Part shown: positions 1-45,984 of the stretch, in pieces
Layout: every line of letters starts with the position of its first letter
Numbering within the stretch: position 1 is the stretch's first letter
Virus record (IMG/VR): IMGVR_UViG_3300009149_010517
Location: 1-45,984 of that record
Direction: 5' to 3' (one strand)
DNA length: 45,984 nt
From: a virus
Made by a program: the position numbers and the translations under genes
The notes under the pieces: model-generated
What the model was told of the DNA's origin: nothing
Database searches by the model: none
Seen by the model: only the letters and a program-made list of their open reading frames with translations

Positions 1-474
1 ATGGAATCACAAACTACTCGAATGACACTTGCTAGAGCTTTAAAGTTGAAAAATAGATTAGTCGAAAGCCTTAGAAAAACAGAAGAAAACATTAAAGAGT
101 TTAATTGTATTGCCGCATCTGCAATTGTGGTTGTAGATATAAATGAAGAATTGGCTAAAAGAAACAAATTAAGTAAACAAATTATTTCTTTAAAAGACCA
201 AATAGCACAAGCTAATATTCCTATTTTACCTAAACTTATTGAACTTCCAGAACTTAAAGCTAGTATCGCGTTTTTAAAAGCGATTCCAACTAACAATGGC
301 AAAATGTATAGCAACTCAAGATGGTCAAGCGCAACAGAGCTTTTGGATTATCAATCTCAACTTCAAAAGAAAGACATTGATGTCATGATAACGGATTGTG
401 AATCTAAAATTGATGATATGCAAGAAAGTTTAGATAATTATAATAGTTTAACAAATATTACAGTTGTTTTATAA
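1..474 (+). CDS. hypothetical coiled-coil protein, possibly 5' truncated
   Basis: The frame is open from the first base of the window and stops with TAA, giving 157 residues. An ATG sits at base 1, but its ribosome binding site would lie outside the window, so the true start may be further upstream. The protein is charged and mostly helical. Residues 8-72 and about 120-150 look like coiled coil, separated by a short proline-containing segment. The opening (TLARALKLKNRLVESL) recalls the start of DIP1984/septicolysin-type small helical proteins, but the match is too weak to name it. No catalytic motif, signal peptide or membrane segment is visible. The function is unknown. Confidence 0.6.
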   Translation: MESQTTRMTLARALKLKNRLVESLRKTEENIKEFNCIAASAIVVVDINEELAKRNKLSKQIISLKDQIAQANIPILPKLIELPELKASIAFLKAIPTNNGKMYSNSRWSSATELLDYQSQLQKKDIDVMITDCESKIDDMQESLDNYNSLTNITVVL

Positions 475-727
475 ATATAAATTTTAGAGCATGAGGAATT
501 ATCAAAGAGTCATTAAAAAAGAGATGACCGCTATTAAATATAGCAACCTTCTAGATGATTTTGTTTATGATTTCTTAATATAAGATATAAAATTCAAAAT
601 AGAAGATTTAAATTGTAAATTTTAAAACTTGTCCTTTTTGTCTTTTTTTTTCTTATTCTTTTTTAATCTTCATGTTCTATTTTTTAAAAAAAGAAAATCT
701 AATAGAAATAACATATAAGGAGTTCTA

Positions 728-1114
728 ATGATTAATATTCGAAAGATGGAAACGTTTTTAGCAGATGATGGACGTAAGCTTGAAATTTTTACAAAACAAG
801 GAGAAACAGAGGCTATTGAAGGACAAACAGTTCCACAAAAAACTAAAGAAGAAGATGCAAATATTATTTTTGTAGGCGTTGCTTCTGTTATGACAGAAGA
901 AGGCCCAAGAGAAATTAAATTTCAAATTAAAGAAGTAGCAACTGTTGAAGAAGCTTTTAACGCATATCATGATTGTGCTAATAAAACTGTTCAAGAACTT
1001 AAAGAAAAAATACAACAACAACAAATGCAACAAGATAATAAAATTGTCACTGCTGGAGCAGGAGCATTAGACGCGCTGGATGAAGAAGCCAAACAAGGTA
1101 ATTTAATTTTATAA
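728..1114 (+). CDS. hypothetical acidic protein
   Basis: This is a 128-residue protein with a good start: AAGGAG at 718-723 lies just upstream of the ATG. Residues 1-75 look like a small alpha/beta domain. The rest is a Gln/Lys-rich helix (about residues 88-105) and a short Ala/Gly tail. I do not recognise the family. The next gene starts one base after the stop, so the two are probably co-transcribed. An AT-rich leader of 253 bases (475-727) precedes it. That leader holds long T runs and no gene that I can see. A - strand frame across the same bases is only its shadow. Confidence 0.7.
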   Translation: MINIRKMETFLADDGRKLEIFTKQGETEAIEGQTVPQKTKEEDANIIFVGVASVMTEEGPREIKFQIKEVATVEEAFNAYHDCANKTVQELKEKIQQQQMQQDNKIVTAGAGALDALDEEAKQGNLIL

Positions 1115-1115
1115 A

Positions 1116-1481
1116 ATGTTTAATAACAATAACAATAACAATAAAGACATGTGCAATTCTTTGAAAGAAACTCTACAATGGATGCAAGACCATGTAGTTT
1201 TTTTGAAGTCTATGATCGAGTCTATGGATATGGCTTTAGATTATCATCCTACTTATAGCAAGAAAACAAAACAAGAAAAAGGAAAAATTTTAGATGAACT
1301 AGCAAGAGATTTTAAAATTTTAGTAAGGAAAGTTCAACTTTTTAAAGAAAAAATTTCTTTTGTAGATGATGCGTTGCCAGCAATTTTATATTTAGATGAA
1401 CTTAATGATTATTGTAGTGTAATTGGTTCTTTTTTAGATAAAGCCGAAACAACAGGATTATTACCTGATGAGTTTAAATAA
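1116..1481 (+). CDS. hypothetical helical protein
   Basis: This encodes 121 residues, with the ATG one base after the preceding stop, which suggests translational coupling. The N-terminus is a run of asparagines made by a tandem AACAAT-type repeat, followed by a helical, charged protein with no motif I recognise. It contains no membrane segment. It sits in a run of small unknown genes leading to the VWA protein. The function is unknown. Confidence 0.6.
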   Translation: MFNNNNNNNKDMCNSLKETLQWMQDHVVFLKSMIESMDMALDYHPTYSKKTKQEKGKILDELARDFKILVRKVQLFKEKISFVDDALPAILYLDELNDYCSVIGSFLDKAETTGLLPDEFK

Positions 1482-1492
1482 AGTTATATTAT

Positions 1493-2149
1493 ATGTTAAA
1501 TATAAATAAAAATCTTTATTTTCCTCACATACAGCGACTAACAATCAATGAGAGTAGTAAAAAAGATTGTTGGCTTCTGAATTGGAAAAATAAATTGTTT
1601 ATGTTAAATTGGGATAAACATGAACAAAACATAAAAAAACAATTTTATTATAAAGAGAATACTCCACCTATTCCAGAGTTTTATGATAATATGCTTAATA
1701 AATTATTATTTGCTCCTACATATAAAAACTTAGTCGCTATCAGAAAACATTGTTGGCAAGCTTTGTTAGAACTTAATATTACTGACGAATCTAGCAAATC
1801 ATTATTAAAAGAAACCACAATGATTCCTTGTGTAGCTTTTGTTAAAACTGCTTTTCTAATTCTAGCTGATTCTATCTTTGGCAACGAAAATGAGCCATAT
1901 TCAAAAGATTATTCTTTAAAAGTTATAGCTTTTCATTCTATGTTATATAAGTTTTGGTGCTTTCAAGTTAAGCCTGAATTGATATGTAGATATGCAGGAT
2001 TAGAAGAGTTGTCGTCTCGTAATAATATTATGCAGTCTCTTAATAAATCTGAACACAAAGAAATCAACGTGTTTTTAGCAGCAATACAAAAACATCAAAA
2101 AACGATACAAGTAACGAAAGGACAAACCCATGTCAAAAAGAAAAATTAA
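1493..2149 (+). CDS. hypothetical protein
   Basis: This is a 218-residue protein rich in Trp, Lys and Asn with no recognisable domain. Residues 110-150 are the most hydrophobic, but no segment is convincingly membrane-spanning. Its 3' end overlaps the next gene (VWA protein) by 20 bases, and that gene's ribosome binding site lies inside this one, so the pair is probably translationally coupled. The SD sequence for this gene is poor. The coupling makes a shared role with the VWA protein possible, but that is only inference. Confidence 0.6.
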   Translation: MLNINKNLYFPHIQRLTINESSKKDCWLLNWKNKLFMLNWDKHEQNIKKQFYYKENTPPIPEFYDNMLNKLLFAPTYKNLVAIRKHCWQALLELNITDESSKSLLKETTMIPCVAFVKTAFLILADSIFGNENEPYSKDYSLKVIAFHSMLYKFWCFQVKPELICRYAGLEELSSRNNIMQSLNKSEHKEINVFLAAIQKHQKTIQVTKGQTHVKKKN

Positions 2150-2840
2150 TCATTATCTACTTATTTTAGATAAAAGTGGTTCAATGCAATCAGTAAAAAA
2201 TGAAGCCATTGCTGGTTTTAATGAACAGGTTCAAACAATTAAAGACTTAACAAGAAAATACCCTAAACAAGAATTTAAAGTATCATTAGTGACTTTTAAC
2301 CATGAAGTAGATACTGTTTTTATGAATCAACAAGCTGAAGAATTAGAAGAGCTTAAAAAATCTCATTATAATCCTGATGGTATGACTGCTCTTTATGATG
2401 CTATTGGTTTAAGTACAAGTTCTTTAAAAAACGAAATAGAAGACGAATTAAAAAAAGAAGATGTTAAAATTATTGTAAGCATTTTTACTGATGGTTATGA
2501 AAATAGTTCTAAAGAATATAAAATATCTGATATTGCTGAATCTATTGAAGCTTTAAAAAAAACAAAGAAATGGATTTTTACATATATTGGAACCAATCAA
2601 GATGTTGTAGCTGTTGCTAAAAAAATGAATGTGGCAACAGGAAATGTTGGCATTTACAATGTTGGCAAAATCGGAACACAATCTGCTTTTAGATCTGCAT
2701 CACAATCAATATCTAATTATGCTCAAGCTAGATCAGTGATGGATAAAACAGCTCTAGATAACGCAGGAGAAAATATGATGGAGTCTTGGGATAAAGATTA
2801 TGCTAAGGAAGAAAAAGCATTAGAGGAAGACGAGAAATAA
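2130..2840 (+). CDS. von Willebrand factor A (VWA) domain protein
   Basis: The 236-residue protein is almost entirely one VWA domain. The metal-binding MIDAS site is complete: DKSGS at residues 14-18, a Thr at 86 in GMTALYD, and an Asp at 121 in FTDGYEN. VWA domains bind a divalent metal and mediate protein-protein contacts. In phages, related stand-alone proteins resemble TerY/YfbK-type VWA proteins and their function is unproven. AAAGGA at about 2117 sits a normal distance from the ATG. There is no signal peptide, so it is probably cytoplasmic. The C-terminal 40 residues are charged and helical. I am confident of the domain but not of its role. Confidence 0.9.
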   Translation: MSKRKINHYLLILDKSGSMQSVKNEAIAGFNEQVQTIKDLTRKYPKQEFKVSLVTFNHEVDTVFMNQQAEELEELKKSHYNPDGMTALYDAIGLSTSSLKNEIEDELKKEDVKIIVSIFTDGYENSSKEYKISDIAESIEALKKTKKWIFTYIGTNQDVVAVAKKMNVATGNVGIYNVGKIGTQSAFRSASQSISNYAQARSVMDKTALDNAGENMMESWDKDYAKEEKALEEDEK

Positions 2841-2857
2841 ATTTTTAATATGTGAGA

Positions 2858-2947
2858 GGAAAGTAAATTGAAAGTGGTTTCAATCCCGTCTTGAAAACGG
2901 GAAGAACTGTTCTAAAACAGTTTGAGGATCGTGCCCTCTGCTTTCCG
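2858..2947 (+). tRNA. tRNA-Ser (anticodon TGA)
   Basis: The acceptor strands GGAAAGT (2858-2864) and GCTTTCC (2940-2946) pair, with G2947 as discriminator. The D arm pairs ATTG with CAAT. The anticodon arm is CCCGT-CTTGAAA-ACGGG, which puts TGA at 2892-2894 (reads UCA). A long variable arm (AACTGTT/AACAGTT) fits a type II serine tRNA. The T arm is short and odd: a 4-bp stem GAGG/CCTC with loop ATCGTGC instead of the usual TTCRANN. A T run follows and may terminate transcription. It stands apart from the main tRNA cluster. Confidence 0.85.
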
Positions 2948-2995
2948 TTTTTTTATAAATTGTCTATAACATTTCAATTATTATAGCGTCAAATG

Positions 2996-3592
2996 TTATT
3001 TTAATGACCTAACAATAGCAACTAATTCTTTTGATCTATTGCCAACTTGATTATACCATTTAGAATCTATCATTTCTAATGCAGCTTTTTCATAATTCTT
3101 ATTATAAATTGCTTTTTTAAATTTTACAAAATAATTAAATTTTGTAATGCCCATATTATAAATCATATTTACAATAACTTCTTGTATTTTTTGAGGTAGA
3201 CTATTGAAATGATCTATATTTTGTTTTGCTTGACAGATAGCTATAGTTACATCATTATGAAACAATATCTCTATTTGTTTTTTTGTAAGAGCTTTTTGTC
3301 CATTTAAAACTAGTGTATAATGTTGACCTATTTTAGAAGGAGCGTCTTTTCTGTGTAAGTTAAAACCAATGCCTATTGTGGGCGTCCCAGTAGAGTCCAG
3401 ATAAACTTTTTCTCTGTATCCTTCATGTTGCCTAATTAAAACTTTTGTTGCATTACAAAGCGAATATGGAGGTTTAGGGTCTTTAATAGAATGTTTTTTG
3501 TTCACGACATCTAATTGTTTAGTGTCTGTATCAAAATTTGTACATAATAACGATATTATAGAAACAATTATTGATATTCTTTTAAAATTCAT
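2996..3592 (-). CDS. phage lysozyme (endolysin), GH24 muramidase
   Basis: This 198-residue protein carries the T4-lysozyme (GH24) active-site pattern. The likely catalytic Glu is E57 in RQHEGYR, Asp is D66 in YLDSTG, and Thr is T72 in TPTIGIGFNL, with the 9- and 6-residue spacings of T4 E11/D20/T26. It cleaves the MurNAc-GlcNAc bond of peptidoglycan and would release progeny. A hydrophobic N-terminus (residues 5-18), longer than in T4 lysozyme, could be a signal peptide or a signal-anchor-release segment, which would allow export without a classical holin. It lies opposite to its neighbours, so it must have its own promoter. No strong SD is seen. Confidence 0.9.
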   Translation of the reverse strand: MNFKRISIIVSIISLLCTNFDTDTKQLDVVNKKHSIKDPKPPYSLCNATKVLIRQHEGYREKVYLDSTGTPTIGIGFNLHRKDAPSKIGQHYTLVLNGQKALTKKQIEILFHNDVTIAICQAKQNIDHFNSLPQKIQEVIVNMIYNMGITKFNYFVKFKKAIYNKNYEKAALEMIDSKWYNQVGNRSKELVAIVRSLK

Positions 3593-3662
3593 TTTATGTG
3601 TCTTTGAAAAAAGATATTATATTGAAGTAAATATAATAATGATATTCTTTTAGGAGAAAAAT

Positions 3663-3971
3663 ATGCCGCTAGATGAGGAATTATACAAATTAGCTATTGA
3701 TTTTGCTGAGAATATATATAAAGATATATATTTATATCAAACAGGAGTTAAAAAAGAATTAACAGAAGAGACTTCATCATATTATACAGATATTAAAAAT
3801 TGGGGTTGGTTTGATCAATTTAATATTGAAGAAGAAAAAGCTCATAATATTTACATTACTATTATTGCCATGACTAAATACAGACATTTGCGTTGGAAAA
3901 AAGCGCATCCTCCTAAAGAAAAATTATCAAAATGGGAAAAAGTTGTTGGCAAAAGAGCAAGAAAAGCATAA
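3663..3971 (+). CDS. hypothetical protein
   Basis: The gene encodes 102 residues with a clear SD (AGGAG at 3652-3656) before the ATG. The protein is rich in Tyr, Trp and Lys, with a basic C-terminus (ending KRARKA) that could bind nucleic acid. No domain is recognised. It is a single + strand gene between two - strand genes and converges with the NAPRTase gene only 6 bases away. AT-rich promoter-like sequence (TATAAT at 3632-3637, with TTGAAA at 3604-3609 at a poor 22-base spacing) lies upstream. Confidence 0.65.
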   Translation: MPLDEELYKLAIDFAENIYKDIYLYQTGVKKELTEETSSYYTDIKNWGWFDQFNIEEEKAHNIYITIIAMTKYRHLRWKKAHPPKEKLSKWEKVVGKRARKA

Positions 3972-3977
3972 TTTTCT

Positions 3978-5150
3978 TTAGATCATTAGAGTCTTTTTGC
4001 ATAAAGCAATAGTTTCTTTTTCTCCAGTGTGTTTTCCTGTGCTATCTGATAATTTACATGTATTTACCCATGAACCGTTTAAACTTTTTACCTTAGTCAT
4101 TTTTATAACCATATTTAAAGATGGAACTCCAACATCATTAGTTAGCCAAGTTCCTATGCCAAAAGAGTATTTGATTTTATTGCAGCAAAAATTACCTATT
4201 TTTTGAATTTGATTTATATGATTGATCCCATCGCTAAATGCTATTGTTTTGCTTAAAGGATCAATATTTAGCTTATTATAGTGTTGTATCATACTTTTGG
4301 CAAAAGCAATCGGATCACCGCTATCTTGTCTTACTCCATCAAAAAGTTTAGCGTATTTTGTTGTGAATGAGCGAAGAAAAACATTTGTTGTAAAGGTATC
4401 AGGTAATGCTATACCTAACTCTCCTTGATAAATATCTATCCATTTCTCAAGAGATAATGAATTAGCTGCGGTAAAACCATACTTTGCAGCATGGAACATA
4501 AACCATTCATGTGCTTGCGTTCCGATGGGTTTAATATTATATTTTTTTGCAAAATATAAATTACTCGTTCCAACTAAAGATTTATTTGTAATCAATTCTT
4601 TTAATGCTATGTCTTGTGTATGAAAAGAATATCTTCTTCTTGTGCCGAATTCAGCATATGCATGAGCATCGACAAGATACGAAGCCTTTTGTTTTATTCT
4701 TTTCTTTGCTGTTTTTATGTGAATCTCTTGTTCTGAATCAGAATATGTCATTTTATAGAAAAGCTCACTTATCATAGCCATCAAAGGGACTTCCCACAAA
4801 ATAGTACGATACCATGGACCTGTAACTTTTACATTTATGCCAGATCCTTTTTGCTCAACATTAACTTCATTAGAGTTATATCTATATCCTGATAAAAAAT
4901 CTAAATATGTTCTTTTAAGATAAGGGCATTTTTGGGACAGAAAATCTTTTTCTTCCTTAAGCAAAGAAAGACTCTCCATTTTTTTTATTTGTGTTTTTAA
5001 TTCTTTTGCAAAATTTAAAGGAAATTCGATTTTATCTCTGCAAAACAGTTGATATTCTACATCTTCATCGGGATAGAGGAGGAATGTTGCTTGTTGCATT
5101 GATAACTTATAAAGGTCTTGATCTAACATAGAGTTAATGATAGTTTTCAT
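3978..5150 (-). CDS. pncB: nicotinate phosphoribosyltransferase
   Basis: This 390-residue protein is close to the length of bacterial PncB (about 400). It converts nicotinate and PRPP to nicotinate mononucleotide in the Preiss-Handler route of NAD salvage. Family hallmarks are present: N-terminal MLDQDLYKLSMQQ, the FGTRRR motif at 168-173, GTSN at 194-197, the histidine of AHEWF (H214, the position phosphorylated in PncB), DTFTTNVFL near 251, and GVRQDSGDP at 272-280. It is on the - strand like the lysozyme gene, and diverges from the sigma-factor gene across a 119-base spacer. Phages use NAD-salvage genes to sustain NAD during infection or to repair NAD loss caused by host defences. Confidence 0.93.
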   Translation of the reverse strand: MKTIINSMLDQDLYKLSMQQATFLLYPDEDVEYQLFCRDKIEFPLNFAKELKTQIKKMESLSLLKEEKDFLSQKCPYLKRTYLDFLSGYRYNSNEVNVEQKGSGINVKVTGPWYRTILWEVPLMAMISELFYKMTYSDSEQEIHIKTAKKRIKQKASYLVDAHAYAEFGTRRRYSFHTQDIALKELITNKSLVGTSNLYFAKKYNIKPIGTQAHEWFMFHAAKYGFTAANSLSLEKWIDIYQGELGIALPDTFTTNVFLRSFTTKYAKLFDGVRQDSGDPIAFAKSMIQHYNKLNIDPLSKTIAFSDGINHINQIQKIGNFCCNKIKYSFGIGTWLTNDVGVPSLNMVIKMTKVKSLNGSWVNTCKLSDSTGKHTGEKETIALCKKTLMI

Positions 5151-5180
5151 TTTTTTCTTTTCTAAAAAGTGATATTTATT

Positions 5181-5209
5181 TTGATTTTGTGTTATAAAAA
5201 TAAGATAAT
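5181..5209 (+). promoter_or_regulatory. sigma70-type promoter for the phage sigma-factor gene
   Basis: A -35 box TTGATT (5181-5186) and a -10 box GATAAT (5204-5209) are separated by exactly 17 bases. This is close to the host housekeeping consensus. It lies 60 bases upstream of the sigma-factor start, as expected for a gene switched on early by host polymerase. Confidence 0.6.
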
Positions 5210-5269
5210 ATATGTAGGAACTACATAATTATAGGTAATATTATAAAAAAAGAGTTAAAAATTATTATT

Positions 5270-6106
5270 ATGAATAAAAAAAAACTAGAAAAAATAAAAA
5301 TACAAAAAGTGTGGAATAGTTTTTTAAAAAAAAGAACAAAAAAATTAAAAAACAATCTTGTTGAATATTATTATAGTTATGTCTTAAAAATTGCAGGTAA
5401 AATGGTTTCTAACTTCAATTTTAAATTTACACAAAATGAATTAGCTTCTTTGGGATTAGATGGATTATATAAAGCAATTGATAAATATGATCGCACAAAA
5501 CAAACAAAATTTGAAACATATGCTTATTATAAAATCAAAGGAGCAATTATAGATGGACTAAGAGCTGAAGATTGGATTCCTAGAAGTGTAAAATTAAGAC
5601 AAAAATCTTTAGAACAAACACAACATAAAATAGAAGCAGAATGTGGACATAAGGCATATGAAACAACCGTACTAGAAAATAGTTCAATGAATGTTAACGA
5701 TTATCATAAAAATCAAAAAAAATATCATGCTGTTTATACTTCTAGTTTAGAAAAAACAGTTTCTACAGAAATAAATGATAATGAAAATAAAAAAGATTTT
5801 AATGAACATTTACAATCTAAAGACACATCTCCTGAAGGGGATGCAATAAGAAAAGAATTTTTTAGCAAATTAATGGGAAAAGATTTTAGTGATTTTGAAC
5901 GAATTGTAATATATTATCATTATTATGAATCGTTAACAATGAAAGCTATATCAGAAAAATTTGAACTTTCTGCATGCAGAATGTCACAGTTACATCGTAA
6001 AATATTAAAAAAATTACAAAATAAAATTCAAAAAAATCCTACTTATTTTAGTACAGAAATTCTTTGTGAAATAAATTCTGTAAATAATAAAAACATTATT
6101 TTTTAA
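5270..6106 (+). CDS. FliA/WhiG-like RNA polymerase sigma factor
   Basis: This 278-residue protein shows a sigma-28-like layout. Region 2 runs from about residue 28 to 98 and includes LGLDGLYKAIDKYD and FETYAYYKIKGAIIDGLR. It is followed by the characteristic DWIPRSVK motif (101-108) of the FliA/WhiG/SigB group. A diverged linker follows, and a region 4 helix-turn-helix lies near residues 205-250, with LTMKAISEKFELS and RMSQLHRKILKKL. It should direct host RNA polymerase to phage promoters, probably for middle or late genes. The Lys-rich N-terminal 25 residues are extra. A host-type promoter precedes it. Confidence 0.9.
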   Translation: MNKKKLEKIKIQKVWNSFLKKRTKKLKNNLVEYYYSYVLKIAGKMVSNFNFKFTQNELASLGLDGLYKAIDKYDRTKQTKFETYAYYKIKGAIIDGLRAEDWIPRSVKLRQKSLEQTQHKIEAECGHKAYETTVLENSSMNVNDYHKNQKKYHAVYTSSLEKTVSTEINDNENKKDFNEHLQSKDTSPEGDAIRKEFFSKLMGKDFSDFERIVIYYHYYESLTMKAISEKFELSACRMSQLHRKILKKLQNKIQKNPTYFSTEILCEINSVNNKNIIF

Positions 6107-6120
6107 GAAAGATTACAATA

Positions 6121-7101
6121 ATGTTATCAGTTATTAAAAAAGGAATTATACAATCTAATAAAGACTACTATCTATCTTTTCCAGATATTGTAAAAAGTAA
6201 ACAAAATCATAATTATTATTTGGTTTATAGATCAGGAAATGCACATCATCCTGTAAGTTCTTCTTTATGTTTATTTGTTTCCAATGATCAATGCAAAACA
6301 TGGAATAAAATGGATAGCGTTGGTGCTTCTTTATTTAGCATTGGTTTTGTTTGGAATTGTCCTAGATTCAGTTTTAAAGAGAACAAAAAGTTAGTCATTT
6401 TTTGTGACACTAAAAATCATACTGAAGAAAGAAAAGCAACGTTTAAAATCGTTTCTTTAGATGTTGATGAGCATGAGCAACAAGCACAATTAAAAAACAT
6501 GTCTTTAACTGAAATAAACGGCATGGTCCCTGATAGATTGGTTAATTTTCAAAATAAAGTTTTATTTTGTGTTCATAAAAGAGATAAACATATTAACAAT
6601 TTAATTGAAATAGTCTATTGGTCAAGAGATAATGGCAAGACTTTTCATGATTGTAATTTAATGGCAAAAGAAAAAGATAAAGATTTTTGTGAAGCTTCTA
6701 TTGTTAATTATAATGATAAGTGTCTTTATGCATATCTAAGAGAAAACACAAAACAAATTAGACCTATGTATTTATCTAAAAGCTTAGATGGTATAAATTG
6801 GGATAAACCCAAAGAATTATCATTTTATGGGCACAGACCAACTGTTAATGTGATTTCTAAATATGAAATAATGGGAACTTATAGAGATACTTCTCAAATA
6901 GCTGTTTGTTGGTTTATTCACAATTTAAAAACAAATAAAATTTCTACTGGAATAATAGATACTGAAAGAAAAGAAAATATATTTAATTTTGGTTATTCGA
7001 GCTTTGTTCAGCTTGATATTGATTTATTTTATTGTGTTTATTATATTAAAAACACGCAACAAAAACCCTTAATAAAGTATGCTTTATTAAAAAGGAATTA
7101 A
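6121..7101 (+). CDS. sialidase-fold (BNR/Asp-box) beta-propeller protein
   Basis: The 326-residue protein contains repeated Asp-box/BNR-like turns: SNDQCKTW near residue 59, SRDNGKTF near 165 and SLDGINW near 225. It also has the FPDIVKSKQNHNYYLVYR type of opening blade seen in exo-alpha-sialidase-superfamily proteins. It probably forms a six-bladed propeller that binds or cleaves glycans. I cannot confirm the Arg triad of true sialidases. There is no signal peptide. It follows the sigma-factor gene by 14 bases and may share its transcript. It could act in the virion on host-surface sugar or on host glycans inside the cell. Confidence 0.7.
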   Translation: MLSVIKKGIIQSNKDYYLSFPDIVKSKQNHNYYLVYRSGNAHHPVSSSLCLFVSNDQCKTWNKMDSVGASLFSIGFVWNCPRFSFKENKKLVIFCDTKNHTEERKATFKIVSLDVDEHEQQAQLKNMSLTEINGMVPDRLVNFQNKVLFCVHKRDKHINNLIEIVYWSRDNGKTFHDCNLMAKEKDKDFCEASIVNYNDKCLYAYLRENTKQIRPMYLSKSLDGINWDKPKELSFYGHRPTVNVISKYEIMGTYRDTSQIAVCWFIHNLKTNKISTGIIDTERKENIFNFGYSSFVQLDIDLFYCVYYIKNTQQKPLIKYALLKRN

Positions 7102-7112
7102 GAATTTAAACA

Positions 7113-7709
7113 ATGACAAATATATTAAATAATCCTGTATTGGTTCTTAACAAAAGTTGGATACCTATTAGAATAGAAACAGTTAGATCAGCTATTGAAA
7201 GATTATTTTCTGCAAGAGCTGTAGCTATAGATGAAGAATTTTATCAAACATATACTTGGGAAGAATGGTTGCTCTCGTATAGCTTGTCTAGAGAAGTAGA
7301 GTGGACATTCCCATATAAATTCATTAATGCAGTTCATATAAATATTAGACTTCCTGAAGTTGTTTTATTAGTTAAATATAATAAAATTCCTCAAGTTCCT
7401 GTTCGGTTAACAAGAAAAAATTTATTGATAAGAGATTCTTATATGTGTCAATATTCAGGAAAAAAACTTAAAACTAACGAAGCTACTGTAGATCATGTAA
7501 TTCCTAAATCAAGAGGAGGAAAAACCGTTTGGAATAATGTTGTAATTTCTACAAAAGAAATTAATTCTAAAAAAGGGAACAAAACTCTTAAAGAATTTGG
7601 AATGGCTTTATTAAAAAAACCCAAAACTCCAATTTGGAATCCTGTATATACAGCAGGATCTTTAATAACAAGACCTAAATCATGGAGTAAATTTCTAAAA
7701 GAAAAATGA
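7113..7709 (+). CDS. HNH endonuclease
   Basis: The protein has 198 residues. The N-terminal 100 residues match the leader common in this HNH family (VLNKSWIPIRIETVRSAIE). The HNH nuclease core follows: DH at 127-128 in VDHVIPKSRGG, and Asn at 141-142 in WNNVV. Only one Cys (C112) remains where many relatives have a CxxC zinc knuckle. These proteins nick or cut DNA and occur in phages near packaging genes or as free-standing mobile elements. The stop overlaps the next ATG as ATGA, so the two genes are coupled. Confidence 0.9.
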   Translation: MTNILNNPVLVLNKSWIPIRIETVRSAIERLFSARAVAIDEEFYQTYTWEEWLLSYSLSREVEWTFPYKFINAVHINIRLPEVVLLVKYNKIPQVPVRLTRKNLLIRDSYMCQYSGKKLKTNEATVDHVIPKSRGGKTVWNNVVISTKEINSKKGNKTLKEFGMALLKKPKTPIWNPVYTAGSLITRPKSWSKFLKEK

Positions 7710-8422
7710 TATATAAAAGATTAAAACATATAGCTGTTAATAGAAGATCTACATTAAGATCTTGGTCAAATAAAATGGACAATATCCCTGTTTTTATATT
7801 GGGGAATGCTCCTTCTCTATCTGACCAGCCTATTTATTTATTAGAGCCTTATTTTACAATAGGTATTAATAGAAGTTTTAGAATGTTAGATACTACTATA
7901 TTAATATGGCAAGATATAGAGCTCTGGTCAACAGAAAGAAAAATATTACCTAAATTAAATGCTATTAAATATAGTAGGAATGTAGCAGATCCAGATAATA
8001 TTGCATATCATTTTAGATTATCTACAGGACATTATAAAATTCCTATAGATGCTAATATTTTACATGGGAGAGGAAGTTCTGGACCTTTAGCTTTCCAATT
8101 GGCTTGTTTATTAGGAGCTAATCCAATCGTCTTTTTAGGATATGACTGTCAATATAGAGGCGGAAAAACAGACTTTTGGGGTAAAAATCGTTTTCATAAA
8201 TCTCATACTTTAAGGAACTGTTCTCGTGGGCAAACGTGGATTAAAGAAATAAACGAAAAACAAACCAAAAAACATATTATTAATTGTTCAGATACAGATG
8301 CTTTTGGGGAAAGAAGATCGTTAGTTGATGTTGTTAGTGAAGTTAAATCTAAATATGATGGCATTGGTCGAGAATATTTTTATAAAAAACTATTTGATAT
8401 AAAAGAATTAAAGAAAAAGTAG
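7706..8422 (+). CDS. MptE/DUF115-like protein (glycosyl- or phosphotransferase-like)
   Basis: The 238-residue protein has a Rossmann-like start, VFILGNAPSLSD, matching the GNGPSL motif of the DUF115/6-hydroxymethylpterin-diphosphokinase MptE-like and sialyltransferase-like superfamily. A second conserved part is GRGSSGPLAFQLACLLGA with VFLGYDC after it. Phages often carry such proteins, and their substrates are unknown. With the sialidase-like gene two genes upstream, a role in sugar or nucleotide-sugar chemistry is plausible but unproven. Translation is coupled to the HNH gene by the ATGA overlap. Confidence 0.7.
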   Translation: MIYKRLKHIAVNRRSTLRSWSNKMDNIPVFILGNAPSLSDQPIYLLEPYFTIGINRSFRMLDTTILIWQDIELWSTERKILPKLNAIKYSRNVADPDNIAYHFRLSTGHYKIPIDANILHGRGSSGPLAFQLACLLGANPIVFLGYDCQYRGGKTDFWGKNRFHKSHTLRNCSRGQTWIKEINEKQTKKHIINCSDTDAFGERRSLVDVVSEVKSKYDGIGREYFYKKLFDIKELKKK

Positions 8423-8509
8423 CAATTATATATGGCTAAGTGATTGAATATAATTTTATACTATTAAATAGAGATTAATAAATCTTAATATTTTTTTATA
8501 GACAACTTC

Positions 8510-8521
8510 TTGTTGCAACAA
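8510..8521. promoter_or_regulatory. 12-bp perfect palindrome upstream of the reductase gene
   Basis: TTGTTGCAACAA is a perfect inverted repeat, in the 158-base gap before the ribonucleotide-reductase gene. A small AGATT/AATCT hairpin lies at about 8472-8485. The palindrome could be an operator for a dimeric regulator. No other copies were noticed, so this is a weak call. Confidence 0.3.
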
Positions 8522-8580
8522 AGAGTTATATTTTTTAAAAAATAATATATTTTAAAACAGGAGGATAACAATAGTAATAT

Positions 8581-11500
8581 TTGTTATTTTCCATGATAGC
8601 ATTTGAATTATCAGGAGAAAAAAAGAACGTGAAAAATATTATATCTTATGAAGATGCTTTCAAATCATCTGTTAAGTATTTTCAAGGCAACGACTTATCG
8701 GCAAAAGTATTTTTAGATAAATACGCTTTAAGAGACTCTGAATTAAATATATTAGAAGAAAATGCTGATGATATGCACTGGAGATTGACGGACAATATCT
8801 ACAGAATAGAAAAATATAAATATAAGAATCCAATTCCCAGGAAAACAATCTATAACTATTTAAAGAACTTTGGAAAAATCATTCCTCAAGGCTCTCCAAT
8901 GTATGGCATTGGCAATCCATATCAGTTTGTAACATTATCTAGCTGTTACGTGGTAGAATCTCCTAAAGATAGCTATGCTGGTATTATGCGAACAGACGAA
9001 CAATTAGTTCAAATCAGCAAACGAAGAGGAGGAGCTGGATTAGATATATCTGCATTAAGACCAACAGGTGCTCATACATCCAATGCGGCAAGGACATCGA
9101 CAGGTATTATTTCCTTTATGCAAAGATTTTCTAATACCATAAGAGAAGTAGGACAATCAGGTCGAAGAGGAGCATTATTGATCTCTTTAAGCGTCCATCA
9201 CCCTGAAGTTTTGCGTTTTATTTCTTCAAAAAAAGATCTTACCAAGATTACAGGCGCAAATATTTCTGTTAAACTAACAGATGAATTCTTAAAAGCGGTT
9301 GAAGAAGATACAGAATACGAATTAAGATGGCCTGTTGATTCCAGCAATCCTTCTATTCGTAAAAATATCAAAGCTAAAGAAGTCTGGAATGCTATTATAG
9401 AAAACGCATGGACATCTGCTGAACCAGGACTACTATTTTGGGATAACATTATTAGAGAAAGTCCAGCAGATTGTTATTCTGCTTTTGGATTTAAAACAGA
9501 ATCCACTAACCCATGTATTACTTCTGATATGTGGATTATGACAGATATCGGAGCAAAACAAGTAAAAGAACTTATAGATACGCCGTTTACAGCATTGATT
9601 AATGCTAAAAAGTTTGCTTCTACTGATCAGGGATTTTTCCAAACAGGTATTAAAGAAACATATAAAGTCACTACAAAATCAGGATTTATAGTTAATTGTA
9701 CAAAAAATCATCTTATGAAGCATGCAATACGGACAAAACGTGATTATAAATATAAATGGACCGCTCTTGAAAAACTCAATGTGGGTGATTTATTAGTTTT
9801 AGACGGGATATCGACTAATAATAATTGGGGTGAAACAGGGAACTTTGAAGAAGGATGGCTTGTAGGTAGCTTACTTGGAGATGGTGTTGTTGCTGAAAAT
9901 AGTGCTAAACTTTGTTATTGGGGTAATAACAAGATGAAAATGAAAAAACTTGCTTCTAATTTTATACATAATAACTTTAATGCTAGAGCTGACCTAGGAA
10001 GTGGCAGCGCAACTGCTGTTTATGCAATTCAAAGAGATACAACATCGGTAAAAAGCAAAAAACTATGGGATTTTGCATCTGATTTTATTACAAAAAATAA
10101 AGAAGTTAAAACTGAATTAGAACAAACTAGTAGCGAATTTCATAAAGGCTTTATTTCAGGATTATTTGATGCTGATGGAACAGTGTTATATAGTGATGTT
10201 AAAACAAGCAGATCTATTCGATTAAGCTCTGTTAGTATTAGCAATCTTGAAACAGTTCAAAGAATGTTATTAAGATTAGGAATCATGTCTAGAATCTATA
10301 AAAATCGTAAAGATTCCGGATATCGAGACTTACCAGATGGTAAGGGTGGTTATAAAAAATATTTTTGCAAAGTTAATCACGAACTTGTTATTTCAAAAAA
10401 TAATATCCAAAAATTTTCAACAATTATTGGGTTTAAAGATGAAATAAAACAAGAAAAACTTCAGAAGTCTTTAAATTCACTAACAAAAAGAGGACTATAT
10501 TGTGATTATATGGTTGACCCAATCGAAAGTATTAAAAGCATAGGTGAAAAAGAAGTATATGATTGCACTATAAAACATAGTCATGCTTTCTCTGCAAATG
10601 GAATTATTGTTCATAATTGCAGCGAGCTACCTCTTAGTCCTTTAGATTCGTGTCGCCTATTGGTGCTGAATGCTTATTCCTATGTTAAAAAGCCCTTTAC
10701 TAATGAAGCTTTCTTCGATTTTGAAGAGTTTTATCAAGATGCTATTATTGCTCAACGTTTTATGGACGATATCATAGATTTAGAATTAGAATGTATTAAC
10801 AGAATTATAAACAAAATTATATCCGATCCTGAAGACGAAGATATCAAACGAAATGAATTGAATCTATGGAAAAAAATCAGAACCACTTGTGAAACAGGAA
10901 GAAGAACTGGTACAGGCATTACAGGCGTTGCTGATGCACTAGCCGCATCAAACATTTCTTATGGATCAGAAGAAGGCATTGAAGCAGTAGGCCAAATTTA
11001 TAAGTCTTTAAAATTAGGAGCCTATCGCGGCTCAGTAGAATTAGCTAAAGAACTTGGAGCTTTCCCCGTATTTGATACTGAGCTTGAAAAGGACAATCCA
11101 TTTTTAAATCGGATTAAAGAAGAAGACATAGACCTTTGGAATGATATGCAGAAATATGGCAGACGAAATATAGCATGTCTAACTACCGCCCCAGCAGGTA
11201 GTGTAAGTTTGCTTACACAAACAACATCTGGTATCGAGCCATTATTTAAAATGAGTTATAGCAGACGTAAAAAAATTAATCCTAACGATAAAGAAGCTAG
11301 AGTAGATTTTGTAGATCAGCTAGGAGATGCTTGGCAAGAATTTGATGTCTATCATCCTAAGCTTGCGGATTGGATGGCAGTAACAGGAGAAACAGATATA
11401 CAAAAATCTCCTTGGGCTAACAATTGTGCAAAAGATATCAACTGGGAACATAGAGTTAGACTTCAAGCGATAGCGACTCAGCACATTGACCACTCAATAT

Positions 11501-12228
11501 CTTCAACCATAAACTTGCCTGAATCAGCTTCTAAAGAACTTGTTTCACAAATTTACACCAAAGCGTGGAAAAGTGGTTGTAAAGGAATGACAGTTTATCG
11601 TGCCAATTCGAGAACAGGCGTCATGATTGACACAAAAGATAAAGCTAAAAAAGAAAAACCAGAAGAAGATTGCATTGATTGCAAAAGACCAACAAGAGCT
11701 AGCAGCGAAACCGGATCTATTAAAAAAACTCATGCGATTAAAAGGCCAAAAGAACTGCCAAGTCATATCTATCATGTAAAAGTTAAAGGAGAAGCCTATT
11801 TTGTTGTTGTTGGATTATTAGCTAATGAACCTTATGAGGTTTTTGCTGGCAAAAATGGGCACATCCAAAAAGGGAAATATGGTATTACGGCTAAAATCAA
11901 ACGAGGAAAATATCTTCTATTTTCTAAAAATGGAGAATCAATAGAATCATTGGCAGAGCATTCAACAGAAGAGGAAGAAGCTTTGACTAGAATGATATCT
12001 ATCTCTTTGAGGCATGGCGCTGATATCTCTTTTGTAGTTCATCAACTTGAAAAAATCGATGGAGACCTACAAAGCCTTTCTAAGGCTATTGCCCGAACAT
12101 TAAAGAGATATATAGTTGATGGGACAAAAGTGTCAGGAGAGACTTGTATGGAATGCAAAATGAACAGCTTGGTGAGAGAACAAGGCTGTGTCATATGTCA
12201 AAATTGCGGATGGACAAAATGTTCTTAA
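8581..12228 (+). CDS. nrdJ: class II (B12-dependent) ribonucleotide reductase with intein
   Basis: The precursor has 1215 codons; removal of a 368-residue intein leaves about 847. It reduces ribonucleotides to deoxyribonucleotides using adenosylcobalamin. The frame shows LSSCYVV (redox Cys near residue 122), RGGAGLDIS, the active-site N-P-C-S-E motif split by the intein, PAGSVSLLTQTTSGIEPLF, and CKGMTVYRANSR, which is typical of NrdJ. A C-terminal zinc-ribbon-like Cys cluster (CMEC, CQNCGWTKC) follows. The start is uncertain. TTG 8581 lies 16 bases from AGGAGG (8559-8564), ATG 8593 is further away, and GTG 8629 has AGGAG (8613-8617) at a good spacing and gives a family-like N-terminus. dUTPase follows, forming a dNTP-supply unit. 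Confidence 0.95.
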   Translation: MLFSMIAFELSGEKKNVKNIISYEDAFKSSVKYFQGNDLSAKVFLDKYALRDSELNILEENADDMHWRLTDNIYRIEKYKYKNPIPRKTIYNYLKNFGKIIPQGSPMYGIGNPYQFVTLSSCYVVESPKDSYAGIMRTDEQLVQISKRRGGAGLDISALRPTGAHTSNAARTSTGIISFMQRFSNTIREVGQSGRRGALLISLSVHHPEVLRFISSKKDLTKITGANISVKLTDEFLKAVEEDTEYELRWPVDSSNPSIRKNIKAKEVWNAIIENAWTSAEPGLLFWDNIIRESPADCYSAFGFKTESTNPCITSDMWIMTDIGAKQVKELIDTPFTALINAKKFASTDQGFFQTGIKETYKVTTKSGFIVNCTKNHLMKHAIRTKRDYKYKWTALEKLNVGDLLVLDGISTNNNWGETGNFEEGWLVGSLLGDGVVAENSAKLCYWGNNKMKMKKLASNFIHNNFNARADLGSGSATAVYAIQRDTTSVKSKKLWDFASDFITKNKEVKTELEQTSSEFHKGFISGLFDADGTVLYSDVKTSRSIRLSSVSISNLETVQRMLLRLGIMSRIYKNRKDSGYRDLPDGKGGYKKYFCKVNHELVISKNNIQKFSTIIGFKDEIKQEKLQKSLNSLTKRGLYCDYMVDPIESIKSIGEKEVYDCTIKHSHAFSANGIIVHNCSELPLSPLDSCRLLVLNAYSYVKKPFTNEAFFDFEEFYQDAIIAQRFMDDIIDLELECINRIINKIISDPEDEDIKRNELNLWKKIRTTCETGRRTGTGITGVADALAASNISYGSEEGIEAVGQIYKSLKLGAYRGSVELAKELGAFPVFDTELEKDNPFLNRIKEEDIDLWNDMQKYGRRNIACLTTAPAGSVSLLTQTTSGIEPLFKMSYSRRKKINPNDKEARVDFVDQLGDAWQEFDVYHPKLADWMAVTGETDIQKSPWANNCAKDINWEHRVRLQAIATQHIDHSISSTINLPESASKELVSQIYTKAWKSGCKGMTVYRANSRTGVMIDTKDKAKKEKPEEDCIDCKRPTRASSETGSIKKTHAIKRPKELPSHIYHVKVKGEAYFVVVGLLANEPYEVFAGKNGHIQKGKYGITAKIKRGKYLLFSKNGESIESLAEHSTEEEEALTRMISISLRHGADISFVVHQLEKIDGDLQSLSKAIARTLKRYIVDGTKVSGETCMECKMNSLVREQGCVICQNCGWTKCS
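9514..10617 (+). mobile_element. intein with LAGLIDADG homing endonuclease, inside the reductase
   Basis: A 368-residue in-frame insertion starts with Cys (CITSDMWIMTD) and ends with VHN, and the next residue is Cys. Splicing motifs are visible: block B T-K-N-H, block F VYDCTIKHSHAFSANG, and the terminal HN. Two endonuclease motifs, VGSLLGDGVV and SGLFDADGTV, mark a homing endonuclease. The insertion lies between TNP and CSELPL, so the +1 cysteine is the reductase's thiyl-radical cysteine. The element both splices itself out and could copy itself into intein-less alleles. Confidence 0.93.
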
Positions 12229-12256
12229 TTTATGATTAATGAAAGGAAGTTGTTTT

Positions 12257-12763
12257 ATGGGATTAAAGATGAAAATGAAATTCGTAAGAGAAGATGCTGT
12301 TTTGCCTAAATATCAAACACCAGGATCTGCTGGATTTGATTTACATGCTGTAGTGGATGAATCGCATAAAAGATTTATAGATAGTTATTTAATAGAAAAT
12401 GATCATATTGTAAAGAATGTTATTGTTATCCCACCAGGCGGTAGAGCGATTGTTCCAACAGGTATAGCAGCTGTTATACCAGAAGGATATGAGTTGCAAA
12501 TAAGACCTAGAAGCGGCCTAGCCGCCAAAAAGGGGATTACGATTACAAATAGCCCTGGAACTGTCGATTGTGATTATCGCAATGAAATTATGGTTATCTT
12601 GCACAATTTAGGAGAAGATCATTTTATTGTTAAAAGTGGAGATAGAATAGCACAGGGAGTACTAAATAAAATAGAACAAGCGAATATAGAGCTTATTCAA
12701 GATTTTAATGAGCAAGAAACTTCTGAGGACAGGGGAGGAGGATTTGGAAGCACAGGCATTTAA
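12257..12763 (+). CDS. dut: dUTP diphosphatase (dUTPase)
   Basis: This trimeric-type dUTPase hydrolyses dUTP to dUMP and diphosphate. All five motifs are present: PGSAGFDLHA, RPRSGLAAKKG, GTVDCDYRNEI, GDRIAQGV and the C-terminal RGGGFGSTG. I chose the ATG at 12257 (168 residues) because AGGAAG (12244-12249) lies seven bases upstream. An earlier ATG at 12239 is in frame, but that SD lies inside it. An insert of about 12 residues between motif 1 and the PPGG turn makes it a little longer than the common form. It follows the reductase gene closely and is followed by a strong terminator. Confidence 0.95.
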   Translation: MGLKMKMKFVREDAVLPKYQTPGSAGFDLHAVVDESHKRFIDSYLIENDHIVKNVIVIPPGGRAIVPTGIAAVIPEGYELQIRPRSGLAAKKGITITNSPGTVDCDYRNEIMVILHNLGEDHFIVKSGDRIAQGVLNKIEQANIELIQDFNEQETSEDRGGGFGSTGI

Positions 12764-12785
12764 TAACAAACAATAGATATAAACA

Positions 12786-12829
12786 AAAAGAAAGAATAAG
12801 CTATACTATTAAGCTTATTCTTTCTTTTT
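12786..12829 (+). terminator. rho-independent terminator after dut
   Basis: A 16-bp nearly perfect stem (left arm ending AATAAGC, right arm GCTTATTC...) with an 11-base loop (12802-12812) ends in a T-rich run. It closes the nrdJ-dut transcript, and the same stem could also work on the other strand. Confidence 0.85.
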
Positions 12830-12913
12830 ATATATTGTAAATAAAGAGGAATTATCCTTATTTGTCGATATTAAAGAATAATCAACTATGCTATCTATTA
12901 ATGGATATTTGCT

Positions 12914-14689
12914 TTGAATATACAAAATTATAACATTTTACGACAAAAAACATTAATAGTTTTTCGTCAAGGGGATGCAGACAGCGAAAATTTTGCTGAT
13001 CAATATTTAGATCTTCATAATCTAGATGATTCTCATAAACTTTCTATTCCCTGTAGCGACCAAGAAATCATATCATCATATAATGATTTTAAAACTCAAG
13101 TTGAAACTCCAATAAAAACGTATATTTCTGCTGTCAGCTATGATGTGTTTGTTATTGTTTTGGGATATAATGTTGTTGGAGGATTTAGAGATGGAGAAGA
13201 TATTATTTCTTCTACATCTAGATTAGCTAGTTTACATACTGACTATTCCAAAAAAAAATTCAATTCGCTATATGATAAACAAGAATATCAACCTTATGAA
13301 GAAATAGAGAACAATACAACAAAATCATTAATTACAGCAAGAATAGATACTCCTTCTTTACAACAATCTCTTGACTTGATAAACAATGCAAAAAACTTTA
13401 GAAATCAATTGCAAGCTAATGGAAGATTTTTTATAGACCCCTACTCTTCTATTCATAAAAGTGGTTATGATGATTATAATAATGATTTGACTGATTTCAT
13501 ATGCAATACATTACCTTTATTAAATTTAAAAACATGTTCTACTATTTTTATTGATCCTTATATAGATACTGTTTTACCTTTTTTGCAGCATGATTCATTT
13601 TATTGGGGATGGGGAACAGAAATAACAGATGATTCTTTTTTCAGGGTTACAGATAGCGCAAGATTTTTCCTGTATAATGCTGACGCTGAAGGAGGAAAAA
13701 CGCTTAGAAGTATCGATGATGGTTATTGGGCTGTTAATGCTCTTACAAACGAATATGTATGTTCTGCTGGAGCTTTGTCAGATCCAACTATTGATGGATA
13801 CTTAAGACCTTCTCCATTTTTTAATGCTTTATTGAATGGAGCCGTTTTAGGAGAAGCTTTTTTATATGCATGTCCATTTGCCAACTGGACTATTGGTTTT
13901 TTTGGTGATCCTCTTGTGCCTGTTGTATTTAGAGGACAAGAAGAATATGAAGACGCAACGAATGAACAAGATGAATGGTTTAACTCAAGTATAGAATTGG
14001 CAAAAGCAGTTGCATACTATGTAAAAAGAGAAAATGAATTTATAGCTATTAATAATGCAATTTTAGAAAGCAACAGTGTCCCTGTAAATGTTGATTTATT
14101 TATGTCTTCTACCCAATTAGCTGCTTTTAATAATGTAGAAAAAAGGCAAACAATTTTTGGAGATTCTATTACAAGTTTAATAGATATGTTTTTAAACAGA
14201 TTTAGAAAAGATATAAATGGTATAAACATAAGAAATGTTTCTATAAATGATTTCTTATCATTTTATAACTATAAAATGAGTAGATTATTAACAGAGAATA
14301 GTATGACAGATTTAGATATTTTAGATTTATATTTATATAATGAAGGTTCTTGGATTTTTGAAGAATTAATTGTAGACGACTCTGATAATGAATCACAATT
14401 TTATAATTTTATATTAACAATAGCAACAGATTCATCTTTTTCTAATATTATACAAATAATAGATAGTGAATCAGATAAAGAATATTGGGAATATGAAAAA
14501 GTAAAAGGATTATTTGCTCCGCTTCCAATAAAAGGAATTAGTTCTAGTTATGCTGGAAGAAAAATTAGATACACTAGTACACAGAATGAATATTTAACGA
14601 GAGGAACAGTATATTATTTTAGATTAACTCAAAAAACAAATTTACTAACAACGTCGTCACGAGATTTTAATCAAATTATTTATACATAA
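12914..14689 (+). CDS. gingipain-fold / TIGR03790-like protein
   Basis: This 591-residue protein starts at TTG 12914, because an in-frame TAA at 12899 leaves no earlier start. Residues 1-320 match the layout of TIGR03790/C25-peptidase-like proteins. There is an N-terminal VFRQGDADSENFADQYL segment and an IPCSDQEIISSY segment. A strand then leads to VFVIVLGYNVVGG, and later come LLNGAVLGEAFLYACPFANW and FFGDPLVPVVF. The clear C25 catalytic His/Cys pair is not certain, so it may be a structural relative. The C-terminal half (330-591) has no recognised family but includes a beta-rich end, possibly FnIII-like. It opens the packaging/head block, so a virion role is likely. Confidence 0.6.
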   Translation: MNIQNYNILRQKTLIVFRQGDADSENFADQYLDLHNLDDSHKLSIPCSDQEIISSYNDFKTQVETPIKTYISAVSYDVFVIVLGYNVVGGFRDGEDIISSTSRLASLHTDYSKKKFNSLYDKQEYQPYEEIENNTTKSLITARIDTPSLQQSLDLINNAKNFRNQLQANGRFFIDPYSSIHKSGYDDYNNDLTDFICNTLPLLNLKTCSTIFIDPYIDTVLPFLQHDSFYWGWGTEITDDSFFRVTDSARFFLYNADAEGGKTLRSIDDGYWAVNALTNEYVCSAGALSDPTIDGYLRPSPFFNALLNGAVLGEAFLYACPFANWTIGFFGDPLVPVVFRGQEEYEDATNEQDEWFNSSIELAKAVAYYVKRENEFIAINNAILESNSVPVNVDLFMSSTQLAAFNNVEKRQTIFGDSITSLIDMFLNRFRKDINGINIRNVSINDFLSFYNYKMSRLLTENSMTDLDILDLYLYNEGSWIFEELIVDDSDNESQFYNFILTIATDSSFSNIIQIIDSESDKEYWEYEKVKGLFAPLPIKGISSSYAGRKIRYTSTQNEYLTRGTVYYFRLTQKTNLLTTSSRDFNQIIYT

Positions 14690-14695
14690 GATATT

Positions 14696-14971
14696 ATGGT
14701 AACACGAGCAGAGTATAATTTAATAGTTGCTAACTTGGCATCAGGTAAAGAAGCTTCTTATGAAGCCATGTTAAGATTATTGCAATCACAAGATTATATA
14801 ACAAACATTGGAAGCAATGTGCTAGATCCATCAGGCACAACAATGTCTGCTATGCTTTTGAGTGCTTATAATTATATTTATATTAATGATTATCAAAATG
14901 ATCGTTTATCAAGTATTATGTATAATAATTTATTAAAGCACGTTCAAGCTCACCCTATTATTGAAGAATAA
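14696..14971 (+). CDS. hypothetical protein upstream of terminase
   Basis: A 91-residue protein starts 6 bases after the preceding stop and ends 7 bases before the terminase ATG. It is helical and soluble. The position directly before the large terminase is where small terminase subunits are often found, but the sequence shows no helix-turn-helix I can identify, so I do not assign that role. It is probably co-transcribed and coupled with the terminase. Confidence 0.6.
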   Translation: MVTRAEYNLIVANLASGKEASYEAMLRLLQSQDYITNIGSNVLDPSGTTMSAMLLSAYNYIYINDYQNDRLSSIMYNNLLKHVQAHPIIEE

Positions 14972-14978
14972 AAGAGAT

Positions 14979-16898
14979 ATGCCAAGAAAAAAATTTAAAT
15001 CAATGAAAAGCCTAGTAGATGATCTTAAAAACGATATTGCGTTAAGCTCTACTAAAACTAATATTTTTATTCCAGATATTATAACTTTTTGTAATAGTAA
15101 AAAATATTTAGGGCTTCCTCTTTTAAGTAATCCTGTTCTTTTGTATCCTGCGCAACAAATAATGCTTAAAGCTTTTTATCGAGGTTCTATTGGTAATGAA
15201 AATTTAACACTAACAGAAGAAGAAATACAATTATGTAAAGAATGGGGATTAACTTCAGAAGATAAAGGCAATGTTCTTGATAAATATTATAATAATACTA
15301 TTTTTAGAGAATTAGTATTAGTTTGGGGAAGACGTAGTGGTAAGGATTTTCTCTCATCTATTATTGCTTTATATGAAGCAATGCGATTGTTAGAATGTGA
15401 AGGAGGAGATCCTTATGCGATATATAACATTTCTTCTGCTAATGCAATTACTATTTTAACAATAGCAACGGCAAGAGATCAAGCAGGATTAGCGTTTAAA
15501 GAAATGAAGGAAAAGTTACTATATAGTCCTTATTTTGAAGATAAATTTGTCAAAGAAGGCATAGATGGTAGTGCTGTTTATTTGTTAACACCTAAAGACA
15601 AAGAAGATAATAAAAAATTTAAAGCTAAAAAATTACCGACTAAAAAAGGATCTATTGTTTTAGAAGTAGGACATAGCAACTCTGATTCTCTTTTGGGTAA
15701 AGGTGTTTTTGTGCTTATCCTTGATGAAGTTGCTTCATATAAACAAACAGGAAGTTCTTCGTCGGGAGAGAGAATTTATGAAGCTTTATCTCCATCATTA
15801 AACACTTATGTTAGAAGTGTTTATGTTAAAGATAAAGATAACAATTTCGTTTTAGATGAACAAGGTAAACAAATATCAAAATTAGTTTATGACAGTAAAA
15901 TCATTAGCATTTCTTCTCCAAGAGGCCAAGAAGGTATATTTTGGAAATTGTTTAGTAATGATTCAAAAGTGGCAGAAAGATTATCTTGTAGACTTCCAAC
16001 CTGGATTGTTTCTCCTAAATATACAGAAAAAAGCTTAAGAGAAGCAAATAGTTCTTTTTCTGATGAAGCGTTTTCTATGGAATTTGGAGCAAAATTTTCA
16101 GGGACAGCTGGACATAACTTCTTTCCTAAAGATTCTGTAGATAAGTGCTTTTCTTTTAATATTAAAGAAAATCAGCTCGGAAAACCTGGTATTGTTTATT
16201 TTGCTCATTTAGATCCAGCAAGAACAAGCCATAATTATGCTCTTGTTATTTTACATAAAGAAACCTTTTTAAACAAAGAAACAAAAAAAACAGATTTTCG
16301 TTTAATTATTGATTTTATGAAATATTGGCATCCTACTCCTGGAAATCCATTACAATTGGAAAAAATTACTCAATATGTTGTTGAATTAAAAAGAAGATAT
16401 CATTTCGGCTTAATTACATATGATCAATGGAATAGCCATGAAGCAATACAAACTTTAAAGAAAAATGGACTTGTTGCCAAGTGTACTCCTTATATTCCTA
16501 AATATAAAGTACAAATTTATGATAATTTATATAATTTAATTGTAGGTGATAAAATAATAATACCTCATAATATTTTGCTTTATAATGAAATGATACATTT
16601 GCAACAAAAATATACAGCACAAGGATATAGAGTATATCCTAGAAGAGAAGGAGAAGTGGTTACAGACGATTTAGTTGATGCTTTAGCTGGTGCTGCATAT
16701 AATACTATGGCTGCTGTAAGACAGAAATTACCAACTGGTAAGCTTGTTAATATGGGCAATTTGCACAGCGCATCACAACAAGTTTGGATGTCTATGCAAG
16801 GTGTTCCCCTTGGAACGGGAGCTGGAGGAGAAGTTGCAAGAAGACTAGAAGAAAGAAGACCATGGCCAATGCCCTTAAGTAATAACAAATTTGTATGA
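14979..16898 (+). CDS. terL: terminase large subunit
   Basis: This is the ATP-driven DNA packaging motor and nuclease. The ATPase half has a Walker A-type GRRSGKD near residue 117 and a Walker B VLILDE with D249/E250. The nuclease half has acidic residues in HLDPARTSHN (D412), TYDQWNS and DDLVDAL near 563-569, as expected for an RNase H-like fold. Length is 639 residues from ATG 14979. A TTG at 14961 is in frame but overlaps the previous gene and has no better SD. The gene ends with TGA. Unlike other large genes here it carries no intein. Confidence 0.92.
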   Translation: MPRKKFKSMKSLVDDLKNDIALSSTKTNIFIPDIITFCNSKKYLGLPLLSNPVLLYPAQQIMLKAFYRGSIGNENLTLTEEEIQLCKEWGLTSEDKGNVLDKYYNNTIFRELVLVWGRRSGKDFLSSIIALYEAMRLLECEGGDPYAIYNISSANAITILTIATARDQAGLAFKEMKEKLLYSPYFEDKFVKEGIDGSAVYLLTPKDKEDNKKFKAKKLPTKKGSIVLEVGHSNSDSLLGKGVFVLILDEVASYKQTGSSSSGERIYEALSPSLNTYVRSVYVKDKDNNFVLDEQGKQISKLVYDSKIISISSPRGQEGIFWKLFSNDSKVAERLSCRLPTWIVSPKYTEKSLREANSSFSDEAFSMEFGAKFSGTAGHNFFPKDSVDKCFSFNIKENQLGKPGIVYFAHLDPARTSHNYALVILHKETFLNKETKKTDFRLIIDFMKYWHPTPGNPLQLEKITQYVVELKRRYHFGLITYDQWNSHEAIQTLKKNGLVAKCTPYIPKYKVQIYDNLYNLIVGDKIIIPHNILLYNEMIHLQQKYTAQGYRVYPRREGEVVTDDLVDALAGAAYNTMAAVRQKLPTGKLVNMGNLHSASQQVWMSMQGVPLGTGAGGEVARRLEERRPWPMPLSNNKFV

Positions 16899-16977
16899 AA
16901 ATATAAAAGGGAAAAAAACAGTTTTTAAGTAAATTAAAATATATATACACACGTTTTAAAGTCAAGGAAATTAAATT

Positions 16978-17787
16978 ATGATTAAAAATAAGTGGAATTT
17001 ATCAAAACAAGCTAAAACCAGTATTAGTATAGAAGAAAAAAGACTTATTGACGATAGAAAAAAATTTAAGACAGAAGCTGATGATAATACTGGTAATGTA
17101 GAGTGGTTGCTAAAGCAAGATCGAAAAGATCTTCCTAATGATCAAATTCTAGAAACTCAATTAGATTCAGTGCGAAAGTACAATGATAGTAATCCTATTT
17201 TAGAAGCCCAATTAGATAAAGCAACAAAAACATTAAATCAATTAAGAATTTCAGATGAAGAGGCTAAACCTTTAATGGACTTTGCTGTAGAACATGAACA
17301 AAAAAGAGCAAAAGCATTTAATAAAGCTAATAATGAAGGAAAAGCAGAAAGAGATACTTCTTTTTGGGATAAATATATTGGTGATCAATTAACTATTGAA
17401 AAAACTGTTATTACGAATAATGTACAACCAAGTCAATTATTGTCAAATTATGATGGAGATAGAAAAGCTTTTGAAAAGGCAAATCCTTCTATTAAAAAAC
17501 AATCTAGCAATGTTATGCAAAATTTATCTAATGCAGATGCTATGTTATATCATATTTATAAAACAGCTAATTATGAAAATAGAGCATTAACACAAAAAGA
17601 AAAACAAATGATTGTTGATATTAATAATGACAAAATATACATTTTATCTCAAGTACAACGCAATGAAGAAGAATTTACAGATGCAGAATGGGACGAAGAA
17701 CTAAGATATGAAGAATCAAACACACAAGCTAGAAAACAAGAAGAAGAATTAGAAGAAGAAATACAAGAAGAAGTAGATAAACTTTAA
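16978..17787 (+). CDS. hypothetical charged coiled-coil protein
   Basis: The 269-residue protein is preceded by AAGGAA at a good distance. It is highly charged and helical, and ends in a strongly acidic Glu-rich tail of about 25 residues. No domain is recognised. It is the first of a run of head-module genes between terminase and portal, so a structural or assembly (scaffold-like) role is possible. The 79-base gap after terminase is AT-rich with no obvious terminator. Confidence 0.65.
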   Translation: MIKNKWNLSKQAKTSISIEEKRLIDDRKKFKTEADDNTGNVEWLLKQDRKDLPNDQILETQLDSVRKYNDSNPILEAQLDKATKTLNQLRISDEEAKPLMDFAVEHEQKRAKAFNKANNEGKAERDTSFWDKYIGDQLTIEKTVITNNVQPSQLLSNYDGDRKAFEKANPSIKKQSSNVMQNLSNADAMLYHIYKTANYENRALTQKEKQMIVDINNDKIYILSQVQRNEEEFTDAEWDEELRYEESNTQARKQEEELEEEIQEEVDKL

Positions 17788-17798
17788 AAATATTAAAT

Positions 17799-18365
17799 AT
17801 GACAAATCCATATAATAATTATAAAAAAATGCATGAAAACTTAAATTTTATATGTTTAAGTTGCGGGCATTGTTGCAATTACAAATCAGCTATGCATAAT
17901 TGTAGCAATTGTCATTATACTTTTTTTAAAATAGCTAAAAGAGATGGGGGCATGCCTACTGCTTTTCAAATGGACTATCAAGATCCTTATAAAAAACAAT
18001 GGAATGTTGGTGACGGACAAGGCATGGATGCTGTTTTAGTTAGACCAGCTGATGAAGAAACAGGAGGAGGATTAGGAACGCGATTTAGAGGAGAAGGGAC
18101 TCCATCTGGTTTTTCTAGTAAAGATCAATATGAAAAACAACGACACACAGACATTCCTTATTCCGATCATATGTTTATGGACTCTCCTATAGGAGAAGGT
18201 ACTAATAATGGAACATTTTTTGATCCTTCATCACCTTTAAGCGAGGAGAATATAGTAACAAGAGAGCTATCTGAGCCTCAAAAAAGCGATCCTATAGGTC
18301 CTCACAATATGCAAAAATATAAAAACGTATTTAATAAAGTTCGTCATAAACAGAAAGGGATTTAA
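17799..18365 (+). CDS. zinc-ribbon-containing hypothetical protein
   Basis: The 188-residue protein begins with two Cys pairs (CLSCGHCC and CSNC, residues 19-45), a probable zinc knuckle. The remainder is Gly/Asp-rich and looks flexible, with segments such as GGGLGTRFRGEGTPSG. Similar small Cys-knuckle proteins occur in phage head modules, but no function is known. It follows the previous gene by 11 bases. Confidence 0.65.
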   Translation: MTNPYNNYKKMHENLNFICLSCGHCCNYKSAMHNCSNCHYTFFKIAKRDGGMPTAFQMDYQDPYKKQWNVGDGQGMDAVLVRPADEETGGGLGTRFRGEGTPSGFSSKDQYEKQRHTDIPYSDHMFMDSPIGEGTNNGTFFDPSSPLSEENIVTRELSEPQKSDPIGPHNMQKYKNVFNKVRHKQKGI

Positions 18366-18369
18366 TAAT

Positions 18370-19104
18370 ATGCTTAAGATGATTAAAGTAGCTGAAAATT
18401 TTAAAGGAGAGCTGTTGTTGCCTTTTAATCAAACGCCATTAAAAGCAAATGCTGCACTTATGATTTCTGAAAAAGATCTTGCAATGCCCTCAATACAATT
18501 GGCTATTGACAAGAAGATATTAATCATAATGGAAGAGAAAGAAGAAGAAGTTCCTATTGTAAAAAAAATAAAATTGAAAAAAAAGGAAATAAAAGCTAAA
18601 ATTAACAAAGTTAAAGTTAAAAAAGATGCTATTATCATTAAAGAGAAACAAGAAGAAACTAGTGAAACTATTATGCAATCTTGGGATCCAGAACAAAATA
18701 CTCTTTTAGACAAATCAGATAGTGCTAAATTAGCTATGAAAAACATTAATGCATCTATCCAAGAAGAAGTACAAACAAAGGATGTTGATTTTATAGAAGA
18801 GAAAAAAGAAATTTCTTCCAATATCAAAACAAAAAAAAATAAAAAGAAAAAAATATCTTCTAAAAAAAGAATTCTTAAAAAAGCTCTAAAAAAAATTAAA
18901 TTGCCAAAAAAACAAAAAACAATTCAACCAACAGGAAATATAAAAGAAGAGAAGAAAGCTTCAGACACTGAAGCTGATGATTTAATGATTGACATAGACA
19001 AAAAACAAAAAAAAGATTTGTTTTTTGTTGATAAAGAACAAGAACAACAAAGAGTATTAGAACATCCTATTATTTCTAGAAAAAATAATGAAGAAGTAGA
19101 ATAA
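18370..19104 (+). CDS. hypothetical lysine-rich protein
   Basis: This protein has 244 residues. Residues 1-55 form a small folded domain (ELLLPFNQTPLKANAALMIS) of a type seen in short phage virion proteins. The rest is a long, very Lys/Glu-rich and probably disordered region with blocks such as KKNKKKKISSKKR. The basic blocks could contact packaged DNA. Composition here is dominated by A-rich codons, and the antisense frames it creates are shadows. It is adjacent to the next gene with no gap. Confidence 0.6.
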   Translation: MLKMIKVAENFKGELLLPFNQTPLKANAALMISEKDLAMPSIQLAIDKKILIIMEEKEEEVPIVKKIKLKKKEIKAKINKVKVKKDAIIIKEKQEETSETIMQSWDPEQNTLLDKSDSAKLAMKNINASIQEEVQTKDVDFIEEKKEISSNIKTKKNKKKKISSKKRILKKALKKIKLPKKQKTIQPTGNIKEEKKASDTEADDLMIDIDKKQKKDLFFVDKEQEQQRVLEHPIISRKNNEEVE

Positions 19105-19914
19105 ATGCATAGCACTTGGGAAATTTTGAAAAAAGAATTAGCTATATATAATATTGATTTAATAGATAATAAGCACTGTATATCTATGGATCTAAATAAT
19201 AAAAAAACTAAAATCTCATTAAATAACAAAATTTCTATGTTAAATCAAAACATATGTGAAAATGTACAATTATTAATAGATGTTTTAGCTGATGGTTTAG
19301 ATTTATTATTGTTGCCACTAAATAAAGAACAATATGCCCTAGATATAAAAAGTGCTAATTTATTTACATCTTCTTTAAGAGGAATGTTACGGTTTTCTCT
19401 TTTTGTTTTAGACGATTATACTCCTCATGTTGGTCAAGCAATAAGAGAAAGTTGTATCAAAGAATCTAAAGAAGCTTTAAATAAAGATATTTATCATTTT
19501 GAGAAAGATGTTATTAAAACGTTTCCTAGTTTTAAAATAGCATTAGATTGGATTCATAGAGTAATTTGTAATTTATTTTATATAAGAAAATTATTAAAAT
19601 TTGCTTTAAAAGGAAGAATAGAAACAAATAAATTACAAATTAAAACAGCTAAAGGCATACAAGGACCATGGGGTAATTTAGATTTACCAATGTTAGAAAG
19701 AAACTTTGCCTGGGATGATATCCAATCTGAAATTAGAGGAAGAGATAGAGATATTAAAAAACAAAGACGTTATGAGCAGGGGTTAGAGAATTATAACAAC
19801 GATGGACGAGTCGGTGAGGGATTTTACTGGCGCGAAATTAGGAACGAACCGTTTGCATGGGCAGACAGAGGCGCTGAAAGCCCATATCCAAGTAGAAGTC
19901 TTTTAATGAGATAA
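19105..19914 (+). CDS. conserved phage hypothetical protein
   Basis: This 269-residue protein starts at the base after the preceding stop, so translation is probably coupled. The N-terminal 100 residues are variable. Residues 100-190 are helical. The C-terminus is distinctive and rich in Trp, Arg and Gly: GPWGNLDLPMLER, RGRDRDIKKQRRYEQG and ESPYPSRSL. That end resembles a family found in head modules of similar large phages, function unknown. No membrane segment or enzyme motif is present. Confidence 0.65.
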   Translation: MHSTWEILKKELAIYNIDLIDNKHCISMDLNNKKTKISLNNKISMLNQNICENVQLLIDVLADGLDLLLLPLNKEQYALDIKSANLFTSSLRGMLRFSLFVLDDYTPHVGQAIRESCIKESKEALNKDIYHFEKDVIKTFPSFKIALDWIHRVICNLFYIRKLLKFALKGRIETNKLQIKTAKGIQGPWGNLDLPMLERNFAWDDIQSEIRGRDRDIKKQRRYEQGLENYNNDGRVGEGFYWREIRNEPFAWADRGAESPYPSRSLLMR

Positions 19915-19920
19915 TTAATT

Positions 19921-20364
19921 ATGAACAAACATCACATAATAAGATATCAACAATCAATATTAGATTTTTTATTAGATACTTTAGATCACGAAGGTATTAA
20001 AAGACAGAATCATAATAAAGTGAGCAGTTCTTCTGCTGATATGCTTTTTAATATATGGAAAGACATTAATAATAAAGTAAGTAATCATATATATAGAAGA
20101 CCTGTAACAATATCGCAGGAAGACGTTAAAATCATGCAAAAAGAAGGGCTTGTAAAAGATTTAGGAAATAAAGTTGAAATTACAGATAAAGGGGGTAGTG
20201 TTATTAAAACTATTATTTTAGGGGATGATAGATCTTCTTTTGCTAAAGCCAAATCTAATCATAAAGATATTTCTTATATAGAAGCTTTATTAAATGTAAA
20301 ATCCAGATCAATTAAACAATCTAACAATAAAAATGAATTATCTTGGTGGAATAGGGTTTTATAA
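19921..20364 (+). CDS. hypothetical protein, possible winged-helix fold
   Basis: The gene encodes 147 residues. Residues 45-105 (SQEDVKIMQKEGLVKDLGNKV then VEITDKGGSVIKTIIL) have the helix-strand-wing pattern of a winged-helix domain, but this is a pattern judgement only. The protein ends in a helical tail. It sits 6 bases after the previous gene in the head-module operon. Confidence 0.6.
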   Translation: MNKHHIIRYQQSILDFLLDTLDHEGIKRQNHNKVSSSSADMLFNIWKDINNKVSNHIYRRPVTISQEDVKIMQKEGLVKDLGNKVEITDKGGSVIKTIILGDDRSSFAKAKSNHKDISYIEALLNVKSRSIKQSNNKNELSWWNRVL

Positions 20365-20370
20365 TCCAAT

Positions 20371-20751
20371 ATGAAAATTATTATTCTAGATAAACAAGAA
20401 ACAATTACTGAAAAGGAAAAAATCATAAAAACTTTATTTTGGTTTGATCCTGTATCAAAAGAAATGTTGCATTTTGAAGGTGGTAAACTAGATCTTGTCA
20501 ATATGATATTTGACAAAAAAAGACAAAGAAAAGTTCCTACAATAATTGATATATTTGGATATCAAATTAAAAACAACCAAAATAGAGAAATGGTTAGAAA
20601 ATGGATTCAACAATATTATAATTATAACAATACTGATATAGAAATAATTCAAGAAATAGATGATGGAATTGAATTAGATGTTCCTGATAAAGAAGTAGAA
20701 AGTGTTTTATATAATTTAGAAAGAAATTCTTTTCAAGTAATGATAACATAA
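20371..20751 (+). CDS. hypothetical protein
   Basis: The 126-residue protein starts 6 bases after the previous stop and ends 1 base before the next ATG. It is soluble and of mixed alpha/beta type, and contains FWFDPVSKEMLHFEGGK in its first half. I do not recognise the family. Gene spacing shows it belongs to the head-module operon. Confidence 0.6.
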   Translation: MKIIILDKQETITEKEKIIKTLFWFDPVSKEMLHFEGGKLDLVNMIFDKKRQRKVPTIIDIFGYQIKNNQNREMVRKWIQQYYNYNNTDIEIIQEIDDGIELDVPDKEVESVLYNLERNSFQVMIT

Positions 20752-20752
20752 A

Positions 20753-21136
20753 ATGTTAAAAGTAGAAATAGCACAAACGCCTGATGAATTACAAAAAGGA
20801 CTCATGTTCCGCAAAAGTCTAAACGATAATTGCGGAATGCTTTTTGAATTTAAATACTCTCAAAAACTTAATTTTTGGGGATTAAATACTTATATTCCAT
20901 TAGATATTGCTTTTGTTTCTGAAGATAAAACAATAATAAAAATAGATAGAATTAAACCACTATCAAAAAGCACAGTGGGAAGCGAAAAATATTGTCTTTT
21001 TGCGATAGAAGCAAATGAAGATTATTTTGTATCTAATGATATTAAAGAGGGAGATTCTATTTCAATAAAAGAACTTGATTCAATCAAAAACGAAAAACAA
21101 ATGGCAGTTATTAAATTTTATAAAAATAGAGGATAA
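20753..21136 (+). CDS. DUF192 family protein
   Basis: This 127-residue protein carries the DUF192 (COG1430) pattern: AQTPDELQKGLMFRKSL, then GMLFEF, LNFWGLNTYIPLDIAFV and a KIDRIKPLSK segment. It lacks the export signal that many bacterial DUF192 proteins have, so it would stay in the cytoplasm or go into the virion. The biochemical role is unknown. It is part of the head-module operon. Confidence 0.8.
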   Translation: MLKVEIAQTPDELQKGLMFRKSLNDNCGMLFEFKYSQKLNFWGLNTYIPLDIAFVSEDKTIIKIDRIKPLSKSTVGSEKYCLFAIEANEDYFVSNDIKEGDSISIKELDSIKNEKQMAVIKFYKNRG

Positions 21137-21163
21137 TGCAACTTTTTTAGATTATTTATTAGA

Positions 21164-21673
21164 ATGAAGATAATTATAACTGAACAATATGATAAACTTG
21201 TTTTTGCTCAACTTTTAGAAGAAGATAAAGAAAATAGTTTATTAATTGATAAAGATAATAATAACCTTCCTGTTATTAAAGAAGAAGATATACATTCTAT
21301 ATTAGAAGATGATATAGAAATTGGAGATGAAATTGTTCCAGAAGGATCTCCTATAACAGAACAGCCTTTAGATGTCGAAAAAGTAGAAGAAACTGAAAAA
21401 GCACCTTTATTTAACAATAAATTTGATGCTATTGATTGGGCTATTGATAACAATAAAACAATTAATATTAATTATGTTACTAAAAAAGGAACAGGCGTAA
21501 ACCGAAAAGTAGAACCGCATGGGACTTTTTATGCAAAAACTACTCACAATACGATATTAGTGACTTTTGATCAAACTATTGATGCAATCAGAGCATTTAT
21601 TATAACAAATATAAACGGATTAAATTTTACTGGAGAAGATTTCAATAAAAAATTTATTGTTTCTATAAGGTAA
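21164..21673 (+). CDS. WYL-like domain protein
   Basis: The 169-residue protein has a divergent WYL-like (Sm-fold) domain at its C-terminus, residues about 85-169. It shows AIDWAIDNNKTININYV, then RKVEPHGTFYAK, a TILVTFDQ strand and AIRAFIITNINGL. WYL domains usually sense ligands or nucleic acids and sit behind a helix-turn-helix in transcription factors. Here the N-terminal 80 residues are acidic and lack an obvious HTH. Its place in a head gene block is unusual. The match is by pattern only. Confidence 0.6.
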   Translation: MKIIITEQYDKLVFAQLLEEDKENSLLIDKDNNNLPVIKEEDIHSILEDDIEIGDEIVPEGSPITEQPLDVEKVEETEKAPLFNNKFDAIDWAIDNNKTININYVTKKGTGVNRKVEPHGTFYAKTTHNTILVTFDQTIDAIRAFIITNINGLNFTGEDFNKKFIVSIR

Positions 21674-21686
21674 ATAAGGAGCAGTC

Positions 21687-22928
<1,242 letters not shown>

Positions 22929-23028
22929 CAATAATAAAAACAAAGGATTTTAAATAAAAAACATAAAAGTAATGAATGGAACGGTCTTTAGGAAAGATCA
23001 TATTATATTTACAACTAGGAGAAAGAAA

Positions 23029-23451
23029 ATGACAATTAAGTTTAGTTCAAACAAAATCAATTTAAGCTCTGGAACTTTTGATTCTTTTGTTAAAAAGGTT
23101 CTATCAAAAAATGACATGACTAAGCAAGCTTCTTCAGAAGAAGCAAGTGTAGAAGAGACTGTAGAAGATGTTGTTAAAGAAAAAGTAGCCGAAGAAGTTG
23201 TTGAAGAAAAAGTAGCTGAAGAAGTTGTAGCCGTAAAAGTAGCTGAAGAAGAAGATAAAGAAGACAAAGAAGACAAAGAAGAAGTTGAAGTAAAGGTTGA
23301 AGAAAAAGAAGAAAAAGAAGAAAAAAAAGCTTCCTCTGCACAATTCGTTAAAGTTGCTAAATTAAACTCAGAAACAAAAGCATGGTTAAAAGATTATTGG
23401 CGTAATCTATATCCAGAAGCTTATGTTGAAGCAATGCTTGCTGGAAGTTAA
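23029..23451 (+). CDS. hypothetical acidic Glu/Val/Lys-repeat protein
   Basis: I chose ATG 23029 because AGGAG (23017-23021) lies seven bases before it, giving 140 residues. An in-frame upstream start at 22972 has no such site. The middle (about residues 40-105) is a low-complexity string of EEVVEEKVAEE-type units and then EDKEDKEE. A short conserved C-terminal domain follows (FVKVAKLNSETKAWLKDYWRNLYP). The C-terminal domain is probably the functional part, with the rest a spacer. Confidence 0.65.
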   Translation: MTIKFSSNKINLSSGTFDSFVKKVLSKNDMTKQASSEEASVEETVEDVVKEKVAEEVVEEKVAEEVVAVKVAEEEDKEDKEDKEEVEVKVEEKEEKEEKKASSAQFVKVAKLNSETKAWLKDYWRNLYPEAYVEAMLAGS

Positions 23452-23504
23452 TCATTTATAATTTCTTTTGAAAAATAAGTTCGTCCCCTAGGGGCATTGA
23501 TTGT

Positions 23505-23525
23505 AAAAAGGAAAAAGGAAAAAGG
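23505..23525 (+). promoter_or_regulatory. triple tandem Shine-Dalgarno-like repeat
   Basis: AAAAAGG is repeated three times head to tail immediately before the ATG at 23528. Only the last copy is at a usable distance. The others may give backup or ribosome-standby binding. A perfect palindrome, CCCCTAGGGG (23485-23494), lies just upstream. Confidence 0.5.
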
Positions 23526-23527
23526 AA

Positions 23528-24286
23528 ATGAAAATAGTTCCAAGAGGAACAAAACGAGAGATGAAATTGCAATCTTTTGATTCTCAAGAGCCATATTTAG
23601 ATTTTGGAAATGAAGAAGTTGTCGCTCAAAAACAACTAAATCAAGGCCATAATATTCTTAATGAAGATATGTTAAGAGAAAAAGCTAAAGAAACAGAATC
23701 AGAAGATCCAGTTAATACTATTGAACAAACAGGGATTGAACAGGAGAATATAGATTCTCCTGATTCTTCCTCTTTTTCTTCTTTTTTAGATTCTAACAAA
23801 GAAGGAGGAGAAGAAACTTTACCTGATTTGACAGAGTATATTTTTGCAAAATTAGAATCTTTTGGTTATCCTCCAAGAAGACTAAATGAATTTGAAGATG
23901 AATTTGTTACAGAAAAGCTATATCCTGGAGGACAAAGAGAAGTAACTATTATTATTCCTGATAGATATTATGGTTCTAAACAAAAGCTTTCTTCTAAAGA
24001 TTTTGATGCAATTGTTCAAGAATTACAAACTAAATTTGGATTATCTTTTTTAGAAGGTGAAAAAAAGAATAAAAAAATAGAAATGAAATTGTCATCAATG
24101 AAGCCTATAGATGAGTCAGAAGATGAAAATGTTCCTGTAGATGAGCTAGATGAGATATATACAGGAAATTCTATTGGTCCAAAAAGAAAACCTAAAAAAC
24201 AAAAAATAGCTTCTCATAAAGAGTTGATACAAGAAAGCATATATAAATTAGCTAAATCTTTAGCTGATATGACGGAGAAAAAATAA
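23528..24286 (+). CDS. hypothetical head-module protein
   Basis: The 252-residue protein begins after the triple AAAAAGG motif. Residues 1-95 are acidic and probably disordered. Residues 97-185 look like a folded alpha/beta domain (LTEYIFAKLESFGYPPRRL, then TIIIPDRYYG and FDAIVQELQTKFGL). A charged tail follows. No family is recognised. The stop overlaps the next ATG (TAATG), so the next gene is coupled. Confidence 0.6.
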   Translation: MKIVPRGTKREMKLQSFDSQEPYLDFGNEEVVAQKQLNQGHNILNEDMLREKAKETESEDPVNTIEQTGIEQENIDSPDSSSFSSFLDSNKEGGEETLPDLTEYIFAKLESFGYPPRRLNEFEDEFVTEKLYPGGQREVTIIIPDRYYGSKQKLSSKDFDAIVQELQTKFGLSFLEGEKKNKKIEMKLSSMKPIDESEDENVPVDELDEIYTGNSIGPKRKPKKQKIASHKELIQESIYKLAKSLADMTEKK

Positions 24287-24918
24287 TGATACAAAGAGTA
24301 TCTGGTGAAAGACAATTAAACATTTTAAATGATGCTTTAAATGCAAATAATGTTAAAAAAGAAATTCAAGAAGATAAAAGTTCAAAAGTTGCAACAAAAT
24401 TACAACCATGTAAAAAATTAGATGATAAAAATATGGTTTTTAGAGGCAAAAAAGTTATGTCAGCAAAGTCAGGTGTAATTTCTGATATGGGTGGTCCCAA
24501 TAAACATTTAGGATCAGAAACATCTAATAGCATTTGGAACACAAACACCCTTAAAGAGTTAAAAGAATCTCAAGATAATAAACAAAAAACTCATCTTGCA
24601 AAAGAAGCCCTTAAAAACAAACGCGATGAAACTAAAGAAAAACAATTAAATCAAATGGTAAACGCACTTGATAGTACAGATACAAGAAAAGATTCTACTG
24701 TTCTTAATAAAGCATCTTTTAAGGGCTCTAATTATCAAATTTCTCAAAACAATATAAGCATTTTTGATACAGAAGAATTTGAAAGAGTTCCAAAAAAAAC
24801 TCATGGAGAAAAAGTTGCAGAAGAAGCAAGAACCATAAAAGAAAAAGATGGTTTATGGGAAAAGGTTGCAAAACCTAAAACGATCAATGACGCAATAAAT
24901 AATTTATTTAAAGGCTAA
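24286..24918 (+). CDS. hypothetical charged protein
   Basis: This 210-residue protein has its start codon overlapping the preceding stop by one base. It is hydrophilic, Lys/Asn/Asp-rich, and has no membrane segment or recognised motif. It contains a Gly-containing segment (SAKSGVISDMGGPNKHLG) near residue 62. It may be a virion or assembly factor, judged from location only. Confidence 0.6.
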   Translation: MIQRVSGERQLNILNDALNANNVKKEIQEDKSSKVATKLQPCKKLDDKNMVFRGKKVMSAKSGVISDMGGPNKHLGSETSNSIWNTNTLKELKESQDNKQKTHLAKEALKNKRDETKEKQLNQMVNALDSTDTRKDSTVLNKASFKGSNYQISQNNISIFDTEEFERVPKKTHGEKVAEEARTIKEKDGLWEKVAKPKTINDAINNLFKG

Positions 24919-24922
24919 AGTA

Positions 24923-26719
24923 ATGAAAAGCAAAAAACATATAATATCACAAAATGAAAATATGAACAATCTTATAACTCAAATGCAGTCAGTTGGACTA
25001 CAACTACCTGTAAATTTTGTTTATATGACACCAGAACAGCAATTGGAATGGTTATCTGGATTAGATATATCTGCACAAGATACTGAAGAGCTAGCTCAGC
25101 AAATTAATGAATTTTCTAATGTGCAAACAGATATTATAGAAAACACTGTACAAATTCAAGAACCTTTAAGTATAGGTCCTACGGCTCAAGTAAATAAATT
25201 TAATTTAAAAAAACAATCTCAATTTGAAGAAAGACAACAAGAAGAAATAATGAATCCTTTAGATAGCGTTGGCTTTGAAGAAGAAGAACTTTCTGACATT
25301 GTTGATACAAACTTTAAAGATGGAGCAGAATTAAAAGATTGGTTGCTTTCTCTTCAACCAGAACAAGCAATACAAAATCTGTCTCGTATTGTTGGAGAAG
25401 AAATGCAATTAGACGAAAATGTTAATGAACTTGTTGATCCTCTTGAAGTTGTTAAAGGGGGAATACAAAGGTTTTATCTTAATCAAACAAATGATCAAGA
25501 AAGGTTAAAAATAGCAATGGAAATTTTTGATATTTTACCTGGATCTGCTAAAGAAGAGCAACCAGAAAACGATAAAGTTATTTTTGCTCCATTTAAAGAA
25601 CAAGAAATAGTTAGCTTTGTAAATGACATTAATAAACAAATTAAAAAAATGGCTTCTGTCAATGGACATAATAAAGTTACAAAAGCTTCTTATAATATGA
25701 AAAAAACAGCTGAATTACAAACAGCTCATGATATGATTATGTATGGGCCATCAGAAAAACGTATAGATCCGTTTTTAAGACAACCTGTATCAGATTGGAC
25801 TACTGTTAATAGAAATACAGGATTTGGTTTAGTTGTTGATGATGCTTGGGATATCGATTGGGAAACAGTTTGGCGTGGTAATATCATGGACAAGTATAGC
25901 CGCCCTTATCGAGATGATAATGGAGATTGGGTTGGAGGCTATATTCAAAAGAGATTCGAAGTTGACAAATGGATTCCAGAAGAAAACAATTATCAGCTTA
26001 AACCAGGACAACTAAGAAAACCTCGTCTTCCTGAATACGGAGTAATAGAAGCTAGATTAGAGCATATGAGAAAAACTGAAGGCGAAAATAAAGGCTTCGG
26101 TCCGGTAACGTCTGGAGATCCTTTTAATTGGCAAAAATCAGAATTTGCTAAAGTTTCTTCTAAAAAAAAAAATAGTTTAAAAGAAGCACAACTAGCTCCT
26201 CTAAAAGATCCATTTCAATACACAGAAAGAGCTCCCAGAGGCTCTAAATGGCTAGATCCACAGAAAGACATCAAACCTACCGTAGTATGTCGAATGTGTG
26301 GTTCTGAGCTATCAGCAACTCCTCCAGATGATGGCAAATGTCCTAATTGCGGTGCTGATTATAATCAAAACGCAATAACAAATAATCCTCATATCAAAGC
26401 TCCTGATCAAAAAGGAAAACAATACAATCCTTGGAGTAATACGAATGGACCATTAATCCATGATAATGCTGTATTATCTGGATCAAATGTCATTTTTGAT
26501 AGCAAAACGAATAAATTTATTAAACTCAATAAATCAAAAAAGAAAAACATAAACAAAGATGATAAAGAATCAAAAACATATGAATCAGATGAGTTTAAAC
26601 AACTTGCAGGAAACAGCGATGCCTATTTAGATATGCAAGTAGAATCTAGCGATGAATTTTCTGAAAATGACGATAATTTAAATATAGAAGATACAATGAA
26701 CGATTTAGCTGTAAATTAA
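24923..26719 (+). CDS. hypothetical protein with zinc ribbon, next to portal
   Basis: The 598-residue protein starts 4 bases after the previous stop. Its N-terminal 220 residues are acidic and helical. A central Trp-rich part follows (DDAWDIDWETVWRGN). A C4 zinc ribbon (CRMCGSEL and CPNCGADY) lies near residues 455-480, followed by an acidic, disordered tail. This fits a large structural or portal-associated protein, but no family name can be given. Confidence 0.65.
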   Translation: MKSKKHIISQNENMNNLITQMQSVGLQLPVNFVYMTPEQQLEWLSGLDISAQDTEELAQQINEFSNVQTDIIENTVQIQEPLSIGPTAQVNKFNLKKQSQFEERQQEEIMNPLDSVGFEEEELSDIVDTNFKDGAELKDWLLSLQPEQAIQNLSRIVGEEMQLDENVNELVDPLEVVKGGIQRFYLNQTNDQERLKIAMEIFDILPGSAKEEQPENDKVIFAPFKEQEIVSFVNDINKQIKKMASVNGHNKVTKASYNMKKTAELQTAHDMIMYGPSEKRIDPFLRQPVSDWTTVNRNTGFGLVVDDAWDIDWETVWRGNIMDKYSRPYRDDNGDWVGGYIQKRFEVDKWIPEENNYQLKPGQLRKPRLPEYGVIEARLEHMRKTEGENKGFGPVTSGDPFNWQKSEFAKVSSKKKNSLKEAQLAPLKDPFQYTERAPRGSKWLDPQKDIKPTVVCRMCGSELSATPPDDGKCPNCGADYNQNAITNNPHIKAPDQKGKQYNPWSNTNGPLIHDNAVLSGSNVIFDSKTNKFIKLNKSKKKNINKDDKESKTYESDEFKQLAGNSDAYLDMQVESSDEFSENDDNLNIEDTMNDLAVN

Positions 26720-26755
26720 ATGTAATTATATTTATTTTATTGTAAAAGGAAAATA

Positions 26756-29476
26756 ATGGCGATAAGTATTAATCAAAATAAAGAAGCCTTGGATAGAAAA
26801 AGACGCCTTGTTGCGACATCATTAACAGAGACACCTGGTTCTCAAAATATCCATGATAATGCAAGACAATATTCTAACAGCTCTAGAGTAAATATTCCTA
26901 TTACTAAAGCTGCTCAATTTGCAGGATCAGCTGCAAATACAATACACACTCAGCCAATGTTCTTTAGCCCTTTACACACGCCTCAGAACTGGCAAATCGC
27001 AAGCAAAAAGAGAGAAATTTATCAATGGTCAAGATTTTATTATGAAAATGATCCTAAAGTAGCTGCTGGCATAGATTTTTATTGTTTCCCTCCTACTTCT
27101 CAAGTTTTAATGGCAGATGGAGAACAAAAATCTATTAGCACAATTAAAAAAGGCGATTTAGTTAGGAGTCATGACGGCAGTTGTAATCAAGTTGAAGAAA
27201 TTCATAAAAGAAAAGCAGATGAAAATCTATTTCATATTAAAATTGCTGGAATTAAGAATGGAACATTAAAAACTACAGCTGGCCACAAAATATTAGTTGA
27301 CAGGAATGGGGATGTCAATTGGATACAAGTTTGGGAATTAAAAAAAGGAGATTATTTATTAACTCCAATTAATTATGAAGCTAATTTTAGCAATAAAAAT
27401 TTCATTAAAAGAAAAGTTTTAAATATAAAAACACAACAATATAAAGGTGATGTATATGATCTAACAATTAACGATACTCATACTTATGTTGTTAATAGAG
27501 TTGCAGTCCACAATTCGGAATTTCCAATTAATGGATTCAAGCTTGAGTGTAAAAATAAAACAATTTTAAAATATTTTGAGAAATTAGTTAAAGATTTAAA
27601 ACTAAACCATTGGATAAAAGCCATTAGTCATGAATACTTCTTGTTAGGAGATGTTTATCCTTTTCTAGAGATAGATTGTCCAGAATGTCATGGTTCTGGT
27701 GTCTTGCCTGATGGCGAAGTTTGTAACCACCCAGGTGGAAAATTTAGAAGATTGGTTGTATTAAATCCAGATTGGATTGAAGTACAAAAAAACGTTTTAG
27801 CTAGCGAACCTGTTATTTCTTTGGTTCCTGATGAAGAATTAAGAATGATCGTTAGTAGACAAGAACCAAAACAAATCTTTAATAGATTGCCTTCAAGATT
27901 AGTAGATATGGTTATGGCAGGATCTCCTATTCCTCTTTCTAATAGATGTGCTAGTCATATTGCCAAAAACGCTAGTCCTTATGGGGCATATGGAACATCA
28001 TTAATTCGTAGACTATTTACTACGTTAGCTTATAAGACTAAATTAATAACAGCTAATTGGATTGTGGCAGAACGACTTATTATACCGATTAGAGTTGTTA
28101 AAGTTGGAGAAGAAAAGAGACCAGCAACTGCTGATGACATTCAAGATGTTTCAGATCAATTAGCCGCAGTCGCTAATGATCCTAATGTAACTATAGTAAC
28201 TCACCATGCTTTTGATCTTGAATGGTACGGAGCTTCTGGCAAGATACACAATATTACAGCAGAATTAGAGCAAATTGGCAAAGAGATGCTTGATGGTTTG
28301 ATGCTCAATCAAAGCTTACTCAACGGCGAAATGAGCAGTTACAGTTCTGCACAAGTTGGTGTTGAAACGATGATTAGACGACTTGAAGGATGGAGAATTA
28401 AATTAGCTGATTGGATTGAAGATCATATCTTTTTACCAACAGCTATGATGCAGGGATTCGTTGATCAAGAAGATAGTGAAGAAATGAATGAAACCATATA
28501 TCTTTATCCCGAAGTTAAATGGAATGATTTAAACTTAAGAGATAACTCTAATGAATTGCAGTTACTAATGCAGTTACACGATAAAGGGCTTATTTCTTCT
28601 CAAAAATTATTAGAAGAATTTGATATTAATTATGATCAAGAAACCAGAAGATTAAGAGACGAAAAATTATTAGTTGGACCAGGTGGAGCTATAGGAGGAG
28701 GCGGTATGCCAATGCCTATGGGAGGCGGTATGCCAATGCCTGGTGGTGATATGGGAGGCGGTATGCCAATGCCTGGTGGTGATATGGGAGGCGGCATGCC
28801 TGGTGGTGATATGGGAGGCGGTATGCCAATGCCTGGTGGCGATATGGGAGGCGGCATGCCTGTCGGTGCATTAGCTGGTGCTGGTGGAGATCCACAAATA
28901 AATTCTAATTTAAAAATTGGTAAAAGAGGCAAAGGCGGCAAAAGTCTTACGGAACAAACTCAAATGCCTGCTCCAACATTTATAAAATTAACTAATTTAG
29001 AAAGTAAAATGTATAAAGTTTTAAGCTTATTAGACGCTCCATATCAACTATATGGACAATATCAAGTAAAAATGGCGGGTGAACAACAACCTTTTGTTTT
29101 AGATTTTGCATATCCTCAAATAGGAGTTGCTATTGAAACAGATGGAGCGATGTGGCACGAAAGACTTGATCTTAAAACAAAAGATCAAAGCAGGGATCAA
29201 AAGTTAGCTAATGTTGGTTGGCGCATTTTAAGATTTAAAGAAGATGCTTTAAATAATAATATTAATGACATTCAAAACATTATACATCAAAACATTATAG
29301 AAGCTGCTGAAGAAAAGAAACAAAGAACAAAAAAAAGTAAAACAAATGATGTTTTGCTCAAAATTGCTTCTTTAGATAGTTTATTAGAAAAAGATAATGT
29401 TATTGTCAAAAAACAAGTATTACCTAATGATTTAGGTTATATATGGTTAATTGGATCTGGAGAAAATAATGGATAA
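26756..29476 (+). CDS. portal protein with mini-intein and C-terminal DUF559/Vsr-like domain
   Basis: The precursor has 906 residues; removing a 144-residue intein (110-253) leaves 762. The portal forms the dodecameric ring through which DNA enters and leaves the head. Portal signs are YYENDPKVAAGIDFY joined to SEFPINGF after splicing, the segment near LLGDVYPFLEIDC, an ASPYGTSLIRR-like stretch, and SQVGVETMIRRLEG-like helices near the clip and crown. A Gly/Met/Pro-rich spacer (about 645-705) leads to residues 743-855. That end resembles DUF559/Vsr-like PD-(D/E)xK nucleases: FVLDFAYP, AIETDGAMWH, and DQKLANVGWRILRF. Whether this domain cuts DNA is unknown. Confidence 0.88.
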   Translation: MAISINQNKEALDRKRRLVATSLTETPGSQNIHDNARQYSNSSRVNIPITKAAQFAGSAANTIHTQPMFFSPLHTPQNWQIASKKREIYQWSRFYYENDPKVAAGIDFYCFPPTSQVLMADGEQKSISTIKKGDLVRSHDGSCNQVEEIHKRKADENLFHIKIAGIKNGTLKTTAGHKILVDRNGDVNWIQVWELKKGDYLLTPINYEANFSNKNFIKRKVLNIKTQQYKGDVYDLTINDTHTYVVNRVAVHNSEFPINGFKLECKNKTILKYFEKLVKDLKLNHWIKAISHEYFLLGDVYPFLEIDCPECHGSGVLPDGEVCNHPGGKFRRLVVLNPDWIEVQKNVLASEPVISLVPDEELRMIVSRQEPKQIFNRLPSRLVDMVMAGSPIPLSNRCASHIAKNASPYGAYGTSLIRRLFTTLAYKTKLITANWIVAERLIIPIRVVKVGEEKRPATADDIQDVSDQLAAVANDPNVTIVTHHAFDLEWYGASGKIHNITAELEQIGKEMLDGLMLNQSLLNGEMSSYSSAQVGVETMIRRLEGWRIKLADWIEDHIFLPTAMMQGFVDQEDSEEMNETIYLYPEVKWNDLNLRDNSNELQLLMQLHDKGLISSQKLLEEFDINYDQETRRLRDEKLLVGPGGAIGGGGMPMPMGGGMPMPGGDMGGGMPMPGGDMGGGMPGGDMGGGMPMPGGDMGGGMPVGALAGAGGDPQINSNLKIGKRGKGGKSLTEQTQMPAPTFIKLTNLESKMYKVLSLLDAPYQLYGQYQVKMAGEQQPFVLDFAYPQIGVAIETDGAMWHERLDLKTKDQSRDQKLANVGWRILRFKEDALNNNINDIQNIIHQNIIEAAEEKKQRTKKSKTNDVLLKIASLDSLLEKDNVIVKKQVLPNDLGYIWLIGSGENNG
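27083..27514 (+). mobile_element. mini-intein in the portal protein
   Basis: A 144-residue insertion starts with Cys (CFPPTSQVLMADGEQK) and ends with VAVHN before Ser. Block B is TAGH and block F is VYDLTINDTHTYVVN. No endonuclease domain is present, so this is a splicing-only remnant that cannot home by itself. Joining the flanks gives GIDFY-SEFPINGF, a normal portal sequence. Confidence 0.9.
28695..28862 (+). repeat. Gly/Met/Pro tandem repeats in the portal gene
   Basis: Repeated units of about 33 bp, plus shorter ones, encode GGGMPMPGGDM. They make a flexible linker between the portal body and the nuclease-like domain. An open - strand Pro/Ile-rich frame over the same bases is an artefact of the repeat. 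Confidence 0.8.
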
Positions 29477-29951
29477 TGAAAAGTTTAATTTATCTAAACA
29501 TTCTAAAAACATAGAAGCAAAATCATATACACAGCCTAAACCGCCAACAGGACAAAAAAGAAAAAGAATTAAAGACAGAGGAATCAGATGGAAAGAACAT
29601 TATCACGAAAGATCTTTACCCTTAAAAAAGAGGTTTAATAAAGATATTGGTCCTGGATCTTATTATCGATGGGAAGGGCACGACTATACTACAGATTCAG
29701 ATTATTTTGTTGTTGTTGGGCCTGCCGTACAAAAACATGGACAAAAATCATTTTTTGCAGGAATAAAAAAATATCCTCCTAAATGGGAAAGGAAAAAAGT
29801 TTATGCTCCTAGCGGTAAATATTTCAATAACATCATGTCTGCTTTAAGTCATACAAGCAAGATGTGGGGGGTGACAATGCCTCAAAATCAACAAGAATAC
29901 AATACAGTTGATTTAGCTAATGTCAAAATACCAAGACACGTTAAAGCATAA
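29469..29951 (+). CDS. hypothetical protein downstream of portal
   Basis: The 160-residue protein starts at ATG 29469, overlapping the end of the portal gene by 8 bases, with GGAGA just upstream. It is basic and Trp/Tyr-rich, with RKRIKDRGIRWKEHYHER in the first third and HDYTTDSDYFVVVGP in the middle. I see no known domain. Coupling to the portal suggests a head or neck role, or a DNA-binding role, from composition only. Confidence 0.6.
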   Translation: MDNEKFNLSKHSKNIEAKSYTQPKPPTGQKRKRIKDRGIRWKEHYHERSLPLKKRFNKDIGPGSYYRWEGHDYTTDSDYFVVVGPAVQKHGQKSFFAGIKKYPPKWERKKVYAPSGKYFNNIMSALSHTSKMWGVTMPQNQQEYNTVDLANVKIPRHVKA

Positions 29952-30046
29952 GCATTTTTTTTAAAAAAAAAAGGATTATCTATAAATATTTAGTTATTAA
30001 GTAGATATAGTATAATTAATATGTTATTTTTTTAAGGCGGATATAA

Positions 30047-30415
30047 ATGTCACCGAAAATCAAAACCCAGGCATCGCCAAATATCATTTCTAAACAAACA
30101 GGTATTAGTGTTAGCGTTTTATTGATGTTAATTTTGCCTTTAATAACAGCTTGTGTGTTTGTTGTTACAGCAAATGATAAAATAGCAGCATTAGAAAAAG
30201 ATTTGGCAGAACTTAAAATAGTTGTTAAAGAACATAGTGATTATGTTATTCCTGAATTAGAAAAATTAAAATATAATGTTTCAACAAAAATGTTAGATAG
30301 ATGGACTAAGTCAGATGATAATTATTATATGGAACGCTTTGCTAATTACAATAATTTAAAAACAATAGAACATAAAAGACTTGTTCCTACTCGTACAATC
30401 AATAGAGATAATTAA
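30047..30415 (+). CDS. single-pass membrane protein with coiled coil
   Basis: The 122-residue protein has one transmembrane helix at about residues 24-44 (VLLMLILPLITACVFVV). A coiled-coil segment follows (DKIAALEKDLAELKIVVKEH), then a charged C-terminus. An AAGG SD lies before the ATG. This N-in topology with a periplasmic coiled coil is common in phage lysis or host-envelope proteins, including spanin-like ones, but no partner gene can be named. Confidence 0.6.
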   Translation: MSPKIKTQASPNIISKQTGISVSVLLMLILPLITACVFVVTANDKIAALEKDLAELKIVVKEHSDYVIPELEKLKYNVSTKMLDRWTKSDDNYYMERFANYNNLKTIEHKRLVPTRTINRDN

Positions 30416-30512
30416 ATATAAAAGATTTATATAAAAATCTTTTATATATAAAGGATTTTTATTTGCTATTTTAGAAAAAAAAAGATAAGTATAATCTAAT
30501 GAGGATTTAATA

Positions 30513-30713
30513 ATGTTGTTTATAGCTACTTTTTTAGCGTTTATTCCTATGATACCATCTACAGTATTTGCTGGAGTAGTTGTTCCTTCAACGGCCTTAT
30601 CTTTAGTACAACTAGGAGCATATCCAGAAATGGACAAAAATTTAAATAAAACGGCAAAAATAAGCGTGATAACCACGGTTATTATTACAATAATAACATT
30701 GCTTTTTTTGTAA
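30513..30713 (+). CDS. small two-helix membrane protein
   Basis: This 66-residue protein has a hydrophobic stretch at residues 1-21 and another at 49-66, with a short loop between. GAGG lies before the ATG. The size and shape resemble holin-like or host-membrane proteins, but there is no sequence support for that. A - strand frame over the same bases is weaker and judged a shadow. Confidence 0.5.
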   Translation: MLFIATFLAFIPMIPSTVFAGVVVPSTALSLVQLGAYPEMDKNLNKTAKISVITTVIITIITLLFL

Positions 30714-30729
30714 CGAATAGGAAAAAAAA

Positions 30730-33700
30730 ATGTCATTTAACAAAAAAGCAGGTCAACAGAAAACTTTGATAGAAGCACTAAATGTGCCTAATTGGAATGA
30801 ATATAATTTAAAAATTGTAAAAACAGCATCAATAGAAAAATCTGATGATTTAAATGGGTTTGATATTGCATCAGCTGTTAAAAAATATCCAGAACATTTG
30901 TTTGTTAAAGTATTTGCTATTAAGAAAGATGAAATTAATGATAATGGAGATGCTTTTTCTGAAAAAGAGCTTAAAAAAGCATATTCTTCTTTTATTGGTG
31001 TCCCAATTTTTTGTAATCACCAAAATTCAGATATAGAAAAAGCTCGCGGGAATGTAGTTCATTCTTGGTACGATAATAAAAAAGGTGGAATTTTTATTGT
31101 AGCAAGAGTAGACAGAGTCGCATATCCAGATTTAGTAAGAGGAATTGAGCAAGGCTATGTAAATGGGACCAGTATGGGAGCTATGTCTGGAGATTCTGAG
31201 ATTACAATGTCTGATTTTTCAAAAAAGAAAATATCAGACATTAGAGTTGAAGAAGAAGTTATTTCTCATTTAGGAAATAAATGCAAAGTAAAAGAAATAC
31301 ATAGTGATTATTTAGGAACTCCTCTAATAAAGTTTGATTTAGGCAACATAACCGAAAGCCCTTTATTTACCTTTGACCATCCTATTTTATCTATTCGTAA
31401 AAGCGAAATTTTAGAACAACGAAAAATAAATCCTAAAAATTGGCGTAATGTTCCATATGATTGTATTTTTAGAGAAGCTAAAAACTTATTTTTAGAAGAT
31501 TTTTTACTTATTCCATCTAGATACAAATTAACACAAGATAATCAATTTGATTTAGATTTTTATTATTTACTAGGAGCCTTTACTGGTGATGGTTATATCA
31601 AATTCAACAAAGGAAAAATAGAAGGATTTGGTTTTTGTTTTGGAAAAAATGAAATTAATTTAATTGAAAAGATTAAAAATATTTTATCTAAATTTACTAC
31701 ATATTCAATTAATGAAAATATTATTGATGCTCGCAACGGAAATTACATTACCATTTATGATAGAAAATTAGCTAAAAAAATAGATAATATTATTGGACAT
31801 GGAGCTCATTCAAAAAGAATTAATTTACAAAGCATTAGCAAAGAAGCAATTAAAGAATTTTTAGCAGGATATATTGATACCGATGGCTGCATGGTTAAAG
31901 ATTATACTAGTTGTAAAAATGATGTTAGAGGTTTCCAGATATCTAGTTGTAATAAAAAATTGCTTGAAGACATTCGTTCTATGTTAATTTTATTAGATTG
32001 TCCTTCAGGAATCCAAACTAATATTAGAGAACCTAATAAAAATAGCCTTGTTGATATAAAAACAATTGAACATACATTATTTATTAATTTATTTACTTCT
32101 TCAAGAATTTTTAATTCTATAAAAGTTGCTAAACATCTAGATGGATATACAGCTTCTTATAGTAATACCCATAATTTTATATTTGAAATTGAAAATAAAA
32201 AATATATTGCTTGTAGAATTAAAGGAATAGATTTAATTGATAATTTTGAAGAAGAAGTTTATGATTTAACAATTGAAAAAGATGCTAGTTATATTGCAAA
32301 TAGTTTAGCTGTTCATAATTGCAGCGTCGAAGCAAGTTGCTGCTCAATTTGTCACCATTGTGCTGCTACAGCAGATGAATATTGTGAACATGTTAGAGAT
32401 CGCAAAAACAAGAAATTTAGTGGAGCCATAACTTGTCAATATCACAATAGCAGTACTAAAGCAGAAGGCTACGAAGATAAATGTCCTATTTGTGGATGCA
32501 CAAAAGAAGAAGCTAATGAATTAACACACAAAGAAGCTCAAATATATGAAAACAATTATGGAATTAAATTTATAGAAGATAGCTTTGTTGTTAATCCAGC
32601 TTGTCATGATTGTTTGGTACAAGAAATACTTAATAAACAAGGTATGTCTGAAAAAATAGCTGATATATCTAAAAAAATAAATTCTCTATCAAAAGTAGCT
32701 TGCTCTACAGGTTCATGCAATATAAATAAAGTAGCGGGGAAAACAGAAATAGAAGATCTTAAAGAAGCTATGAATAAAATTGAACGAGTTGCTCAAAGTA
32801 TGATGCAACAAAAACAACATATTTCTATGGAATATGTAAGTGATCTAGTTGATGCTTTAGCAAATGTTCAATCAATTACAGACGAACTTGTTGAAATGGG
32901 ATATTCTCAATTACCTTCTCCTAATGTAGTAGGAGGAGTTCAAACAATTACTGATGAGTCGGCAATAACTAATCCACAACAACAACCACAACTACAACCA
33001 CAACCACAACAATCTTCTTTATCTACTCCTTCACTTGTTAATCAAGATCTAGATGGATTAGGATCTGTAACAAAACCTAAATATTCTTCAAAAAAAGAAG
33101 AAAAAAAAGAGGAGTTTAAAGTAGCTATCCATAACTTAATAAAAGAATTACATACAACTTCAGCAGGGTTAGAAAAAGAAGCCCTAAATAATATCTCTGA
33201 AAAGGAGCCATTTAATATGGAAAACGTTAAAACTAGTCAAGGTGATTCATTGCTTGACAAAACAGCAGAACAACAAGATGTAATTACTGAAAAACAACTT
33301 GAAAACGCTTCTGGAGCTGGTGAAAGACAACATGAAGATTTGAACATTATTACAGAAAAACAACTTGATTCTCCAAGAGATGTGAATCAAACGACTAGTG
33401 TTTCACCTCAAAAACGATCCGAGTCTTTTGATGTTATCACAGAAAAGCAACTTGATAATGTTACTAGCGGTATTGTTGCTCGTTGGGGAGATTTTCCAGA
33501 AGTAATTACAGAAAAACAATGGACAGAAACCAGTAGACGAATTGGCTCTGTTTTAAGCTGTGATCAAGATAATGTAATAACAGAAAAACAATTACAAAAT
33601 TTCCTTTCTCATTCAGGATATACTGAACCAGATGTTATTACTGAAAAGCAGTTAGAAGGCAGCAACACAGATCAAAACAAAAGAGCATCTTCAGTAAAAG

Positions 33701-36531
33701 ATATGGTCAAAGCTGCTGAGTTAGCTATCGCTGATTGTATTTCGTGTTTCGGGAAAACTCCTAAAGAAATTCAAAAAGCTGCTTCTTCTTTTACAGATAA
33801 CCCTAAGAATTATGACAAAGCAGCTTATATGCTTTTGATTAACTCGTTCCCTCATAAGCTTGACGACAGAAAAGCAAAGAAAGAAAAGTATACTTATCTT
33901 TCCAAATTAGCTTCTGAAGCGATTGAAGGACCCAATTCTAAAGATTCTTTAATTATCAGTATGAGCGATAATCTCAGCGGCATGAAAGCTGAAAACATGA
34001 TTGATGCTGTTAATTATGTTTTAAGCGACAAACAAGCCATGAGCCAAGTAGAATCTATGGTTAAAGAAAAAATGTCATCTAAAGAAGAAGATAGCACTGT
34101 ATTGAGCAAGAAAGCTCAATTTGAAAGTGCTGTTAAAGAACTTGATCGTCCAGAAGATGGCATATATCAAATTCATGCTGCATTGAGCGAGATTAATGCA
34201 GATCCTAAAAAACAAAATTTATTTATTCAAGAAGTTCAAAAATATGCAAGCAATTTAATCAATGATGATACGGTAAAGGTTGTTATTACAAATATTGATT
34301 TAGATAGCAAACAAGATATTGTTATAGCAACAGCTAAAGATGCTTCATTTTTATCAAATGAAGAAAGAGAATCATTAGCTTTGATGGAACAAAAAGAAAA
34401 AGAAAACGAACAAGAAAACCTTGAAGAAACTGAAATAGAGCGTTTAAAAAGACGACAAGGATTAGGAGCAAGAGCTTCAAGAAAAGCTATGAGACAATCC
34501 TTAGTTAAAGAAGCACAGTTGGCTGGCGGAGAAATGGGCGGACAAGGCGGACTTTCACAAGCTCCTGGCGCAGGCGCAAGCTTACCACAACCTCCTGCTA
34601 ATGCTTTAGGTGAAGCTCCTGTAGAAAGTTTTGAACAATCAGATATGGTAGATGTAGATGTTGATGCTGAAAATGCTGCACCTAAGCCTCCAGGCGCAAT
34701 GTGCGTTGTATGCGGTTCTAATGATGTAGATATCATTAAAGGCGAAGGTAAATGTAACAACTGCGGTTCTGAAATGCAGTTTAAAGTCAATATTACTGTA
34801 ACAAAATGGGCAGATTTCCTTGAAGACAATGTAGATGAAGAAGAAGAAGTAAATGAAGTATTAGAAGGTGAAGGATTTGAAATGCCAACAGATGGAGAAT
34901 TAGCAACAGCATCTGTCAAATCAAAAATGACAAAGAAAGCTAGCATTAAAGAAGCTACTATAAAATTTGCGACAATGATTAAACTTAATTCTAAAGCAAT
35001 GAAGCAAGCAGAAAAAGAAGGCATAGCAATTGGATCAGTTAGTCCAATTACAGGATCTACAGATACTGTTAATCTTGGAAATGGAAAAAGAGCTTGTCTT
35101 GATAGCGGAATAGAATATCAAGTTCTTTATGCTGTTCGCAAAGATAAACCTGAAGAAGTTTATGCTGAATGGCGATGGGAAACTAAGAAAAATGCAGAAT
35201 GCACATCTTGTAGCAGAATGAAACAAGCTTTTGTTAAGGCTTTAAGCGATATCGGGGTTACAGAAGAGCAATTTGATAATTCAGATTTAAAAACAAAAGC
35301 TGATCATATTCTTCATATGAAAAAAGCTGGAACTTTACAAACAATTAAAACAGCCAGTAAAAAAGCTGGATCTGTTATTGATGAATACAAGCAAGTATTT
35401 GCTTCTCAGTTCGGAGATAAATTCCCAATTGAATCTTGTCGTGAACGATTGGCAAGACGATATGGATTAAACGCTCTTGCTTTAAGCGGACCTTGCGAAG
35501 GAAAACCTTTATATGATTGCGTATGCAATTCTCTAAAGAAAGCTGATGTTTATTCAAGTAAATTAGCTATAAAAGTTGCTGAAGTTTGGAGCGACAAAAA
35601 CGCTTCTTCAGAATGCTTAGAAGACTATATTAGAATGGGATATGGTCTCAAAGAAGCATCATGCATTTGTGAAGCAATGAAAATGAAATATGCACAATTT
35701 GAAGATGAATTTACAGAAGAATTAGAAGAAACAATTGAAGATAATGTAGATCAAGTAGATGACGTTGAAATGGAAGATACTGGAATGGAAGACGTAGATC
35801 CATTTGAAGACATTAATGATGACACAGTAACAATTGAACTTCCAAAAGAAACCGCTAAAGAACTTGAAGAAGTTTTAGATGTGGTTTTAGGAGAAGACGT
35901 TGAAGGTGTTGAAGGCGTTGAAGGTGTTGAAGGAGTTGAAGACGTTGAAGACGTTGAAGACGTAGCAGATGAAGATGTTGAAGCTGTTATAGATGTTGAT
36001 GTTGATACTCCTGCTTTTGATGGTGATGTAACAGATGAAGGCGTAGAAGACGAAACAGATGGAATATCTACCAATGACGAAGAAGTCAAAGACTTAAGAG
36101 GACAAGGTCAAGGACATGGTAAAGGACTTGGACTTGGACTTGGGCTTGGACTTGAAAATCCTGAAGAAGCTGTAGAAGTAGAATTTGCAGAAGTTCCAGA
36201 AGAAGGCGAAGTGTGTCCTTTAACAGAAGAAGTCGAAGAATGTCCTTTAATAGAAGAAGGCGAAGAAGCGATGGGAACTGTTGATGACATTAAAGAAGAT
36301 ATCATAGAAGATATTGCTGAAAAAGTTGTTGAAAAACTTCAAGAAAAAGAAGGAATTGAAATAGAAGATGTTGAAACAGAAGAAGTTGGAGATGAAATAG
36401 TAGATGAAAATGAAGAATTTAAAGAAGGACAAGATGAATGGAATGATGACGAACAAGGAGAGATTGGAACAGCATTAACAGCTAGCGAAGAGGAAAAGTT
36501 TGTGAAAGAATCTAATAAAATGAAACATTGA
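30730..36531 (+). CDS. giant prohead-protease-like head protein with intein and ITEKQ repeats
   Basis: This 1933-codon gene is the largest in the window. Residues 1-150 resemble the phage prohead protease type of the S78 group, with NENGD-like NDNGDAFSEKEL, His97 in FCNHQ and Ser148 in GTSMG. An intein (151-530) follows. After it come Cys-rich knuckles (CCSICHHCA, CPICGCTKEE). Residues 850-975 carry six VITEKQ repeats. Further on are a zinc ribbon (CVVCGSNDV, CNNCG), more Cys-containing helical parts, and a very acidic tail with VEGVEG and GLGLGL runs. It ends at TGA, but the frame stays open beyond. It may be a protease plus scaffold polyprotein. Confidence 0.75.
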   Translation: MSFNKKAGQQKTLIEALNVPNWNEYNLKIVKTASIEKSDDLNGFDIASAVKKYPEHLFVKVFAIKKDEINDNGDAFSEKELKKAYSSFIGVPIFCNHQNSDIEKARGNVVHSWYDNKKGGIFIVARVDRVAYPDLVRGIEQGYVNGTSMGAMSGDSEITMSDFSKKKISDIRVEEEVISHLGNKCKVKEIHSDYLGTPLIKFDLGNITESPLFTFDHPILSIRKSEILEQRKINPKNWRNVPYDCIFREAKNLFLEDFLLIPSRYKLTQDNQFDLDFYYLLGAFTGDGYIKFNKGKIEGFGFCFGKNEINLIEKIKNILSKFTTYSINENIIDARNGNYITIYDRKLAKKIDNIIGHGAHSKRINLQSISKEAIKEFLAGYIDTDGCMVKDYTSCKNDVRGFQISSCNKKLLEDIRSMLILLDCPSGIQTNIREPNKNSLVDIKTIEHTLFINLFTSSRIFNSIKVAKHLDGYTASYSNTHNFIFEIENKKYIACRIKGIDLIDNFEEEVYDLTIEKDASYIANSLAVHNCSVEASCCSICHHCAATADEYCEHVRDRKNKKFSGAITCQYHNSSTKAEGYEDKCPICGCTKEEANELTHKEAQIYENNYGIKFIEDSFVVNPACHDCLVQEILNKQGMSEKIADISKKINSLSKVACSTGSCNINKVAGKTEIEDLKEAMNKIERVAQSMMQQKQHISMEYVSDLVDALANVQSITDELVEMGYSQLPSPNVVGGVQTITDESAITNPQQQPQLQPQPQQSSLSTPSLVNQDLDGLGSVTKPKYSSKKEEKKEEFKVAIHNLIKELHTTSAGLEKEALNNISEKEPFNMENVKTSQGDSLLDKTAEQQDVITEKQLENASGAGERQHEDLNIITEKQLDSPRDVNQTTSVSPQKRSESFDVITEKQLDNVTSGIVARWGDFPEVITEKQWTETSRRIGSVLSCDQDNVITEKQLQNFLSHSGYTEPDVITEKQLEGSNTDQNKRASSVKDMVKAAELAIADCISCFGKTPKEIQKAASSFTDNPKNYDKAAYMLLINSFPHKLDDRKAKKEKYTYLSKLASEAIEGPNSKDSLIISMSDNLSGMKAENMIDAVNYVLSDKQAMSQVESMVKEKMSSKEEDSTVLSKKAQFESAVKELDRPEDGIYQIHAALSEINADPKKQNLFIQEVQKYASNLINDDTVKVVITNIDLDSKQDIVIATAKDASFLSNEERESLALMEQKEKENEQENLEETEIERLKRRQGLGARASRKAMRQSLVKEAQLAGGEMGGQGGLSQAPGAGASLPQPPANALGEAPVESFEQSDMVDVDVDAENAAPKPPGAMCVVCGSNDVDIIKGEGKCNNCGSEMQFKVNITVTKWADFLEDNVDEEEEVNEVLEGEGFEMPTDGELATASVKSKMTKKASIKEATIKFATMIKLNSKAMKQAEKEGIAIGSVSPITGSTDTVNLGNGKRACLDSGIEYQVLYAVRKDKPEEVYAEWRWETKKNAECTSCSRMKQAFVKALSDIGVTEEQFDNSDLKTKADHILHMKKAGTLQTIKTASKKAGSVIDEYKQVFASQFGDKFPIESCRERLARRYGLNALALSGPCEGKPLYDCVCNSLKKADVYSSKLAIKVAEVWSDKNASSECLEDYIRMGYGLKEASCICEAMKMKYAQFEDEFTEELEETIEDNVDQVDDVEMEDTGMEDVDPFEDINDDTVTIELPKETAKELEEVLDVVLGEDVEGVEGVEGVEGVEDVEDVEDVADEDVEAVIDVDVDTPAFDGDVTDEGVEDETDGISTNDEEVKDLRGQGQGHGKGLGLGLGLGLENPEEAVEVEFAEVPEEGEVCPLTEEVEECPLIEEGEEAMGTVDDIKEDIIEDIAEKVVEKLQEKEGIEIEDVETEEVGDEIVDENEEFKEGQDEWNDDEQGEIGTALTASEEEKFVKESNKMKH
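31180..32319 (+). mobile_element. Ala1 intein with LAGLIDADG endonuclease, in the protease-like gene
   Basis: A 380-residue in-frame insertion begins with Ala (AMSGDSEITMSDF), not Cys or Ser, and ends with LAVHN before Cys. Block B is TFDH and block F is VYDLTIEKDASYIANS. Two endonuclease motifs, LGAFTGDGYI and LAGYIDTDGCM, are present. Extein residues GTSMG-CSVEASC rejoin cleanly. Ala at position 1 with Cys +1 is the class 2 pattern. Block F has Asp, not Cys, at its fourth position, so it is not class 3. Confidence 0.85.
33277..33657 (+). repeat. six VITEKQ repeats in the giant head protein
   Basis: Six units of (D/N/E)-V/I-I-T-E-K-Q-L/W begin at 33277, 33343, 33430, 33499, 33571 and 33631. 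They are 20-29 residues apart, with variable DNA between them. The motif is conserved while the spacers are not, which is unlike simple slippage repeats and points to selection on the motif. Confidence 0.85.
35905..35966 (+). repeat. tandem repeat encoding VEG/VED units
   Basis: A run of GTTGAAGG-type 9-bp units encodes VEGVEGVEG then VEDVED in the acidic tail of the giant head protein. A 6-bp GGACTT repeat follows at about 36126-36151. Both stay in frame and could vary in copy number. Confidence 0.75.
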
Positions 36532-36738
36532 TATATAGGCAGAACAGGTGAAATTGGTTTAGATCTTGATTCTGTATTAAGTGTTTTAAATAAAACAGCT
36601 GGCGAAAAAGACATTACTCAACAAAATGCTCAAGATTCTCCTGATATAGGAAAAATTCAAGATAATAAAACAATAGGAGATGAAGACAAGTTCTCAGACG
36701 GTGTAGATTCTCCTGAAATTAATTCTGGTAAAGCGACA

Positions 36739-37647
36739 ATGGGAAAAGAAGAAACAGATGCAAATCCTGACAAAGCACCTAAGATCAAAATTCCTGTTGG
36801 CAGCAAGCCTATGGGCCACGAAAAAGAACAAGGTCTTGAAGGCGGCGACAATAGATATACAGGTGGCGACGGAGGACAAGGTAAGGCATCTCATTCAACA
36901 AGAGAACAGATATCTAACTTAGCTGACCGTATCATTGAAGCTCAAGAAAAAAAAGTTGTAAGAAAACCTCCACAAGATGATGAAGATGTTAAGCCTTATT
37001 CTGCTGGAGATCAAAGTTTTCTAGGCGATGAAAAAGCAAGTATTGGATCTGTTCCTAAAGCAGACCCTAAACCAGGAACAATTCCTGCAACAGGAAATGG
37101 TTTTTTGGGAGATGAAAAAGCAAGTATTGGCGAACAGCCAACTGACAAAGATACTCCATCAATTCCTGTAAAAGATGAAAGAATTGATGGCGAAAAAGAT
37201 AATAAAGAAATTGCCCCTGAAAAAGAAGAGAATGTAACGGGGCTTCGCGGTGCTAACGCTAGTAGCGAAAAAGAGCCAAAAGACAATGCAAATGAAGCGA
37301 TAAGAATTGCAGGAAGAATGTTAGCTAATCATATGATTACAGCTAATAGTCTTTCTCAAAAAATCGCAGAATTGCAAAGTTATAAAATTCATCAACTACA
37401 TGATCTTGAAAAAGGCATGTTTGTTGAGAAAAAAGGACTCGCTGCATCGTCAGACGGGATTGAACAACCCGTAATTATAGGACAAGCAAGTAGCGACAAG
37501 GAAGCTCAAAATCGTAATAACATTACGATCAAAGAAGCTCAAAGCGAATTGACAAATAAGCTTCAAAGCATATTTAGTCTTGATAAACAAAATGTTCAAG
37601 CCGAACAAGATAATAATGCTGAACTTCGTAAAGTCTTTAATAGATAA
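36739..37647 (+). CDS. continuation of the giant head protein after an in-frame TGA
   Basis: The region from 36532 to 37647 is open in the same frame as the giant protein. The first ATG is at 36739 (302 residues), with no good SD. The sequence between the TGA (36529-36531) and that ATG reads as coding, with segments such as GLDLDSVLSVLNKTA, and it carries the first copy of a repeat (SGKATMGKEE / GSKPMGHEKE / FLGDEKASIG) that continues past the ATG. The C-terminal half (residues 190-302) is helical with ELQSYKIHQLHDLEKGMF. So the natural protein may be a readthrough or nonsense-interrupted fusion. Confidence 0.7.
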   Translation: MGKEETDANPDKAPKIKIPVGSKPMGHEKEQGLEGGDNRYTGGDGGQGKASHSTREQISNLADRIIEAQEKKVVRKPPQDDEDVKPYSAGDQSFLGDEKASIGSVPKADPKPGTIPATGNGFLGDEKASIGEQPTDKDTPSIPVKDERIDGEKDNKEIAPEKEENVTGLRGANASSEKEPKDNANEAIRIAGRMLANHMITANSLSQKIAELQSYKIHQLHDLEKGMFVEKKGLAASSDGIEQPVIIGQASSDKEAQNRNNITIKEAQSELTNKLQSIFSLDKQNVQAEQDNNAELRKVFNR

Positions 37648-37674
37648 GTTCAGTAATTAAAAAGGAGTTTTAAA

Positions 37675-38244
37675 ATGGCTTTAATTGAATTGTATCATGT
37701 TGTTGCAGACTTTTACCCAGTAGATCCTGACTGGAGTACTGCAATCGTGGAAGGTATGGTAGTCGATCTTTCTGCTACTGGATTTGTTGCTGGAGCTACT
37801 GGCGCAGCAGCCGAAAGAGCTATCGGTCTTGCCGCTGATACCCTTGCGTCAACACCCCCAACCGCTGCCGCTCATCCTCATACCCCTTATTCAGCCGCAG
37901 TAACGATCAATGCTGCTGGAAGCACCCAATGGACACAGAATCGTGTTTCAGATGCGTTTAATGAAACACTGGCATCTGGGCAAATGACAGTCTACCATAG
38001 TGGTGGCAAATTTGCTTCAACTGAATATGAAGTTTTAACAGGTGCTGTGCCTATTACCTATGCAGTTGGTAATCCTCTGTATGTAAGCGCTAATTCAAGA
38101 CTTACTAACGTTGCTTCTACTAGCGCTCAAGTTATAGGAACAGTAGTTGTTGCTCCTTCCGCTTATCCAAGTGGAGTTCCTGGTACAGCTGTAACTGGTT
38201 CAACTTCCTTGGGCACTTATATCCAGTTTAAACTGGAAATCTAA
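37675..38244 (+). CDS. putative capsid decoration/head protein
   Basis: The 189-residue protein has AAGGAG a few bases before its ATG. It is rich in Ala, Gly, Thr and Val with few charges, fitting a beta-structured virion protein. Its GC content and codon use (more GCC, CGT, ACC) are higher than its neighbours, similar to the capsid gene, as for an abundant protein. It lies directly upstream of the major capsid gene, the usual place for a decoration or head-stabilising protein. Identity is inferred from position and composition. Confidence 0.65.
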   Translation: MALIELYHVVADFYPVDPDWSTAIVEGMVVDLSATGFVAGATGAAAERAIGLAADTLASTPPTAAAHPHTPYSAAVTINAAGSTQWTQNRVSDAFNETLASGQMTVYHSGGKFASTEYEVLTGAVPITYAVGNPLYVSANSRLTNVASTSAQVIGTVVVAPSAYPSGVPGTAVTGSTSLGTYIQFKLEI

Positions 38245-38333
38245 TTTAAAATTTTTATAGTTGTTTTTAGGATATTAAAGTTTTAAAAAATAAACATTTA
38301 ATAACAAAAACAATCATAGAAGGAGAAAGAAAA

Positions 38334-39203
38334 ATGTCTATGACTAAAAATCTTACCGATGCCGAAAAGCAAGAAGTTATTGCTCAAGCTTTACAAACAG
38401 ACGAAGGAAGAACCGCTTTAGCGCAAGCTATGGTTGAGCCTATTCGTCGTTCGTTAGAGTATCAGGCCGTTGGTCGTAAGCTTTTGATGGTTGACGAACT
38501 TCCTCAAGGTGCCCTTGCACGATACGAACGAGATGTTGCGTCTATCGCTCATGTCGTTAGTCGTAGAGGCGCTGTTCCAGATCAGATCCAAGAAGGCGAA
38601 GAAATTCTTGTTCCTACTTTTGAAATCGCTGCGAACCCAACTGTTCGTTTGTCTGAAATCAAAGCTCGCAGATTCTACATTGTAGACCGCGCGCAAATCA
38701 AGGCTAAAGAAGCTATTCAGAAAGAAGAAGATACAAATATCTTTAACGCTCTGATTGCTGCTGCTAATACCCTTGGTACACAAGTAGTAACAAACGTTGG
38801 TTCTTTAAGCACTGCTTCTTTGAACACTGCTTATAGACTAATTGAGCAGCATGATCTTGTTTGCACAAAAGTTGTTATGCAAGCAAACCGTTTTGCTGAT
38901 ATTCGTTTGTTTGGTAAAGATTTCTATGACGAAGCAACCCAAAGAGAAATCATCACCACAGGTCTTTATGGACACCTTTGGACGGCAGATCTCCACGTTA
39001 GCTCAAGAATGGCAACAGATACTGTTCTGTTAGTTGCCTCTCCTGATACCGTTGGAGCTTTCCCAATCCGACAAGATATTTCCGTATTGCCTGCTGATGA
39101 TCCTAAGAAACTTAGGCTCGGTTGGGTTATCTACGAAGAAGTGGGTATAGTCGTGATTAACGATTATGCTGTATCAACGATTGAAGTAACAGAAGCTACT
39201 TAA
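38334..39203 (+). CDS. major capsid protein (HK97-like)
   Basis: The 289-residue protein forms the head shell. An AAGGAG lies upstream of the ATG. The N-arm is helical (LTDAEKQEVIAQALQTDEGR), and the core shows ELPQGALARYERDV, FEIAANPTVRLSEIKARRFY and LGWVIYEEVGIVVINDYAVSTIEV, as in HK97-fold capsids of large phages. Codon use is richer in G+C than the rest of the window, as expected for high expression. A strong terminator follows 27 bases later. The protein is short for an HK97-type capsid but complete. Confidence 0.85.
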   Translation: MSMTKNLTDAEKQEVIAQALQTDEGRTALAQAMVEPIRRSLEYQAVGRKLLMVDELPQGALARYERDVASIAHVVSRRGAVPDQIQEGEEILVPTFEIAANPTVRLSEIKARRFYIVDRAQIKAKEAIQKEEDTNIFNALIAAANTLGTQVVTNVGSLSTASLNTAYRLIEQHDLVCTKVVMQANRFADIRLFGKDFYDEATQREIITTGLYGHLWTADLHVSSRMATDTVLLVASPDTVGAFPIRQDISVLPADDPKKLRLGWVIYEEVGIVVINDYAVSTIEVTEAT

Positions 39204-39229
39204 AAACAGCTATAAAGCGGTAAAAACAA

Positions 39230-39265
39230 GGGCATTTGAGATATATTCTCAAGTGCTCTTTTTTT
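39230..39265 (+). terminator. rho-independent terminator after the capsid gene
   Basis: A 12-bp stem (GGGCATTTGAGA paired with TTCTCAAGTGCTC) is followed by seven Ts. It ends the head-protein transcript. Confidence 0.85.
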
Positions 39266-39357
39266 ATTCTTTCTTGTCGTCATTGCCATTGAGGGAGAAA
39301 TTTATTAGTAATTAACTATATATTTACTAGCAAGTGTGTCTATATAATAATTATAAT

Positions 39358-42300
39358 ATGTTTATTATGAAAAATAAAATAAACTATACTACAATATTAA
39401 ATAAATCTTTTTTTGAAAAATATTATAATCAAAAGCGAATGTCTTTTCCTGCTATAAACAAAATGTTAACAAATAAAGGATATAATATTGCAACAGGTAC
39501 TATATACAAATATGCTAAACAATTGGGTTATGGAAGAACTATTGCAGATGCAACAAGTGATCTTGATTATAATGATTCTTTTTTGACCTCAGATATTCTT
39601 GCTGCTCTTGATGGATTTATATTAGGAGACGGATCCATTAGTATAACTCTTGGCAAAAATTATAATGTTGGCAGATTGGCGTGTGGCTTAGAACACAAAG
39701 AATTTGCAGATTTTCTAATGAGTTATTTTGCCCCTTACCTAGCTAGTGTATCTATGTATAAAGATAGTCATATGAAAAATGGAATTAGATATGATGGGAG
39801 AACGCTTGCTCATCCTGATCTTTATCAGCAATATTTAAGATGGTATCCTCAAAATGATCAAAATGGACAAAAAAGCAAACAACCTCCTGATGATGTTGTT
39901 ATTAACAAAACATCTGTTTTGCTTTGGTATTTAGGAGATGGGAGTGCCGTCCAGAGCGATAATTCTATTTCTATAAGATTATCTACAGATTCATTTTTGC
40001 CAGAAAAAGTTATATTTTTAGCAAACAAGTTAAAAGAAAAAGATATTTATTGTCATCGCAATAATGATAATAGAATTTATATAGAAGCAAAAGGGATACC
40101 TGCATTTTTTGATTTAATTGGGATGCAGTCTCCTATAAAATGTTATGATTATAAATTTCAACTACCTGAATGGAGATTTGAATCAAAAAGAATGAGAGAT
40201 GTCGCGGAAGAATTAAACATAGAGTATCATCAATTAAGTTATTTAGTAAAATCAGGACGTATTCCATGCCATAGAGCTTCAGAAAAAGGAAGACCAAGAT
40301 TTTTAACTGAACATGTTTCTATTTTAAAAACATATATTTCAGAAAATACAATAAAAATAAAACCCTATTGTCCGCTTGTTTTTAAAAACGAGAAAAACCC
40401 CTCTAATGGTCAAGAAAGAAAAATACACAATTATTGTTCTGAAATTTTAAAAGAACAAACAATAGAAGAATATGGTTATAACCCAGATCAACTTGGTCGA
40501 ACTTCATCTAAATTTGTTATAGCTATATGTAGATTTTGTGGTAAAGAGATGCCTATAAGAAAAGGGTTTTTTAATAAAGCAGGTTCTGCTTGCCATAAAG
40601 AATGTAGAATACAAGAACAAAAGATTAAAGGTTCTCCATTTCTAGATGTTAAAGTAAGAGAAAAAGCTCAAGAAACTAATTTAAAAAGATATGGAACTAA
40701 ACAAGCAAGTCAAAATAAAGATATTGCTAAAAAAATATCTAAAACTAAACTTACTGATGATAGTAAAAATAAATCCAAAGAAACTAACTTAGAAAAGTAT
40801 GGAGTTAAAAACGTTTTTCAATCAGAAGAAATAAAGCAAAAAATAGAAGAAACTAATATAAAAAAGTATGGAGTAAAAAGTCCTATACAAAACGAAGACA
40901 TAAAAAATAAAATAAAACAAACTAATTTAGAAAGATATGGCGTTGAAAATCCCTTACAATCAAATGTAATACGTGATAAAACAAAAAAGACTAATTTAGA
41001 AAAATATGGTGCTGAAAATCCGCAACAAAACACACACATAAGAGATAAAACAGTTAAATCGTGGAAACAAAATATCTTTTCTGGCAATAATGACAATTAT
41101 AAACTTATTAATATTTTAAAAGGAAAGCCCTTTTGGGATAAGTTAGAAACCGGCATAACGTTAAAAAATATTTGTAAAGAATATGATATTAATTATCAAA
41201 GCACAACAGCTGCTCTTCTTCGTCCTGAATTTAAAGAAAAATATTATTCTGTTTATTCTTTTCCTAAGCAGCAAAAACAAAAAGAAATTTTTGATTGGTT
41301 GAAAGCAAATGGTTCTAATGTTCTTTTTAATGATAGAACAGCTATTGCTCCTTTAGAGCTAGATATTTATGATCCTAAAAATAAAGTGGCAATAGAATTT
41401 AATGGAAGCTATTGGCACTCTGAAGCCTTTCTAGATAGAGATATCGCTAAAAATAAGCACGCAACAAAAACAAGATTATGTCAAGAAAAAGGAATACGTC
41501 TTATTCATGTTTTTGAACATACTTATCTTGAAAAAGAAGAACAGTTTAAAAATTTTCTCAAATCTGCTTTTGGTTTAAACAAAAACAAAATAGCTGCAAG
41601 GAAATGTTCTATTACTAACAGAGATTCAAGTGTTTTTTTAGAGAAATACCATATTCAAGGGAAGCCAATAAAAGTAATTAAATATTTTAATTTAGAATAT
41701 AACAATGAAATTATAGGTTGTATGACAGCGGGTCTCCACCATGAAAGGGGAGGCGATAGAACTGCTTGTGTCTTGTCTAGATTAGCCTTTAAGAGCGATA
41801 CAACAGTACAGGGGGGTAGTTCTAAGTTATTTAAATACTTTGTCACATGGGCAAAGGAGAACGAATATTCAACTATAATATCATGGTCAGATAATTGTAT
41901 TTCTGAAGGAAAAGTATATAATATTCTTAAGTTTCATTTAGAAAAAGAATATGATAAAAGTTATTTTTATTTTGATATTATTAATAAAAAATATTGCACA
42001 AAGCAATCTCAAAGAAAAACAAATAAAGAACGACCTGAAGGAATGACTATTGTTGATTGGAATAATTCTAGAGGAGTTTATGCAATTTGGGATTGCGGAA
42101 AGAAAAAATGGACGTACAATATTAATAAAAGCCAACATTATCAACAAAAAGAAATTATCGATTTAACTAATATATTACAAGAAAATCTTTCTTTTGATCT
42201 TATAAAAAAACAACATAAAGGAATTACACCTATACATGGAGCTTGTTATATCGCTTCAGAAGCTTTATACCACCTGCTAAAAGAAAATTATCAATTGACT

Positions 42301-42486
42301 ATTAAACGATATAAAATAGATCAAATAACTCATTGGTGGTTAGAGTGCAATGGAGCAATAATAGATCCGACAAAAGAACAGTTTGATTTCGATTATCCTT
42401 ATTGTTTCGGCAAAAAATGTAATTTTCTTACTAAAGAGCCTTCAAAAAGATGTAAAATATTACTAGAAAGAATGAAAAAATATTAA
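39358..42486 (+). CDS. mosaic homing endonuclease with C-terminal Cys-His-Asp domain
   Basis: This 1042-residue free-standing protein joins several nuclease and accessory parts. There is a LAGLIDADG pair (LDGFILGDGSI near residue 85, LLWYLGDGSAV near 189) and an HTH-like piece near 280. About five repeats of the TNLERYGVENP type (DUF7487-like) follow at 438-563. A Vsr-like PD-(D/E)xK domain comes next (LDIYDPKNKVAIEFNGSYWH, near 675), then a GNAT-like part (745-890). The C-terminus (955-1028) carries a possible C963/H992/D1003 triad, as in transglutaminase/cysteine-protease folds. I chose ATG 39358; a GTG at 39334 is in frame, and neither has a good SD. It sits directly after the capsid terminator. 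Confidence 0.8.
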   Translation: MFIMKNKINYTTILNKSFFEKYYNQKRMSFPAINKMLTNKGYNIATGTIYKYAKQLGYGRTIADATSDLDYNDSFLTSDILAALDGFILGDGSISITLGKNYNVGRLACGLEHKEFADFLMSYFAPYLASVSMYKDSHMKNGIRYDGRTLAHPDLYQQYLRWYPQNDQNGQKSKQPPDDVVINKTSVLLWYLGDGSAVQSDNSISIRLSTDSFLPEKVIFLANKLKEKDIYCHRNNDNRIYIEAKGIPAFFDLIGMQSPIKCYDYKFQLPEWRFESKRMRDVAEELNIEYHQLSYLVKSGRIPCHRASEKGRPRFLTEHVSILKTYISENTIKIKPYCPLVFKNEKNPSNGQERKIHNYCSEILKEQTIEEYGYNPDQLGRTSSKFVIAICRFCGKEMPIRKGFFNKAGSACHKECRIQEQKIKGSPFLDVKVREKAQETNLKRYGTKQASQNKDIAKKISKTKLTDDSKNKSKETNLEKYGVKNVFQSEEIKQKIEETNIKKYGVKSPIQNEDIKNKIKQTNLERYGVENPLQSNVIRDKTKKTNLEKYGAENPQQNTHIRDKTVKSWKQNIFSGNNDNYKLINILKGKPFWDKLETGITLKNICKEYDINYQSTTAALLRPEFKEKYYSVYSFPKQQKQKEIFDWLKANGSNVLFNDRTAIAPLELDIYDPKNKVAIEFNGSYWHSEAFLDRDIAKNKHATKTRLCQEKGIRLIHVFEHTYLEKEEQFKNFLKSAFGLNKNKIAARKCSITNRDSSVFLEKYHIQGKPIKVIKYFNLEYNNEIIGCMTAGLHHERGGDRTACVLSRLAFKSDTTVQGGSSKLFKYFVTWAKENEYSTIISWSDNCISEGKVYNILKFHLEKEYDKSYFYFDIINKKYCTKQSQRKTNKERPEGMTIVDWNNSRGVYAIWDCGKKKWTYNINKSQHYQQKEIIDLTNILQENLSFDLIKKQHKGITPIHGACYIASEALYHLLKENYQLTIKRYKIDQITHWWLECNGAIIDPTKEQFDFDYPYCFGKKCNFLTKEPSKRCKILLERMKKY

Positions 42487-42641
42487 TTATTTTTAAATCA
42501 CCTGATAAAGTAAAGTTTTATTTATATTTTTTTTAAAAAAATGTTTAACACAATGGCTTACATAAAAAGAAGTTATGTATATTATTTAAAAAATATAAAT
42601 ATTTTAAAAAGATTTTTGGAATATATATAGTAATTTATTCG

Positions 42642-42647
42642 TATAAT
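42642..42647 (+). promoter_or_regulatory. -10 box before the candidate structured RNA
   Basis: TATAAT lies 7 bases before the first stem of the candidate RNA. A weak -35 (TTGGAA, 42616-42621) sits at a poor 20-base spacing, so the promoter call rests mainly on the -10 box. Confidence 0.4.
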
Positions 42648-42653
42648 AAAATA

Positions 42654-42846
42654 GTCTTCTTCATTTCGAAGAAGGCGTGAGACAAAAAATGCTAAAATTG
42701 AAACAACATTATTATTTTACAAAGCATTTATCCTCGCGCCTCCCATCTACCCCCGACTGGCGCTGTTAGGATAACTGTTCGTAGTTTTGATAATCCTAGC
42801 ATGTAGCTCAAATCTGGAACTCTTAACTACGAACATTCCTAACAAG
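42654..42846 (+). ncRNA. candidate structured RNA of unknown class
   Basis: No gene occupies these about 190 bases, but several stems form. CTTCTTC/GAAGAAG pairs at 42656-42674. GGCGTGAG (42674-42681) pairs with CTCGCGCC (42733-42740), enclosing ATGCT/AGCAT. TGTTAGG (42764-42770) pairs with CCTAACA (42838-42844), around an 11-bp helix TGTTCGTAGTT/AACTACGAACA (42776-42786 and 42825-42835). It is more G+C rich than its surroundings, and tRNA-Cys starts right after it. It does not match the tmRNA, RNase P or riboswitch features I know. The bases 42487-42653 before it are AT-rich with nothing else visible. Confidence 0.5.
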
Positions 42847-42847
42847 T

Positions 42848-42920
42848 GATAGTATGGCCGAGATGGCAAAGGCACGAGTCTGCAAAACTCGTTACATGGG
42901 TTCGAGTCCCATTACTATCT
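42848..42920 (+). tRNA. tRNA-Cys (anticodon GCA)
   Basis: GATAGTA (42848-42854) pairs with TACTATC (42913-42919), and T42920 is the discriminator. The anticodon arm is CGAGT-CTGCAAA-ACTCG with anticodon GCA. The T arm is ATGGG-TTCGAGT-CCCAT, with a canonical loop. A full cloverleaf of 73 bases is formed. Confidence 0.92.
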
Positions 42921-42999
42921 TTTGATTTATATATTAACTGATAGAGTTAATAGAAGTTTTATTGATAATTAAATAGGGTACAAAGTTGTTAAAATCAAC

Positions 43000-43025
43000 C
43001 TGGGGAAGTATTTTATCTTCCCCAG
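43000..43025 (+). other. perfect 9-bp hairpin between tRNA-Cys and tRNA-His
   Basis: CTGGGGAAG and CTTCCCCAG enclose an 8-base loop. It lacks a T run, so a processing or stability element fits better than a terminator. A smaller TTAACT/AGTTAA hairpin lies at 42934-42950. Confidence 0.6.
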
Positions 43026-43030
43026 TTAAT

Positions 43031-43104
43031 GTTGCCTGTAGCTTAACTGGTTAAAGTAATGCACTGTGAATGCGTTGATGCGGGTTCAAGTCCCGTCAGG
43101 CACC
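43031..43104 (+). tRNA. tRNA-His (anticodon GTG)
   Basis: The anticodon arm is ATGCA-CTGTGAA-TGCGT with anticodon GTG. The T arm is GCGGG-TTCAAGT-CCCGT. The acceptor pairs TGCCTG with CAGGCA, with the extra G-1 (43031) opposite C73 (43104) that marks histidine tRNAs. Position 1-72 is a T-C mismatch. A T run follows. Confidence 0.9.
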
Positions 43105-43189
43105 TTTTTAGAATACACTTTAAAAAGGATTTAAATGTCAAATTATATAATTATTATATAGCTTTTATCTTTAATTGAGGTTATATAAA

Positions 43190-43474
43190 ATGATTTTTTT
43201 CTCTAAATTAAAAAAAAAGTTGGAAACTTGGTCAGGCCCTCATTGTAGTTATGTCCCTGATTTTGATATTGGTCATATTTGTTTTGATCATGATAATAGA
43301 TATGACAGAGGAGGAGATGAAGCACAAAGACGAAGAGACGACAAGGCTTTTAGGTTATGGATAATAAGATACGGAAAACAAAAAGGGCAACCATTAAGAT
43401 ATAAAGCATTAGGATATACTTATTGGTTTGGAGTAAGTCTTTTTGGTTGGACTGGATATTATTTTCATAAGTGA
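43190..43474 (+). CDS. small phospholipase-A2-like protein
   Basis: Start ATG 43190 is chosen for the GAGG site (43176-43179). The protein has 94 residues. The C-F-D-H-D-N-R-Y-D-R-G-G stretch (near residue 33) matches the PLA2-like C..HD..Y..GG signature, where His and Asp form the catalytic pair, followed by an RRRDDKAF helix. Only the catalytic loop is recognisable, and the second half (YWFGVSLFGW) is hydrophobic. It could be a lysis- or entry-related lipase, or a non-enzymatic relative. It is flanked by tRNAs. Confidence 0.6.
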   Translation: MIFFSKLKKKLETWSGPHCSYVPDFDIGHICFDHDNRYDRGGDEAQRRRDDKAFRLWIIRYGKQKGQPLRYKALGYTYWFGVSLFGWTGYYFHK

Positions 43475-43518
43475 TTAATATTTCTATAGAATATGAGATG
43501 CAAAAAAGGATATTTTGA

Positions 43519-44064
43519 ATGACAGCTGGACGAACAATAAACTCTAAAAGTATTCATTGGTGTACTCCTTTAAAATATATTAATGCTGTTAAAAAAGTAT
43601 TTAATAATAAAATATCCTTGGATCCTTGTTCTAACGAATGGTCTGTTGTTAGGGCTGATGTTGAATATAAATTACCTAATTATGACGGTCTTTTAGAATC
43701 GTGGGATTATTCTACAATTTTTGTTAATCCACCATACGGGTTAGATAAAGAAAGAAAAACAAGAATTAAAGATTGGTTAAAAAGATGTTGTTTTGCTAAT
43801 CAAAATCATAATTCTGAAGTGATTGCTTTAGTCCCTGTTGCGACTAATACAAGTCATTGGAAAGAATACATTTGGGGGAAAGCTAGTTCAATATGCTTCT
43901 TAGAAGATACTAGATTAAAATTTCTTATTAATGGAGAAGACACAGGAACAGGAGCTCCTATGGCATGTGCTATGATTTATTGGAATAAAAATATTGATAA
44001 TTTTACAAAAGTGTTTAATAAATTTGGTGCTGTTGTAAACATTCAAGCACTACAAAACAAGTAA
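43519..44064 (+). CDS. dam: phage DNA N6-adenine methyltransferase
   Basis: The 181-residue protein matches the phage Dam family (PF05869): LDPCSNEWSVV near residue 33, the catalytic VNPPYG near 72, and LVPVATNTSHW. It transfers a methyl group from S-adenosylmethionine to adenine N6, which can protect phage DNA from host restriction. No restriction partner is seen. The gene stands alone inside the tRNA cluster, a common place for accessory genes. Confidence 0.9.
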   Translation: MTAGRTINSKSIHWCTPLKYINAVKKVFNNKISLDPCSNEWSVVRADVEYKLPNYDGLLESWDYSTIFVNPPYGLDKERKTRIKDWLKRCCFANQNHNSEVIALVPVATNTSHWKEYIWGKASSICFLEDTRLKFLINGEDTGTGAPMACAMIYWNKNIDNFTKVFNKFGAVVNIQALQNK

Positions 44065-44115
44065 GTATAAGATGTTGTGTTTGTGATTCAATAGCAGTAT
44101 ATTGGCTTTTTATTT

Positions 44116-44185
44116 ACGCCTGTTCTCCTGGGAGAGGGCTCTGTCTCCAACACAGATGAATACCGTTCAAATCGGTACGGGCGTG
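44116..44185 (+). tRNA. tRNA-Trp (anticodon CCA)
   Basis: ACGCCTG (44116-44122) pairs with CGGGCGT (44178-44184), and G44185 is the discriminator. The anticodon arm is TCTGT-CTCCAAC-ACAGA with anticodon CCA at 44147-44149. The T arm is TACCG-TTCAAAT-CGGTA. The D stem is short (CTC/GAG). A T run follows. Confidence 0.88.
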
Positions 44186-44202
44186 ATTTTTTTCAAATTT
44201 CT

Positions 44203-44233
44203 TTGAACAATTATATCAAATTTATGATATAAT
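44203..44233 (+). promoter_or_regulatory. extended -10 promoter for the tRNA-Pro cluster
   Basis: TGATATAAT (44225-44233) is a perfect extended -10. TTGAAC (44203-44208) sits 19 bases upstream. Transcription would begin near 44240, just before tRNA-Pro. Confidence 0.5.
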
Positions 44234-44277
44234 ATATTATTAACAGCTGGATTGAATTATTAGGAGAAGAAATTATT

Positions 44278-44353
44278 CGGGAACTCGCCTAACTTGGCCA
44301 TGGCACCTGATCTGGGGTCAGGAATAATCCCGGTTCAAATCCGGGGTTCCCGA
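44278..44353 (+). tRNA. tRNA-Pro (anticodon TGG)
   Basis: CGGGAAC pairs with GTTCCCG, and A44353 is the discriminator. The anticodon arm is CCTGA-TCTGGGG-TCAGG with anticodon TGG at 44313-44315. Position 33 is C, not the near-universal T. The T arm is CCCGG-TTCAAAT-CCGGG. Confidence 0.85.
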
Positions 44354-44370
44354 TTGTATTTAATTTTTAT

Positions 44371-44463
44371 CATAGGAAACGCAATGGGCGACGGGTAGCT
44401 CCCGGTTTAGGTTCGATTCCTATTCAGTATGGTATGTGTTGGTTCGACTCCAACGTTCTATGA
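44371..44463 (+). ncRNA. tRNA-like element with two T-arm-like hairpins
   Basis: CATAGGA (44371-44377) can pair with TTCTATG (44456-44462) to make an acceptor-like end. Two T-arm-type hairpins lie inside: TAGG-TTCGATT-CCTA (44408-44422) and GTTGG-TTCGACT-CCAAC (44438-44454). ATAGGAA can also pair with TTCCTAT (44417-44423), a competing structure. A GC-rich hairpin (CGGG-TAGCT-CCCG) lies near 44392-44404. It may be a decayed tRNA pair or a regulatory RNA. Confidence 0.5.
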
Positions 44464-44469
44464 TAATAC

Positions 44470-44543
44470 GGGCCCGTAACTCAATTGGAAGAGTACCTGG
44501 TTTGCATTCAGGATGTTGAGGATTCGAGTTCCTCCGTGGTCCA
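44470..44543 (+). tRNA. tRNA-Ala (anticodon TGC)
   Basis: The anticodon arm is CCTGG-TTTGCAT-TCAGG with anticodon TGC (44503-44505). The T arm is GAGGA-TTCGAGT-TCCTC. The acceptor pairs GGGCCCG with CGTGGTCC only if one T (44537) bulges out. The D arm is normal (ACTC/GAGT). The isotype is well supported, with an imperfect acceptor. Confidence 0.8.
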
Positions 44544-44550
44544 GTTTTTC

Positions 44551-44706
44551 GGTGCGGTTAGCAAGAGAAACGCTGTACACTACACTCTGTGTATTGAATA
44601 TTTCTTTTTATTAATACAATTGATGACTAGTCACCACGAATTTGAGTGATTCGTGCATTGTATTATTGAGAAAATATTCTCGTAGGTTCAAGTCCTACCC
44701 GTGCCT
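44551..44706 (+). ncRNA. oversized tRNA-like gene with a long insertion
   Basis: The ends fit a tRNA: GGTGCGG (44551-44557) pairs with CCGTGCC (44699-44705), and a canonical T arm GTAGG-TTCAAGT-CCTAC lies at 44682-44698. The total is 156 bases, double a normal tRNA. Inside, TACAC/GTGTA (44576-44593) makes an anticodon-like arm with an 8-base loop. A long structured insert follows, closed by GAATATTT/AAATATTC and TAATACAAT/ATTGTATTA. That insert contains a second anticodon-like hairpin CACGAAT-TTGAGTG-ATTCGTG, which would place GAG (Leu). The isotype is unresolved. Confidence 0.5.
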
Positions 44707-44739
44707 TGCCTTATTTCGTTATTCTCGGAAAGGAATATT

Positions 44740-44967
44740 ATGATATGGCTTTGGTATATAGGTATTTTTGTTTATCCCATTTTGGTATTCGGTATATATA
44801 AATTCATTAAGAAAACGCATATAGAAGAACATAGTTCTTGGAAAAGACAAGATGTTTTCTTTTATTGCTTAATTTCTATTGTGCCTTTTTTAAATCTGAT
44901 ATGTTTTGTACTTAGTTTGATTGTGTGGTTAAGCTCAATTGATTGGTGGAATAAAGAAGTGGGATAA
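44740..44967 (+). CDS. small two-helix membrane protein
   Basis: ATG 44740 has AAAGGA (44729-44734) just upstream. An earlier in-frame GTG lies inside the tRNA-like gene and is unlikely. The 75-residue protein has two transmembrane segments (about 1-21 and 39-64, including LISIVPFLNLICFVLSLIVW), joined by a charged loop. It could act at the host membrane, for example in superinfection exclusion, but nothing specific supports that. Confidence 0.6.
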   Translation: MIWLWYIGIFVYPILVFGIYKFIKKTHIEEHSSWKRQDVFFYCLISIVPFLNLICFVLSLIVWLSSIDWWNKEVG

Positions 44968-44972
44968 TTTAC

Positions 44973-45044
44973 TGGCCGGTAGCTTAGTTGGCTAGAGCGT
45001 TCTTCTCGGAAGAAAGAAGATAGGTTCAATTCCTTCCCGGCCGA
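44973..45044 (+). tRNA. tRNA, isotype uncertain
   Basis: TGGCCGG (44973-44979) pairs with CCGGCCG (45037-45043), and the D arm GCTT/GAGC is normal. The anticodon loop can be read two ways: CTCGGAA gives CGG (Pro) with weak stem pairing, or TCTCGGA gives TCG (Arg) with a 4-bp stem and C at position 33. The T stem needs a bulged T (45021): GA(T)AGG with CCTTC around TTCAATT. A real tRNA is likely, but its identity is not. Confidence 0.65.
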
Positions 45045-45050
45045 TATAAA

Positions 45051-45140
45051 GAGTGTAAGGCGACTGTCGGTTGTGTCGTGCGAGATTGTAAATCTCGTCC
45101 CCCAGGGTAAACATCGTAGGTTCGACTCCTACTGCACTCA
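45051..45140 (+). tRNA. tRNA-Tyr (anticodon GTA)
   Basis: GAGTGTA (45051-45057) pairs with TGCACTC (45133-45139), and A45140 is the discriminator. The anticodon arm is CGAGA-TTGTAAA-TCTCG with anticodon GTA. A variable arm (CCC/GGG) follows, as in bacterial type II tyrosine tRNAs. The T arm is GTAGG-TTCGACT-CCTAC. Confidence 0.9.
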
Positions 45141-45168
45141 GTTATGAAAAGAGGTAATAATTATTATT

Positions 45169-45984
45169 ATGAAACCTATAATTTTATTTAGACAAAGTTT
45201 AGCTGAAGAAAACGAAATTGCTCTCGCTAATAATTTTTTTGATATTGTTGAGCAAAGAACACAATGCAAGCATAATTTAGTTATTTCTAGATATTCAGCT
45301 TTACCTTATTATCAAGAACTTGAAACTGATTTATCATCTCTTCATTGTAAAATGATAAATACTTATAAGCAGCATAAATGGATTGCTAATTTTGAATATT
45401 ATGAAGCTTTAAAAGAATACACTCCAGAAACTTGGGATGAGTATTCATTTCAAGATTGTTCTTATGATGGTCCATTTATAGTTAAAGGTAAAACAAATTC
45501 TAAAAAATTTCAATGGAATAAATTGATGTTTGCTAGAACAAAAAAAGATGCTATTCATATTGGATGTGAATTGCTTTCAGATAGCATGATTGGATGTCAA
45601 GATATAATTTATAGAAAATATATTCCTTTGAAGACATTAGAATTTGGGACTAAAGGACTTCCTTTTAGTAATGAATGGAGATTATTTTATCTTGGAAACA
45701 AGTTATTAAGTTATGGATATTATTGGTCTTGTGCTTCAGAAAAAATTATTTCCTCTATTCAGCTGAGCAACAAGGGCTTTATTTTAGCAGATAAAATTGC
45801 TAAAATAGCTTCTGAATATACAAACTTTTTTGTTATAGATATTGCAGAGACAGATAAAGGTGATTGGATCTTAATAGAAATTAATGATGGTCAAATGTCT
45901 GGACTATCTGAAAACAATGCAAGAGTATTGTATGGAAATTTAAAAATTGAAATGAAGAAAAAAGATGATATTATTTTTGGATAG
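45169..45984 (+). CDS. ATP-grasp domain protein (DUF4343-like)
   Basis: The 271-residue protein ends at the last base of the window with TAG. It resembles phage ATP-grasp proteins (DUF4343-like). The C-terminal half has NEWRLFYLGNKLLSYGYYW (near 166) and DIAETDKGDWILIEINDGQ (near 225), where ATP-grasp enzymes place their metal-binding Asp/Glu. The N-terminal half (FRQSLAEENEIALANNFF) is typical of the family start. ATP-grasp enzymes join a carboxylate to an amine using ATP; the substrate is not known. It follows the tRNA cluster. Confidence 0.75.
   Translation: MKPIILFRQSLAEENEIALANNFFDIVEQRTQCKHNLVISRYSALPYYQELETDLSSLHCKMINTYKQHKWIANFEYYEALKEYTPETWDEYSFQDCSYDGPFIVKGKTNSKKFQWNKLMFARTKKDAIHIGCELLSDSMIGCQDIIYRKYIPLKTLEFGTKGLPFSNEWRLFYLGNKLLSYGYYWSCASEKIISSIQLSNKGFILADKIAKIASEYTNFFVIDIAETDKGDWILIEINDGQMSGLSENNARVLYGNLKIEMKKKDDIIFG

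What the first reader, a model, noticed from the sequence alone, without database searches (positions are those of the whole stretch)
30730..36531. Protease-like domain at the head of a giant repeat protein: a self-processing scaffold polyprotein?
An S78-like protease start (H97, S148 in GTSMG) heads a 1933-codon protein with zinc knuckles, six VITEKQ repeats and a long acidic tail. In many phages the protease and scaffold are separate or shorter. Six evenly spaced conserved motifs with variable spacers look like cleavage or binding sites. The inference is that the protein acts as both protease and scaffold and cuts itself at ITEKQ.
Basis: partly seen in the sequence, partly recalled or inferred. 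Interest (0 to 1): 0.7.

Follow-up and report, generated by a model that had tools for sequence, protein, structure and literature searches.

The report
Self-splicing insert in phage capsid protease

Summary
Observation confirmed: one 1933-codon ORF with H97, S148 (GTSMG), Cys-rich fingers, six [VI]ITEKQ motifs and an acidic tail. Missed: residues 151-530 (nt 31180-32319) are an intein with a LAGLIDADG endonuclease, inserted two residues after the catalytic Ser (GTSMG|A...HN|C). Intein-free relatives read GTSMGCSVE. Of 55 non-redundant contigs, 24 carry inteins at three sites within 26 residues (G|TSMG 7, GTSMG|C 15, in the following zinc finger 2). The tree needs at least 11 gains or losses: mobile parasites in a protease active site. 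The N-terminal domain is a T4 gp21/herpes/HK97-like prohead protease (H97, S148, likely E616); gene order portal-protease-small gene-major head protein is conserved. Protease plus long scaffold-like tail in one chain is known in kind (P2 gpO). Cleavage at ITEKQ is possible but not supported: the Glu is Gln in whole clades, the most constant residue is the last Q, and the motif was not found in neighbouring portal or capsid ORFs. A repeated docking motif fits better. An in-frame TGA (36529-36531) truncates a C-terminus that is continuous in relatives. Splicing and cleavage could not be tested.

The parts
30730..31179 (+). N-extein: N-terminal part of the prohead protease (residues 1-150), ending in GTSMG
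   Evidence: phrog_18299 head maturation protease and phrog_2774
31018..31020 (+). His97 codon (CNHQN), candidate catalytic His, invariant in relatives
31171..31173 (+). Ser148 codon (GTSMG), candidate nucleophile, invariant in relatives
31180..32319 (+). Intein with LAGLIDADG homing endonuclease (residues 151-530, 380 aa): Ala1, TFDH 214-217, LLGAFTGDG and LAGYIDTDG, VYDL, HN|C531
   Evidence: Pfam LAGLIDADG_3 8.4e-13 and Intein_splicing 8.8e-8; TIGR01443 6.8e-6; PI-SceI fold match 2.8e-16; empty site in relatives
32320..32694 (+). Start of C-extein: rest of protease with a Cys/His-rich insert (C538 to C588) and the FIEDSFVVNPAC motif
32575..32577 (+). Glu616 codon (FIEDSFVVNPA), candidate third catalytic residue, invariant
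   Evidence: assignment by motif resemblance to S78 proteases, inferred
33280..33654 (+). Six [VI]ITEKQ[LW] motifs (33280, 33346, 33433, 33502, 33574, 33634), conserved in position in relatives
34702..34767 (+). Zinc-ribbon-like CVVC...CNNC
35710..36528 (+). Acidic low-complexity tail (39% D+E)
36529..36531 (+). In-frame TGA; 27 of 43 relatives with a residue there have Gly, and they read through
36532..37647 (+). C-terminal continuation of the same protein in relatives (window ORF 36739-37647 is its downstream part)
26756..29476 (+). Context: portal protein, itself with a 144-aa mini-intein at 27083-27514 and a C-terminal DUF559 nuclease-like domain
38334..39203 (+). Context: major head protein
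   Evidence: phrog_2522 2.7e-65

Best explanation
This is a fused capsid-maturation (prohead) protease and scaffold/core protein whose protease domain has been invaded by a mobile intein. The intein excises itself from the translated precursor and joins GTSMG to CSVE (inferred), rebuilding the active-site segment; its LAGLIDADG endonuclease presumably spreads the insert between phages by cutting intein-free alleles at this conserved codon stretch (inferred). The restored protease (His97, Ser148, probably Glu616, with a zinc-finger insert between the last two) heads a roughly 1900-residue chain that probably acts inside the prohead as scaffold or core and is digested at maturation, as P2 gpO and the T4 core are (inferred). 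The six VITEKQ motifs are most likely repeated short docking motifs within a largely disordered stretch; their being cut by the protease is possible but second choice.
For: Intein: Pfam LAGLIDADG_3 and a sub-cutoff Intein_splicing hit, intein_Cterm above cutoff, blocks A, B, F, G and both LAGLIDADG motifs in order, PI-SceI fold match 2.8e-16 with pLDDT about 75-94 over most of the intein, intein-free orthologues with the exact empty site, Pfam Hint/LAGLIDADG hits in inserts at all three sites. Mobility: three sites and several intein types, at least 11 presence/absence changes on the host-protein tree, close pairs with and without insert. Protease: phrog_18299 2.2e-15; top 12 Foldseek hits all T4 gp21 or herpes proteases; invariant H, S, E; cultured relatives annotated prohead or capsid maturation protease; gene order. 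Fusion: every relative with a complete frame has protease and tail in one ORF (L068 and L070 are frameshifted contigs).
Against: No splicing, cleavage or virion data. The protease model is of low confidence (overall pLDDT 51; best VIA Z to gp21 4.9) and no Pfam S78/S77 model is reached. The scaffold role rests on position, size and composition. The window copy has an in-frame TGA before its last 371 codons.
Confidence: 0.8

Rival explanations
1. One reading: the protein is a polyprotein that cuts itself at the six ITEKQ sites (after ITE as T4 gp21 does, or after the Q), releasing short peptides and dismantling the scaffold.
For: T4 Alt is processed at ITE-6 and LTE-619, and phiKZ/SPN3US/T4 enzymes cut after Glu in a short motif (PMC5694885); six copies kept at protein level with different codons; low-confidence, mostly unstructured prediction there.
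Against: Glu is Gln at all six positions in L042 and L058 and mixed in their kin; Q at the sixth motif position is kept in 97% and W at repeat 4 in all 45; spacers are conserved too; motif not found in other ORFs of the loci, portal and capsid included.
Confidence: 0.25
2. The intein is an adaptive timer: the protease stays inactive until splicing, so maturation is delayed until the prohead is built.
For: Insertion two residues after the nucleophile (window) or one residue before it (site a), separating Ser from the probable third catalytic residue.
Against: Close relatives lack it; different inteins sit at different sites; carriers usually have an endonuclease; insertion at conserved motifs is the usual habit of homing inteins (PMC5050341).
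Confidence: 0.08
3. The N-terminal domain is a degenerate, non-catalytic relative of prohead proteases kept only as an assembly domain.
For: No Pfam protease model is reached.
Against: H, S and E invariant across 26 intein-free and 13 intein-bearing relatives; PHROG head maturation protease hit.
Confidence: 0.08

Closest known systems
Bacteriophage P2 gpO (protease-scaffold fusion, PMC7552001)
   Same: N-terminal capsid protease followed by a scaffolding part in one chain that cleaves itself and the capsid protein
   Different: gpO is 284 residues with no intein, zinc finger or VITEKQ repeats known to me; this chain is about 1900 residues; no sequence match was tested
Giant protein of Ceeclamvirinae (Myrna gp97, phrog_2774) and Rhodococcus phage E3 gp77 'prohead protease'
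   Same: Homologous N-terminal protease (about 30-40% identity), long C-terminal part, same place between portal and major head protein
   Different: 895-1236 residues, no intein, no VITEKQ-like motifs
T4 gp21 / herpesvirus assemblin fold proteases
   Same: Top fold matches of the N-terminal domain
   Different: Zinc-finger insert between Ser and the last candidate catalytic residue; giant fused tail; weak model
Phage inteins in conserved motifs, e.g. TerL with seven sites in mycobacteriophages (PMC5050341)
   Same: Sporadic homing inteins at several sites in one phage gene, at functional motifs
   Different: Host protein here is the capsid-maturation protease, which the passages read of that survey do not list
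Class 2 (KlbA) inteins (PMC4031507)
   Same: Ala1, Cys+1, Thr B:7, His B:10, Asp F:4
   Different: KlbA inteins have Ser at G:6; the window intein has His

Membership tests
Intein (Hint plus LAGLIDADG) | Splicing blocks at both ends and Asn at the C-terminus followed by Cys/Ser/Thr | tested here: met
Intein (Hint plus LAGLIDADG) | Exact in-frame insertion with intein-free alleles | tested here: met
Intein (Hint plus LAGLIDADG) | Hint/PI-SceI fold | tested here: met
   E 2.8e-16
Intein (Hint plus LAGLIDADG) | Self-splicing and homing activity | not testable with these tools
   needs expression and endonuclease assays
Class 2 (KlbA-type) intein | Ala1 with Cys+1 | tested here: met
Class 2 (KlbA-type) intein | Ser at G:6 (all members known in 2014, PMC4031507) | tested here: not met
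   His at G:6 (VHN|C); so not filed as KlbA-type
Class 3 intein | Cys at F:4 of the WCT triad | tested here: not met
   Asp at F:4 (VYDL)
Prohead protease (HK97 S78 / T4 gp21 / herpes) | Ordered catalytic His, Ser in a small-residue motif, acidic residue before an SxVxxPA-like motif | tested here: met
   H97, S148, E616 FIEDSFVVNPA invariant; function of each residue inferred
Prohead protease (HK97 S78 / T4 gp21 / herpes) | Protease fold | tested here: inconclusive
   top 12 Foldseek hits are gp21/herpes proteases (prob up to 0.99, E 0.017) but low-confidence model and VIA Z 4.9
Prohead protease (HK97 S78 / T4 gp21 / herpes) | Match to a family model | tested here: met
   phrog_18299 head maturation protease 2.2e-15; no Pfam S78/S77 hit of weight
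Protease-scaffold fusion (P2 gpO-like) | Protease and long C-terminal part in one chain, between portal and capsid genes | tested here: met
Protease-scaffold fusion (P2 gpO-like) | C-terminal part needed for procapsid assembly and cleaved | not testable with these tools
   needs assembly assay and proteomics

The most novel reading that the evidence does not exclude
Protein splicing gates capsid maturation in these phages: the intein keeps the prohead protease off until the shell is built, and the Ala1/His(G:6)/Cys+1 inteins at this site splice by direct Cys+1 attack although they are not KlbA-type, which would make them a separate class-2-like group.
Probability: 0.1. Interest if true: 0.75.

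Novelty: new variant of a known kind. Interest (0 to 1): 0.5.

Why it matters
In the papers searched, a capsid-maturation protease is not reported as a host for inteins, and here it is a hot spot: three insertion points within 26 residues around the catalytic serine, with both Cys1 and Ala1 inteins at one and the same junction. It gives a natural series of empty and occupied alleles for testing whether splicing speed limits phage head assembly, and it warns that such protease genes may look broken or giant because of inserts. The fused protease, zinc finger and conserved repeat region also define a tractable scaffold family for large uncultured phages.

Tried and rejected
ITEKQ as a general cleavage motif of the phage: scanning 208,849 residues of ORFs in the loci found no site outside the giant protein except one at the N-terminus of a relative of it and a fragment of it on a frameshifted contig. 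Repeats as recent DNA duplication: rejected by differing codons. Alternative genetic code for the TGA at 36529: not favoured, since 7113-7709 ends in TGA at an ATGA overlap with the next ORF and TAA is the main stop. Intein family search in IMG/VR with the window intein: patterns matched but no relative confirmed; in cultured phages only distant Hint matches in P1-type dmt and a crAss-like TerL. Protease relatives in the bacterial genome set by pattern scan: none confirmed. Tail of the protein in cultured phages: no match. The solved-structure search by sequence with the protease gave only a chance zinc-finger match. VIA rows above T4 gp21 are helical matches to residues 277-345 and say nothing about the protease.

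Full report
Observation. Six [VI]ITEKQ motifs against 0.0004 expected in shuffled protein is far beyond chance. Their codons differ between copies, so the likeness is held at protein level.

What was missed. Pfam finds LAGLIDADG_3 (8.4e-13) and, below its curated cut-off, Intein_splicing (8.8e-8) in the protein, and NCBIfam's intein C-terminal region is over its cut-off. Intein-free relatives from IMG/VR read GTSMGCSVE without a break where the window has GTSMG, 380 residues, then CSVE. The insert runs from Ala151 to Asn530 (nt 31180-32319) with Cys531 as +1 residue. It has the expected blocks in order, TFDH, LLGAFTGDG, LAGYIDTDG, VYDL and VHN|C, and its model matches PI-SceI at 2.8e-16. The closest insert is that of L063, 68% identical; inserts of the other types at the same point are 22-28% identical to it.

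A hot spot in an active site. Among 55 contigs (near-duplicates removed), 31 have no insert and 24 do: seven between G and TSMG (Cys1, Thr+1), fifteen between GTSMG and C (two Ala1 types and a Cys1 type), and two in the following zinc finger. Inserts tested from all three sites score as Hint/LAGLIDADG. On a tree of the host domain (45 rows), presence or absence changes at least 11 times and insert type 19 times, no better than shuffled labels for type. Pairs such as L030/L052, L029/L054 and L033/L061 share 75-92% DNA identity around the point and differ by the insert. This is the pattern of mobile inteins. The papers found with intein and prohead or maturation protease, in the passages read, place inteins in other genes, and the mycobacteriophage survey passages list terminase, portal and DNA-metabolism hosts; this is absence in the searched library only.

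Intein class. Ala1, Cys+1, His at B:10 and Asp at F:4 resemble class 2, but known class 2 inteins are KlbA orthologues with Ser at G:6, and here it is His. The second Ala1 type (ATRG/ASRG) has Tyr instead of Asp at F:4 in the alignment. I therefore call them class-2-like and not class 2. Whether they splice is not shown.

Protease. The N-terminal domain hits phrog_18299 head maturation protease (2.2e-15) in an intein-free relative. Its twelve best Foldseek matches are T4 gp21 and herpesvirus proteases, although the model is of low confidence and the VIA Z is only 4.9. His97, Ser148 and Glu616 are invariant; Glu616 sits in FIEDSFVVNPA, which resembles the E-S-V-PA motif of S78 proteases (own knowledge). 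Cultured relatives are annotated prohead protease in Rhodococcus phage E3 and capsid maturation protease in Gordonia phage Pupper. The order portal, protease, small gene, major head protein holds in the relatives.

Scaffold and repeats. Every relative with a complete frame joins protease and tail in one ORF, and no separate scaffold gene is evident between portal and capsid gene in the window; a scaffold or core role is inference, with P2 gpO as the known precedent. The motif is [VI]-I-T-[EQ]-x-Q-[LW]: Q 97%, T 91%, Glu 80% and Gln 18% at the fourth position, and Trp in all 45 at repeat 4. T4 gp21 does cut at ITE, so cleavage after Glu fits the window, but not the clade with Gln at all six places. 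Spacers are conserved and the motif was not found in neighbouring ORFs. The region is predicted mostly unstructured with short helices starting at the motif. A docking motif used six times fits best; cleavage remains open.

C-terminus. An in-frame TGA at 36529-36531 ends the window ORF, while the frame stays open to 37647 and relatives read on. Nonsense mutation, assembly error and readthrough cannot be told apart here.

Noticed in passing
26756-29476 (intein 27083-27514): The portal gene holds a 144-aa mini-intein (residues 110-253, +1 Ser), and portals of relatives have large insertions at this and other points; the same intein pool seems to feed portal and protease.
   Followed up: partly
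portal residues 740-906 (about 28973-29473): A DUF559/Vsr-like nuclease domain at the portal's C-terminus, with a match beside the portal in nearly all relatives.
   Followed up: partly
8581-12228: Ribonucleotide reductase large subunit with a third intein carrying LAGLIDADG_3.
   Followed up: no
39334-42486: Large ORF combining LAGLIDADG_2, DUF7487 and homing-endonuclease PHROG matches, just after the major head protein gene.
   Followed up: no
36529-36531: In-frame TGA splitting a protein that is one frame in relatives.
   Followed up: partly
L064:8460-9182: A 241-aa insert at the GTSMG|C site without recognisable LAGLIDADG motifs, possibly an intein losing its endonuclease.
   Followed up: no

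What the first reader, a model, noticed from the sequence alone, without database searches (positions are those of the whole stretch)
36520..36760. One in-frame TGA splits a 1933-codon head protein from a 372-codon continuation
The frame of the giant protein is open from 30730 to 37647 except for a single TGA at 36529-36531. The region after the TGA reads as coding, and a repeat family (GKATMGKEE, GSKPMGHEKE, FLGDEKASIG) runs across the only nearby ATG (36739), which has no good SD. This suggests translational readthrough, a recent nonsense mutation, or a sequence error. A phage tRNA-Trp(CCA) is encoded nearby, and Trp tRNAs can misread UGA, so regulated readthrough giving two protein lengths is possible. 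TGA is used as a normal stop by other genes here, so it is not a general code change.
Basis: partly seen in the sequence, partly recalled or inferred. Interest (0 to 1): 0.75.

Follow-up and report, generated by a model that had tools for sequence, protein, structure and literature searches.

The report
Private stop codon in phage head gene
A single stop codon interrupts a very long head-assembly gene in this uncultured giant-phage contig, but about 57 related phages read straight through the same spot with an ordinary amino acid, so it is most likely a recent mutation or a sequence error, not a deliberate two-product switch.

Summary
In detail: frame 30730-37647 is open except for TGA at 36529-36531. 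The gene lies between portal and major capsid genes in a contig whose capsid protein is 52% identical to that of Bacillus phage G. It encodes a head-maturation protease fused to a long, largely disordered scaffold-like region, with an intein in the protease. I collected 80 related loci through the capsid gene. In every relative that covers the site, the parts before and after the TGA form one open frame. At the TGA column, 57 relatives carry Gly (39), Ser (12) or another residue, and none carries a stop. The closest ones carry GGA, one base change from TGA. The part after the stop keeps all 34 strongly conserved residues. The first start codon after the TGA lacks an SD and would delete a conserved block. 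There is no sign of programmed readthrough: the stop is not conserved, no structure follows it, and the tRNA-Trp has an ordinary CCA anticodon. Three relatives carry private frameshifts elsewhere in the same gene, so one-off breaks are not rare in these assemblies. Verdict: a recent nonsense variant or a base error in the assembly, inseparable without reads. Low interest.

The parts
30730..36531 (+). Upstream part of the giant head gene (1933 aa): head-maturation protease domain, intein, long scaffold-like region with ITEKQL repeats, ending at the TGA
31180..32322 (+). Intein (about residues 151-531) with LAGLIDADG endonuclease motifs, inserted directly after the protease GTSMG motif; begins with Ala, followed by Cys+1
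   Evidence: exact ends inferred by comparison with intein-free L002
36529..36531 (+). In-frame TGA; relatives have Gly (39), Ser (12) or other residues (6) at this column, never a stop
36532..37647 (+). Downstream part of the same gene (371 codons + TAA): conserved block at its start, short repeats, C-terminal helical region
36739..36741 (+). First in-frame start codon after the TGA; no SD; would delete the conserved (Y/R)IGxTGEIxLDLSxV block
37675..38244 (+). Next head gene, by synteny the counterpart of phage G gp26 (capsid decoration), strong SD
38334..39203 (+). Major head (capsid) protein, 52% identical to Bacillus phage G gp27; used to collect relatives

Best explanation
The giant gene is a single ORF in this phage group (protease plus scaffold-like protein, mostly about 1800-2050 aa without an intein and 2200-2480 aa with one). 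In this contig a single base change has turned a conserved glycine codon into TGA. It is either a very recent nonsense mutation in the sampled population or a base error in a metagenomic assembly. If it is a real mutation with no suppression, the product would end at residue 1933 and lack the conserved C-terminal 371 residues, including the predicted helical end. That would probably block head assembly, which makes an error or a minority defective genome the likeliest source. Shown: the stop, its absence in relatives, the conservation of the downstream part. Inferred: the ancestral glycine and the consequence for assembly.
For: In relatives the upstream and downstream parts share one open frame. 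The aligned column holds Gly 39, Ser 12, Asn 2, Lys 2, His 1, Arg 1 and no stop; near relatives (L002, L006, L007, L009, L010) have GGA. The alignment with these is gap-free around the codon. The part after the TGA has no further stop, 0 deviations at 34 columns conserved at 90% or more, and 4 of 65 at 75% or more (rank 22 of 49). Codon-position differences from L002 have the coding pattern, much the same before and after the stop. Private frame changes occur elsewhere in the same gene in L020, L069 and L081, so isolated breaks are not unusual in these assembled contigs.
Against: Reads are not available, so error and mutation cannot be separated and some suppression cannot be excluded. The three other private breaks are frameshifts, not nonsense codons. 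A relative-rate test on the downstream part gives mixed results: the window is faster than L002 against L006, L007, L009, L010, L025 and L004, but not against L015, L018, L040, L041 or L054.
Confidence: 0.86

Rival explanations
1. Functional UGA readthrough: ribosomes sometimes insert an amino acid at the UGA, giving a short (1933 aa) and a long (2305 aa) form of the scaffold.
For: The downstream part is fully conserved and in frame, and a tRNA-Trp is encoded on the contig.
Against: The stop is in no relative, and the site is mostly Gly or Ser, never Trp. No downstream structure beyond chance (z = +0.86). The tRNA-Trp has a plain CCA anticodon. Relatives manage with the long form alone.
Confidence: 0.07
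2. Gene split in two: the downstream part is now translated from its own start.
For: An ORF of 302 aa begins at ATG 36739. In a relative subgroup (L048, L049, L060) the protease is in a separate frame from the rest, so this gene can be split, though at another place.
Against: No SD at 36739 while neighbouring genes have AAGGAG. The 69 codons before it include a conserved block. No relative splits here.
Confidence: 0.05
3. The host or phage reads TGA as glycine (code 25, as in Gracilibacteria), so the protein is full length.
For: The column is Gly in most relatives. TGA is a rare stop here, and the two other TGA-ended genes would gain only 5 and 10 residues if TGA were read through. Phages compatible with both codes have been described (PMC10746230).
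Against: About 700 Gly codons in the listed genes are GGN and only this one site would be TGA; clearly code-25 phages are dense in in-frame TGA (PMC10746230). No tRNA-Gly(UCA) among the seven tRNAs. The nearest isolated relative by capsid protein infects Bacillus.
Confidence: 0.02

Closest known systems
Giant protease-scaffold gene of related uncultured phages (e.g. L002, IMGVR_UViG_3300035698_014118)
   Same: Same place between portal and decoration/capsid genes, 52-68% identical before and 57% after the TGA site
   Different: No stop: one 2010-aa ORF with GGA at the site; no intein in L002
Bacillus phage G head region (gp14 portal, gp19, gp26 decoration, gp27 major capsid)
   Same: Capsid protein 52% identical; gp19 matches the protease domain (E 4e-39)
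   Different: In phage G the protease is a separate 300-aa protein; no match to the downstream part was found
UGA readthrough in phages (e.g. Q-beta coat protein A1, from memory) and stop-recoded phages
   Same: An in-frame TGA followed by coding sequence
   Different: Those stops are conserved or occur genome-wide; here there is one private stop

Membership tests
Programmed stop-codon readthrough | Stop codon conserved at the same place in relatives | tested here: not met
   0 of 57 relatives
Programmed stop-codon readthrough | Downstream extension in frame and under selection | tested here: met
   0 of 34 strongly conserved columns changed; equally expected of a recent mutation or error
Programmed stop-codon readthrough | Stimulating structure after the stop | tested here: not met
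   Folding of the 100 nt after the stop is no better than shuffles, z = +0.86
Programmed stop-codon readthrough | Extended protein detected | not testable with these tools
   Needs mass spectrometry
Stop-recoded phage (code 4 or 25) | Many in-frame TGA codons across genes | tested here: not met
   The listed genes have intact frames; this is the only TGA-interrupted one recognised
Stop-recoded phage (code 4 or 25) | Suppressor tRNA (UCA anticodon) | tested here: inconclusive
   Seven tRNAs, none with UCA; the contig is only part of the genome
Private nonsense mutation or sequence error | Relatives carry a sense codon one base away in an otherwise intact frame | tested here: met
   13 relatives with GGA, including L002, L006, L007, L009 and L010
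Private nonsense mutation or sequence error | Reads show a sense codon or a mixture (error, minority variant) or uniform TGA (fixed mutation) | not testable with these tools
   No reads; an exact-pattern scan for another copy of this locus in viral contigs found none

The most novel reading that the evidence does not exclude
The UGA is fixed in this phage and is read at a set rate, giving two lengths of the scaffold protein: a recently evolved readthrough switch in a giant-phage head gene.
Probability: 0.05. Interest if true: 0.5.

Novelty: already known. Interest (0 to 1): 0.1.

Why it matters
It matters mainly for annotation: the two ORFs (1933 and 302 aa) should be treated as one interrupted gene, not as two proteins or as a recoding case. 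It also shows that a lone in-frame stop in a metagenomic contig can be judged by aligning the site in relatives. If readthrough were real it would be a new control point on scaffold length, but nothing here points to that.

Tried and rejected
Direct searches for relatives of the two parts in viral contigs found none, probably because the protein has few conserved stretches; the capsid protein opened the family instead. The phages collection has no match to the downstream part. An exact DNA pattern around the TGA found no second copy of this phage. Relatives of the two other TGA-ended genes, sought to test whether those TGAs are true stops, were not found. The structure model of the downstream part is poor overall (pTM 0.23) apart from C-terminal helices, so no fold search was made. 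A relative-rate test was mixed and is not used as evidence for relaxed selection. Literature searches gave no report of readthrough in this gene; they were few and limited to open-access papers.

Full report
Observation. The frame 30730-37647 is open except for TGA at 36529-36531: 1933 codons before it and 371 after it, up to TAA. The gene sits between a portal gene (26756-29476) and two head genes, 37675-38244 and the major head protein 38334-39203. The window is a 45,984-base linear virus record. The capsid protein is 52% identical to Bacillus phage G gp27, so the contig belongs to the wider phage G group of giant phages (inference from that one protein and the gene order).

What the gene is. 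Residues about 46-171 match a family (phrog_2774) and a head-maturation protease family (phrog_18299), and phage G gp19 (profile E 4e-39). Residues about 151-531 are an intein with LAGLIDADG motifs. The rest is a long low-complexity, scaffold-like region with ITEKQL repeats, also seen in many relatives; calling it a scaffold is inference from its place and make-up. In phage G the protease is a separate protein, and in a subgroup of relatives (L048, L049, L060) it is separate too. In the window's own group the two are fused.

The comparison that decides. Eighty loci were collected by the capsid protein. Sixty-four of them contain a match to the part after the TGA. Wherever the contig covers the site, that part lies in an open frame that continues upstream through it. 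Most give one ORF of about 1800-2050 aa, or about 2200-2480 aa with an intein, ending shortly before the decoration gene. In the alignment the TGA column holds Gly in 39, Ser in 12, Asn 2, Lys 2, His 1 and Arg 1 of 57 relatives, and a stop in none. Near relatives have GGA, one base from TGA. So the stop is private to this contig and arose at a conserved position by what looks like one base change.

The part after the stop. A conserved block spans the site (roughly M-K/R-K/R-G-x-I/V-G-x-T/V-G-x-x-x-L/M-D-L-S-x-V), followed by short repeats (ATMGxE, GHExE) and a C-terminal helical region. In the window it has no further stop, 0 changes at 34 columns conserved at 90% or more, and 4 of 65 at 75% or more, in the middle of the range for intact relatives. 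The pattern of differences from L002 by codon position is much the same before and after the stop. It has therefore been translated until very recently, or still is, or the TGA is not real.

Alternatives. Programmed readthrough predicts a conserved stop; there is none. The 100 bases after the stop fold no better than shuffles. The tRNA-Trp is an ordinary CCA tRNA, and the residue in relatives is not Trp. A restart at 36739 lacks an SD and would delete the conserved block, and no relative splits the gene here. A code change to TGA = Gly would suit the residue, but it would be the only such codon beside about 700 GGN codons in the listed genes. Phages that clearly use code 25 are dense in in-frame TGA (PMC10746230), and no UCA tRNA is present on the contig.

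Base rate. Three other loci of the collection carry private frame changes elsewhere in this gene: L020 inside its intein, and L069 and L081 in the scaffold region. One-off breaks of this very long gene are thus not rare in assembled metagenomic contigs, and the window's stop is one more.

Verdict. A recent nonsense variant or a base error; reads would separate them.

Noticed in passing
31180-32322 (residues about 151-531 of the giant protein): The intein in the head protease begins with Ala instead of Cys or Ser (GTSMG|AMSGDSEI...VHN|CSVEA). Relatives L009, L010, L018, L031 and L054 have Ala-start inteins at the same site, L003, L007, L032 and L038 Cys-start ones there, and L022, L030, L036 and L041 Cys-start ones a few residues upstream. 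A recurrent Ala-1 intein with Cys+1 next to the protease GTSMG motif resembles class 2 (KlbA-type) inteins, from memory.
   Followed up: partly
26756-29476: The portal gene carries a small intein-like Hint insertion (residues about 112-253) and a DUF559/endonuclease-like stretch near its C-terminus (residues about 770-860); L035 and L058 align through that stretch too.
   Followed up: no
8581-12228: The ribonucleotide reductase large subunit ORF of 1215 aa appears to hold a large internal insertion (profile matches at residues 40-248 and 690-1214, with endonuclease-, helicase- and primase-family matches between), probably another intein.
   Followed up: no
39334-42486: A 1050-aa ORF directly after the capsid gene joins LAGLIDADG_2, DUF7487/homing-endonuclease and acetyltransferase-like matches; some relatives encode parts of it in separate frames.
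   Followed up: no
33250-33850 (giant protein, residues about 850-1030): Repeats of (D/N)VITEKQ(L/W), six or more in the window and up to six in relatives; they may be short binding or cleavage motifs of the scaffold.
   Followed up: partly
L048, L049, L050, L060, L012: In this subgroup the protease part and the scaffold part of the giant gene are in different frames or separated by stops near the same place (query residues 785-850), suggesting separate genes there.
   Followed up: partly
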